Assembly (NCBI GenBank): GCA_039000515.1
Contig: JBCFYV010000001.1
Coordinates: 64,208,621 to 64,272,620, forward strand
DNA: 64,000 bases
Direction: 5' to 3'
From: Timema cristinae
Taxonomy: Eukaryota; Arthropoda; Insecta; Phasmatodea; Timematidae
The notes beneath the pieces were generated by a model. The model did not search any database and had not been told where the DNA came from. It saw only the letters and a list, made by a program, of their open reading frames with translations. Below are positions 1 to 64,000 of the stretch, piece by piece. The position numbers and the translations under genes are program-made. Within the stretch, counting starts at the first letter, position 1, and each line of letters begins with the position of its first letter.

Positions 1-481
1 TTTCTATGTACTCTATGGATTTCAGTCAGTGTTGTTTATTACAACAGTATGTAGATTTATGTCACCGGCAATGTTAATAATTTGTTAGATTTATGCGACC
101 ACACTGTATATTACTGTCTTTAATTACAAAGTTCTTGTGTGATGGTTTTCACTTTAATGGATTCATACGCACAAGTGGCTTATAAGACCTACCCCTTGCC
201 CTTTTGACTTTTCACGACCAGTGTCAAAACCAACTAATCAAAAGCATCTCTGGCGAAGGCTAACTTCCTATTGGGTGGAGGGAGCTAGTGTCACTTGATT
301 TTTGGTAAATACTGTCGAGTTGACTTTTTGAAGGAAAAAAAAGTTTAAATGGTGTAATCCTTGGACATTATTTCTGAAAAGCGCGTAATTCTCTATGGGT
401 GAAGTATTGAAAGAATATTTTACATACAATACTTTAAATAAAATGCACTTCATCCATGACTTCTTTAATATATGAGAGGGG

Positions 482-945
482 TACCAAATCAGAATTGTTA
501 CAACCTATAGAACAACTATCCATAGCAGTGTATCTATACACACCTATAGAACAACTATCCATAGCAGGTACTTACCACTAAAAACTACCATAAGTATCTC
601 ACTACCATCATAGGGATACAACTAAAATATCCATAAAGGCACCTAGGCAGTATCTTACACACTATGAACACACCATCAGTTTACACACCTATAGACAACA
701 TCATAGCAGGTATCTTACACACCTATAGAACAACTATCCATAGCAGGTATCTTACACACCTATAGAACAACTATCCATAGCAGGTATCTTACACACACCT
801 ATATAGAACAACTAGAACAACTTCCATAGCAGGTATCTTACACACCTATAGAACAACTATCCATAGCAGGTCTCTATAAAACCAGATAACCTATAGAACA
901 ACTATCCATAGCAGGTATCTTACACACCTATAGAACATACATCCC
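482..945. repeat. 37-bp minisatellite
   Basis: About 10-12 tandem copies of a unit containing ACCTATAGAACAACTATCC and AGCAGGTATCTTACAC. The left half is badly degraded, with units of uneven length, and the right half (about 700-940) is nearly regular. It sits inside the phosphatase intron. Confidence 0.85.
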
Positions 946-999
946 CCTATGCTGCTCTCGTCTCATCCTCATTCTTGTCATTACCATCACTTCACATTT

Positions 1000-2345
1000 C
1001 ATCACACTAAACTTAATTCCATATACTTTTATTTCCCCATTTCATTCCTCTAGCTGATCCTATACATCCTCTTCCGTCTTCCCCCATACCACAAGTTATC
1101 AGCAAACATAATACCTTTAATTCGTCTTCAAGCTTCCTTAGCAATTTATTCATGACCATTTTCATCACCTTTACAAATATTAGTGGTGAGAGAGAACTCC
1201 TCTGCTGCACTCCATTTTTTTAAATGTATAACCACTTCATCCACAACTCCTCTTTCCACATTAACCTCTTCCACCACTTCCCAAACTTTATTTCTATTCA
1301 CATCATTCTCAGCACCTGTATAACCATTGTTCTCCTGATTCTCTTACTATTTCCACATCTAGTTTGTCCACACCCGGTACTTTTCATTGGTTCATCCTCT
1401 TTCATGCTCCTCTGCTTCATTCACATGCCTTAACTCTTCTTAACATTTCAAAATATCTCATCTACAGTTCTTTTTCTTCTTCTCTTCTCTTCTGGCTTCA
1501 TAGTACCATCTTATTTCCTTCCTAGCTTCCCATACAATTTTATTGTTCTACCAAGGTGTCTCCTTCCACTTATTCTTATCACTCGTCCTCCACATACCTC
1601 CTCATCAGCTCCCACCGAGTGTTCTTAAACCTTTCCCATTCAACCTCTACACTTTGTATCTCATCCTTGGTATTAAGCTTCTTGCCTTTCTTAGGTACAG
1701 CTCTCTTTCCTCTTCATTTTCTAGCCTCCACACCCTTATTCTTCTTTCTTGTATTACTATCTTTCTCAACATTCCCATCCCTCTGTCTGCCACCAACAAC
1801 CTGTGGACAACCTAAGGACACACTTGGCATTACCTTAATGTTTAAGGTTTCATTTTCATTTCTTCACCCATTAGAAAGTAGTCTCTCACCGACCTTTGCT
1901 CCCCATCCCAACTGTATCTAGTGATTTTATGGTTTTATCTTTCTTTCTTATACCAGTTGTTTGCCACTTGAATTTTATTTCTTGCACATAGTTAACTCTC
2001 TCCCCATCTCTTGTTCCCTAACATGTCCTCAAACCCACCCCTCTTTTCCCACATGTCTTTCCATATCTTACCTAGGATTTGTCCCTTTCTTCTTATCGGC
2101 ACCCCTCATGTTCTACCTCTTATCTTCTTTCCTCTATCCATTATCGCCATCTTTATCATCCGGCCATTCATTCTTTTCACCTCCGCCTACTCTCTTTCTC
2201 CTTCCTTTATTGTTCCCTGTCCAATGTAAAATTCTGCTCCCTCTCAATCCCAGGACATCCAGTCTCCTTTCCTCACCATTTCCATAATTTTCCCCAATCT
2301 TCCTTTCATTACTACTATGAGTTAATAAAATCATATTGAGATTGT
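1000..2345 (-). mobile_element. Decayed LINE (non-LTR retrotransposon), endonuclease to RT
   Basis: The minus strand carries a heavily frameshifted LINE. Reading from 2345 down: a stretch resembling the end of an endonuclease domain (GEERRLDVLGLRGSRI, like the GERLLDF region of these enzymes). Then a linker with W..FK and EEKRRRKRTVDE-type basic text, then RT blocks: a degenerate PGVD-type motif and SSLSPLIF (from QGS.LSPLLF) near 1150-1200, followed by a broken catalytic box and GEDGR at about 1070-1085. The canonical YADD is not intact. The pyrimidine-rich open frames on + in this interval are antisense shadows. The clade is uncertain. It lies antisense in the PPM1G intron and should be inactive. 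Confidence 0.7.
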
Positions 2346-2683
2346 AGGCCATAGCATCAATAACTGTAATTTATTGGTGCTATAAAGCCAGAAACATTTT
2401 AATTTAAAAGTTAATAAAGAATCCTGATTTCCCTAATTTTTTAATTCCTCAATAATGTCAAGATTCAAAGAATATATCAAACCAGCCCTTTGAGTGTGTA
2501 GGAAATGAGTATTAAAAGTATTATTCCTACTAGTATTTTGATATTTTTTACAGTATTCATGACCACCATTTTCAATTTATCAAATCAATTAAAATTCCTT
2601 GAAAAACTTTCAAATAATGTTAACCTCAAAATGGAATGTTATAAAAATCTAAGAGACTGAGAATGTTTTTTTTTTTTTTCTAG

Positions 2684-2887
2684 TTATTCGATCACTGCTT
2701 GGCACCGAACACATTAGGGGATGGCACAGGCTGTGACAACATGACTGCAGTAATAGTTACTTTTCTGCCAGCTCTTTCTTCAACTGAAACAAAATATCTC
2801 AAGCGTGTTGCTTCCCCAATTGAAAGTTGCACTGAAGATGCATCACACAAACGTTTAAAGGCAGAAGAAAGTGATTTATCAGTGTGA
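2684..2887 (+). CDS. PPM1G: Protein phosphatase PPM1G (PP2C gamma), last exon
   Basis: This is the 3'-terminal coding exon of a PP2C-family, Mg/Mn-dependent Ser/Thr phosphatase. The exon opens in frame after a T-rich acceptor as [10 protein letters not shown] and runs through [10 protein letters not shown]. That block carries the last metal-binding aspartate motif (G-x-D-N) of PP2C enzymes, and in this form it is characteristic of PPM1G. It continues as AVIVTF, the last beta strand of the fold, then a polar tail of about 45 residues with a basic KR..KRLK patch ending SDLSV and a TGA stop. Vertebrate PPM1G likewise ends in a lysine-rich tail, a nuclear signal. PPM1G acts on splicing factors and histones in the nucleus (family knowledge). 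Upstream exons, including the acidic insert, lie outside the window. The reading frame is intact, so this looks like a live host gene. Confidence 0.9.
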
Positions 2888-3345
2888 AACTGCCTTGTGT
2901 GTGATAAAATTACTTTATAATGTCACATTATCCAACATATTAAATACTGATTGGAAAATTAAAATGATGAGTGAAAGTTTGAGACTGAAATATATCTTTC
3001 TAGAGTGATTGTTTATGTACAAAGTGTCTTTTAATTGACATAGAAATTTGAAAATATTTGTATTCCAAGAAATAGAATTTGTTTCTTCTTCTTAAATTAC
3101 CATTTAAAAGATATACAAGTTTGTGTTATTACCACCTCTGTTACTTTATAGAAAAACTTTAGTTTCATATACTCTCATTTTAGTTGAAGAATGCACAGTA
3201 AATTATTTTCTTTGGTGAGTTTTTAGTGCAAATAATGTCAGATATGATAGCCCAAAACTCTGTTGGCTTTTTCAATGCACAAGGTCTTTATTGAATTTAA
3301 TTTGTGGCAGTAGAGCTTTAACTACTATTTAAATAAATAAGCTTT
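2888..3345 (+). other. PPM1G: PPM1G 3' UTR with candidate poly(A) signal
   Basis: This is AT-rich, non-coding sequence after the stop. An AATAAA lies at 3332-3337 inside AAATAAATAAG, a plausible polyadenylation signal about 450 nt past the stop. The UTR end is an inference; later AATAAA-like sites exist. Confidence 0.4.
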
Positions 3346-3960
3346 CAGCATATTATTAAGTATTGAAAATTTAAACTAAAATTTGTGCTTAAAAATATAA
3401 GAGAGAATGAAGAAAACTATTATTTTTTTCCATTTTGTGATTTCAAATGTTTTATTAAACATAATCAAGAAGTCATTTTTCAGTTAATTTAATTTGATTA
3501 CTAGTTTTATGGACAATCGTCACGTATCAGTTTGTGATACACATGAATTAAAAACAAATCAAGAAATATCACTTCCCAATAACACAGTTTTATTGTACTT
3601 TCTTTATGTTCCATAATTGTATTAACACTAACAGAGCAATGATGTGATGTTGTTCTTACAATCTTAAATTTGGCAGTGGTGATATCAGCTTGGTTCCAAT
3701 ATGGCAGGCTGACAAACTTATGACATAACAAATTCACTGCTGCACCAAATGACCAACCTTGCTACATTATAAAGGTGCAGTTTTCACTACTGCCAAATAA
3801 TTTTGTAAGTAAATATTTTTTTATAAATCACTATCGGTAAGAATTGTTGAAGATTATCATCATATGGCCAGCTGCTGGAGAGTATTCAACTTTTGGCTAG
3901 AATTTTATAATTCCTACAATAAAACACCAACACAAATGAGATAGGATACTTTTCTTTACA
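3346..3960. other. Intergenic, nothing recognised
   Basis: AT-rich sequence. A 76-codon open frame on - (3507-3737) has no recognisable domain and is probably chance. Confidence 0.5.
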
Positions 3961-3964
3961 AATC

Positions 3965-4360
3965 TCTATAAGGAAAACCTTTTTTTCACTTTACAAGGCA
4001 ATTGCATTATATTTGGAAGAAGGTATAGGAGAGGTGGATAGAAACTTTTAAAAGGAACAAACACAAAATGGATTTTACAATGAAAAGAAGAACACGGGTT
4101 CACACTTTACACTGCTGCCAATGGACAAATAGTTAATGGTTGCCTCTTAAAGAAAACTGATTGTCACTGCCCAAACCCCTGACCCAGGTTTCATTCTATC
4201 GGAACTCATCAGGGAGGAGTGTGAAACGTTCAACACAACTTCTAAAAGAGGAAACAAAAGGGGAGGGGGTGAGAAAATGGAAAATTGTAAGGAATGATAG
4301 GGTACATAGATATGAACATGTAAAAGGTACAACATAAAAGACAAACACAGGAAAAGGAAA
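3965..4360 (-). repeat. Interspersed repeat, copy 1 (inverted relative to copy at 21.6 kb)
   Basis: This stretch matches the reverse complement of about 21720-22110 with scattered differences. Shared landmarks are CATTATATTTGGA near 4012, a GTTCACACTTTACA segment near 4099, and CCCAGGTTTCATT near 4185. It is a dispersed repeat of unknown class. The paired copy has inverted arms, so a fold-back or MITE-like element is possible. Confidence 0.6.
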
Positions 4361-4760
4361 TTGGATACGAATATATAATATAGATACTACTAATCAATTA
4401 CTCCCCCACTGGTCTATATTGTTTGCCACACAATTGGTTGACCTTGTAGATGACCTTGCAGTGGGGGTGTTTGCCTCACCTGCTAACCTTTCTATTCTCA
4501 GCCTCTACACTAACACTCCCTCCCCTCACCCTTTACATACTATAGAAAGAAACAAATAACATTTGACTTCACTAGCAGCCAACCCCCCACCCCCCATCAG
4601 TAACCATTATGAGTGGTGAGTTACTAGTAACTGCTCAGGTTCAAACACTTCAAACTATTGGTGTACCTGCCTGACCTCGACATTCCAATGGCTCGGTACA
4701 GTATTTGTTGTGTTCTTCACTCCATCCCCCCCCCTCTCACTCCTCCCCCTATCCGCCCAA
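4361..4760. other. C-rich spacer, nothing recognised
   Basis: The sequence has poly-C patches (about 4585-4600 and 4725-4760) and no gene or repeat structure that I can support. Confidence 0.4.
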
Positions 4761-4779
4761 AAGAAAAACTACCCTTCCT

Positions 4780-6739
4780 AAGCTTGGCGATAAAAGTAAA
4801 GGTCATTGTTCTTTGTGTAAAACTAACTTTGATATAAGTAACGTGGGAATATCTTCAATCCGATCTCATGCCAAGTGAAAGAAGCATGTTGACAGAGTGG
4901 AAGCAAAAAAATATATTGGACTTGGTCCATACGGCCAAAAATGCAGTGTCATATTTAGGTCTACACGAAGATGTACATTCTAGTGCTAATGATCGTGGAG
5001 TAGTTTTGAAACCTGAAACTAGACCTAGTTGTTCTATTCAGAGCTTCCTTGTCAAAGATGAATTTTGTCGTGCTGAAATATTGTAATGACACATTCTTTT
5101 GCTAGAAGTTATTCTGCTTATAGTGATCTTTTTAAAGTAATGTTTTCCGATAGTGATATTGCCCAGAAATTTTAAATGCATTAATATAAACTTGGATATG
5201 TCATCATGGTCCTTATTTCAAAAGCGAGCTTGTGAATATGGTTAAGCAATGCTCATATTATTGTATTTCATTTGATGATAACATAAATACTGTGGCTCAT
5301 AAGACCCCAATGGATGTTGTTGTTCACTTCTGGAGTGAAAATGAAATTCATACAAGATATTTAACATCTTGCTTTTAGGTCATGCAACAGCTCAAGATAT
5401 ATTAATGCACTTTATATTTTCACTAAAAGATGAGGGCTTGGATTTTTTTTAAATGCTTCAAGTTTCCATGGATGGACCAAATGTAAACATCAAATTTTTA
5501 AGCGATCTCAAAAGTTACTTGAAGGAAGATTCTCCACAAGATCCTGAGTTACTGGAATTTGGAACTTGTTCTTTACACATTGTCCATGGTGCTTACAAAA
5601 CAGCACATAACTCTAGTTGGACTACTGACCAGTTTTTGCGCTCACTATATTATTTATTTCAAGATTTTCCAAAAAGACATGCAGACTATCAAAGAATAAC
5701 AGGATCATCTCTTTTCCTTATGAAGTTTTGTTCTGTCAGATGGGTAGAAAACTCAAGGGTGTTTAGAGAGAGCAATGTCATTGCTGTCTTATTTAAAACA
5801 GTATTTTTATTCTAACAAGCATCTTCCAAAGTCTAATAATTTTCAAACATTAAGCAATTTTGTGAAGGATGAACTTCTGACATCAAAGTTGGGATTTATG
5901 CTGTCAGTCTCAATTGAGTTGGAGCAATTTCTCACCAAATATCAGAGCAATCAACCTTTATTGCCTTTTATGTTTGCAGCTCTAAATAAACTACTTGAGC
6001 ACTTGATGAACAGAATTGTAAAATGTTATGTAATGAATTCAGCAAATACTTCCAAACATTGTTAGCCGTTGATTTAAAGAAACAATCCAACATTAAATCA
6101 CTCCCTACTGTAGATATTGGATTCGCAGCATCAGTAGCTCTGAAAGGAATTAAAGACATCAAGATACTTTAATTCAGAGGAGATAGTCCAAAATTCCTAG
6201 TTGATCTCTGTGACAAACATTTACAAAGTGCCCTCTCTCCTACAAAATTGTCAAGGGTGCTAGTTGTCTCTCTCCCACAGTCATGCTCAATCCATCTGTT
6301 AGGACCTATAGGATAACTTCTGCATTTTTAGTCCTACTAGACAAGAAACAACTATCTAGCGCAAGCTGATGTAAAAAGAGACTTGGATTTTGTATCAAAG
6401 CAAGAAGTTATTGACTACCTTAAACAATTCACTTCAAGTGTTGACCAGCTTGATAAATTCTTCATGAATACTTTTTCTAGAGTAAATGCATCCCAGGAAG
6501 TACAATATTTCACAATGAAAATTCTTGTTCTCTTCCATAGCAATGCAACCGCTAAGCAAAGTTTTTCTGTGAATAAAGAATGTCTGGAGGGAAACCTACA
6601 TGAGGACAGCCTTATTGCTCAACTTTTAACTTATGATGCAGTCACTGCAGCCGGGGAACTTCTAAATATGACAATTTCAAAAAAGATTATTCCTGCTGTG
6701 AGGGATAAATCAGGAGTAAGGAAAAAAGACAAAGATTGA
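4780..6739 (+). pseudogene. hAT-like BED-finger transposase pseudogene
   Basis: A decayed gene read across several frames. It opens with a BED-type zinc finger (4780-4890): C-S-L-C near 4807-4818, then S-H-A-K-stop-K-K-H, where a TGA at 4876 falls between the two zinc-binding histidines. The middle part (5345-5815) reads HATAQDIL, then VSMDGPNVN, then CSLHIVHGA and RWVENS, blocks typical of the RNase-H-like core of a widespread BED/hAT-like family. A frameshift near 5800 moves to SIELEQFLTKYQSN (5775-6065). Later blocks (6066-6170, 6383-6739) end with AKQSFSVNKECLEGN, EDSLIAQ and YDAV, the C-terminal hAT dimerisation-type region. Multiple stops and frameshifts make it non-functional. I could not find terminal inverted repeats. 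It could alternatively be a broken host gene derived from such a transposon. Confidence 0.8.
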
Positions 6740-7090
6740 AATAGACTTAAGTAAAAAAAAAGCATATGAATAAATTATAAAATTAGAAGTTAAAAAAGAA
6801 CAGTTTTGCAGAAAGCAAAGGAAGAAGCATAAGTGTTAGAACATGAAACGCAAATATTGAAAAAGTTTTGTGGTTGAATGAATTTTAACTTTGGTCTACA
6901 TTATAATAAAATATTTTGTTTCTTAATTTTTAATAATGTTGGTTAACTGCACTTATCTTTATTTCCAAGTAATTTTTATCAACATAATATTTGTTGGTTA
7001 TTTTCATTGAAGATTCTGTATCTTTATTACTATATATTTATTAAACAAATTAACTATCGATAATAAAACTTGTGGAAAGTATCGACTGTC
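6740..7090. other. AT-rich flank of the hAT-like pseudogene
   Basis: A-rich and T-rich sequence with several AATAAA-like strings; nothing further seen. Confidence 0.4.
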
Positions 7091-7094
7091 AAGG

Positions 7095-7345
7095 GGTGGT
7101 GGGGATAATAGTTAGTTTTTGTGGTAGAATACTTTCCCTGGCTGTAATCATCCTGAGAAGTTGCGTCACCAAGGCTGATTACTTGTACCTCTAAAGTTCT
7201 ATTAGTGAGGTGAAATGACCCACCAATTTTGACAGGAGAGGTATTTTCACAAACCTCTCAGGGTTCTTTTACATGCCACATGGGTTCGAACCCAAAATAT
7301 CGGGTCCTGAGGCGAGCACTTTACCCAAAGACCATCAAGGTTGAC
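7095..7345 (-). mobile_element. tRNA-derived SINE, family 1
   Basis: On the minus strand this begins with a tRNA-like head. An A-box-like stretch (TGGTCTTTGGGTAAAGTG, about 7316-7335) is followed by a B box (GGTTCGAACC, 7283-7292) at normal Pol III spacing. A non-tRNA body of about 190 bp follows. The anticodon arm is not tRNA-like and no acceptor stem closes, so it is a SINE rather than a tRNA gene. Confidence 0.7.
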
Positions 7346-8366
7346 GGTAGTATAGATCATTTAAAAAATGTAATGTTTGTCTGAGTGTGTGTGTCAATGC
7401 ACATATATTAAAGATTTGCGTCTTGAATCCTTGTAGGTTCTAGGGTCCCATAGTATATACTAGAATAAATGCGTCAATACATGTGATTCTTGATTTTAAA
7501 ATGTTTAACTATGACATACCGAGGTCTACCCTAACTTTCTATAATTTTATGATTTTGAAATAGGGATTGTTTGTCTCTGAGTACCTTTCTTGTATACTGG
7601 ATTTCTTTAAAAGAATATACTGGAAATATACGGATTTCAAACTATAGTCGGGTATGCAGACACCTTGTAAAACAAATGTATACACACATGTCAAGAAATT
7701 GACATTAAAATCATATAGCCAGCTGCCATGTTGATTGTTTGTGCTTTGTTCTTCCAAAAATTGTGTTGTTATTTTTCAGCTGGGTGGCATTATTAAGTAT
7801 CCGGGCGATATCAGTGGAATACTTTGCAATTCTGATGATTTGTGCATACACATTTATTTTAGCTGGGCAAAAGGTCCTGGGAAGATTACTGATATAGACC
7901 TAGTACTCCTAGACTATACATTAAATATACAGAGACTATTCATTCAAAAAAAAATGGCAGAGTTAAATGTTGGTAATATCAAGGCAAGTGTAGTCTAGTA
8001 GTAATAAGTCTATTTCAAACTTGTTGGTATATAGGTTATATTCAAATACAAGTAACGGTAACTTTTGTTTACAATGATATTTATTTTGATTCACATCTTC
8101 TGCATGGCACAATCATTTAAAACATTATATTGAGTTATTATTCTCAAACCGATTTAAATTATGTTTTCAAAGGGAGATCCTATTTGAAGGAATTTAATAA
8201 AACAGACACAAATTTAAACTAAAATATTAAGCCACCATACTAATGTGCTGAGATTATTTCGTAGCTTATTGAGTTTTTGGAGTCCTACTCCAGTTTATAT
8301 GTTCTCTTTAAACCAATAGCGATAGATTAATTTTTTATGTTTTTTGTTATAAACTTTTTTTTTTTT
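7346..8366. other. No gene recognised
   Basis: AT-rich sequence. An 87-codon open frame at 7735-7998 (+) has no motif I know and is probably chance. Confidence 0.4.
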
Positions 8367-8368
8367 TT

Positions 8369-8659
8369 CTCGGTGACCTGGTGGTCTAGGGGTAAGGTGT
8401 CAGACTTCTATGCTGGCGGCCGGGGTTCAATCCTCGGTCCCGGCAAAGATTTATCTGATTACCAAACCCTTCCTTCACCTCTGACAAGACATCTTGTGAA
8501 TGTGAGGAATGCCAGGCCTCCACCGTGGTTCGGATTCCACGTTAAACTGTAGGTCCTTCATTTCATCTCACAATCACCCTACCATTACACATTAGCGTAA
8601 GTGCGTATAACCCGAACGGGTAGTAAGACGCGGTGCTAATAATAATAATAATAATAATT
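8369..8659 (+). mobile_element. tRNA-derived SINE, family 2 (full-length)
   Basis: The head has an A box (TGGTCTAGGGGTAAGG, from 8382) and a B box (GGTTCAATCC, 8424-8433). The body contains CCAGGCCTCCACCGTGG, and the 3' end has GTATAACCCGAACGGG and AGTAAGACGCGGTGCTAA followed by an (AAT)n tail. The same head and body recur at 63817-64000. The 3' end matches that of another SINE family at 36180-36230 and a fragment at 48631-48677, so it was probably borrowed from the partner LINE. Confidence 0.85.
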
Positions 8660-10293
8660 TATCAGTTTATCTCTAAATGTATATTTCTTGGTTAATTTTG
8701 ATAATAATCCTTAACAGTCAGTAATAATTATGCAGTCTAATACTCAAACATATGTTGTTTTTACAATCTAAGTTTTACATTTGAATAAGAATATCTTTCA
8801 GTTGACTTTGTTCAAAATTTTGCTGGTCATATTTGAAATATATATAAATATATACAGAGATACTAGTAAGTTGTACCAAGATTTTATTGGCTATAACTAT
8901 TTGAATTCATAATTTTCACTATTTGACTAGGCTAATTATTCAAATTTTGACTAATGATGGTTTATATCCACTATTTTACAAATCTGACTTCATAATACTC
9001 CATTTTAATTAAATATTAAATTTGTAAAAAATATATGAACACAAAAGGAAATAGGAATATAACAAATTAGAAAAAAATATTAACTTGATAATTACATTCA
9101 TACATTCTGTTATGTGTTAAATTAATGGTCTTGAATGAAATGTGCAAAACTTCGACTTTGCTTCGATTCAAGAGTAAAATTCCGGATTCTACAATTACAA
9201 AGCGTCGCCAAAAAAGAATATTAAAAGTTAAAAATAACATTTTTTTAAATATATTCTATTATTTCCATAACAAATTAAGGTTAGTGTAAAAAAAAAATCA
9301 GAAATTGTTTTGTTAAATTTTGTGATAATTATTCATCATTTATTCATCATCAATTATCAGGGCGTGGATTTTGATTCCCTAAATATAATCAAAAAATGAT
9401 CTTAAAATATGAACAAAGAGTCATAATAAATGCGCACAACTAAATCAAAGACGTGCTTTCCAAATGTTAACTAAAAATTATCCATGTAATAAAGTATTTA
9501 AGTACCAAACCCTTTGATTCTGTTAAATATAATATTGATTTACAAATATCCCCTCCAGCCTAGTTGCAGTGTCTCACCAGGAATGTGTATTTTACAACCA
9601 GAGGATACAAAGTTCATTGTATACCTTCTTCTCACTCTGATAACAGTGATAAGAGGATATGTCATCAAAATCAGGATCCTGGTTACATTTGGAATATACT
9701 ATGTTTTAAATTGTATTAGATATTTAATACCTAAATTACATAGTTAAGCAAATTTTAATGTTTTTACACAACATTTTTTTTAAATATTCAAACTTTGATT
9801 TGGATAAAAAAAATTATTCGGCTTCACTACAAATTGAAATAAATCCAGGGGCTCGCTCTAGAAGGAGTGGGAGGGGGCTAAACTCGGGGGTCGTTCCCGT
9901 GTAAAACTTTAAACTCTGAATGACAATTGAAGCTATTTGAATAAGGTTTATTTTTCATGGGTAATACTTTCTTTGTCATCAGGAGCATTATTATCAAAAG
10001 AATATAATAATTTTTATCTTTTCTTTAAATGAACTATAAATTTATTTTTCATTAATTTGTAAATTGTAGAACTGTAGCAGTTAGTTATATTCAAATATTA
10101 ATAATGACAACATATTGTAATTAGTAGTAAAAGAATAAAATCCATAAAAAACTGTTTTGATCTATTAAAAAAAAGCTATTAACTAAGTTCAATATCAGAC
10201 ATACTATATAATAAATAAACTCATAGAAATGCTGATTAAATAAAATTTATTCTATAACCAAATTATATGCAGACAATACAAATATTATAATTA
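8660..10293. other. AT-rich intergenic, nothing recognised
   Basis: Very AT-rich sequence with poly-A and poly-T runs. A 77-codon open frame at 9514-9747 has no recognisable domain. Confidence 0.4.
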
Positions 10294-10301
10294 CAACTTA
10301 G
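10294..10301. repeat. Left 8-bp target-site duplication of hAT element 1
   Basis: CAACTTAG directly precedes the terminal CAGAGGCGGCT. The identical octamer follows the other terminus at 21192-21199. Confidence 0.9.
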
Positions 10302-11620
10302 CAGAGGCGGCTTGTAACTTTTTTCATGGGAGGGCATAAAATTGAAAATAAAGAGATGGGCCACTCGAATCTTCAAATCCACCGAATCCTGACAAGTATT
10401 CGAGATTCGAGGATTAGTGTTTTACTGGATTCGATAGCTCGAAATATAAAATAACATCACAGAAATGCCCCTCGATTCTACGATTTTAATCTAATTTATT
10501 ATATTAAGGTCGTAGGATCTACTTAAAAGATGTTATTTATTTTTTTATATCAGACTGAATGCTCTCTCGATCTCTATTGCAAAAGAAACTGTCCTTGTAT
10601 TATCAACATTTCGACATACAAAGTTAAGAACCCTACTCTCTCTAGTTCGGGTTACCAGTTAAATGTATGTCATAATTTAATGTGAACTGAACACTTAAAA
10701 CTCTTAGTCTTCCTAGTATGGTTTTTTTCTCCAAATTCTAAAAGAAACATTTCAACATCTTCCCAAGTTGATTGAGAAACTAACTGATTTGTCCCAGCTG
10801 TGAATATCAGCTGATACTCTCACAGCATTCAAGTTCAAGGTCACTTGGCTTCTGAGGTTAGTATTTATTAAATATAAAGAAAATGTATTTATTTAATGCC
10901 CCTGTGGTGGTAAATAACCAAACCACTCATCTTAAATCGATATTGTCGAAAATATACATTTTCCTGGAAAACTTGCTATTTCCTTTTAATTCATAATTTA
11001 ATGAAAGATTATATATTTTGAACTCTTAAATTGTAAAAAGGAATCAAATCCTTTAGTGGTTTGGGCACTTTGACATAGATAAATGAATAGGCCTTGACCT
11101 TCAAGTTAGAATTTCTTCATTCCATTAATGAATATATCAAATACATCCTCTTCTTCAGTTGTTCTGTCAAAATAATTAAAATATATTTATAATTTCTTCC
11201 TCAAAACTTCTACCCTTATTTCTTTGTATCTTCTCAACTCTTTTAGTAAGCTCAGTTAATATAACCTCTTTTAAAGGTATTGTAGAAACATATTTAAATT
11301 ATTTTTTTTTATTAATAATAACCCTTTTAAACAATGGAAAAGAACATAGCATATTTGAAAATTTAGGCCAACGTTTAACCTGAGTATCATTAAATGTTAG
11401 AGTACTCATTTCAATTTACTCACACCTGTCATATGGGTACTTTCCAGCAGCCCCTCAATTTTAATATTTATACTACACATCATTAAACACTAAACATTAA
11501 ACACATGTTAATTGATTTAATCTTTTCGGTCCTTCTTTAATAACCTTAAACAAAAACAATATGATTATTCTTCTTACAAATAACATACATATAATATAAT
11601 ACAAATAATCTTCTCCTGTT

Positions 11621-13437
11621 CTAGCATTTTTCAATATATTTCTGTTGGGGAAAATTTACAAATCTTTGTTCCCTTTCGCTAGGGTAAGGGTTTCCCCTAC
11701 CCCTAGAGAACTGCCCTTGGTGTTGTCTCCTGTCTCCTCGGAAATCCGGGCTGCGATGAGCCTCTTCATGACCTCTACCTTGGAGCATGTCTGAAGGTGC
11801 TCTCCAATCCGGTCCTCGTCGCTGATTTTCCAGGCGTGGTTCAGTCCTTCTCCAAGAGTTCTGCTGCCATCCCCCATTTTTAAACTTCTGTGGGGTTGAC
11901 ATACTTATGTCCTCATTTGTGTGCTTGCGAGGAGGTGAACCTACAGACTCAAATTGGTTTCTCCTCCGGTCTTGCTCCAAGTATCCAAACGCTGTAGTCC
12001 CGCGCGAAATTCATCTAAAGAGCTGTAAGTTGCACCCACTAACATTTCCCGCAAACGTATCGGCAAGCTTTTGTGTAACCATACATATAAGCTCAGAGTC
12101 CGTGATGGATGAATCAAAATTGCGACTTCTGGAGTACATATCAGCTAAATAGCTTTCCAAAGTGCCACTATTCTCATGATACCGAGAAGCATGCAACTTG
12201 GCCCTCATCTGCCCCTGTATCTCCACAGACCAGAACATAGCCAGGAACTTGGTACTAAAATCTTCCCAACTTGATATGTTGTCTTTTCCCACTGACCCCC
12301 AAGGTACAGCATCGCCTGTCAGGGAACTGCCTCCTAACCTTACTTTGTCCTTATCTGACAGCCTATGCCCTTCAAATAACTCCTCAAGAGCTAGTAAGTG
12401 ACTGACCGGGTTTTGTCGGTTCCTCCTATTGAATCTGGGAAGTCTCTCCTCCAAAGACTTTACCCCCAAAATGGCCATTGTGGGTGTGCTAAGAAAGTTT
12501 GGGCCAGTAACATTTCCTAAACTTACCTCTTCAACCAAGCCCCTCATTTGGTCTTGAACTGACGCAACCACTTTGGTAGAGTCATCTAATTTTGACCTAG
12601 AACTTCTTGGACTAGAGTCAATTTCTGATTCCTTGCCATCACAGCCACCAAGGACTCCTCCTGTCTTGCATTCACCGTACCAGCCTCAATACTAAAGTTC
12701 CTTAGACCTTCCTCTAACAGTACCGTGTGTTGGTCGAGTTGTTTTGCTACGGAATGTTGTGTCGTTTCCAGTACTTGACTAACTCTTTCTAGCGAAACTA
12801 GTGAATCTTTCTTAACCGCTTCTATTTCTTGACTACAATGTTGGTTCACAAACGCGATTTGTCCCTCCAGGTCAGTTCTTGTGTTGGTAATCTCCACATG
12901 AATATCTTTCCTGATAGTGTCGGTTATTGAACTCATGCGACTCAAGATTTCACTTTTCATGGTTTCCTGACTGGCTGCGAAATCTTCTTTGATTTTAACC
13001 TGACTATCTGAAAGCCTTGATAGCTCTCCCCTAATTTCAGCTTGACTAGCTGTTAAAACGCCTCTCATTTCACTCATCCTGATAATTAATTGTTGTATTG
13101 CTGATATAACGTCTGGAGGTGAGGTAACAGGTGTGAAGTTGGTCGCGGGTGGTTCGGTATACACGCATATGACAACAGGTATTGTGGTTGGTTCAGTCTC
13201 TACACTTTGTGGCTGACCACCCGACCTCGTCTCTGCAAATTCTTCGCTTAACTCATGGAATTGGTCTACATCCCTAAATTCACTTAATTCTAAAGACATT
13301 GTTGTTGATGTGTGATTATCAACATCTTCCCTTAGAACTTGGCCTTCCGTTGTTGAAGCCTCACCTACAACCTCCATATTAGTGTTTGAAATCAGAGCTC
13401 TGGCCTTGCTTCTAGTAAAATAGCTTCCTCCGCTCAT
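11621..13437 (-). pseudogene. gag: Ty3/gypsy-like gag, frameshifted
   Basis: Three open blocks on - together form a gag-like polyprotein. Block 1 (13437-12586) starts MSGGSYFTRSKAR and is rich in heptad-like stretches (coiled coil, about residues 115-260). Block 2 (12571-12011) has the retrotransposon-gag core: LPRFNRRNRQNPVSHLLALE, then WEDFSTKFLAMFW and YHENSGTLESYLADMYSRSR. Block 3 (11980-11621) is an Arg/Gly-rich tail ending QRFVNFPQQKYIEKC. Frameshifts separate the blocks near 12640 and near 12000. No CCHC zinc knuckle is visible and no protease, RT or integrase follows before the sequence turns AT-rich below 11.6 kb. It is a truncated or deleted LTR retrotransposon, probably a nucleic-acid-packaging protein in its live form. 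Confidence 0.8.
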
Positions 13438-13473
13438 GCCCTAATCACAACCGAGTTCCTTAACACAAATCAA

Positions 13474-13491
13474 GCCCCACGTTGGGCGCCA
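13474..13491 (-). promoter_or_regulatory. LTR-retrotransposon primer-binding site (tRNA-Lys)
   Basis: On - the 18-mer TGGCGCCCAACGTGGGGC is complementary to the 3' end of animal tRNA-Lys(CTT) including its CCA. It lies 37 bp upstream of the gag start, the expected place for a minus-strand primer site. Confidence 0.8.
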
Positions 13492-13577
13492 CTCTTATAT
13501 AATTAGTAGAAAGAGAACACAATCCATCTGAATAATGAAACAGGAAAATGTACTAATTGAGTACGTTGGGCGCCACT
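13479..13577. repeat. 15-bp direct repeat around the primer site
   Basis: ACGTTGGGCGCCACT occurs at 13479-13493 and again at 13563-13577, 84 bp apart. The second copy lacks the GCCCC part of the primer site. It may mark a duplicated LTR/PBS junction. Confidence 0.7.
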
Positions 13578-15350
13578 CCAATGTCTAGGAGAAAAGAATA
13601 AAAATTACAGAAAAATAGCTCCAGCTCAACTAACCGGTAGTGGCAACGACGCCCCTCTACACTCGGGACCACTGGGTGTGCTCAGGAACATTACTGGATT
13701 GTACAATGTAATTAATTTTGAATTATAATAAAAAAAATATTGATAATTGTGTGTTATTATTATTATTGCGGTTTCCTTCTGAGTCCAGAAAGAGATCCTA
13801 CCTAATAAGGCATGCCTCCTAAATTATAAAACTAATAAAAGTATTGTGAAGCAATACTCAAAAGAGAAAGATAATAAATTTTACATTAAATTATATTGAC
13901 TAAAACAGATAAAAGGTCCTTTAAATTTCTAGTAAATCTACGAATATTAGTGATGAGCCTGATCTCACCCAATAATGTAGACTGACGATTTCTTGTACTA
14001 GTAGTAAATCTGTATTATTATTCTCTGTAGTTGGTTTTGTTAAAATTTCCACATAACTCCCAATAATCCTTTTCTGAAGATAAGCTTCTATTTTCCATGT
14101 TTGTGCATGGCCGAAAATGATGATTTACTATATAATATTCACTTTTTAAAACTGACACAAATTGAGTCTTTCTTTATATTTTTTTCAGTACTTTTTTCTC
14201 TAACAATCCCAAAACATCTTATTTTATTTTGTTTTTATTTAAAAAAAATAGTCTCTGGCCTTGGAGAAAGAAATGATTTAAACTTCGTGCATAAAATTTC
14301 AGAAACAAAATAAATCAAGATTGAAATAGTTTCAAAATCCACCACTCTTTAAAACAGCTAGCGTTAAAACACCTACCAAAATAGTAATAAACATGGCGGG
14401 TTGGCTTTCACGAGTTAAAATAAAGAAAGAAAGTTTATTACAATGAAATAAAGGTAAGTAGGTATATATATATATAAATTAATATTTCAATTGTAAACGA
14501 ATATATAATTAGTATTTGAAGCTTTAGGAGTTGTGATTTAAATTTCAAAAAATAAATAGTAAAGTTTTCAACGTTATTAGTCAGTTTAAAGTTTGAGTCA
14601 ACTGACTATTAAATTTATATTTTAAGTAAATATTTAAGCAAAAATAACATCACAGTAGTCCTGCCTTAAAAACGAGAATGAATGTATCGGAGTTGAAAAT
14701 ATGTTCGTGTTTTAAATAGAATGTATTCTCAGAAATCAATATATCACAAGAATCGAATATATTTTATGTTTTCTATGCGATGATAGATAATGGATATATA
14801 AGAAAATAAAACATACCAGGTATTATTGAGTTCACGACTTCCAATGTATGTTTAATTGTTAAACATGTCATTTTAGTCTTTATAAAACAATCTGTTTCTA
14901 GTTTTATTTTTGCTTTCTTATTAAAATAAATCATAATCCTTCAATGAAGATTAAAGTTGATCAAAGGATAACTAGGCCTAGTCTGTTTATTTCACATGTT
15001 TTTAGAAACGTTACTCATCCTAACAACACTTTTAAAAATAAATAAGACACTCAAATTTTGATTGATTTGATTTTTAAACTATAATATGAGTCTAGATTGT
15101 TTAATTTTGATGTATTTTATCCTGTATTTTGCGAGGGGTGGTTGGGGTTGATTAAAATTGAAAGCATGATTGAAATAAATTTTTAATTTAGAGTTTAAGC
15201 CTATATTGTTTAATGTAGGGCTATTTGTAAATCATTAAAATTTCTAACAATTTGTTAGGATTCGAGATTCGAAAATAAAATGTAGATTCGGCTTTGAGAA
15301 ATAGTGGATTTTACCCATCTCTTAAAAATATAAACTCGCCTATTATTTAA
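13578..15350. other. AT-rich remainder of hAT-like element 2
   Basis: A GC-richer patch (13620-13690) near the LTR junction could be LTR remnant. The rest is AT-rich without recognisable coding sequence. Confidence 0.4.
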
Positions 15351-15354
15351 TATA

Positions 15355-16309
15355 TTTTGTAATGGAAGTTCGTCCTGCTTTCCTTGATATTTGAGAATAC
15401 CCCAATAACTTTGCTGTCGAAATCAGAAATGGAGTTAAATTTATTTTCGACTGATAGAATTGCTAAAACATTTAATCTTTTTCTGTCATTGTACTCCTTA
15501 ACAAAGTGTTAATCTGTTTTAAGGTATAATAACACCTTTCACATTCACTTGTTGACATTGGTGTAGTGCAAATAATGTCCATAGTTTGAAACTTTCAGAT
15601 AAAATCTCACTCAGGTTATTTTGTGAAATAAACACTAATAAAGATAACCCACCCTCAACTTCGCACATATCATCACGATTGTAAATTACATTCAATTCAA
15701 TCTTTAATTTGTTAGCGTTTAGCATGGAATAGGATGCAACAGTTTTGTTAAACACATTGAGAAATAGCTTTTTGATAGTTTAAAAATAGTTGAATTGAAT
15801 TTTGACACTTAGGTGACGTTTAATTTGGGTTAGAACAGTGTCAAACTCTTTTGCAGCAGTATGTGTACTATCTCCATCAGTGGATGAAATTTTCTTTCTT
15901 TTTTCCTCACGTTCTTCAACCTCGTCCATCCATTCCTATTTTTTTAATATGTATCTCAAATTGTTCTAAAGCTTTTTCCAAATATAAGCTATCAATACCG
16001 TACACTCGAGTTTGATTTTTTTTAAATGTCCACGTGTGGCGTTATTAAATTAAATTGTTTCAGGCAATACATGAATTCTGAACTATTTAAGTGGTTCAGT
16101 AGGCCACTTGCTTCATTTAGTGTTTTTGAATCTACTTCATCAGTGTGTATGATTTTTTTTTTCAAATCAGTCCTTAAATGAGTCTTTGTAGTCAAATCAG
16201 TTTTGACTGTTCTACTTTTAAAATTCCAGGGAGTTGGAATCACTCTTGGTAACCTTTTCTTAACAATTTGGTCAAGGAACGCTGTTCTTTTTGGTGAACG
16301 AGGAAAAAA
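15355..16309 (-). pseudogene. hAT 1 transposase, C-terminal part
   Basis: Reading down from 16300: SPKRTAFLDQIVKKRLP, then PWNFKSRTVKTDL, then LNEASGLLNHL, the usual order of blocks in ZMYM1/DUF4371-type hAT transposases. After a degraded stretch come NNLSEILSESFKLWTLF (15600-15680) and, in another frame, TSECERCYYTLKQINTLLRS (about 15490-15550), the hAT dimerisation domain. Frameshifts and stops break the gene. It is separated from its N-terminal part by a satellite-bearing insertion beginning near a TTAA at 16310. Confidence 0.75.
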
Positions 16310-16377
16310 TTAAGAGAACACTTGTAAATTAGTGAAAAAGCTCTTCACTTTTTTGTTACATTATGCTCCTCATACCA

Positions 16378-18741
16378 CTGTCCACTTTGCATTCTATTTA
16401 GAATATTTTATTGTTATGTTAGGCTTCCAAACAGTCTACTGGATGAAGGAAATGCTTAGTTTTGCATATAAAAATAAATTACAGGACTTTCTCTGTATAC
16501 TTGTGGGACATAGGTTTCCTGTCGGCTTCTGGATGTTCACATACAATATGGTTTGAATTCTCCCCTCTATAAATTCATAGATAATATATCTTCATTTTCA
16601 TCACTTGTTGTAAAATCACTAAGATCACTGTCTCCATTGTTTACTTACCATGGAAACGATCAAGGTGCTGTCAAAACAGTCTGGCAACGCCTAACATTGT
16701 TTACGTAGTGTTATGATGTAGTTCCGAGTTCACACACTATAATATACTTTTATTCCAGTTGCCTGCGGCCATCCGTAAAATATTCTGGAACTTACAGAAA
16801 AATATGAGTGTGGAATATTTCATTAATGACACGTGAAGTGTACTAGATCATGGTGGAATATGTTGTAAATTACACTTGAAGTGTACTAGTTCATGGCGGA
16901 ATATGTTGTAAATTACACTTGAAGTGTACTAGTTCATGGCAGAATGTTTCGTTAATGACACGTGAAGTGTACTAGATCATGGTGGAATATGTTGTAAATT
17001 ACACTTGAAGTGTACTAGTTCATGGCGGAATATGTTGTAAATTACACTTGAAGTGTACTAGTTCATGGCAGAATGTTTCGTTAATGACACGTGAAGTGTA
17101 CTAGATCATGGTGGAATATGTTGTAAATTACACTTGAAGTGTACTAGTTCATGGCGGAATATGTTGTAAATTACACTTGAAGTGTACTAGCTCATGGCAG
17201 AATGTTTCGTTAATGACACGTGAAGTGTACTAGTTCATGAGAGAATATGTTGTAAATTACACTTGAAGTGTACTAGTTCATGGCGGAATATGTTGTAAAT
17301 GACACATGAAGTGTACTAGTTCATGGCGGAATGTTTCGTTAATGACACGTGAAGTGTACTAGTTCATGGTGGAATATGTTGTAAATTACACTTGAAGTGT
17401 ACTAGTTCATGGCAGAATGTTTCGTTAATGACACGTGAAGTGTACTAGATCATGGTGGAATATGTTGTAAATTACACTTGAAGTGTACTAGTTCATGGCG
17501 GAATATGTTGTAAATTACACTTGAAGTGTACTAGTTCATGGCGGAATATGTTGTAAATTACACTTGAAGTGTACTAGTTCATGGCGGAATATGTTGTAAA
17601 TTACACTTGAAGTGTACTAGTTCATGGCAGAATGTTTCGTTAATGACACGTGAAGTGTACTAGTTCATGAGAGAATATGTTGTAAATTACACTTGAAGTG
17701 TACTAGTTCATGGCGGAATATGTTGTAAATGACACATGAAGTGTACTAGTTCATGGCGGAATGTTTCGTTAATGACACGTGAAGTGTACTAGTTCATGGC
17801 GGAATATGTTGTAAATTACACTTGAAGTGTACTAGTTCATGGCGGAATATGTTGTAAATTACACTTGAAGTGTACTAGTTCATGGCAGAATGTTTCGTTA
17901 ATGACACATGAAGTGTACTAGTTCATGGCGGAATGTTTCGTTAATGACACTTGAAGTGTACTAGTTCATGGCAGAATGTTTCGTTAATGACACGTGAAGT
18001 GTACTAGATCATGGTGGAATATGTTGTAAATTACACTTGAAGTGTACTAGTTCATGGCGGAATATGTTGTAAATTACACTTGAAGTGTACTAGTTCATGG
18101 CGGAATATGTTGTAAATTACACTTGAAGTGTACTAGTTCATGGCAGAATGTTTCGTTAATGACACGTGAAGTGTACTAGTTCATGGCGGAATATGTTGTA
18201 AATTACACTTGAAGTGTACTAGTTCATGGCGGAATATGTTGTAAATTACACTTGAAGTGTACTAGTTCATGGCAGAATGTTTCGTTAATGACACGTGAAG
18301 TGTACTAGTTCATGAGAGAATATGTTGTAAATTACACTTGAAGTGTACTAGTTCATGGCGGAATATGTTGTAAATGACACATGAAGTGTACTAGTTCATG
18401 GCGGAATGTTTCGTTAATGACACGTGAAGTGTACTAGTTCATGGTGGAATATGTTGTAAATTACACTTGAAGTGTACTAGTTCATGGCAGAATGTTTCGT
18501 TAATGACACGTGAAGTGTACTAGTTCATGGTGGAATATGTTGTAAATTACACTTGAAGTGTACTAGTTCATGGCAGAATATGTTGTAAATTACACTTGAA
18601 GTGTACTAGTTCATGGCGGAATATGTTGTAAATTACACTTGAAGTGTACTAGTTCATGGCAGAATGTTTCGTTAATGACACGTGAAGTGTACTAGTTCAT
18701 GGCGGAATATGTTTTAAATTACACTTGAAGCAAATTTTGAA
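16378..18741 (-). mobile_element. piggyBac-like satellite-bearing element, copy 1 (truncated)
   Basis: This interval matches, inverted, the element at 32620-35688. It comprises about 450 bp of unique sequence (16378-16829) followed by the 43-bp array and a short end segment. Homology stops at about 16378 and at 18741, before either terminal repeat, so this copy lacks the TIRs visible in copy 2. A TTAA lies at 16310-16313 and others at 18834 and 18842. It interrupts the hAT 1 transposase. Confidence 0.7.
16830..18729 (+). repeat. 43-bp minisatellite inside piggyBac-like copy 1
   Basis: About 44 copies of a 43-bp unit in two main subtypes. One contains TACACTTGAAGTGTA, a 15-bp palindrome with a central G. 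The other has GACACGTGAAGTGTA and GTTTCGTTAATGAC. From about 16850 to 17230 three successive 129-bp trimers show a higher-order pattern. The array is clean, without the small deletions seen in copy 2. Confidence 0.95.
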
Positions 18742-19544
18742 AATGACCTCCTCCTTCCCTATGATAGGAATGTGTATTGATAATAGACAATTGCTGCCAA
18801 GACAGTGAGAGTAGGAAAACCGTACTCCAGACATTAATCAATTAACATAGTACTGTATTCATAGCTTGCAATTTTTTAACAGTTATCACAACTTTCTGAC
18901 ATTCCATTCTGAATGCAAGAATATCTTCCTGGGTTGCCTTTACATTCTGTAGGTGTTTAACTGTACTGAACCCAAGGTTAATGTGTTTTAACTGAAGTAG
19001 ATTTTCACAACAATCAAGATCCAGAGTAACAAGTTCATTACCACAGTCAACAGAATTAATAACATGACTCATAAGACTTCTTAAAAGGTCATGGAGATCA
19101 CTTTACAAGTAAGGAATAAGGAGGCTTGCAAACTGAAATGTTTGCAGGAATGGTTCACAATCTCCAGCCAAAGTCTTAAAAAAAGAGTTTACATTTGATA
19201 AATTTGTCTTGTGTGTGCTAATGACACTTTCAGTCGGTTTGTTATGAGGCAATTTAGAGGTGTGTATGAATTTGTTTATATTATGAACTGCAATTAAAGC
19301 TAATTCTAAGCAAATTACATTTTCAACCACAACCAAATCATGTTTCAAAAATAAGAAGTTACAGTACATAGTATACCATCTTACCTTAAAATAATTGATT
19401 TCTTATCGAAGACACTGCAATCTGCAATTTAATCGAATATACTAAAAAAACTTTCCTTGACTATTCCTGACTTTCCAGGTCAGTATCAACCCTGCATTAT
19501 TAAGCAACATCATATGTATCTGTTGTCAATGTTTTCGTTGAACA
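18742..19544 (-). other. Unassigned open fragments within hAT 1; possible transposon end at 19494
   Basis: Two open frames on - (19369-19103 and 19072-18842) have no motif that I can assign with confidence; they might be the middle of the hAT transposase or another element. At about 19450-19494 the minus strand begins CAGGGTTGATACTGACC and continues with AAAGTCAGGAATAG, which looks like a DNA-transposon terminus. No partner terminus was found. Confidence 0.35.
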
Positions 19545-19920
19545 TAAGCACTACTTAATTACTCTTGAATATCTATTTTTCCCAACACATTGTAGTCCAT
19601 TGCTGTATTTAAGTGATTTAATGATAGCTCATGCTTCTTAGCTTTTTCTGACAAATGTTTTAAATCGGAAAAACCACGCTTAATCCATGTAGAACACTCT
19701 TCTTTTGAAAGCAAACAAAATAATTTGTTAGACACTTCACACCAGCACATCCACTTTTAGTCATCATAAATGTTTTTATTAAAATGTCTATTACGACACG
19801 TGATTTATACGAGGAAGAACAGTCTATATTTAAAATTGGCATTGGCCTGCCTTTATTCTTAATTAAAAGCCTTTCATCAAAACTAATGTTATTATGAATA
19901 ATGTACTGCACAGAATTCAT
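19545..19920 (-). pseudogene. hAT 1 transposase, N-terminal TTF-type zinc finger part
   Basis: The order of blocks is SFDERLLIKNKGRPMP, then (after a frameshift) CWCEVSNKLFCLLS, WIKRGFSDLKHLSEKAKKHE and LSLNHLNTAMDYNVLGKIDI. This is the TTF/ZMYM-type N-terminal domain of hAT transposases, with its C-x-C, F-C and K-H-E..H zinc ligands recognisable. The reading frame changes near 19750. The homology ends at IDI, next to the transposon-like terminus at 19494. Confidence 0.75.
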
Positions 19921-21191
19921 TTTTTAAACATTCAAACCATTGAATGAAGAACGATAAGAAATCAGCCTACAGCTTTAAACATTCGCGCACGATTGACTAG
20001 TGACGAGACACGCTGGCTAACTCTTCTTCAGGGATGGCCTGAAATTGAGAAGCTTGACCTTGAACAAACTGAGGAGTATTTGGCTACTTTATAGTGTATG
20101 GGGATGCAAGCAGCAAGGGAAAAAAATATGTCCTTTCTACGGCCTGTATTACACTATCACATTGTTATTTATCAAAGAAATAACACAAATTTCTTTCATC
20201 AAATATAATTTATGATAGAATATTTGATGCGGTCTTTCACAGTTTCTACAATTACCCTATTAAATTATTACTAAAATGAGCTTGAATGGTTCAATTTTAT
20301 GTGCGGCGGCTGTGAGTGAGAATATGATAATCTCGTTGTTCATCACTTCCACAACCGCTTAATCCATTTCTACAAAAAATACTATCCAATCTTCCCTCTC
20401 TTTTCTCTTAATATTTGTTAAGCATTTAAACAAATTACAAAGCTTTTAACTGACAAAGTAACCCCAAATCTTTTTAAACCATTAATGTTATTATGTTAAG
20501 TCATTTTTTTTAAGTCTTAATATTAGATTTAATATTTAGGTGTTAATTTTTTATTTATAAATAATTACTAAAATATTTCATTTGAACAATTACATTTTCA
20601 AACACTAAATATACATTTTGTTGGAAAGTGCCTCTAGGCTATTCGCGTCCTAAATTCATTTTTATTATAAATTGTCTCCCACATCCAGGTTAATCTTTCA
20701 GTTGCCATTTTCTTTGATAAAACCCTAGAACATGTTCTATAGTGTAAATCTATAAACAAATATTTCCTCTGATAAAAGATATTTAATGTTTCGTCAAAGT
20801 TACATCATTCACAAAGAAATGTGTCCAGGTAATACCACTCTCCCAGTGACGTGACTCCAAGCTTCTACTCACAGGGGAACACTCAAATAGAGCCCCATTT
20901 AGAGTTGCGCAGAGCTGTTTCTGAGCACCCATCCCTTCCCTCTCCTTCCTCTTGTCTACCATGACTTGGAGAACATTCAATGCTTTGCCCCGATTGGGAA
21001 GCTAGTTGCTTTGTTTGGAGGTTTTCTTTCAGCAATTCTAAATGTAAGTTATTTTAAGAAAAACTAGAAAAAGTTTATTTTAATTGTAATACTTCCCTTG
21101 TTTATATAGCTTATAATTGTTTTTTATGAATAACTTGGTGTTTGGTTGGGAGGGCGCGTGCCCTTGTGCCCTTTAGGATGAGCCGTCACTG
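19921..21191. other. hAT 1 terminal non-coding region
   Basis: AT-rich sequence up to the right terminus; GC rises at the end (GGGAGGGCGCGTGCCC near 21149). A short open stretch at about 19975-20095 (+) reading EKLDLEQTEEYLATL is not recognised. Confidence 0.45.
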
Positions 21192-21199
21192 CAACTTAG
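21192..21199. repeat. Right 8-bp target-site duplication of hAT element 1
   Basis: CAACTTAG follows the terminal CACTG and is identical to 10294-10301. Confidence 0.9.
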
Positions 21200-21589
21200 A
21201 GACTACCTATATTATACACCTACGCATTTAATTTATGGCTAGAAACCAAATTTATATATAAAAGAGATAGAGAAATAGTTTAATGTCAGTATGTTGTTAA
21301 AGAATCAAAATTACTACTAGAGGTACTCCGATTTATTAATGTTGCAGTAAAAGAAAACCATTTTGAATTGAATCCTTTTGATTAAAATTTAATTCAAGCA
21401 AATTAATTGTTAATAAGTCACCAACATTCCAATTCCCACCCTCAATGGATGTAAGACTAGGAATGAAACCACCACATAGTTGAGTTCAAAGATAGATTGT
21501 CGTTGTTACTCACTCCACCTTGCACCAAAAGACGAGTGATTCTTGAATTGCAACTTTCCATCCACTATAGTAACAATTACTGTCCATAA

Positions 21590-22110
21590 AATATATTTGG
21601 AGGAAGGTACAGGAAAGGTGGATAAAAGCATATATTACTTTTGCCATTACAGTTCACACTTTAGATTGCTGTCATTGAACAAAGAAGTGATGACTGAAGA
21701 GATATATTACATATATTCATTCGCAGCCAATGTCCTTTTCCTTTTACATGTTCCTTTCTAAGTGTATTGTATTATTATTCATCACCAATTTACTTTTTCT
21801 CCCTGTAGTGTTTTTGGTTTCCTCTTTTAGGAAGTTGTGTTGCACGTTTCACACTTTTCCCTGGTTGAGTTCCGATAAAATGAAACCTGGGTCGGGGAAT
21901 TGGACGAGCTCAAGTGATTTTCATCAAGAGGCAGCGATTACTTCTGTCCAGTGGCAGCAATGTAAAGTGTGAACTGTGTTATTTTCATTGTAAAAGCCAT
22001 ATTTTTGTTTGTTCCTTTCATATGTTTCTATCCACCTTAACTTTGCTTTGTTCCGAAAATAATACAATTACCTCATAAAGTGACAAGAGGTTTTCTTTAG
22101 AGCAATATGT
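21590..22110 (+). repeat. Interspersed repeat, copy 2, with inverted arms
   Basis: The left arm (about 21594-21690) and right arm (about 21940-22060) are imperfect reverse complements. Both contain GGTGGATA(G/A)AA and GTTCACACTTTA(C/G)ATTGCTG-type text on the appropriate strand. The centre and right side match 3965-4360 inverted. It is most likely a fold-back or MITE-type element; the ends were not resolved. Confidence 0.6.
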
Positions 22111-22495
22111 CCACAAAATATAAAATTATGAAAAATGTGAAAGTTAAAATATTTTAGAATGTATTATAATTACCTGAAACTAAAATGTCTACAAATTTGT
22201 GTAAGGGTTCTGCAGCTCATATGAAACTACCATCATCAGTCTAAATGTTCCCAAATAAACCTGTTGAGTCTTCAAGCGAACAAATATATATATTTATGTG
22301 TTAAATATTGCTTCAGTTTCACTAATTTACAAGTCATAAAATAACCTAAGTGAGAGTGGAGTGAGAACCTTCATAAAACAATAACACTATGGTTGATCTT
22401 AAAAAAATAACCAAATGAATTTTAACTTAATATCTAAAATATTGATAAAAGCATTCAAGCTAGGAACCACAGAAGGTAAAATACAGTTGAAATGA

Positions 22496-22612
22496 TCATC
22501 GATGAAGTACCAATTGCTCTATGGTTTCTTGCTGTTCGTGTTCACACTTCATCAAAGATTGATATTGTACTCTAAGCCTTTCCAATTCCATAGACTTTTC
22601 AATCATCAACGC
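22496..22612 (-). CDS. IFT20: IFT20, last exon
   Basis: IFT20 is the small coiled-coil subunit of IFT complex B that also links the Golgi to ciliary membrane trafficking. Following a TTTCAG acceptor (22618-22613), the exon opens in phase 0 as ALMIEKSMELERLRVQYQ, continues SLMKCEHEQQETIEQ and ends LVLHR-TGA. It has 38 codons plus stop, the same length as the tail of the vertebrate protein, and the ELERLRVQY block matches the family's QLERYRVEY. The heptad pattern indicates the C-terminal coiled coil. It joins in phase to the exon at 31685-31839. The frame is intact. The poly(A) site was not identified with confidence. Confidence 0.92.
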   Translation of the reverse strand, partial: ALMIEKSMELERLRVQYQSLMKCEHEQQETIEQLVLHR

Positions 22613-22629
22613 CTGAAACAGGAATCAAA

Positions 22630-23590
22630 CATTCAAGTAGCTGTTAGACAAGGTTGTGTTAAGTCTCCATGTTTGTTTTAGGTGTATGAGGAGTGTGTGT
22701 GAAGACGCAGTTGGTGTACTAATGGACAATGTAAATGTGAGAGTGCTGCTATATCCATAAGATGCCTATTAATGGCTGAGAGCGGAAGTAACTTGCAGAA
22801 TGCTTTAAATCGTGAGTGTGGCAACAAAGAGAATGGATTTTCATAAAAATGTCTCTAAAACCATGGTAATGGTTTGTGATAAGGACAGATCGGGAAATGA
22901 TTGTCAACTTAGTATAAATGGTGAACTGTTAGAACAAGTGAATGATTTTATGTATCTGAGCAGAATTTTCCTTAAAAACTGAAAGATAGATGGTAAAATC
23001 AACAGACAGGTGAGTGATTGCATCTTGAAGAGTAGTTGTATTTATGTGAACTATTCCAAATAATGAAGTAGTATCAAGAGACAAAGATGGCAGTAAATAA
23101 AAGTGTGCTCACACCAACATTGTCTGATGGATGTGAAGTGTGAGTTTGTCAGAAGAAACACAAGAGCAAGGTGAATGTTGGTTGGAATGAGATATCTAAG
23201 AAATGTTTATGGAAAAACTTGTCAGGACAGAGATAGCAATGAATGGGTGCTAAAGGAGTGCGGTTTGAAAGGGAATCCAAATTGAATAGGTCAATGTGAA
23301 AGAAGCGTGTTACAGTGGTTTGTGAATGTTGAGCGTATGAGTGTGGATCGAGTGATGGAGCAAATATATGAAGGTAGAGTGTGTGTGTGGATCAAAAGGA
23401 AGAGGTAAGACTTGGTTAGATGAATGTGTGAAAAAGACAAACATTAAGAGTTTTAAGAATAAAAGAGCATGTGTGACTCGGTGTATGGATGTTGTTGAAG
23501 CGAAGGGAATTTCCAAGGATAGGGAAGTGTGGAGAAAGTTAGTGAGGAATGGATTAAGTCCATGGTTGATGTTTTTTTTAGCTATATGCA
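22630..23590 (+). mobile_element. Decayed LINE, RT and C-terminal region
   Basis: The plus strand shows broken LINE text in order: VRQGCVKSPCLF (about 22645-22680, the QGxxxSPxLF block of RT), SKTMVMVCDKDRSG and LSINGELLEQVNDFMYL (about 22855-22960). Weaker C-terminal blocks follow up to EGRVCVWIKRK and an EAKGISKDREVWRKLVRNGL segment (23498-23560). The catalytic YADD box is lost. It lies antisense in the IFT20 intron. Confidence 0.75.
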
Positions 23591-23604
23591 CAGTTTCTTG
23601 AGAT

Positions 23605-23775
23605 TATATTTATAGGTATACCCGCATTTACATGGAGGGCGAATATAAAACCATTTTGGAAAAACCACCCTCAGTACACTCGATCGAGATTCGAACCTCG
23701 ATATCCCTGTCATCAGCAGTCTAGTCTACTGCGAGAGTAGCACCTTAGACCATGCAGCCATCAAAGCAGGTAAGA
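23605..23775 (-). mobile_element. tRNA-derived SINE, family 3
   Basis: On - the A box region is TGGCTGCATGGTCTAAGGTG (23741-23760) and the B box is GGTTCGAATC (23688-23697). The body GGGTGGTTTTTCC..AATGGTTTT and CCTCCATGTAAATGCGGGT is shared with the SINE at 35981. The 3' end with the AGTAAGAC tail is missing here. Confidence 0.75.
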
Positions 23776-24500
23776 ATATATTTCAGGGGTTGTCCTGAAA
23801 TTATGAGATATAAATTATAATAAGGAGTTTTGTATTGTCCTGCTGCTACCCGCTTTCTCAGTCATTGAAGTTAGTGCAGAATCATGACTAAAATTGTATG
23901 TTAAAATCTTTTGAAGTGGAGCATAGCCCTTAAAGGAAAGTCAAATGAACCATTGATAGTAAATGTTTTATTAATTTATAAAATGTGGGTTAGATGTCCT
24001 GGAAGAATTATGTTGCATTTCACAAAATATGAAGCACAGGATGGTCAAAGAAGGTGATCGCATAGCTTTGCAAGCCCTCTATTACAATCTGGATCTAGTT
24101 AAAGTAAAAATAAAGAGAGATAAAGTGTCTGATAGCTAAATTGATGAAAAAAGATTAAAGATGGTTATCTTATTACAAAAATATAATTCAGAAAAATTAT
24201 GTATTTAAATTGCAAAATAAAAACGTAGGGTCATAATTTTAATGCATATGGCCAAACTTGTAAAAGGGCAGGGTATTTTGTAATCAAATCCTTTATATAG
24301 AACTTGCAGCTGTAGTAAAGAGGATTAATTGGTGAAGTCAGCTCTACCATTATGTAGCTTCACAAAAAAAAACAGCAATAGCAAGCTTTAAACCAATCAC
24401 AACATCTGCAATACCCGCCCATAAAACTTGGAATAACTTCAGCTATACTTTTTCTGTGTAAAATCAGCTTAGGACATACAACCAACTCAACCAGTGTACA

Positions 24501-27500
24501 TGAGTCTACATCGTGAGATACTAGCAGACACCTACATCTAGAGGTGTGTGTGCATGAGTCTACATCGTGAGATACTAGCAGACTGCTACATCTAGAGGTG
24601 TGTGTGCATGAGTCTACATCGTGAGATACTAGCAGACTGCTACATCTAGAGGTGTGTGTGCATGAGTTACATCGTGAGATACTAGCAGACCTACATCTAG
24701 AGTGTGTGTGTGTGTCATGAGTCTACATCGTGAGATACTAGCAGACTGCTACATCTAGAGGTGGTGTGTGTGCATGAGTCTACATCGTGAGATACTAGCA
24801 GACTGCTACATCTAGAGGTGTGTGTGCATGAGTCTACATCGTGAGATACTAGCAGACTGCTACATCTAGAGGTGTGTGTGCATGAGTCTACATCGTGAGA
24901 TACTAGCAGACTGCTACATCTAGAGGTGTGTGTGTGACATGAGTCTACATCGTGAGATACTAGCAGACTGCTACATCTAGAGGTGTGTGTGCATGAGTCT
25001 ACATCGTGAGATACTAGCAGACTGCTACATCTAGAGGTGTGTGTGTGCATGAGTCTACATCGTGAGATACTAGCAGACTGCTACAGCTAGAGGTGTGTGT
25101 GCATGAGTCTACAAAGTGAGATACTAGCAGACAGCTACATCTAGAGGTGTGTGTGCATGAGTCTACATCGTGAGATACTAGCAGACACCTACATCTAGAG
25201 GTGTGTGTGCATGAGTCTACATCGTGAGATACTAGCAGACTGCTACATCTAGAGGTGTGTGTGCATGAGTCTACATCGTGAGATACTAGCAGACACTACA
25301 TCTAGAGGTGTGTGTGCATGAGTCTACATCGTGAGATACTAGCAGACACTACATCTAGAGGTGTGTGTGCATGAGTCTACATCGTGAGATACTAGCAGAC
25401 TGCTACATCTAGAGGTGTGTGTGCATGAGTCTACATCGTGAGATACTAGCAGACTGCTACATCTAGAGGTGTGTGTGCATGAGTCTACATCGTGAGATAC
25501 TAGCAGACACTACATCTAGAGGTGTGTGTGCATGAGTCTACATCGTGAGATACTAGCAGACACTACATCTAGAGGTGTGTGTGCATGAGTCTACATCGTG
25601 AGATACTAGCAGACACTGCTACATCTAGAGGTGTGTGTGCATGAGTCTACATCGTGAGATACTAGCAGACTGCTACATCTAGAGGTGTGTGTGCATGAGT
25701 CTACATCGTGAGATACTAGCAGACTAGCTACATCTAGAGGTGTGTGTGCATGAGTCTACATCGTGAGATACTAGCAGACTGCTACATCTAGAGGTGTGTG
25801 TGCATGAGTCTACATCGTGAGATACTAGCAGACTGCTACATCTAGAGGTGTGTGTGCATGAGTCTACATCGTGAGATACTAGCAGACTGCTACATCTAGA
25901 GGTGTTGTGTGCATGAGTCTACATCGTGAGATACTAGCAGACTGCTACATCTAGAGGTGTGTGTGCATGAGTCTACATCGTGAGATACTAGCAGACAGCT
26001 ACATCTAGAGGTGTGTGTGCATGAGTCTACATCGTGAGATACTAGCAGACACTACATCTAGAGGTGTGTGTGCATGAGTCTACATCGTGAGATACTAGCA
26101 GACAGCTACATCTAGAGGTGTGTGTGCATGAGTCTACATCGTGAGATACTAGCAGACTGCTACATCTAGAGTGTGTGTGTGCATGAGTCTACATCGTGAG
26201 ATACTAGCAGACTGCTACATCTAGAGGTGTGTGTGCATGAGTCTACATCGTGAGATACTAGCAGACAGCTACATCTAGAGGTGTGTGTGCATGAGTCTAC
26301 ATCGTGAGATACTAGCAGACAGCTACATCTAGAGGTGTGTGTGCATGAGTCTACATCGTGAGATACTAGCAGACCTACATCTAGAGGTGTGTGTGCATGA
26401 GTCTACATCGTGAGATACTAGCAGACTGCTACATCTAGAGGTGTGTGTGCATGAGTCTACATCGTGAGATACTAGCAGACAGCTACATCTAGAGGTGTGT
26501 GTGCATGAGTCTACATCGTGAGATACTAGCAGACGCTACATCTAGAGGTGTGTGTGCATGAGTCTACATCGTGAGATACTAGCAGACACTACATCTAGAG
26601 GTGTGTGTGCATGAGTCTACATCGTGAGATACTAGCAGACTGCTACATCTAGAGGTGTGTGTGCATGAGTCTACATCGTGAGATACTAGCAGACTGCTAC
26701 ATCTAGAGGTGTGTGTGCATGAGTCTACATCGTGAGATACTAGCAGACTGCTACATCTAGAGGTGTGTGTGTGCATGAGTCTACATCGTGAGATACTAGC
26801 AGACTGCTACATCTAGAGGTGTGTGTGCATGAGTCTACATCGTGAGATTACTAGCAGACACCTACATCTAGAGGTGTGTGTGTGCATGAGTCTACATCGT
26901 GAGATACTAGCAGACACCTACATCTAGATGGTGTGTGTGCATGAGTCTACATCGTGATGATACTAGCAGACTGCTACATCTAGAGGTGTGTGTGCATGAG
27001 TCTACATCGTGAGATACTAGCAGACTGCTACATCTAGAGTGTGGTGTGGTGCATGAGTCTACATCGTGAGATACTAGCAGACACCTACATCTAGAGGTGT
27101 GTGTGCATGAGTCTACATCGTGAGATACTAGCAGACTGCTACATCTAGAGGTGTGTGTGCATGAGTCTACATCGTGAGATACTAGCAGACTGCTACATCT
27201 AGAGGTGTGTGTGCATGAGTCTACATCGTGAGATACTAGCAGACTGCTACATCTAGAGGTGTGTGTGCATGAGTCTACATCGTGAGATACTAGCAGACGC
27301 TACATCTAGAGGTGTGTGTGTGCATGAGTCTACATCGTGAGATACTAGCAGACTGCTACATCTAGAGGTGTGTGTTGCATGAGTCTACATCGTGAGATAC
27401 TAGCAGACGCTACATCTACGTAGGTGTGTGTGTGCATGAGTCTACATCGTGAGATACTAGCAGACTGCTACATCTAGAGGTGTGTGTGCATGAGTCTACA

Positions 27501-29418
27501 TCGTGAGATACTAGCAGACTGCTACATCTAGAGGTGTGTGTGCATGAGTCTACATCGTGAGATACTAGCAGACTGCTACATCTAGAGGTGTGTGTGCATG
27601 AGTCTACATCGTGAGATACTAGCAGACTGCTACATCTAGAGTGTGTGTGTTGTGCATGAGTCTACATCGTGAGATACTAGCAGACTGCTACATCTAGAGG
27701 TGTGTGTGCATGAGTCTACATCGTGAGATACTAGCAGACTGCTACATCTAGAGGTGTGTGTGTGCATGAGTCTACATCGTGAGATACTAGCAGACTGCTA
27801 CATCTAGAGGTGTGTGTGTGCATGAGTCTACATCGTGAGATACTAGCAGACTGCTACATCTAGAGGTGTGTGTGCATGAGTCTACATCGTGAGATACTAG
27901 CAGACTGCTACATCTAATTGTGTGTGTGTGTGCATGAGTCTACATCGTGAGATACTAGCAGACTGCTACATCTAGAGGTGTGTGTGTGTGCATGAGTCTA
28001 CATCGTGAGATACTAGCAGACAGCTACATCTAGAGGTGTGTGTGCATGAGTCTACATCGTGAGATACTAAGAGTGGCTGCTACATTCTAGAGGATGGTGT
28101 GTGTGCATGAGTCTACATCGTGAGATACTAGCAGACTGCTACATCTAGAGGTGTGTGTGCATGAGTCTACATCGTGAGATACTAGCAGACTGCTACATCT
28201 AGAGGTGTGTGTACATGAGTCTACATCGTGAGATACTAGCAGACTGCTACATCTAGAGGTGTGTGTGCATGAGTCTACATCGTGAGATACTAGCAGACTG
28301 CTACATCTAGAGGTGTGTGTGCATGAGTCTACATCGTGAGATACTAGCAGACTGCTACATCTAGAGGTGTGTGTGTGTGTGTGCATGAGTCAACATCGTG
28401 AGATACTAGCAGACTGCTACATCTAGAGGTGTGTGTGCATGAGTCTACATCGTGAGATACTAGCAGACTGCTACATCTAGAGGTGTGTGTGCATTAGTCT
28501 ACATCGTGAGATACTAGCAGACTGCTACATCTAGAGTGTGTGGTGTGTGTGCATGAGTCTACATCGTGAGATACTAGCAGACTGCTACATCTAGAGGTTT
28601 TGTGTGCATGAGTCTACATCGTGAGATACTAGCAGACTGCTACATCTAGAGGTGTGTGTGCATGAGTCTACATCGTGAGATACTAGCAGACACCTACATC
28701 TAGAGGTGTGTGTGCATGAGTCTACATCGTGAGATACTAGCAGACTGCTACATCTAGAGGTGTGTGTGCATGAGTCTACATCGTGAGATACTAGCAGACT
28801 GCTACATCTAGAGGTGTGTGTGTGCATGAGTCTACAGCGTGAGATACTAGCAGACAGCTACATCTAGAGGTGTGGTGTGTGCATGAGTCTACATCGTGAG
28901 ATACTAGCAGACACTACATCTAGAGGTGTGTGTGTGTGCATGAGTCTACATCGTGAGATACTAGCAGACACCTACATCTAGAGGTGTGTGTGCATGAGTC
29001 TACATCGTGAGATACTAGCAGACTGCTACATCTAGAGGTGTGTGTGCATGAGTCTACATCGTGAGATACTAGCAGACACCTACATCTAGAGGTGTGTGTG
29101 TGTGTGCATGAGTCTACATCGTGAGATACTAGCAGACACCTACATCTAGAGGTGTGTGTGGCATGAGTCTACATCGTGAGATACTAGCAGACTGCTACAT
29201 CTAGAGTGTGTGTTGTGTGCATGAGTCTACATCGTGAGATACTAGCAGACACCTACATCTAGAGGTGTGTGTGCATGAGTCTACATCGTGAGATACTAGC
29301 AGACACCTACATCTAGAGGTGTGTGTGCATGAGTCTACATCGTGAGATACTAGCAGACTGCTACATCTAGAGGTGTGTGTGTGCATGAGTCTACATCGTG
29401 AGATACTAGCAGACACCT
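24501..29418. repeat. 54-bp minisatellite in the IFT20 intron
   Basis: About 92 copies of a 54-bp unit containing GAGTCTACATCGTGAGATAC, TAGCAGACTGCTACATCTAG and a GTGTGTGTG stretch. The GT run varies in length and the AGACTGCTAC junction has recurrent short variants (AGACACCTAC, AGACACTAC, AGACAGCTAC), so the array has mixed-length units. Because 54 is a multiple of three, - strand frames stay open as an 18-residue repeat (HTSRCSSLLVSHDVDSCT). These are not genes. Confidence 0.97.
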
Positions 29419-29619
29419 AAAGTAGACCCGAATATTGAGTATGATCCCTGTATCTATACAGCAGAAGTGTTTTGATTCTAGGTAATTTTATTTGTAAATT
29501 TAGTATTATTAAATTTGTCACCCTTTGTCCAAAGAATTACACCCTTACTGGCGCAAGTATACCACACAATGTGTGAATATGTACAAGCAGTATGATAAAC
29601 TTTCAATATGATGATTTAT

Positions 29620-31733
29620 AAAATGAAACAAGATTAGACCAGTACAAACCTGGCACTGTTGCTGCTCAGCTTCTCTTTGTTTGGTCACACACTTTATAGA
29701 ATGAAACAAGATTAGACCGGTACAAACCTGGCACTGATGCTGCTCAGCTTCTCTTTGTTTGGTCACACACTTTATAGAATGAAACAAGATTAGACCGGTA
29801 CAAACCTGGCACTGTTGCTGCTCAGCTTCTCTTTGTTTGGTCACACACTTTATAGAATGAAACAAGATTAGACCGGTACAAACCTGGCACTGTTGCTGCT
29901 CAGCTTCTCTTTGTTTGGTCACACACTTTATAGAATGAAACAAGATTAGACCAGTACAAACCTGGCACTGTTGCTGCTCAGCTTCTCTTTGTTTGGTCAC
30001 ACACTTTATAGAATGAAACAAGATTAGACCAGTACAAACCTGGCACTGTTGCTGCTCAACTTCTCTTTGTTTGGTCACACACTTTATAGAATGAAACAAG
30101 ATTAGACCGGTACAAACCTGGCACTGTTGCTGCTCAGCTTCTCTTTGTTTGGTCACACACTTTATAGAATGAAACAAGATTAGACCAGTACAAACCTGGC
30201 ACTGTTGCTGCTCAGCTTCTCTTTGTTTGGTCACACACTTTATAGAATGAAACAAGATTAGACCGGTACAAACCTGGCACTGTTGCTGCTCAGCTTCTCT
30301 TTGTTTGGTCACACACTTTATAGAATGAAACAAGATTAGACCGGTACAAACCTGGCACTGTTGCTGCTCAGCTTCTCTTTGTTTGGTCACACACTTTATA
30401 GAATGAAACAAGATTAGACCAGTACAAACCTGGCACTGTTGCTGCTCAGCTTCTCTTTGTTTGGTCACACACTTTATAGAATGAAACAAGATTAGACCAG
30501 TACAAACCTGGCACTGTTGCTGCTCAGCTTCTCTTTGTTTGGTCACACACTTTATAAAATGAAACAAGATTAGACCGGTACAAACCTGGCACTGTTGCTG
30601 CTCAGCTTATCTTTGTTTGGTCACACACTTTATAGAATGAAACAAGATTAGACCAGTACAAACCTGGCACTGATGCTGCTCAGCTTATCTTTGTTTGGTC
30701 ACACACTTTATAGAATGAAACAAGATTAGACCGGTACAAACCTGGCACTGTTGCTGCTCAGCTTCTCTTTGTTTGGTCACACACTTTATAGAATGAAACA
30801 AGGGAAACAAGATTAGACCGGTACAAACCTGGCACTGATGCTGCTCAACTTCTCTTTGTTTGGTCACACACTTTATAGAATGAAACAAGATTAGACCGGT
30901 ACAAACCTGGCACTGTTGCTGCTCAGCTTCTCTTTGTTTGGTCACACACTTTATAGAATGAAACAAGATTAGACCGTACAAACCTGGCACTGTTGCTGCT
31001 CAGCTTCTCTTTGTTTGGTCTCACACTTTATAGAATGAAACAAGATTAGACCAGTACAAACCTGGCACTGTTGCTGCTCAGCTTCTCTTTGTTTGGTCAC
31101 ACACTTTATAGAATGAAACAAGATTAGACCGGTACAAACCTGGCACTTTGCTGCTCAGCTTCTCTTTGTTTGGTCACACACTTTATAAAATGAAACAAGA
31201 TTAGACCAGTACAAACCTGGCACTGTTGCTGCTCAGCTTCTCTTTGTTTGGTCACACACTTTATAGAATGAAACAAGATTAGACCAGTACAAACCTGGCA
31301 CTGATGCTGCTCAGCTTATCTTTGTTTGGTCACACACTTTATAGAATGAAACAAGATTAGACCAGTACAAACCTGGCACTGTTGCTGCTCAGCTTCTCTT
31401 TGTTTGGTCACACACTTTATAGAATGAAACAAGATTAGACCAGTACAAACCTGGCACTGATGCTGCTCAGCTTCTCTTTGTTTGGTCACACACTTTATAA
31501 AATGAAACAAGATTAGACCGGTACAAACCTGGCACTGTTGCTGCTCAGCTTCTCTTTGTTTGGTCACACACTTTATAGAATGAAACAAGATTAGACCGGT
31601 ACAAACCTGGCACTGTTGCTGCTCAGCTTCTCTTTGTTTGGTCACACACTTTATAGAATGAAACAAGATTAGACCAGTACAAACCTGGCACTGTTGCTGC
31701 TCAGCTTCTCTTTGTTTGGTCACAGACTTTAGA
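29620..31733 (-). repeat. IFT20: 78-bp minisatellite built from the IFT20 exon-intron junction
   Basis: About 27 tandem copies. On - each unit contains TGACCAAACAAAGAGAAGC, TGAGCAGCAACAGTGCCAG and GTTTGTACTGGTCTAATC: the last ~49 nt of the IFT20 exon, its 5' splice site, and the first ~29 nt of the intron. The first unit is the real exon end, contiguous with the rest. Junctions fall at TCTA(T)AAAGT, where exon and intron text share a short similarity. Units are 26 codons long and most are open in the IFT20 frame. Some units differ by A/C variants (CAGTGCCAG kept throughout), and one has a 12-bp insertion near 30805. Confidence 0.95.
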
Positions 31734-31839
31734 AGATTACGAACACCGATGGCCTTTATCTTCTCTTTTTCCACTTCTTTAGCCAGGTTGTCGACAGTGT
31801 GGATAAAACCATCTGCGATTCTTTGAAATTCAGTTATTT
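31685..31839 (-). CDS. IFT20: IFT20, internal exon
   Basis: After a pyrimidine-rich acceptor ending TTTTTAG the exon reads [34 protein letters not shown] and [17 protein letters not shown], then meets the CAG|GTTTGT donor. This matches the IFT20 core (vertebrate proteins have AIGARNLLKS and AKQREAQQQQLQ at this place). The first two bases (AA) complete a codon begun in the previous exon. That earlier exon, encoding the N-terminal DPE.TQQT-type segment, was not found between 31840 and the end of the window. The gene may have another very long intron, or its start may lie outside. Confidence 0.93.
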
Positions 31840-31904
31840 CTAAAAAGGTTTGTAAAATGAAAACATTAAAGTCAATAAACTAAACCATTTTCTTATTTTG
31901 AATG

Positions 31905-32093
31905 ATTGTGGTCTATGAGAATGATGGAAATGAAGAATGTAGGAAAAAACACGGAAGGGAGGCCAAGAAAGAGATGGAAGGAGCAGATAACAGAAAGTGT
32001 GTAAGTGTGAGAAGAAGAATGGTGGAAGAGTAAAGGAATATGGAGGAATTTTACTAAAATGAACCGGCCACAGGCTGAAAATGGTGATGATGG

Positions 32094-32133
<40 letters not shown>

Positions 32134-32134
32134 A
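31905..32134 (+). mobile_element. LINE 3'-end fragment with (GAT)n tail
   Basis: In three frames the text reads EGRPRKRWKEQITESV, then EEEWWKSKGIWRNFTKMNRP, the end of a LINE reverse-transcriptase ORF (usual form GRPRKRW..). It is followed by a (GAT)n microsatellite at about 32084-32134 that serves as the 3' tail. Only the last ~180 bp of the element is present, a typical 5' truncation. Confidence 0.75.
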
Positions 32135-32615
32135 TGAGAGTCTTTATTAGCTCATGCTGCCCACAAGTTAAAGTATATTCAAATTGAGGTATATTAAGAG
32201 TTGTAGAACTTTTAAAAGACGTTCCCTTAGATTTTTCTATATTAATAGTAATATATAAGATTTTAGAATTATCCTATATACTAATGAGCCTATCAGAAGC
32301 CAAATGATCATCTCCACAAAACAAAAAGTTTCGGAAAAGGGTGCTATTCATGATCTAAGTACATTAACTACATTCAATACATGTCTCCTCTTGATGGGAT
32401 AATAAGTTATAGAGTTGGTCATTTTGGTTTCTGAAAAGTTCCTCATTGAATGAAAATATGGAGTTGATCTGTTTGGGTTTTGAGTGGCTCATTGAAGTGC
32501 TCTTTTGTTCTTTATCAAGATATACATTGAAATGTTATTGATTTTAAAATTATATTTAAAATTAAAATAATAATATTGTTAAATAATGCCCAACATAAGG
32601 TAGGATATTCTGGTA
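32135..32615. other. No feature recognised
   Basis: AT-rich sequence between the LINE tail and the piggyBac-like element. Parts resemble transposon text but I could not assign them. Confidence 0.4.
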
Positions 32616-35600
32616 TTAACCCTTCCCGTGCCATTTACGGAATATTCCGTCAATCAAAATTTGCTTCATGTGTCATTTACAATATATTCCTCCATGATCT
32701 AGTACACTTCACGTGTAATTAACGAAACATTCTCTAATGAACTAGTACACTTCACGTGTCATTAACGAAACATTCTGCCATGAACTAGTACACTTCAAGT
32801 GTAATTTAAAACATATTCCGCCATGAACTAGTACACTTCAAGTGTAATTTAAAACATATTCCGCCATGAACTAGTACACTTCACGTGTCATTAACGAAAC
32901 ATTCTCTCATGAACTAGTACACTTCAAGTGTAATTTACAACATATTCCGCCATGAACTAGTACACTTCAAGTGTAATTTACAACATATTCCGCCATGAAC
33001 TAGTACACTTCAAGTGTAATTTACAACATATTCCGCCATGAACTAGTACACTTCACGTGTCATTAACGAAACATTCTCTCATGAACTAGTACACTTCAAG
33101 TGTAATTTACAACATATTCCGCCATGAACTAGTACACTTCACGTGTCATTAACGAAACATTCTGCCATGAACTAGTACACTTCATGTGTCATTTACAACA
33201 TATTCCACATGAACTAGTACACTTCAAGTGTAATTTACAACATATTCCGCCATGAACTAGTACACTTCAGTGTCATTTAACAACATATCTCTCAAGATAC
33301 TAGTACACTTCACATGTAATTTACAACATATTCGCCATGAACTAGTACACTTCAAGTGTAATTTACAACATATTCACCATGAACTAGTACACTTCAGTGT
33401 CATTAACGAAACATTCTCCATGAACTAGTACACTTCAAGTGTAATTTACAACATATTCCCCATGAACTAGTACACTTCAAGTGTCATTTACAACATATTC
33501 CGCCATGACTAGTACACTTCAAGTGTCATTACAACATATTCCACCATGATCTAGTACACTTCAATGTAATTTACAACATATTCCGCCATGAACTAGTACA
33601 CTTCAAGTGTCATTTACAACATATTCCGCCATGAACTAGTACACTTCAAGTGTCATTAACGAAACATTCTCCATGAACTAGTACACTTCAAGTGTAATTT
33701 ACAACATATTCCGCCATGAACTAGTACACTTCAATGTAATTTACAACATATTCTGCCATGAACTAGTACACTTCAAGTGTCATTTACAACATATTCCACC
33801 ATGAACTAGTACACTTCAAGTGTCATTTAAACATATTCCACATGATCTAGTACACTCAATGTAATTTACACATTCCGCCATGAACTAGTACACTTCAAAT
33901 GTAATTTACAACATATTCCGCCATGAACTAGTACACTTCAGTGTCATTAACAAACATTTCCGCATGAACTAGTACACTTCAAGTGTAATTACAACATTCC
34001 GCCATGAACTAGTACACTTCAATGTAATTTACAACATATTCCGCCATGAACTAGTACACTTCAGTGTCATTACAAACATTCTCACATGAACTAGTACACT
34101 TCAAGTGTAATTTACAACATATTCTGCCATGAACTAGTACACTTCAAGTGTATTTACAACATTTCCGCCATGATCTAGTACACTTCAAGTGTATTTACAA
34201 CATATTCCACCATGAACTAGTACACTTCAAATGTATTACAACATATTCCCCATGAACTAGTACACTTCAAGTGTCATTTACAACATTTCCACATGATACT
34301 AGTACACTTAAAGTGTCAATTTACAACATATTCTGCCATGAACTAGTACACTTCAAGTGTAATTTACAACATATTCCACCATGAATCTAGTACACTTCAC
34401 ATGTAATTTACAACATATTCCCCATGATTAGTACACTTCACGTGTCATTATACAACACATTCCGCCATGATCTAGTACACTTAAAGTGTCATTAACGAAA
34501 CATTCTCTCCATGAACTAGTACACTTCACGTGTATTACAAACATTTCCGCCATGAACTAGTACACTTCAAGTGTAATTTACAACATATTCCGCCATGAAC
34601 TAGTACACTTCAAGTGTAATTTACAACATATTCCACCATGATCTAGTACACTTCACATGTAATTTACAACATATTCCCATAAATCTAGTACACTTCACGT
34701 GTCATTAACGAAACATTCTCTCATGAACTAGTACACTTCACGTGTCATTAAACATATTCTGCCATGAACTAGTACACTTCAATGTAATTTACAACATATT
34801 CCGCCATGAACTAGTACACTTCAAGTGTCATTTACAACATATTCCACCATGATCTAGTACACTTCACATGTAATTACAACAATTCCGCCATGAACTAGTA
34901 CACTTCAAGTGTAATTTACAACATATTCCGCCATGAACTAGTACACTTCAAGTGTCATTTACAACATATTCCGCCATGATCTAGTACACTTCACGTGTCA
35001 TTAATGAAATATTCCACACTCATATTTTTCTGTAAGTTCCAGAATATTTTGCGGATGGCCGCAGGCAACTGGAATAAAAGTATATTATAGTGTGTGAACT
35101 CGGAACTACATCATATCACTACGTAAACATTGTTAGGCGTTGCCAGACTGTTTTGACAGCACCTTGATCGTTTCCATGGTAAGTAAACAATGGAGACAGT
35201 GATCTTAGTGATTTTACAACAAGTGATGAAAATGAAGATATATTATCTATGAATTTATAGAGGGGGAGAATTCAAACCATATTGTATGTGAACATCCAGA
35301 AGCCGACAGGAAACCTATGTCCCACAAGTATACAGAGAAAGTCCTGTAATTTATTTTTATAAACATGCAAAGCTAAGCATTTCCTTCATCCAGTAGACTG
35401 TTTGGAAGCCTAACATAAAATAAAATATTCTAAATAGAATGCAAAGTGGACAGAGTGTATATTGACTTTGTTTAGAATTGTATGTTCATGTCAGATGACC
35501 AAAAGAACGGAACTCTGGAACTTCTTGAGGCAAACCATGGTGACATAATGATTGAAAAATATAAAATGTTTGTTTTTTCACTTCCACATAAGTAAAGTAA

Positions 35601-35692
35601 TAATAATCTATTTAATAAAAGAATATTTTTGTTGGAAAAATTGAGCATGTAAGGCAAAAGCTTGTTTTTTACCTTGACACTGGAAGGGTTAA
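32616..35692 (+). mobile_element. piggyBac-like satellite-bearing element, copy 2 (complete ends)
   Basis: The element is bounded by TTAA at both sides (32616-32619 and 35689-35692). The left terminus is CCCTTCCCGTGCCA and the right, as reverse complement, CCCTTCCAGTGTCA (12 of 14 match). TTAA duplication with CCCTT-type ends is characteristic of the piggyBac superfamily. From left to right it holds a 43-bp minisatellite, then about 450 bp shared with copy 1, then about 230 bp of right-end sequence. At about 35196-35256 (+) an acidic stretch, DSDLSDFTTSDENEDILS, resembles the N-terminus of piggyBac transposases, but no catalytic domain follows. It is a non-autonomous element. Confidence 0.8.
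32677..35012 (-). repeat. 43-bp minisatellite inside piggyBac-like copy 2
   Basis: The same 43-bp unit as at 16830-18729, on the opposite strand, about 55 copies. The edges are regular, but between about 33200 and 34900 many units have lost one to several bases (for example CTTCAGTGT, CATATTCCCCATG). The losses look random rather than inherited by neighbouring units. Confidence 0.95.
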
Positions 35693-35980
35693 AGGATGAT
35701 TCATCTATATGCAATTGTGGTGATATAAGCTGTATTCATTTATGAACAGGGTGTGTTTTTTATAAATATTTTAATTGAATAACATGCTTATCTCATGCCC
35801 ACACATGATAAAAATATTAGTTATGACATGTTATTTATTAATCTGATGTAAAACAGTAAAAACATCCCACCAAAGACAATTACATAAAAAACTTGGCAAG
35901 TTCTGCAGCAAAAAGTCCTTAAATCATTCAGCTTAGAAAAGGATTGAGATATAAAAGAGTAACTTCTCTTAGGTTTATTA

Positions 35981-36247
35981 CCCACCTCGTGGCATAGTTG
36001 GCTAACGCGCTAGTCGTCTTGAGCTCAACTGCTGAGGACAGGGAGATTGAGGTTCGAATCTCGGTCGGGTGAACTGGGGGTGGTTTTTCTTAAATGGTTT
36101 TCCACTCTCCCTCCACGCAAATGCGGGTTCACTTCCTCTAATTGAACCTTCCCAATTCCTAATCCATTAGCGTAATTAGTACTTAAAGCGTATAACCCAA
36201 ACAGGTAGTAAGACATGGTGCTAAAATATTATTAATTATTATTACTA
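35981..36247 (+). mobile_element. tRNA-derived SINE, family 3 (full-length)
   Basis: A box region TGGCATAGTTGGCTAACGCG (35990-36009) and B box GGTTCGAATC (36051-36060). The body GGGTGGTTTTTCTTAAATGG is shared with the copy at 23605. The 3' end, GTATAACCCAAACAGG plus AGTAAGACATGGTGCTAA and a (TTA)n-type tail, is shared with SINE family 2. Two different tRNA heads therefore use one tail. Confidence 0.85.
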
Positions 36248-36835
36248 TCTTAGGTTTATTTAGTTCACTAATCTGATTTAACTCTTTGGTTAAAGTGTAT
36301 GCAGAACTTTAACTGAAGACTTAGATTAATGCACTTAGCTAGGAGAAGTGGCAATTTATTTAGAAAAACATGTAAGTTGAACTTAGCACTCTTTTATATC
36401 TCACTCTTCTTTTGAAGACTGAATTAATGGATTTTGTGATGTAGAACTTGGCACATGTTTTTAGTTGATATCACTACTTTTAAAAAATTATGGTAAAGAA
36501 TACGTTTATTTACTACTAGTGTATGAAATTATGACCAACTATTATATAGTTTAGAATTATGTGTTCATCAAAATGAAACCAATGGTTGTGTAATCAACTT
36601 ACAAAGGCCTTTAAAATGATATGCTACTTGAGTGTGGTGAGAATTTAAAAATCTGTTAACTCCCCGACCCCATCATTTTTGGGAATATGTTGTAAAATGG
36701 ATTATTTTGTATATCCCTGGTTAATTCCCTAAGGATATGGTTATAAGTACACTGGTTTTTATTACACAGCGAGTTAAAATAAGTTCTTTTTAAGCTCATA
36801 TCTAATACTCACTAGCTAGTAACTCATCTTAAAGG
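36248..36835. other. No feature recognised
   Basis: AT-rich sequence between the SINE and the next satellite. Confidence 0.4.
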
Positions 36836-39800
36836 TGTTAAATTGTCAGGGCTAGTTAGAGAGGTAGGGTAAATGTGTCTGGTTGTATCATTTTAAAAAT
36901 GTTACAGGGCTAGTTAGAGGAGGTAGGGTAAATGTGTCCTGGTTGTATCATGTTAAAGTGTTACAGGGGCTAGTTAGAGGAGGTAGGGTAAATTGTCCTG
37001 GGTTGTATCATGTTAAAGTGTTACAGGGGCTAGTTAGAGGAGGTAGGGTAAATGTGTCCTGGGTTGTATCATGTTAAAGGTGTTACAGGGGCTAGTTAGA
37101 GGAGGTAGGGTAAATGTGTCCTGGGTTGTATCATGTTAAAGGTGTTACAGGGGCTAGTTAGAGGAGGTAGGGTAAATGTGTCCTGGGTTGTATCATGTTA
37201 AAGGTGTTACAGGGGCTAGTTAGAGGAGGTAGGGTAAATGTGTCCTGGGTTGTATCATGTTAAATTGTTACAGGGGCTAGTTAGAGGAGGTAGGGTAAAT
37301 GTGTCCTGGGTTGTATCATGTTAAATTGTTACAGGGGCTAGTTAGAGGAGGTAGGGTAAATGTGTCCTGGGTTGTATCATGTTAAAGGTGTTACAGGGGC
37401 TAGTTAGAGGAGGTAGGGTAAATGTGTCCTGGGTTGTATCATGTTAAAGGTGTTACAGGGGCTAGTTAGAGGAGGTAGGGTAAATGTGTCCTGGGTTGTA
37501 TCATGTTAAATTGTTACAGGGGCTAGTTAGAGGAGGTAGGGTAAATGTGTCCTGGGTTGTATCATGTTAAAGGTGTTACAGGGGCTAGTTAGAGGAGGTA
37601 GGGTAAATGTGTCCTGGGTTGTATCATGTTAAAGTGTTACAGGGGCTAGTTAGAGGAGGTAGGGTAAATGTGTCCTGGGTTGTATCATGTTAAAGGTGTT
37701 ACAGGGCTAGTTAGAGGAGGTAGGGTAAATGTGTCCTGGGTTGTATCATGTTAAATTGTTACAGGGATTAGAGGAGGTAGGTAATGTTCCTGGTTGTATC
37801 ATGTTAATTGTTAGGGCTAGTTAGAGGAGGTAGGTAAATGTGTCCTGGTTGTATCATGTTAAATGTACGGGCAGTTAGAGGTAGGGTAAATGTGTCTGGG
37901 TTGTATCATGTTAAATTGTTACAGGGCTAGTTAGAGGAGGTAGGGTAAATGTGTCCTGGGTTTATCATGTTAAATGTTGGGGCTAGTTAGAGGAGTAGGG
38001 TAAATGTGTCCTGGGTTGTATCTGTTAAATGTTACAGGCTATTAGAGGAGTGGTAAAGTGTCCTGGTTGTATCATGTTAAAGGTGTTCAGAGGCTAGTTA
38101 GAGAGGTAGGTAAATGTGTCCTGGGTGTATCATGTTAAAGGTGTTCAGGGCTAGTTAGAGGAGGTAGGTAAATGTGTCCTGGGTTGTATCATGTAAATGT
38201 TACAGGCTAGTTAGAGGAGTAGGTAAATGTGTCCTGGGTTGTATCATGTTAAATGTTACAGGCTATTAGGGAGGTAGGTAATGTGTCCTGGTTGTATCAT
38301 TAATTGTTACAGGGGCAGTTAGAGGAGGTAGGTAAATGTGTCCTGGTTGTATCATGTTAAATTGTACGGGCTAGTTAAGAGGTAGGGTAAATGTGTCCTG
38401 GGTTGTATCAGTTAAGGTGTTACAGGGTAGTTAAGGAGGTAGGTAAATGTGTCCTGGGTTGTATCATGTAAATTGTTCAGGGGCTAGTTAGAGGAGGTAG
38501 GGTAATGTGTCCTGGTTGTATCATGTTAAATGTTACAGGGCAGTAGAGGAGGTAGGGTAAATGTGTCCTGGGTTGTATCATGTTAAGTGTTCAGGGCTAT
38601 TAAGGAGGTAGGGTAATGTGTCCTGGTTGTATCATGTTAAGTGTTACAGGGGCAGTTAGAGGAGTAGGTAAATGTTCCTGGGTTGTATCAGTTAAATGTA
38701 CAGGGCTAGTTAAGGAGGTAGGGTAAATGTGTCCGGGTTGTATCATTTAAAGTTACAGGGGCTAGTTAGAGGAGTAGGGTAATGTGTCTGGGTGTATCAT
38801 GTTAAAGGTACAGGGCTAGTTAGAGGAGGTAGGGTAAATTGTCTGGTTGTATCATGTTAAAGGTGTTACAGGGCTAGTTAGAGGAGGTAGGGTAAAGTTC
38901 CTGGTTGTATCATTTAATGTTACAGGGCTAGTTAGAGGAGGTAGGTAATGTGTCTGGTTTACATGTTAATGTTACAGGGGTAGTTAGAGGAGTAGGGTAA
39001 ATGTGTCTGGTTGTATCATGTTAAATGTTACAGGGGCTAGTTGAGAGGTAGGGTAATGTGTCCTGGTTGTATCATGTTAAAGGTGTTACAGGGGCTAGTT
39101 AGAGGAGGTAGGTAAATGTGTCCTGGGTTGTATCATGTAAAGTGTTACAGGGCTAGTTAGAGGAGTAGGTAATGTGTCCTGGGTTGTATCATGTTAAATG
39201 TACAGGGCTAGTTAGAGGAGGTAGGTAAATGTGTCCTGGGTTGTATCATGTTAAATGTTACAGGGCTAGTTAGAGGAGGTAGGGTAAATGTGTCTGGGTG
39301 TATCATGTTAAAGGTGTTACAGGGCTAGTTAGAGAGGTAGGGTAAATGTGTCCTGGGTTGTATCATGTTAAAGGTGTTACAGGGCTAGTTAGAGGAGGTA
39401 GGGTAAATGTGTCCTGGTTGTATCATGTTAAAGGTGTTACAGGGCTAGTTAGAGGAGGTAGGGTAATGTGTCCTGGGTTGTATCATGTTAAAGGTGTTAC
39501 AGGGCTAGTTAGAGGAGGTAGGGTAAATGTGTCCTGGGTTGTATCATGTTAAATGTTACAGGGCTAGTTAGAGGAGGTAGGGTAAATGTGTCCTGGGTTG
39601 TATCATGTTAAATGTTACAGGGGCTAGTTAGAGGAGGTAGGTAAATGTGTCCTGGTTTATCATGTTAAATGTACAGGGCTAGTTAGAGGAGGTAGGGTAA
39701 ATGTGTCCTGGGTTGTATCATGTTAAATGTTACAGGGCTAGTTAGAGGAGGTAGGGTAAATGTGTCCTGGGTTTATCATGTTAAAGTGTTAAATGTGCCG

Positions 39801-42800
39801 GTTATGTATGTTCGGGTTGGGAGTGGGTAAATTTCCTGTTGTTATTTAAATGCAGGTAGTTAAGGAGTGTATGTGTCTGTTGTTCTGTAGTACGGCTATT
39901 AGAGGTAGGAATGTGCTGGTTATCGTTAAATGTGGCTAGTTAGAGGTAGGGTAATGTTCTGTTATCATGTTAAAGTTCGGCTAGTTAAGGAGTAGTATGT
40001 GCGTTTCATTTAAAGTGCCAGTTAGAGGTGAATTCTGTTGTATATTTAAATGTTACAGGCTGTTAGAGAGGTAGGTAATTGTCTGTGTACGTAAAGTACA
40101 GGGTGGGAAATGGTGGTGTATATGTTAAGTGTTCAGGATTAAAGGTGTAGGGTAATGTTCTGGTGTATGTAAATGTCGGGTGTTAGAGAGGTGTAAGTGC
40201 TGGTTGTAAGTAAATGTAAGCGGTGTACTGAAATTTCTTAAGAGGAGGGTTAGGGTAAGTAATGTCCGGGGTAGTTAAGGGTTAGGGTAGTTAGGGGGTA
40301 GTAAAGTGTCGGGTTTATTGAAGGTAAGGGTAGTTCAGGTGGTAGTAATTTCTGGGGTACTTAGTAAGGGGGGAGAGTGGTAAATGTGTCCTGGGTTGTT
40401 ATGTTAAAGTGTTACGGGGTAGTTAAGGTCTGGGTATGTTCTGTTGGTTTGTAAATGTACAGGGGTTAGAGAGTAGGGTAAATGTGTCCTGGGTTTATCA
40501 TGTTAAATGTTACAGGGCTAGTTAGGGAGGTAGGTAATGTGTCCTGGTTGTATCATGTTAAATGTTACAGGGGCTAGTTAGAGGATGGGTAAATGTGTCC
40601 TGGGTTGTATTTAAATGTTACAGGGGTTAGAGGAGGTAGGGTAAAGTGTCCTGGGTTGTATCATTAAATTTACAGGGGCTAGTTAGGAGGTAGGGTAATG
40701 TGTCCTGGGTTGTATCATGTTAAAGTGTTACAGGGCTAGTTAGGGAGGTAGGTAAATGTGTCCTGGGTTGTTTAATTAAGGTTTAAAGGGGTATTGCGGG
40801 TGTAAATGTATGTTACGAGTTAAGGGTAGTAAGTGTTGGTATTGTATGGTTACAGGGTAGTTAAGGGTAGTAAGGTGGGTGTATGTTTGGTTACAGGTAG
40901 TTAAGGAGGTAGGAAAGGTGGGTAATTGTTAGGGTGTTAAAGGGTAGGGAGTTTGGGTATGTAAGTGTTGGCAGTAAGGTAGGGGAAATGGCTGGGTGGT
41001 AATGTGTCGGGTGTTAGAAGGTGTAATGTGTTGGGGTATAAATGTTCGGGTAGTTAAGGTGGTAAGGGGTTTAGAGTTAGGGAGTTAGGGTGTAAATGTT
41101 CGTTGTTACGTTAAGTTAGAGGTAGGGAAGTGTTGGTTGTATCATGTTAAATTGTTACAGGGCTAGTTAGAGAGGTAGGTAAATGTGTCCTGGGTTTATC
41201 ATGTTAAAGGTGTTACAGGGCTAGTTAGAGAGGTAGGGTAAATGTGTCCTGGTTGTAATGTTAAGGGTTAAGGGTAGTTGGGGTAGTAAATGTGTCTGTG
41301 TAATGTTAAATGTTAAGGGCAGTTAGGAGTGTAATGTCTGTTGTACATGTAAGTGTACAGGAGTTTGGTGAGTGGTTGGGTAAAGTTCGGGTTGTCATTT
41401 ATTGTTCATTGGATAGGTAAAGTGTTTACGGTAATGGTGTCGGTTGTATCATGTTAAAGTGTCGCTGTGAGGTGTAAATGTGTCCGGTTGTATCAGTTAA
41501 ATGTAAGGGGTAGTTAAGGAGGGTAAGTGTCGGTTCAGTAAGTTACAGGCTAGTTGGAGTGGTAAATGTTCTGGTTGTATCATGTTAAAGTACAGGGTTA
41601 GGAGGTAGGTAATTTCCTGGGTGTATCATTAAGGTTCGGCTATAGGAGGGTAATTTCCTGTGTATATGTTAAATGTACAGTTAGGTAGTATTCTGGTGTC
41701 ATTAATGTAGGTAAGTCGGGTGTAGGTTAAATTCGGGGTAGTTAAGGGAGGGAATGGTCGTGTATGTTAAAGTTACAGGGGTAGTTAGAAGGAGGGTAAA
41801 TGGCTGGGTTGTATTGTTAAAGGTGTAAGGGGCTAGTTAAGGAGGTAGGTAATGTGTCGGGTTTAATGTTAAATGTTAAGGGGCTAGTTGGGGTGGGTAA
41901 ATGTCCGGGTTTGTTCATTAAGGGTTACGGGTAGTTAGAGGAGGTAGGTAAATGTTGGGTTACAGTTAAAGTGTTAAGGTATTAGAGGGTAGGTAAATGT
42001 TACTGGTTACAGTAAATTGTCAGGGGCTATTAGGGGGGTAAATGTCTGGGTTGTATCATGTTAAAGGTGTAAGGGCTAGGTAGTGGGAGTTTAGGTTGTA
42101 TCAGTTAAAGTGCGGGTAGTTAGGGAGAGGGTATAAGTCGGGTTGTTCGTTTAAATTGTTACAGGGGTAGTTGAGAGGTAGGGTAAATGTGATGGTTGTT
42201 AGTGTAAAGGTGTTACAGGGGTATTAGAGGAGGTAGGGTAAATTGTCTGGGTTGTATATGTTAAATGTTTCGGGTTAGTTAAGGAGGTGGGTAAATGGGT
42301 CTGGTTGTTGTTATGTTCTAGTGTTTATTGTTAGTGTGGGTAGTTGGTAGTAATGTGGGTTTTGTTAAAGTTTACAGGGGCTGTTAGGGAGGTAGGGTAA
42401 ATGTGTCCTGGGTTGTTATGTTAAATGTTACAGGGTTTTAGAGGAGGTAGGGTAAGTGTCTGGGTTGTTCTGTTAAAGTGTTACAGGGGTAGTTGGGTAG
42501 TAGGGTAAATGTGTCTGGGTTGTATCATGTTAAATTGTTAAGGGGTAGTTAGAGGAGGTAGGGTAAATGTGTCCTGGGTTTATCATGTTAAATTGTTACA
42601 GGGGCTAGTTAGAGGAGGTAGGGTAAATGTGTCCTGGGTTGTATCATGTTAAAGGTGTTACAGGGGCTAGTTAGAGGAGGTAGGGTAAATGTGTCCTGGG
42701 TTGTATCATGTTAAAGGTGTTACAGGGGCTAGTTAGAGGAGGTAGGGTAAATGTGTCCTGGGTTGTATCATGTTAAAGGTGTTACAGGGGCTAGTTAGAG

Positions 42801-43402
42801 GAGGTAGGGTAAATGTGTCCTGGGTTGTATCATGTTAAAGGTGTTACAGGGGCTAGTTAGAGGAGGTAGGGTAAATGTGTCCTGGGTTGTATCATGTTAA
42901 AGGTGTTACAGGGCTAGTTAGAGGAGGTAGGGTAAATGTGTCCTGGGTTGTATCATGTTAAAGGTGTTACAGGGGCTAGTTAGAGGAGGTAGGGTAAATG
43001 TGTCCTGGGTTGTATCATGTTAAAGGTGTTACAGGGGCTAGTTAGAGGAGGTAGGGTAAATGTGTCCTGGGTTGTATCATGTTAAATTGTTACAGGGGCT
43101 AGTTAGAGGAGGTAGGGTAAATGTGTCCTGGGTTGTATCATGTTAAAGGTGTTGCAGAGGCTAGTTAGAGGAGGTAGGGTAAATGTGTCCTGGGTTGTAT
43201 CATGTTAAAGGTGTTACAGGGGCTAGTTAGAGGAGGTAGGGTAAATGTGTCCTGGGTTGTATCATGTTAAAGGTGTTACAGGGGCTAGTTAGAGGAGGTA
43301 GGGTAAATGTGTCCTGGGTTGTATCATGTTAAAGGTGTTACAGAGGCTAGTTAGAGGAGGTAGGGTAAATGTGTCCTGGGTTGTATCATGTTAAAGGTGT
43401 TG
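36836..43402. repeat. 62-bp minisatellite, 6.6 kb
   Basis: The unit contains GTGTTACAGGGGCTAGTTAG, AGGAGGTAGGGTAAATGTGT and CCTGGGTTGTATCATG, length 61-62 bp, over 100 copies. Copies at 36900-37740 and 42580-43400 are almost identical. From about 37770 units show small deletions, and 39790-42500 is so eroded that periodicity is barely legible. No gene is embedded. Confidence 0.95.
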
Positions 43403-43547
43403 CTGGAGAACTAGGCTGGTACACAGCCATCCACCTTCATAATTTGTTCAACAATTATATATTCTGATCAAAATTAAAGTGTCAAAAGATTAATGAAGTT
43501 AGTTTATTAACATTTAAATTGCCCACAAACCTTAAAACAAACTAGTC
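43403..43547. other. Short spacer before the Harbinger element
   Basis: Unique sequence; nothing recognised. Confidence 0.4.
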
Positions 43548-43686
43548 TTAGGCTCAGTGCACACGGGAGGAATTTCGGTGGAAACTTCGCGGAGCGGAAG
43601 ACACGCGTTCTCCGTAAATATTCCGCAAGTTCGAGTGGAATCTTCGCGGACATCCATCTGAGGACTCTTCCTTTTATACAGTCACC

Positions 43687-43986
43687 ATGGATCACACGGA
43701 GTGTGTGGTATTTTCTTATTTCCTAATAAAATATATCAAAGGAAAAATGTAAGAAGCATCGTAGATATTGGACTCATCCAATTGTTAGCTGCCGATTAAG
43801 TAAGGGTACGTTTTACACCCTTTTTCACGACTTGAGGGAAGATGACGTTAAATATTTTAATTATTACAGAATGTCTTTTCGAACGTTCGATGAACTTTTG
43901 TTCACTGTGAAGGATCGTTTGCAAAAAGAAGACACAAATATGAGAATGTGTATTCCTCCAGTTGAAATGTTGGCAATAACACAAAG
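43687..43986 (+). pseudogene. Harbinger transposase, exon 1
   Basis: The ATG at 43687 is in good context (ACCATGG). The peptide begins MDHTECVVFSYFLIKYIKGK, frameshifts in an A run near 43743, then reads KKHRRYWTHPIV, GTFYTLFHDLREDD, FNYYRMSFRTFDELLF and PPVEMLAITQ. This is the N-terminal region of HARBI1-like transposases (RYW.HP, FHTL..LREDD, YFRMS). The exon ends at an AAAG|GTAAGT donor with the Arg codon split across the intron. The frameshift in a homopolymer could be a sequencing error. Confidence 0.85.
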
Positions 43987-44354
43987 GTAAGTAGTTAAAA
44001 TGTTTATAATAGGGTATAATATTAACTAAAAAAGTATTCTACAAACGATCAAACTAATTTATTATATTGAATACAAATATAAGCTCAATTTGATCAAAAC
44101 AGCTATAAGATGTAAGGCACTTGATAAGAAAATTACTTACATACACAACAATACTTAAACACTAAGCTACTGTTCATATTGATAAGCATGTTTAAAGTAT
44201 AGACAAATGCATCTTTGAAAGTTGAAAATATTTATAGTAAAAACTAAGTTGAGTATATAAGAACAGTGGGGTGGCTAGAATGTGTAAAGATCACTGCTAT
44301 CTGATTGTTGACTAGCCACAGTCAGTTGGTGACTGAATTGTACACGATGGAACG

Positions 44355-45040
44355 TTATTTCCCGTATTTCATTGCGTTGAAGAACCTAATGGCATGTGCA
44401 CTACCACTGGTTGATAAGTGAGATTGCTCATGTGGTCCAAATGTCGCATAATTTGTAGGACGATAGTTGTAGTAAGCTGTGTGAGTGTGATGTGTGGAGG
44501 CCTCAGAATGTTGTTGATACATCCCTGCCATATGTGCCTGGCATTGTAGGTTGTGTGCTTGTCTAACATTTCTAATCAATTTTAATACTTCCATTCTAAA
44601 ATAAAGCTTTTCATCTGTGTCTAATGATCTCAAAGAAGGTAATAAAGATTCGAAGAATGCTCTATCATCTTTATCAGGATCATCCTTCTGACGTTCCTTG
44701 TGAAGGGTCATGAATTGTGAAAGTTGGAATTCCAGCTCACTGGTATTATTCTTAACCGGCCTCTTTCGGTTGCTCTGAGTTGGCTTTGTTCTTTCTGTCA
44801 ATTGGTTAGGTCCAAGATCTGTTTGTGATTCAACTTCGTCTTCAGCCGATTGTCCTTCAGCGTCTTCCATAGAACTTGCAGAAGTAGTTCGAGCTACATC
44901 GATTTTTGATAGAAATGATAACTGATCAGCGTATGTGTATTTGAATTTTTTGCTTGCACCAGAACCAGATTTCAATGAATTTCTCTTGCATTTCAAGTAG
45001 TGATCTTTTCCATTTTTACATTTCGATATTAGTTTATTAC
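44355..45040 (-). CDS. Harbinger MADF/BESS protein, exon 2
   Basis: The accessory protein of Harbinger elements binds the transposon ends and helps carry the transposase into the nucleus (family knowledge). After a TTGTTGCAG acceptor the exon reads GKDHYLKCKRN, the end of the MADF domain, then LKSGSGASKKFKYTYADQLS, a conserved linker. A low-complexity acidic stretch follows, then a BESS motif DRAFFESLLPSLRSLDTDEK with LYFRMEVLKLIRNV, and a Tyr/His-rich tail to a stop at 44355. The exon is uninterrupted, unlike the transposase. Its first exon lies at 47479-47661. Confidence 0.82.
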
Positions 45041-45104
45041 CTGCAACAAAAATTTCTAACAATAATAAACATGGATTAAATAGTAAAGCTGTTATATTTT
45101 GTTA

Positions 45105-45260
45105 GGTCTGTACGTCCATCACAGACTTTGCCTTAAAATATGAGTGAAGAATGACCCTGTGTACGGAAAGATTCCTGGATATCTCGGTGGTTATAGAATT
45201 GGCGTACTAATCCAAAGGTCCCGGATTCGATTCCCATGTCCAGGTGACATATTTCAATTT
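45105..45260 (+). mobile_element. tRNA-derived SINE, family 4, copy 1
   Basis: The tRNA-like region contains CTCGGTGGTTATAGAATTGG (A-box side) and GGATTCGATTCC (B box, 45233-45244). About 75 bp upstream, CCATCACAGACTTT is shared with the copy at 63425. It lies in the Harbinger transposase intron. Confidence 0.65.
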
Positions 45261-45799
45261 TTAGAAAATCATAAACATGCTTACCAAAAGTCAAAGATGT
45301 AATGTAATAAAACTTGACTAATTATTCACCTGTGGTACTTGAGTTGTGACGAAATGGTTAAATAAAATAATGGGTGGTTGGGTAAATACAAAGTCATTTT
45401 AGAACAACGAACTTAATTTATCATATATGAAAAAAAAAATCTTATCAAAATTATTCACATTTAATTTTTGTTTTAAATAAATTAATTCTTATTTTGTGAC
45501 GGGAAAGGTTTGAAGTGGGGGATTTAGAGGGGCAAACTTAGTGACACCAGGATGGTAAAAGTAGTCAAAATATCGTGATACAGGCCCCTTCCCATCCATT
45601 ATCCTGACCCGCCATTCCCGATCCCAGGGATGACCTTCAAATTGTGGCGCCTACAATCAAGATCTAAGTTGCCCGCCACCTTTATTTAGTTAATTTTAAA
45701 AGAGGGGGAGTAGTGAAATAAAGGTGACAAATTAGTGAGTTTCTACTGTATATAATATGTTTCTTCTACTCACACAACTACATTCATACTTTGTTTCAG
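45261..45799. other. Rest of Harbinger transposase intron
   Basis: AT-rich sequence, then a GC-richer patch at 45570-45670; nothing else recognised. It ends at the TTTGTTTCAG acceptor (45799). Confidence 0.5.
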
Positions 45800-46632
45800 G
45801 TTGGTGCAGTTGGGTGCTACATGGTCGAACTTCACTATACATATAGAATTGGAAGGACAACAGCAGGTGTAATAATAAAAAATGTGTGCAATGATTGAAA
45901 GACCAGTGTTTTCCTACGCCATCGGAAGACAAATAGAAAGCAATAGCAGCAGACTTCCAGGAACAAGCTCAGTTCCCAAACTGTTTAGGTGAACATGTCC
46001 GTGTTGTGAAACCAAAAATGAGCGGTTCATTATATAATAATTACAAGAATTATTTCTCAATTGTTCTCCTAGCAGTTGTGGACTCGGACTATCGCTTCTT
46101 GTATGTTGACATTGGATCTTTCAGCAAAGAATCGGATGCAACAATATTTAAGAAATCTTCATTGTGGGAAAATCTTTCAAACATTAAGTTAAACATCCCA
46201 CAACCAATGCCTTTACCTCATAATGAACAAGTAATAAGACCTTATGCCTTTATAGGTGATGAGGCCTTCGGTTTAGCCGAACATGTTCAAAGGCCATTCG
46301 CCGGCAAAATGTTAACAAAAAAAAAGTGTTTATAATTATAGGCATTGCAGAGGAAGAAGATACATTGAATGTGCGTTTGGCATACTGACCAATACATTTC
46401 TAATATTTCACAGACCATTAAATGTAAATGTGCAAAAGGCGGTTGATATAACAAAAGCTTGCTGTACACTGCACAACTTTATCCGTGAAAGGGATGGATT
46501 TAGACTAGAAGACACATTAGCTTCTGATACTTTGGAAAGTATAGATGAAAGGGACACAAGAGAGAAACATACCCTGGCGGTTATTTCTTAAGTGAAGCTG
46601 GTAAACTACCTTGGCAAGACAGCAAGATTTGA
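45800..46632 (+). pseudogene. Harbinger transposase, exon 2 (DDE domain, first Asp deleted)
   Basis: Blocks in order: ELHYTYRIGRTTAGVIIKNV (frame 2), QFPNCLG-EHVRVVKP, MSGSLYNNYKNYFSIVLLAV, VDSDYRFLYVDIGSFSKESD, AFIGDEAFGLAEHVQRPF, NYRHCRGRRYIECAFGILTN and KACCTLHNFIRERDG, ending in another frame with YFLSEAGKLPWQDSKI. Intact relatives read G-(A/S)-I-D-G-K-H at the FPNCLG-EHV junction, so about four residues including the first catalytic aspartate are missing. The second Asp (GDEAF) and the Glu (IECAFG) remain. Frameshifts occur near 45890, at an A run near 46318, and near 46560. The transposase is dead even if the homopolymer shifts are sequencing errors. Confidence 0.88.
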
Positions 46633-47478
46633 TACCACTACCAAAACATTATTTTGTTGGGTCTTTTTTGTATTAAGGTAAAAAGGTAGGAGTATACTTG
46701 CAATGTAAAAACTTATCTTTAACCAATTGTTATTTTCATACAACATACTTCTTGTTGGTTTTAAAGTTGACTTGTATCACTAAAGTTTCGGTCATTACAT
46801 CTTATTTTCAGATTTTTAATAATAGGCTTACCTTTCTTTTACAAAGTGTATATTTGTATAAAAATATCTCCATCGCATCCCTTATTACTTTTTAGTCATA
46901 CATTTGCTTGTGAATTCAGAAATTGTTTTCAAATAAATAATAATGTTTAATAATGTTCCCATTATGTATTTCTTATAAAATTATTAAACAATCCTATAGT
47001 GAAATTATTCTTTTAATTTAGGGACACAAAATCTAGACCTGCAATAATTGTACCTGTAAAATTAGGCCTTAGTATTCTTGTCTGTGGCCTTGGGGGTAGT
47101 ATGCTTACATATATATATTTAGCAACACTATCCTACTATGCCTATCAAATTAAATTTTTTGTAAAACATCCTGGCTTTACTCTTCAATAATAGAAAATCA
47201 CCTTCTATTGTTGTAACTATTCATAGCTTCTCAAAATAGTAAAGGTTTTAATTTCCTAATTAATATTAATTTCTTATAAACTAACTCTTGCTTCCAAGTT
47301 CTTTATTCTTAGAATTTGTAAACAAAAGTTTCAACTTCCTATACATACAACTATTGAAATTAAAATAAATTCATAAATAATTCTACATATTGTTGTAGTG
47401 AAACCAACCAAAACAAATTATTTTATTATTTTTATTAATTATATCTTAATTAAGATTTGATATACAAAGGTAACTTAC
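46633..47478. other. Harbinger non-coding interval
   Basis: AT-rich sequence between the transposase stop and the first exon of the MADF gene; it is the MADF gene's intron on -. Nothing else recognised. Confidence 0.5.
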
Positions 47479-47661
47479 TGAAAGCGTTTCTTTCTGACTT
47501 TGGCTGCTTCTCAAAGTCATTAAATAAAATACATCATATTTCAATCCATGCTGATTTTTTTTATTCCTATCTTTGTACTCATCTATGGTTAGGCCCCACA
47601 AGCATGGCCTCTTCTCGATCTCTAGCAGGAAAACCTCCATATAAATTTTTTCTATGTCCAT
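47479..47661 (-). pseudogene. Harbinger MADF/BESS protein, exon 1
   Basis: The ATG at 47661 opens MDIEKIYMEVFLLEIEKRPC, then LWGLTIDEYKDRNKKN, the start of a MADF domain (a Myb/SANT-like fold: E..P.LW....YK.R..K). A one-base shift follows in an A run near 47560 and an in-frame TGA near 47540. The text then resumes as NDFEKQPKSERNAFS before a CA|GTAAGT donor at 47479. The shift in an 8-A run may be a sequencing error; the stop may reflect real decay. Confidence 0.72.
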
Positions 47662-47891
47662 TTTGATGTCAAAAATTGTAATAAGCAAATATTTTTAGTT
47701 AAATTACTATTCAAAAATAAAAATATAAATGAGATGTACAAGTAACAGTTACACCGTCTCCGCCGATATTCCGCGCCGAACTATCCGCCCATGAGTAACG
47801 TCCCATAGAATTAACATGAGATTGGGCGTCCCAAGCGGAATTCCTGTGGAACATTTTCCTTCGGGGAGCAGCGGAAGACTAGAGGAGAGAT

Positions 47892-48004
47892 TTCCTCCCG
47901 TGTGCACCGAACTATTGGACCCTAGGTATTTTGCCTGGCCTTGCGGAGGTAGCGATGATTCCGCAGGACTTCCTCTCCGCGAAAATTCCTCCCGTGTGCA
48001 CCGA
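47892..48004. repeat. Duplicated terminal motif of the Harbinger element
   Basis: Two identical 19-bp copies, 47892-47910 and 47986-48004, of the terminal-repeat core in direct orientation. They could be paired binding sites for the transposase complex. Confidence 0.8.
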
Positions 48005-48010
48005 GCCTTA

Positions 48011-48394
48011 ACGGTCTGCGTTAGTCAAGTATGTTAACTATCCTGGGTTAGTAAATTATATAATTAAAGAGTATGGATTATATAAAAGTATAAATGCTGT
48101 AGTTTTAGTGGATATCCATCATTTAATGCAAAGATAACTTTTATTCTATTCAATATTTATGCTCAACAATTCAGTTATAAGAAACTTAATCAAAATCTTA
48201 CTGACTGAGGAAAAATATGAGAATATTAAATCAAAATACATTAACTAGAACTAACCATTTTTAAAAGAGGAAATGGAAAACAGTTGTACTCGAAAAACCT
48301 CTTGACATTTTGTTGAAATTAACCTCCTGACAACAAAGTTTGCCATTCATGCCCCTTCATCTCCCTGAATCCTCCTCTTTCCCCCAACCTTTCC
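48011..48394. other. No feature recognised
   Basis: AT-rich spacer after the Harbinger element. Confidence 0.4.
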
Positions 48395-48825
48395 TTCTAT
48401 GACGTCGTGCAGAAGACAATCCCTCCTAAAGAAGTGGCCGGGCGACCCAGAATGGTTTTCTTGTCGGTCACCCTCTTCCCCAGCAACACTTTCAAAACTC
48501 TCCAAGTTTGTCCTAAGAGTCCATGTTTCTGCTCCAAATGTAACATTTCATCAGTTTCTTCCTCAGTTTGTTGGTCAGCAGTAACCTCTTCTTGTTGTTG
48601 AAAGATTCCTTGGCTATGGCGATCCTAGACTTTTTTTTTAGCACCGTGTCTTACTACCCATTTGGATTATACGCTAGTGCAGTAGGCATCCTTTGTCAGC
48701 TGACTTCCCAAGTACTTGAACTGCTCTATGTCCTCCAACTCCTGGTTTTCAATTTTGATTTTTAGCTGCTCTTCATTTATTTGAAATCACCATAGCATTT
48801 GACTTCTCATGCCATATCTTTTCCG
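48395..48825 (-). mobile_element. LINE RT C-terminal fragment, split by an insertion
   Basis: Reading down from 48825: EVKCYGDF then KEEQLKIKIENQELEDIEQF, KYLGSQLTKDAYC, a break at 48677-48631, then SRIAIAKESFNNKKRL, LTNKLRKKLMKCYIWS and a stop-broken tail with ARPLL near 48425. KYLGS..T.D followed by SRIA.AK..F and KKL.KC..WS is the usual order after the RT fingers in many LINEs, so the two halves were once continuous. The fragment is 5'-truncated and decayed. Confidence 0.8.
48631..48677 (-). mobile_element. 47-bp SINE/LINE 3'-tail insertion in the LINE
   Basis: On - this reads AGCGTATAATCCAAATGGG, then AGTAAGACACGGTGCTA and an A9 tail. It is the 3' end common to SINE families 2 and 3, inserted between the KDAYC and SRIAIAK codons of the LINE. 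Only the tail is present, so this is an extreme 5' truncation. Confidence 0.75.
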
Positions 48826-48834
48826 TTATTGGTG

Positions 48835-48900
48835 ATGAGTGGTGTGAGTGATTGTGTTAGAGGTGGTGGGCGGTGCGGGTGATTGTACTACAGGTGAATG
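48835..48900. repeat. Left stub of the 62-bp GTG-rich minisatellite
   Basis: About one unit (GGTGGTGGGCGGTGCGGGTG, then ATTGTACTACAGGTGAATG), identical to the array at 51120-53432 and cut off by the insertion that begins at 48901. Confidence 0.85.
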
Positions 48901-50123
48901 TGCACCACACTTTTCCTACCAGGTATACGAGGGAATTATTTTAACCAGATTGATAAAGTGATTAGAATAACAAAAATAGATTTATTATAGCAGAAAAATA
49001 AAAGATATGATTGATTATAATAGATATACAAGAAAATAAGATAGAAGTTCCAGATTAATACTGTCTTGTCGTAACACGGGCAAGATCAAATGCAGTAGGC
49101 TTGAAGAGCAATGTTCAATTACAAAACAGCTGGACTGACTCCAGGCTATGGTTAGGTGATTCTAAAAGAAAACCAGTGAGGTAATTATAAACAAACGTTA
49201 ACTGGAAATGATATACATATAGTATTGTTAACACATTTATAACTTAAACTAGCTTGCTTGATTGGGACTTAAGAAAACTCCTTAAGAGACATTGTATAAA
49301 GAATATAAATAGAAAGGTTATTTGATTACATTAGTAGATGGCTAACTTACAGGTGTCTACACACAATAGTCCTATGGCCGGTCCTTTTCCTATTGGTACT
49401 TCCAGAGCATTCATAGTACATGTATTTACTGACCCACTCCCTGGGGTACATCAAAAATATAATTCATACACTACTAATACTCGGCCAATAGGTGCCAACA
49501 ACGGGCAAAGAGAAAAAAGGAATTATCTGCGCGGACCCCATATAGAAACAAGCAGAGTTCCGCGCTTTGCGCACCCATGATAATACATCACGTGAAGCAT
49601 GGCCACAAGAATGATTGAACACATTGAACACATTAACCCAACTGGGTCCTAGAAAAAGGATAGACAACCTGGCTGTAGCCATAAACACAATTGTGTAATC
49701 TTAAGGACTCAAAAGAGAAATATAGTGCTCGTTGAGATTAGCAACCATCTGGACTAAGTCCTTATTACATCTGTAGCTCGAGACTCCTATATTGAAGCTA
49801 TATCATATGGATATAGGAAAAGCATGGCCTCTTGGACTAATATAGCAAGTCTGAAGGACTTGAGCAACACTAGAGTTACTGTGACTACATCAACAGAGTT
49901 GGAATAATACAAAACCAAAATCTTGTCACTCTGACTGAAACAAGAAGTCAAATTAAACACAATAGTCGCCTCGACTATACTAAGTCTGAAATAAATAATA
50001 AGGCAGATGGACTTAATAAATAAATAATTTCTAATCTTTCGACTAAACAATAAGTTAGATGGACTTATTAACGTTGCCTCTATACTTAGGATAGTGGAGA
50101 GGATATTCCTTGTCGGCGTGGTG

Positions 50124-50490
50124 GTGAGAACCACGCCCAATACTCCTTGGCCACCGGTTCCTTCGTGAAGAGAGGTTTTTTCCTTGGAGGCGCGGCGGTG
50201 AGAACCACGCTCAATACTCCTTGGAGACCGGTTCCTTCGTGAAAAGAGGTTTTTTCTCGGAGGCGCGGCGGTGAGAACCACGCCCAACACTCCTTGGCCA
50301 CCGGTTCCTTCGTGAAGAGAGGTTTTTTCCTTGGAGGTGCGGCGGTGAGAACCACGCTCAATACTCCATGGCCACCGGTTCCTCCATGAAGAGAGGTTTT
50401 TTCTCAGTGGGGCGGCAGTGAGAACCACGCCCAATACTCCATGGCCACCGGTCCCTTCGTGGAGAGAAGTTCCTTCTTCAACGACGTTAT
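50124..50490. repeat. 74-bp tandem repeat, five copies, within the insertion
   Basis: Copies begin GTGAGAACCACGC at 50124, 50198, 50271, 50345 and 50418 (spacing 73-74 bp) and contain CCACCGGTTCCTTCGTG and AGAGAGGTTTTTTC. The GC content is higher than in the flanks. Confidence 0.9.
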
Positions 50491-51084
50491 GTGATAGAAT
50501 AATAAATCTGGAAGTACTTATTTTATACCCTTTCTCTGACTAGAACGGAACAAAAAAGAAATAGAAAAAGACGTAATAACACAGGTGGTGATAGGATGGA
50601 CTAAGGGTGAGGAAAAGGGGAGGTTTGAAGACACGCCGCCACGACACTGGCGCTCGAGGACCGTGGGAGTGAGCCTAACTTAGTTTTAGTTATTTTCTAC
50701 GAGTGGAGATGTAGTAAGTGGATGTGTTAGGACGCACCCTGTCGCCATACTTGTTGAATATTTTTCTAGAAGGCATGTTGGCGTTATTCGATCCCATCCA
50801 GCCACTGTGAGTAAGTTATGAAGCATATTATTCCTGAATGTATTAGTTTTATTTATCTTCTTTGGATTCCACTATTGTAAGTTTAGTATTTTTATGCAGA
50901 TTAGTATTATTAAAATCCTTTGTAGTATTTTCTATTGAGAGCACGTGGATCATATCCGAGTTCATCCAGTCGTTAACAGTAGGTTTTGAAGGATATTATT
51001 ATTAAATATCTCAAATATAATCCTCTTCTTTGGATTTTGCCAAAATAATTATTATAACTTCGTATTTTTATGTAGCCTAAATTG

Positions 51085-51119
51085 TGTAGGTGTCAACTTT
51101 ACATGGTTGACACGCTACA
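51085..51119. other. Terminal hairpin of the 2.2-kb insertion
   Basis: TGTAG-GTGTCAAC, an 8-base loop, GTTGACAC-G-CTACA: a 13-bp stem with one bulged G that ends exactly at the insertion boundary. Confidence 0.7.
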
Positions 51120-53432
51120 AATGTGTTATAGGTGATTAGGGGAGTGGGTGAATGTGTTATAGATGGTGGGCGCTGCGGGTGATTGTACTACAGGTGAATG
51201 TGTTATAGGTGATTAGGGGAGTGGATGAATGTGTTATAGGTGGTGGGCGGTGCGGGTGATTGTACTACAGGTGAATGTGTTATAGGTGATTAGGGAGTGG
51301 ATGAATGTGTTATAGGTGGTGGGCGGTGCGGGTGATTGTACTACAGGTGATTAGGGGAGTGGGTGAATGTGTTATAGGTGGTGGGCGGTGCGGTTGATTG
51401 TACTACAGGTGATTAGGGGAGTGGGTGAATGTGTTATAGGTGGTGGGCGGTGCGGGTGATTGTACTACAGGTGAATGTGTTATAGGTGATTAGGGGAGTG
51501 GGTGAATGTGTTATAGGTGATTAGGGGAGTGGGTGAATGTGTTATAGGTGGTGGGCGGTGCGGGTGATTGTACTACAGGTGATTAGGGGAGTGGGTGAAT
51601 GTGTTAATAGGTGGTGGGCGGTGCGGGTGATTGTACTACAGGTGATTAGGGGAGTGGGTGAATGTGTTATAGGTGGTGGGCGGTGCGGGTGATTGTACTA
51701 CAGGTGATTAGGGGAGTGGGTGAATGTGTTATAGGTGGTGGGCGGTGCGGGTGATTGTACTACAGGTGATTAGGGGAGTGGGTGAATGTGTTATAGGTGG
51801 TGGGCGGTGCGGGTGATTGTACTACAGGTGAATGTGTTATAGGTGATTAGGGGAGTGGATGAATGTGTTATAGGTGGTGGGCGGTGCGGGTGATTGTACT
51901 ACAGGTGATTAGGGGAGTGGGTGATTGTGTTATAGGTGGTGGGCGGTGCGGGTGATTGTACTACAGGTGATTAGGGGAGTGGGTGAATGTGTTATAGGTG
52001 GTGGGCGGTGCGGGTGATTGTACTACAGGTGATTAGGGGAGTGGGTGAATGTGTTATAGGTGGTGGGCGGTGCGGGTGATTGTACTACAGGTGATTAGGG
52101 GAGTGGGTGAATGTGTTATAGGTGGTGGGCGGTGCGGGTGATTGTACTACAGGTGAATGTGTTATAGGTGATTAGGGGAGTGGATGAATGTGTTATAGGT
52201 GGTGGGCGGTGCGGGTGATTGTACTACAGGTGATTAGGGGAGTGGGTGAATGTGTTATAGGTGGTGGGCGGTGCGGGTGATTGTACTACAGGTGATTAGG
52301 GGAGTGGGTGAATGTGTTATAGGTGGTGGGCGGTGCGGGTGATTGTACTACAGGTGATTAGGGGAGTGGGTGAATGTGTTATAGGTGGTGGGCGGTGCGG
52401 GTGATTGTACTACAGGTGATTAGGGGAGTGGGTGAATGTGTTATAGGTGGTGGGCGGTGCGGGTGATTGTACTACAGGTGAATGTGTTATAGGTGATTAG
52501 GGGAGTGGGTGAATGTGTTATAGGTGATTAGGGGAGTGGGTGAATGTGTTATAGGTGGTGGGCGGTGCGGGTGATTGTACTACAGGTGATTAGGGGAGTG
52601 GGTGAATGTGTTATAGGTGGTGGGCGGTGCGGGTGATTGTACTACAGGTGATTAGGGGAGTGGGTGAATGTGTTATAGGTGGTGGGCGGTGCAGGTGATT
52701 GTACTACAGGTGAATGTGTTATAGGTGATTAGGGGAGTGGATGAATGTGTTATAGGTGGTGGGTGGTGCGGGTGATTGTACTACAGGTGATTAGGGGAGT
52801 GGGTGAATGTGTTATAGGTGGTGGGCGGTGCGGGTGATTGTACTACAGGTGATTAGGGGAGTGGGTGAATGTGTTATAGGTGGTGGGCGGTGCGGGTGAT
52901 TGTACTACAGGTGATTAGGGAGAGTGGGTGAATGTGTTATAGGTGGTGGGCGGTGCGGGTGATTGTACTACAGGTGATTAGGGGAGTGGGTGAATGTGTT
53001 ATAGGTGGTGGGCGGTGCGGGTGATTGTACTACAGGTGATTAGGGGAGTGGGTGAATGTGTTATAGGTGGTGGGCGGTGCGGGTGATTGTACTACAGGTG
53101 AATGTGTTATAGGTGATTAGGGGAGTGGATGAATGTGTTATAGGTGGTGGGCGGTGCGGGTGATTGTACTACAGGTGATTAGGGGAGTGGGTGAATGTGT
53201 TATAGGTGGTGGGCGGTGCGGGTGATTGTACTACAGGTGAATGTGTTATAGGTGATTAGGGGAGTGGATGAATGTGTTATAGGTGGTGGGCGGTGCGGGT
53301 GATTGTACTACAGGTGATTAGGGGAGTGGGTGAATGTGTTATAGGTGGTGGGCGGTGCGGGTGATTGTACTACAGGTGAATGTGTTATAGGTGATTAGGG
53401 GAGTGGGTGAATGTGTTATAGGTGATAATTGG
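51120..53432. repeat. 62-bp GTG-rich minisatellite, main array
   Basis: The base unit is GTGATTAGGGGAGTGGGTGA, ATGTGTTATAGGTGGTGGGC, GGTGCGGGTGATTGTACTAC, AG. About every fourth to sixth unit carries an extra GTGAATGTGTTATAG, giving a higher-order pattern. It is very G-rich on +, with GGTGGTGGGCGGTGCGGG as a possible quadruplex-forming segment. Confidence 0.95.
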
Positions 53433-54536
53433 TGTGAAGGGGTGGGCTAAATTGTGATTTTCCGATATCGATGATTACCGTGACAGTGACTGTAAAATAT
53501 AAGTGATTTATATCAGTGATTATTCACGGTGACTGGTAGTTACAGTGTTTTATTGAATGATATTTATTCATGGTCACAGTTGTTGCTGTATCGATATTTT
53601 GCTCGTCACCACGCTTTACTAAAGCCTACCATTCTTGTCACTAAGTGTTAACAAAGTAATGTGTTGGACCGTAGATAGAAACACGAGGTTGCCAACTTTC
53701 CGGTCTCTAGAAATTAACAAATAACAGATTTATTTATGTTAAACTGAACAAAATTCACGTTGGGAATCAACGGACTAAGAACAAAGACTAACTATGAGGA
53801 ATATTACTATACAATATTGCTTTATTAAATGTAAATTATTATTTCGACTATACCTTCTGTATAGTATATAATTATTATGTTTGAGTAGAAGAGTAAACTT
53901 GAGAAACATCCAACATGTTATTGTATTGAAAAGTTTAAGGAGCGAGAGTACGCTGCCACAAAGTAAATAAGTTGAGGTTGCTTTCAAAGCATGTTTATTG
54001 AAACATGAGAATTAAGGACATAGACCGCTACTGCCTGCACCTCTGAGTCACCATATCACCAGACGCAACCGATATTGTGTCAGTCTCGGTCGTAGCTTTC
54101 ATAGTGGAATGCTGCTGTCACCGGTCACTAATATCTCAATCACTGATACTTTTGAGAGCCAGTCACTGGGAGTGACGGTGAAAAGATCACCATCAATGAA
54201 ATATTGCCCATCTATAGTGATTTGGGTGATTGTGATGAGCGGTATAGGTGATATGTTTTATAGTGGGTTACAGTGCAGGAGAGAAGGGTAGTTTTTAAAA
54301 TGATTTTGTTTATATAACGCAAGTGGCCTCTCCGCCCTTTGTAACAAAAAAAACTCTGAATATGGCGCTGATGTGAACTTTTATTATTGCTATTATTATG
54401 TTCAGCTCAGATATTTCACACACCTGTCGTCAACCCCGCTTGGATTATGTGTGGTCATAGTTCTCACGTACCCTCTGGATCCGGATGCAGTGTCTAGAAG
54501 AGCTCGGATAGTTTCTTATGACCCCCAGGGGCTTGT
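53433..54536. other. Unassigned spacer
   Basis: Unique sequence. About 54220-54275 has degenerate text like the 62-bp unit (GTGATGAGCGGTATAGGTG), perhaps an eroded outlier of that array. No gene recognised. Confidence 0.4.
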
Positions 54537-54540
54537 TTCG

Positions 54541-55229
54541 CGGGAACGAACCGGATAGGAAGGATGGTTCGGCGAGTTACCGCGGTGAACCGGATAGGAA
54601 GGGTGGTTCGGCGAGTTACCACGGTGAACCGGATAGGAAGGTGGTTCAGCGAGTTACCGCGGTGAACCGGATAGGAAGGGTGGTTCGGCGAGTTACCGCG
54701 GTGAACCGGACAGGAAGGATGGTTCGGCGAGTTACCGCGGTGAACCGAACAGGAAGGATGGTTCGGCGAGTTACCGCGGTGAACCGGATAGGAAGGGTGG
54801 TTCGGCGAGTTACCGCGGTGAACCGGATAGGAAGGGTGGTTCGGCGAGTTACCACGGTGAACCGGATAGGAAGGGTGGTTCAGCGAGTTACCGCGGTGAA
54901 CCGGATAGGAAGGGTGGTTCGGCGAGTTACCGCGGTGAACCGGACAGGAAGGGTGGTTCGGCGAGTTACCGCGGTGAACCGGATAGGAAGGGTGGTTCGG
55001 CGAGTTACCGCGGTGAACCGGACAGGAAGGATGGTTCGGCGAGTTACCGCGGTGAACCGGGTAGGAAGGGTGGTTCGGCGAGTTTCCGCGGTGAACCGGA
55101 TAGGAAGGGTGGTTCGGCGAGTTTCCGCGGTGAACCGGACAGGAAGGATGGTTCGGCGAGTTTCCGCGGTGAACCGAACAGGAAGGATGGTTCGGCGAGT
55201 TACCGCGGTGAACCGGATAGGAAGGGTGA
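54541..55229. repeat. 39-bp minisatellite
   Basis: About 18 copies of AACCGGATAGGAAGGGTGGT, TCGGCGAGTTACCGCGGTG, with GATAGG/GACAGG/GAACAGG, GGATGG/GGGTGG and TTACC/TTTCC variants. The unit is divisible by three, so long open frames on both strands (for example 54518-55279) are artefacts. It lies just inside the LTR at 55240-55529. Confidence 0.95.
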
Positions 55230-55239
55230 TTGGTTATGG

Positions 55240-55529
55240 TGGGCGGCTGAATGACGAAGAAACAGACACAAACTATTGATGATGGTTTATTACTCGAGAG
55301 GCCGAGACCAAGCGTGGAGCTCTGCTCCCGTTGACTGATGCCATTAAGCGGTCTGTTAGCTCCTTTTATCCCCCCCCAGACAGGTCGTTCGGGAGCGCTC
55401 GGCTTGCCACCGAGCGGCCACGAAGTAAATGAGGGGAATGTTGGCTAGCGACATTGAACATAAAAGGGGGGGGGAGGGGTAGGGTATGACTGGGCAGACT
55501 GGCCGCTTTGGGAATGCAAGAGCGTTACA
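55240..55529 (-). mobile_element. Probable LTR of a retrotransposon
   Basis: On - it starts TGTAACGCTCTTGC (55529), has a TATA-like GATAAAAGG (about 55361-55369), then GAGCAGAGCTCCACGC, then an AATAAA (55291-55286) and a GT/T-rich stretch TTTGTGTCTGTTTC. This promoter/poly(A) order is that of a Pol II LTR. The 3' boundary is near GCCCACCATAACC (about 55235). The 39-bp array begins at once beyond it, where a primer site and leader would be. Superfamily not determined. Confidence 0.55.
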
Positions 55530-56010
55530 TTGAAATTAGGATTAGAGGGGTGGTAACAAACCTTACAATGAAAAGAATTCTCTTTCAGAATAAAACAATA
55601 ACTTTCTAAGATGGATAGTCTTATTGAAAATATCCAGATTTGACAGCTCTAATAAGAGGAGGGGATAGGAGTTATTGTTAACTTTGTATTTCAACTAAAA
55701 TATTTCATGTTATAATTCCAAAACGCCCTATACTTCATGACAAGAGTTGGCAATGAAGGACAAAACTTCCTATCTCTCGTGCTTTTTTTTTATTTTCTTC
55801 TTATTAAGTTTTTCATTTATTTGTCCATCCTTAATGAAAAACTTATAGCCCCAGCACCCTGATCCCCAGATTCAATGGATATAAATAAAGTCAAAAATAA
55901 AACAATAAAGCTAATTTTTTAGACATTTGAATCTAAAGTAAAGCAATGTTTATGGTAGATATGTCCTGATGGCACCGAATAACGCTTATAGGGATCATCA
56001 GCTCCAGTTT
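55530..56010. other. No feature recognised
   Basis: AT-rich spacer between the LTR and the 51-bp array. Confidence 0.4.
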
Positions 56011-56012
56011 TC

Positions 56013-59000
56013 CCGGGTGTGGTTAGTAAGCGCTCTCTGTCTACATGTTCCAGCTCCAGTTTTCCGGGTGTGGTTAGTAAGCGCTCTCTGTCTACATGTT
56101 CCAGCTCCAGTTTTCCGGGTGTGGTTAGTAAGCGCTCTCTGTCTACATGTTCCAGTTTTCCGGGTGTGGTTAGTAAGCGCTCTCTGTCTACATGTTCCAG
56201 CTCCAGTTTTCCGGGTGTGGTTAGTAAGCGCTCTCTGTCTACATGTTCCAGCTCCAGTTTTCCAGGTGTAGTTAGTGAGCGCTCTTTCTCTACATGTTCC
56301 AGCTCCAGTTTTCCAGGTGTGGTTAGTAAGCGCTCTCTGTCTACATGTCCCAGCTCCAGTTTTTCAGGTGTGGTTAGTAAGCGCTCTCTGTCTACATGTT
56401 CCAGCTCCAGTTTTCCGGGTGTGGTTAGTAAGCGCTCTCTGTCTACATGTTCCAGCTCCAGTTTTCCAGGTGTGGTTAGTGAGCGCTCTCCGTCTACATG
56501 TTCCAGCTCCAGTTTCCCGGGTGTGGTTAGTGAGCGCTCTCTGTCTACATGTTCCAGCTCCAGTTTTCCAGGTGTGGTTAGTGAGCGCTCTCTGTCTACA
56601 TGTTCCAGCTCCAGTTTTCCAGGTGTGGTTAGTGAGCGCTCTCCGTCTACATGTTCCAGCTCCAGTTTCCCGGGTGTGGTTAGTAAGCGCTCTCCGTCTA
56701 CATGTTCCAGCTCCAGTTTCCCGGGTGTGGTTAGTGAGCGCTCTCTGTCTACATGTTCCAGTTCCAGTTTTCCAGGTGTGATTAGTGAGCGCTCTCTGTC
56801 TACATGTTCCAGCTCCAGTTTCCCGGGTGTGGTTAGTGAGCGCTCTCCGTCTACATGTTCCAGCTCCAGTTTCCCGGGTGTGGTTAGTAAGCGCTCTCTG
56901 TCTACATGTTCCAGCTCCAGTTTTCCAGGTGTGGTTAGTGAGCGCTCTCTGTCTACATGTTCCAGCTCCAGTTTCCCGGGTGTGGTTAGTAAGCGCTCTC
57001 TGTCTACATGTTCCAGCTCCAGTTTTCCAGGTGTGGTTAGTGAGCGCTCTCCGTCTACATGTTCCAGCTCCAGTTTCCCGGGTGTGGTTAGTGAGCGCTC
57101 TCTGTCTACATGTTCCAGCTCCAGTTTCCCGGGTGTGGTTAGTAAGCGCTCTCTGTCTACATGTTCCAGCTCCAGTTTCCCGGTGTGGTTAGTAAGCGCT
57201 CTCCGTCTACATGTTCCAGCTCCAGTTTTCCAGGTGTGGTTAGTGAGCGCTCTCCGTCTACATGTTCCAGCTCCAGTTTCCCGGGTGTGGTTAGTGAGCG
57301 CTCTCTGTCTACATGTTCCAGCTCCAGTTTTCCAGGTGTGGTTAGTGAGCGCTCTCCGTCTACATGTTCCAGCTCCAGTTTCCCGGGTGTGGTTAGTGAG
57401 CGCTCTCCGTCTACATGTTCCAGCTCCAGTTTCCCGGGTGTGGTTAGTGAGCGCTCTCTGTCTACATGTTCCAGCTCCAGTTTTCCAGGTGTGGTTAGTG
57501 AGCGCTCTCCGTCTACATGTTCCAGCTCCAGTTTCCCGGTGTGGTTAGTGAGCGCTCTCTGTCTACATGTTCCAGCTCCAGTTTCCGGGTGTGGTTAGTA
57601 AGCGCTCTCTGTCTACATGTTCCAGCTCCAGTTTCCCGGGTGTGGTTAGTAAGCGCTCTCCGTCTACATGTTCCAGCTCCAGTTTCCCGGGTGTGGTTAG
57701 TGAGCGCTCTCTGTCTACATGTTCCAGTTCCAGTTTTCCAGGTGTGATTAGTGAGCGCTCTCTGTCTACATGTTCCAGCTCCAGTTTTCCAGGTGTGGTT
57801 AGTGAGCGCTCTCCGTCTACATGTTCCAGCTCCAGTTTCCCGGGTGTGGTTAGTAAGCGCTCTCTGTCTACATGTCCCAGCTCCAGTTTCCCAGGTGTTG
57901 TTAGTAAGCGCTCTCTGTCTACATGTTCCAGCTCCAGTTTTCCAGGTGTGGTTAGTGAGCGCTCTCCGTCTACATGTTCCAGTTCCAGTTTTCCAGGTGT
58001 GGTTAGTAAGCGCTCTCTGTCTACATGTTCCAGCTCCAGTTCCCCGGGTGTGGTTAGTGAGCGCTCTCTGTCTACATGTTCCAGCTCCAGTTTACCGGGT
58101 GTGGTTAGTGAGCGCTCTCCGTCTACATGTTCCAGCTCCAGTTTCCCGGGTGTGGTTAGTAAGCGCTCTCCGTCTACATGTTCCAGCTCCAGTTTCCCGG
58201 GTGTTGTTAGTAAGCGCTCTCTGTCTACATGTTCCAGCTCCAGTTTTCCAGGTGTGATTAGTAAGCGCTCTCTGTCTACATGTTCCAGCTCCAGTTTTCC
58301 AGGTGTGGTTAGTAAGCGCTCTCTGTCTACATGTTCCAGCTCCAGTTTTCCAGGTGTGGTTAGTAAGCGCTCTCTGTCTACATGTTCCAGCTCCAGTTTT
58401 CCAGGTGTGGTTAGTAAGCGCTCTCTGTCTACATGTTCCAGCTCCAGTTTTCCAGGTGTGGTTAGTAAGCGCTCTCTGTCTACATGTTCCAGCTCCAGTT
58501 TTCCAGGTGTGTTAGTAAGCGCTCTCTGTCTACATGTTCCAGCTCCAGTTTTCCCAGGTGTGTTAGTAAGCGCTCTCTGTCTACATGTTCCAGCTCCAGT
58601 TTCTCAGGTGTGGTTAGTAAGCGCTCTCTGTCTACATGTTCCAGCTCCAGTTTTCCAGGTGTGGTTAGTAAGCGCTCTCTGTCTACATGTTCCAGCTCCA
58701 GTTTCCCAGGTGTGGTTAGTAAGCGCTCTCTGTCTACATGTTCCAGCTCCAGTTTTCCGGTGTGGTTAGTAGCGCTCTCTGTCTACATGTTCAGCTCCAG
58801 TTTTCCGGTGTTGTTAGTAAGCGCTCTCTGTCTACATGTTCCAGCTCCAGTTTCCAGGGTGTGATTAGTAAGCGCTCTCTGTCTACATGTTCCAGCTCCA
58901 GTTTTCAGGTGTGGTTAGTAAGCGCTCTCTGTCTACATGTTCCAGCTCCAGTTTCCCGGTGTTGTTAGTGAGCGCTCTCTGTCTACATGTTCCAGCTCCA

Positions 59001-59080
59001 GTTTCCGGGTGTGGTTAGTGAAGCGCTCTCTGTCTACATGTCCAGCTCCAGTTTCCCGGGTGTGGTTAGTGAGCGCTCTC
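56013..59080. repeat. 51-bp minisatellite
   Basis: About 60 copies of GTGTGGTTAGTAAGCGCTCT, CTGTCTACATGTTCCAGCTC, CAGTTTTCCGG. Variants at GTAAGC/GTGAGC, CTCTGTC/CTCCGTC and TTTTCC/TTTCCC are shared in blocks between distant copies (for example 56700-56800 and 57690-57800), indicating segmental duplication inside the array. All three + frames are open over long distances because 51 = 3 x 17; the apparent 400-500 residue proteins are not genes. Confidence 0.96.
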
Positions 59081-60075
59081 CGTCTCATCTTGTCTTGTAC
59101 AGTTTACTCTAATGAATAGTATCCAATCTTGTTCTATCCATCACATTCATGGTCTTCCAACTCGTCCCATTTACTTCCATTTCAGAGTATTGTCTTGCCA
59201 CCTACTGTTGTTCGTTCATTGTAGATGTCAATACCACTGTAACATTATGTTGTAATATGTTACAATTGGACCCCGCCCCATGCTGACATAGACGCACGAA
59301 TCGTAGTAAATCATATTACCCGCTCCTATATATACATATCAATTAGAATCCCTACTATAGTAATCTTTTCTGTTGTAGTTCATGTAGGTTGATAAGACAT
59401 AATTAACAATGCTGGACAATATATTTCACTACCAAATCCAATTCTATGTTAATAGTTTGTATGTGTACTCACCAAATAATTCTGCCTGTACTAGTAAGCT
59501 GCATGGCTGGCCTACATCGGCGGACTAACACGACGAGTGGGCAAGCGTGATTCAATGATATCTACAAGACGTCCCGGCGCCTTACTTGCAACTGGCGGAT
59601 ACAAGAGCTCTACAACTTTGAAGACGACTAGGAATAACTACGTTCCTGACCTCTGGTGGTGAGAAGAAGAACCACCTATACAACATCGGAAGATTGAAGA
59701 AACCGGCGAATTTTCTGATGGCGCCGTGTAAATATTTGTGTACGTGACTAAATCAAGACATCGTTGACGTCACCTAGCGTGTTAATGCGTATTCCAGCTC
59801 CCCTTTTGTGCAATGAAACCCCTATATAATTGCTACGAATGTGTGGCAATATTGACTATCTTACCGTCGACGATGGACGGAGGACCATTATGTCCAACCT
59901 GGATAATGGCAGGATGAACTTGTAATCTGTATCAAATCGTAACTATGGCGATTCGTGTTTTGGCTCTAACTTATTTTCGACTCTAATTTATTTTGAATAT
60001 AAAACTTATACTTCTGTTTCAAAAATTACTATCTTTTTTGGTCTTTCTATTTAAATTAACTTTCTGTTTGTCGCC
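59081..60075 (+). mobile_element. Possible LTR (low confidence)
   Basis: From about 59256 the sequence starts TGTTACAATTGGACC, has TATATATACATA near 59330, a GGTGGTGAGAAGAAGAACC segment near 59658 and, near 60075, GTTGGCGCTAGAGTC. That last stretch resembles a primer site and the TGGCGCTCGAGG near 50650. GGTGGTGAGA...ACCAC also occurs in the 2.2-kb insertion. I infer a distant relative of that element; no second LTR or coding domain was found. Confidence 0.3.
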
Positions 60076-60675
60076 AGGTTGGCGCTAGAGTCTTTTTGTA
60101 GTTTTCATTCTCATAGATATTCACTCTTATAAATGGATTTTATGTTTGTATGAGTTAATAAATAATATGTTTGAATTTGCTAATAGTGGTAATGAATTTT
60201 TTTAATCTTCGAATTTACGTTTCTTATTTGATTTGCTTTTTGAATAACCGTAAAGTAAAGTAATTGGTAATTTTTTGTTTTTGGGTTAACGATGGCATTC
60301 ATTAATTATTTCTCATGTAAATATCTTTTTCTAATGTATGTCCCTTTAGGACAGTTGAAGTATTGTTTATTGTTTAGGTTCGTATTCTGAGTCAAGTTCA
60401 GATAGTCCCACGGGAGTTTGACTAATGTCTGTAGCCAAACTCTCGTGTTGTGTAGATTTCTGTATATTATGTTTTTGAGTTAAGGTAGCGTAACTTATAT
60501 CTTCGTTTTCTGTGTATAACGAATCTTTCGTAGCCATTTCAAGGTGTCCATTAGGCCCTTCTATTCTATTATATATATATATATATATATATATTTGTCT
60601 CATATAAACTGAACCGTCTGGATTATGATTGGATTTCAAATTTCTTTTAAGTAAATTTACCTGTGACGTATTGTT
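60076..60675. other. Unassigned, with (TA)n at about 60569-60593
   Basis: A 90-codon open frame on - (60639-60367) runs through the TA microsatellite and has no domain I recognise. Confidence 0.4.
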
Positions 60676-61137
60676 GTGTCTCCGAGTTTAATTTCCAACA
60701 TAACTCATTGTGATATAATGAGACCATGTACTGTTATCTGCGCTCTTGTTATTAATGTGAATAAACTTCTCATATGGTTGCTTTTAAATATTTCTAATAA
60801 TTTCCCTGTAACTTGTACTTTAGATTCACTCTCTCCCTTTTATTATTTTCACTGGTCGGGTAGTAAGAGGAAACAGAGAGGGTGTAACACCACTTTACCT
60901 ATTGTTTTCAACATACTCTTATTTGCTCCAGTATTCTTCCTATTGATCATATTCCTTAGCGCGTCTCTTTTAGTTCTTAACATTAATCTAATCAACTTCA
61001 TTCCAGATGCCTGTAAGGTATATAAGGTAAAAACTAATAGTTATCTTTTGAGATTTAGTGATTCGAACTTGAGGTATTCAATCTTATATCAGGGTGTGAA
61101 TGGTGGATGTTGTGTCCTTACACATACATATGTTTAG
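60676..61137 (+). other. Unrecognised open frame, 153 codons
   Basis: The longest non-repetitive open frame in this part. It has two hydrophobic stretches (about residues 20-40 and 88-118) and no motif that I know. Base composition is like the surrounding non-coding DNA. It could be chance or part of the LTR-like element to its left. Confidence 0.15.
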
Positions 61138-62290
61138 TCTTGTCCACGAACCACGTAACTCGCGCATGTGTTAACACCCAAAGCACAAAGATAAAGTCTT
61201 GTCCATCACTTCCTGCTATGACTACTCTAGTCAGTTCAGTCCAGGTTGACCAACTTAACCTATACACATCCCTGCTATGGAGTATATTACAGTGGGAAAA
61301 AGTGGTTCAGAGTTCCCTAAATGGGACCTAGCTTTAAATTCCAATAGCTTTCAGTCCATAACCATGTGCTAAGAGCCTTAAAAAATAGTAATGTGCATAT
61401 TTTGAACTAATTGCTGCCATTCTCAAAGCATCTGCAGCAATTGATTATTTGAAACTTAAGTAAATAAATGAATTTCCTTATAATACATAGGAAGACAATT
61501 TACAGATTTTAAAATGTGTTCCTATGTATGTCTTTTCCTGGTGTGTCTCTTACACAAATTAACCTAATAAGTTTATGTGAGAAACACTGACGTGAGTTAG
61601 TGAATGAAAATATAATATTAGTGACAATATCAATGCCCAGTTGTTAATTTATGTATGCCCCCAACAATTACTTGTATTCACCAACCCCCCGCCCTACCTA
61701 CCCCTCTGTCCAAGTACCAGTCCCTTAATAAGGGCTTCTTAGATTGTTTAATGATATGCAATGGGGACTAGTACTGAATTATGCACCAAATCATATAAAT
61801 TAGTTTGCCTACATTATTCACCTCCTCCCCTATAATATTCTCTTAATCCACTACTGTTAACAAACACCTTTACAGTTTTTGAATTAATTGATAAATTCCA
61901 ATTAAACTTTTGAGCTTCACTGACATAAGCAAAAAAATACCCGCAGTCATAGCACACGTGTGTATAAATCACATCTTGTTTAGTGTTTTTATCTGATATT
62001 TTATTACATAATTCTATCCATAAAAAATTCACATTGTAGCCTATAACAGCCACTTATCCTAAACCCTATTCTTAGCTTGATGAACCTTTTAGAATATAAT
62101 AAAAACTTACTCCAAACTAGTATAGATTGATACAAGTTTTCCAACTTGTAAATTGACACCATCTGTATATAAATGGTAGGGTATACACTTTCTCGCTCCT
62201 TACCTAAAATTGGAGATGTCTAAGATATATGAAACTAAATAAAAGATGTTGCTGCAGAAACATCACATTCTACAAAAGAACCAAAATTGA
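61138..62290. other. No feature recognised
   Basis: AT-rich sequence with a C-rich patch near 61680. A 79-codon open frame on - (62053-61814) is not recognised. Confidence 0.4.
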
Positions 62291-62295
62291 ATAAT

Positions 62296-62872
62296 AGGTA
62301 TACTCTTATAGAAACATTGAGAAAAGAGAAGATTATCTGTCCACCAAAGAAAATAACATAGTATACTCTTACAGAAACATTGAGAAAAGAGAAGATTATC
62401 TGTCCACCAAAGAAAATAACATAGGTATACTCTTACAGAAACATTGAGAAAAGAGAAGATTATCTGTCCACCAAAGAAAATAACATAGGTATACTCTTAC
62501 AGAAACATTGAGAAAAGAGAAGATTATCTGTCCACCAAAGAAAATAACATAGGTATACTCTTACAGAAACATTGAGAAAAGAGAAGATTATCTGTCCACC
62601 AAAGAAAATAACATAGGTATACTCTTAAACAGAAACATTGAGAAAAGAGAAGATATTGTCCACCAAAAAAATAACATAGTATACTCTTACAGAAACATTG
62701 AGAATAAGAAGATTATGTGTCACAGAGAAAAACTTTTGGTATATTTACAGAAACATTGAGAAAAGAGAAGATTATGTGTCCACCAAAGAAAATAACATAG
62801 TTACCGGTATACTCTTACAGAAACATTGAGAAAAGAGAATATTATCTGTCCACCAAAAAGAATAACAATCAA
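62296..62872. repeat. 64-bp minisatellite
   Basis: About nine copies of GGTATACTCTTACAGAAACA, TTGAGAAAAGAGAAGATTAT, CTGTCCACCAAAGAAAATAA, CATA. The right-hand three copies are divergent. Confidence 0.92.
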
Positions 62873-63424
62873 TTCCTCATAAAGAGTATTAAAGATTTGC
62901 TTATAGAGCAAAAACTTTTGGTATTATAAACATATATCTCAAATTAAGGATTTTGATTTTAAGAGTCCTACATTTTTTCAACAATGAGTTATTTCATATT
63001 TCAAAACTTTTCTAAGATATAATCAATATAGTAGAGTTCCACCTTTGTAATGTATCCTCGAAGTAATTTTCCCAAATATGGTATGATTTTGGTAAAAAGA
63101 ACATTAGAAGTTAATTACTAAATTTACTAAAACAATTTTAATATATTCATACATAAAGTCATGTTATGTGCAGCTATTACTTTTGATAGATATTGTAAAT
63201 ATTTATAAAATCACACAAATAATAAAGTAATATGTTTGAATTTTCTCTACCGTTCTTCCAACCAAAATCAGGGCAGGCTTTACCACTGACACCTTGTGTG
63301 TAAAATGTTAACTTCTACGAGTGAGAATATTTCATGAATGTTTCAAATAAAAACTTCTTTAACTCAAAAATATCAACTATATATAATACAGTAAAAATTA
63401 TAAAAGGTAGCTAAATATGTTTAT
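62873..63424. other. No feature recognised
   Basis: AT-rich unique sequence. Confidence 0.4.
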
Positions 63425-63570
63425 GATTCTCACACATCCATCACAGACTTTTCTCTAGATTATCCCTGGACACAGGACAACTCCTGAATAACTCAGTGGT
63501 TAGAGCATTGACATACTAAGCCAAAGGTCCCGGGTTTGATTCCTGTGTCAAGGTGTCATTTTTAAATTTA
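63425..63570 (+). mobile_element. tRNA-derived SINE, family 4, copy 2
   Basis: ACTCAGTGGTTAGAGCATTG (A-box side) and GGGTTTGATTCC (63532-63543, B box), preceded by CCATCACAGACTTTTC as in the copy at 45105. The two copies align over about 150 bp. Confidence 0.65.
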
Positions 63571-63816
63571 AAGAATCTGATATTTAGATGAGGCTATAAC
63601 CATAACTAATAAAGCATAATAGTTTCGCTATTCAATCTATCAAAATTGTTCTTATTTAACCAAGTTAAATGGTTATTTAGGAAACAATATTTAACTGACA
63701 ACATGAGCTAGGGTGTGGAACAGTCTTGAAAGTTGATAGATTGAGGATTAAAGACCAGTCTTGCAATGAGGATATCATACACTAGCTCCACAACGATATA
63801 TTATGTGTCAACACCT

Positions 63817-64000
63817 TCTTGGTGACCTGGCAGTCTAGGGGTAGGGTGTCGGACCTCTGTGCTAGGAGTCTGGGGCTCAATCCTCGGTCCCGGCAAACCC
63901 TTCCTTCACCTCTGACAAGACATCTTGTGAATGTTGGGAATGCCAGGCCTCCACCGTGGTTCGGATCCCACGTTAAACTGTAGGTCCTCCATTTAATCTC
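63817..64000 (+). mobile_element. tRNA-derived SINE, family 2 (cut by window end)
   Basis: The same head and body as 8369-8659: GGTGACCTGGCAGTCTAGGG, CTCAATCCTCGGTCCCGGC and CCAGGCCTCCACCGTGG. The 3' tail lies beyond the window. Confidence 0.85.

Follow-up and report, generated by a model that had tools for sequence, protein, structure and literature searches.

A tandem array of 27 identical 5′ splice sites built from an exon-intron junction of the IFT20 gene in a Timema stick insect

What becomes of a conserved gene when the 5′ splice site of one of its coding exons is repeated again and again at the end of that exon, and how might such an array have arisen? The question is posed by IFT20 in the stick insect Timema cristinae, where exon 2 runs directly into a minisatellite whose every unit carries the exon's own donor. 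The gene lies in a 64,000-nucleotide stretch of DNA (bases 64208621–64272620 of a contig 74 Mb long, from an assembly totalling 1.29 Gb), referred to here as the window. As argued below, the array most likely represents an accident of the genome that has been tolerated.

The locus is an intact IFT20 gene. A 131-residue frame is unbroken across three exons (Table 1) and differs at 4 positions from the IFT20 protein of T. poppense (P0002); a pseudogene reading is not supported, the complete frame being intact. When exon 2 and the last coding exon are joined (31839–31685 and 22612–22496), the resulting 89-residue piece matches the Pfam IFT20 family (PF14931) at 110.5 bits (E 7.4e-32), with the cut-off for that family at 27 bits. 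Compared with Timema proteins, it agrees at 99% with T. californicum (P0001) and at 98% with T. poppense (P0002), among 107 matches. The two introns are 33,197 nt (exon 1 to exon 2) and 9,072 nt (exon 2 to the last exon) in length. In one search of one genome, which skipped very common words and scored only the best candidates, the DNA of exon 2 and the array found a single matching place in the 1.29-Gb assembly. Within the window, no ncRNA families at Rfam gathering scores and no tRNA or tmRNA genes were reported.

Table 1. Features of the IFT20 locus and the donor array (window positions; a slash marks an exon-intron boundary)
Feature	Position	Strand	Details
IFT20 coding exon 1	65160-65037 in window terms (L002:1037-1160)	minus	donor A/GTGAGT; beyond the window edge by 1.0 kb
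IFT20 coding exon 2, 155 nt	31839-31685	minus	acceptor TTTTTAG/AAATAACTG, authentic end CCAG/GTTTGT
Authentic donor CAG/GTTTGT	31679-31687	minus	first intron base 31684
Donor array, 27 units (24 of 78 nt, two of 77, one of 87)	29621-31733	minus	unit 1 31733-31656, last unit 29698-29621
Stretch open in the IFT20 frame after the authentic donor	31319-31684	minus	first intron bases of extra donors 31606, 31528, 31450, 31372
In-frame TAA, array unit 6	31316-31318	minus	would terminate every product spliced from donors 6-27
Donor-like site CCA/GTAAGG just past the array	29543-29551	minus	first intron base 29548; apparent exit of the T. monikensis model
Intron after exon 2 when spliced from donor 1, 9,072 nt	22613-31684	minus	a 54-bp minisatellite lies here as well as the donor array
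IFT20 last coding exon	22496-22612	minus	ALMIEKSMELERL...LVLHR, stop TGA

The array is made of the gene's own DNA. Each unit consists of 49 nt of exon end followed by 29 nt of intron start, carries 16 codons of the conserved IFT20 domain, and in the case of unit 1 is the real end of exon 2. Tandem Repeats Finder (TRF) describes a 78-bp unit in 27.1 copies with 96% matches at 29615–31731, and the minus strand of the window contains CAGGTTTGT at 27 places, every one inside the array, against 0 on the plus strand. The donor CAG/GTTTGT is present in 27/27 units, and exactly 26 extra donors follow the authentic one. The first intron bases of all 27 run from 31684 to 29649, spaced 78 nt apart save for two intervals of 77 and a single one of 87. 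None of the intervals is twice the usual length, so a unit with an altered donor has not been overlooked. A preliminary description of the locus had claimed that the minisatellite was derived from the IFT20 junction rather than foreign, with the first unit the real exon end and about 26 extra donors behind it, and the make-up of the units and the count of donors confirm this. Insertion of a foreign satellite into IFT20 was considered and rejected, since the unit is the exon end with its adjoining intron, in DNA for which the genome search described above gave a single match.

Among the array copies there is no sign of constraint. The units vary at 12 consensus columns, and 0/9 donor columns vary across the 27 units; with only 12 variable columns, a donor free of changes is expected by chance with P = 0.20, and the invariant donor was therefore rejected as a sign of selection. 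Coding constraint on the extra units was also rejected because TAA is found in three of them (units 6, 14 and 15), a Q-to-H change in five, and two 1-nt deletions have occurred; an A-to-V change in two units and one 9-nt insertion complete the variation recorded. Units 2–27 have a mean identity of 97%, and neighbouring units are no closer in sequence than distant ones. Just past the unit junction all 26 later units have a G where unit 1 has a C, which argues that all of them descend from one altered copy. This C-to-G change gives rise to a donor-like AAA/GTGTGT, scoring 2.0 bits, at 25 places. The first of these lies at 31649, out of frame and 35 nt past the authentic donor, followed by 24 further places.

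The breakpoints in the exon (TCTAAAGTC) and in the intron (TTATAAATC / TATAAATC) have TAAA in common, and the unit junction within the array reads CTATAAAGTG. This shared TAAA suggests that one tandem duplication, later amplified, would explain the array. A 78-bp tandem duplication at the 4-bp microhomology would have copied 49 nt of exon end, the donor, and 29 nt of intron, after which slippage or unequal exchange would have grown the array to 27 units; we infer that duplication and expansion took place in this order. The expansion would have been set in a Timema lineage whose DNA here abounds in minisatellites. The neighbourhood is prone to minisatellite growth, with tandem repeats taking up 25,202 of the 64,000 bases of the window (39%; union of TRF rows). 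In the 100 kb that adjoin the window upstream, of which 12.8% is N, they make up 27.6%.

Several of these neighbouring repeats deserve description in their own right. A second minisatellite with a 54-bp unit in about 90 copies (24494–29414) lies in the same intron, about 200 bp past the downstream end of the donor array. Two 43-bp minisatellites (16825–18730 and 32664–35002) are mutually inverted, are 90–91% identical over 1.9 kb, and flank IFT20 coding exons 2 and 3; a single type of mobile element may have carried both. Elsewhere in the window, an open reading frame with a BESS motif on the minus strand adjoins a DDE_Tnp_4 transposase piece on the plus strand (44358–45101 and 45937–46332), a combination like that of Harbinger-type transposons.

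The consequences of splicing from each donor can be predicted by arithmetic on the sequence. Donors 2, 3, 4, and 5 would add 26, 52, 78, and 104 residues in frame, which agrees with the preliminary description, as does the TAA at 31318–31316, where the IFT20 frame had been said to stay open until about 31316. Splicing from donors 6–27 (22/27) would place a stop 21–1666 nt ahead of the junction, and in 21 of these by at least 99 nt. A stop more than roughly 55 nt before a junction usually triggers nonsense-mediated decay. The predicted length of exon 2 is 155, 233, 311, 389, or 467 nt for the first five donors, rising to 2190 nt for the last. The donor itself is weak, with a pairing energy to U1 of -8.9 kcal/mol (consensus -14.0) and two positions unpaired, and a position-matrix score of 1.6 bits versus 8.6 for the consensus, GT not counted; this weakness makes some leakage plausible. 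Intron gain by tandem duplication of an AG/GT segment would call for a unit that provides, besides a donor, an acceptor with a pyrimidine tract; acceptor-like AGs within the present unit are headed by AATCTTGTTTCATTCTATAAAG, with 65% pyrimidine, while the remainder have 25–40%. Recursive splicing, or an array of mini-exons each consisting of a 42-nt in-frame piece from AAAG to the donor, was considered; the acceptor looks weak, and the intervening intron would be 36 nt, which is under the usual minimum intron length.

It is probable that the array, once formed by duplication and amplification, has been tolerated, with the authentic donor dominant and the extra donors rarely used. With an intron of 33.2 kb before it and one of 9.1 kb after it, exon 2 would be recognised across the exon, such that the donor nearest the upstream acceptor, namely the authentic one that closes a 155-nt exon, would beat identical copies further in. 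The extra donors would be seldom used, with donors 2–5 inserting 26–104 residues into the coiled coil and donors 6–27 leading to the TAA. It is because the exon is flanked by long introns, and is expected to be exon-defined, that the array would be tolerated. A study of human genes supports such a preference: in exons with long introns and donors of near-equal strength the upstream donor was favoured, and minigenes that carried a pair of identical strong donors used the upstream one exclusively (Carranza, Shenasa, and Hertel, 2022; PMC9225289). The same study reports that with weak identical donors the larger constructs or exons were skipped while smaller ones kept the upstream preference, and that without a filter on strength the downstream donors were taken in about 60% of events (PMC9225289). 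This exon-centric proximity rule was measured in human genes, and the host here is an insect. The weakness of the donor counts against exclusive use of donor 1, as do the gene models P0108 and P0095 of related species, described below, which run past it. Donor 1 would be dominant rather than exclusive, leakage would amount to rare use of the other donors, and the array would be nearly neutral; these points, like every step at the level of RNA, we infer from the DNA.

Comparison with other Timema species bears on both the age and the use of the array. T. cristinae is the sexual sister species of T. monikensis (PMC6404633). The T. monikensis gene model P0108 is identical at 63/63 residues to the exon and intron start seen here, and reads from exon through donor and intron-coded residues directly into NHHIESLSY, which is the flank that follows the array in the window; the frame of the flank after the array differs from that of P0108. 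The locus of P0108 appears to consist of one unit without an array, giving 27 units here versus one in the T. monikensis gene model, although a collapse in assembly could yield one unit and would give the same protein. P0108 leaves the exon after its single unit, apparently at the CCA/GTAAGG site that here lies just past the array, and adds the intron-coded residues in frame. Both ends of P0108 match elsewhere in the window, at 12176–12302 (opposite strand) and 19174–19106, making these ends doubtful as IFT20 sequence. In T. genevievae, the model P0095 runs past donor 1 into a different intron start (QFQVSIIKEAV). A further protein model, P0102, also reads past the donor, into other sequence. 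The proteins of T. poppense (P0002) and T. californicum (P0001) have the sequence expected from use of the authentic donor. The N-terminus of P0001 matches three dispersed places (E < 1e-3) in the 100 kb upstream, including L002:4133–4225, and the start of that model therefore looks repeat-derived. The protein models of four Timema species hold no spliced second unit, and among 139 fetched proteins (one search scored the best 7991 candidates) none has a second copy of KQREA, while the intron-coded TGLIL is found in P0108 alone. Gene models are poor evidence either way on donor use; if P0108 and P0095 were built from RNA, related species sometimes pass over donor 1.

Splice donors within a minisatellite have a human precedent. 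In the gene 6-16/IFI6 (G1P3), Turri, Cuin, and Porter are said to have found in 1995 that a minisatellite provides multiple splice donors. The unit of this human minisatellite is 12 bp. The likeness extends to an array whose first unit is the true end of the exon and to downstream donors that can lengthen the product in frame, here donors 2–5, with 6–27 reaching a stop. The difference is that the unit is short in IFI6 and 78 bp here, in another gene and another phylum, and that more than one donor is reported to be used there, whereas the extra donors here are candidates. Tandem repeats at human exon-intron boundaries form a second precedent: De Grassi and Ciccarelli (2009; PMC2812944) describe 27 intron modifications by such repeats in duplicated genes. 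As in Timema, these are boundary repeats, there altering splicing, and units of 62–126 bp occur among the coding intron modifications; in contrast, the outcome described there was novel introns in recent paralogs, while the Timema array has a single genomic match, 27 donors, and a unit in which no AG looks like a good acceptor. The system of Carranza, Shenasa, and Hertel resembles the present one in having equal 5′ splice sites on one exon with long introns, for which it predicts use of the upstream site, and differs in having two engineered or annotated human sites rather than 27 natural copies (PMC9225289). The remark in the preliminary description, made without a search, that its author knew of no such described case is superseded by IFI6 and by the human boundary repeats. 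The kind of array is already described, and the present case joins it with a long unit, many copies, an insect host, and a conserved gene. Among the literature matches listed, none dealt with an array of splice donors in IFT20 or Timema, but most subscription papers lay outside the coverage and such absence is unproven.

Could the array nevertheless do something for the gene? In one reading, modelled on IFI6, the first few extra donors would be used appreciably to give graded IFT20 proteins with 26-residue inserts, in a mix that shifts with array length and unit order. It draws on the 27 identical donors, on a unit of 26 codons that keeps donors 2–5 in frame, and on the human case, where two of the downstream repeats are reported to act as donors, so that three mRNA species result (PMC4526556); exons of 233 and 311 nt from donors 2 and 3 are, in our judgement, not extreme. 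However, the insert is hydrophobic, contains glycine, and would be expected to break a conserved coiled coil, the fetched proteins described above offer no second unit, and the repeats are without coding constraint. Such graded use therefore seems unlikely. The tuning of isoforms suggested in the preliminary description likewise finds no support here, given the stops, deletions, and amino-acid changes carried by the copies, a donor invariance expected by chance at P = 0.20, and exon definition, which predicts the first donor. It is highly improbable that the array acts as a length-variable dial in wild populations, in which allele length would set how often the first of N donors is picked and with it the mix of normal, +26-residue, and stop-bearing IFT20 transcripts, and through that mix how sensory cilia form.

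The array might alternatively lower the dosage of the gene, if use of donors 6–27, intron retention, or the occupation of many U1 sites left less productive IFT20 mRNA and so formed a length-dependent brake. The early stops predicted for 22/27 donors would favour this, and the weak donor may make splicing of the exon inefficient; yet among identical donors the upstream one wins under exon definition in the published test (PMC9225289), and the far donors require exons of 545–2190 nt. A brake of this sort is very unlikely. The array could also owe part of its length to an assembly artefact, or the single unit of T. monikensis could be a collapse, in which case the array may be common to both species. 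Arrays of near-identical units are easily mis-sized, and for T. monikensis the evidence consists of a single gene model, both ends of which match other places in the window. Against this, the units differ at 12 columns, and within a 74-Mb contig the array is bordered by the IFT20 exon and, at its far end, by non-array sequence; furthermore, the join of intron and flank in P0108 has the form that the breakpoints predict for the ancestral state, though collapse to one unit would give the same protein. An assembly error of either kind is quite unlikely.

On present evidence, the array reveals no new mechanism. It does provide a natural construct of 27 identical 5′ splice sites set at near-fixed 78-nt steps behind one acceptor, in a conserved gene and in a genus with several sequenced species. 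Counts of the junctions leaving each donor would measure directly, in an insect, how sharply splicing favours the donor closest to the upstream acceptor, which has been addressed for human genes with engineered minigenes (PMC9225289). More generally, the locus shows that growth of a minisatellite over a coding splice junction need not disrupt the gene's reading frame.
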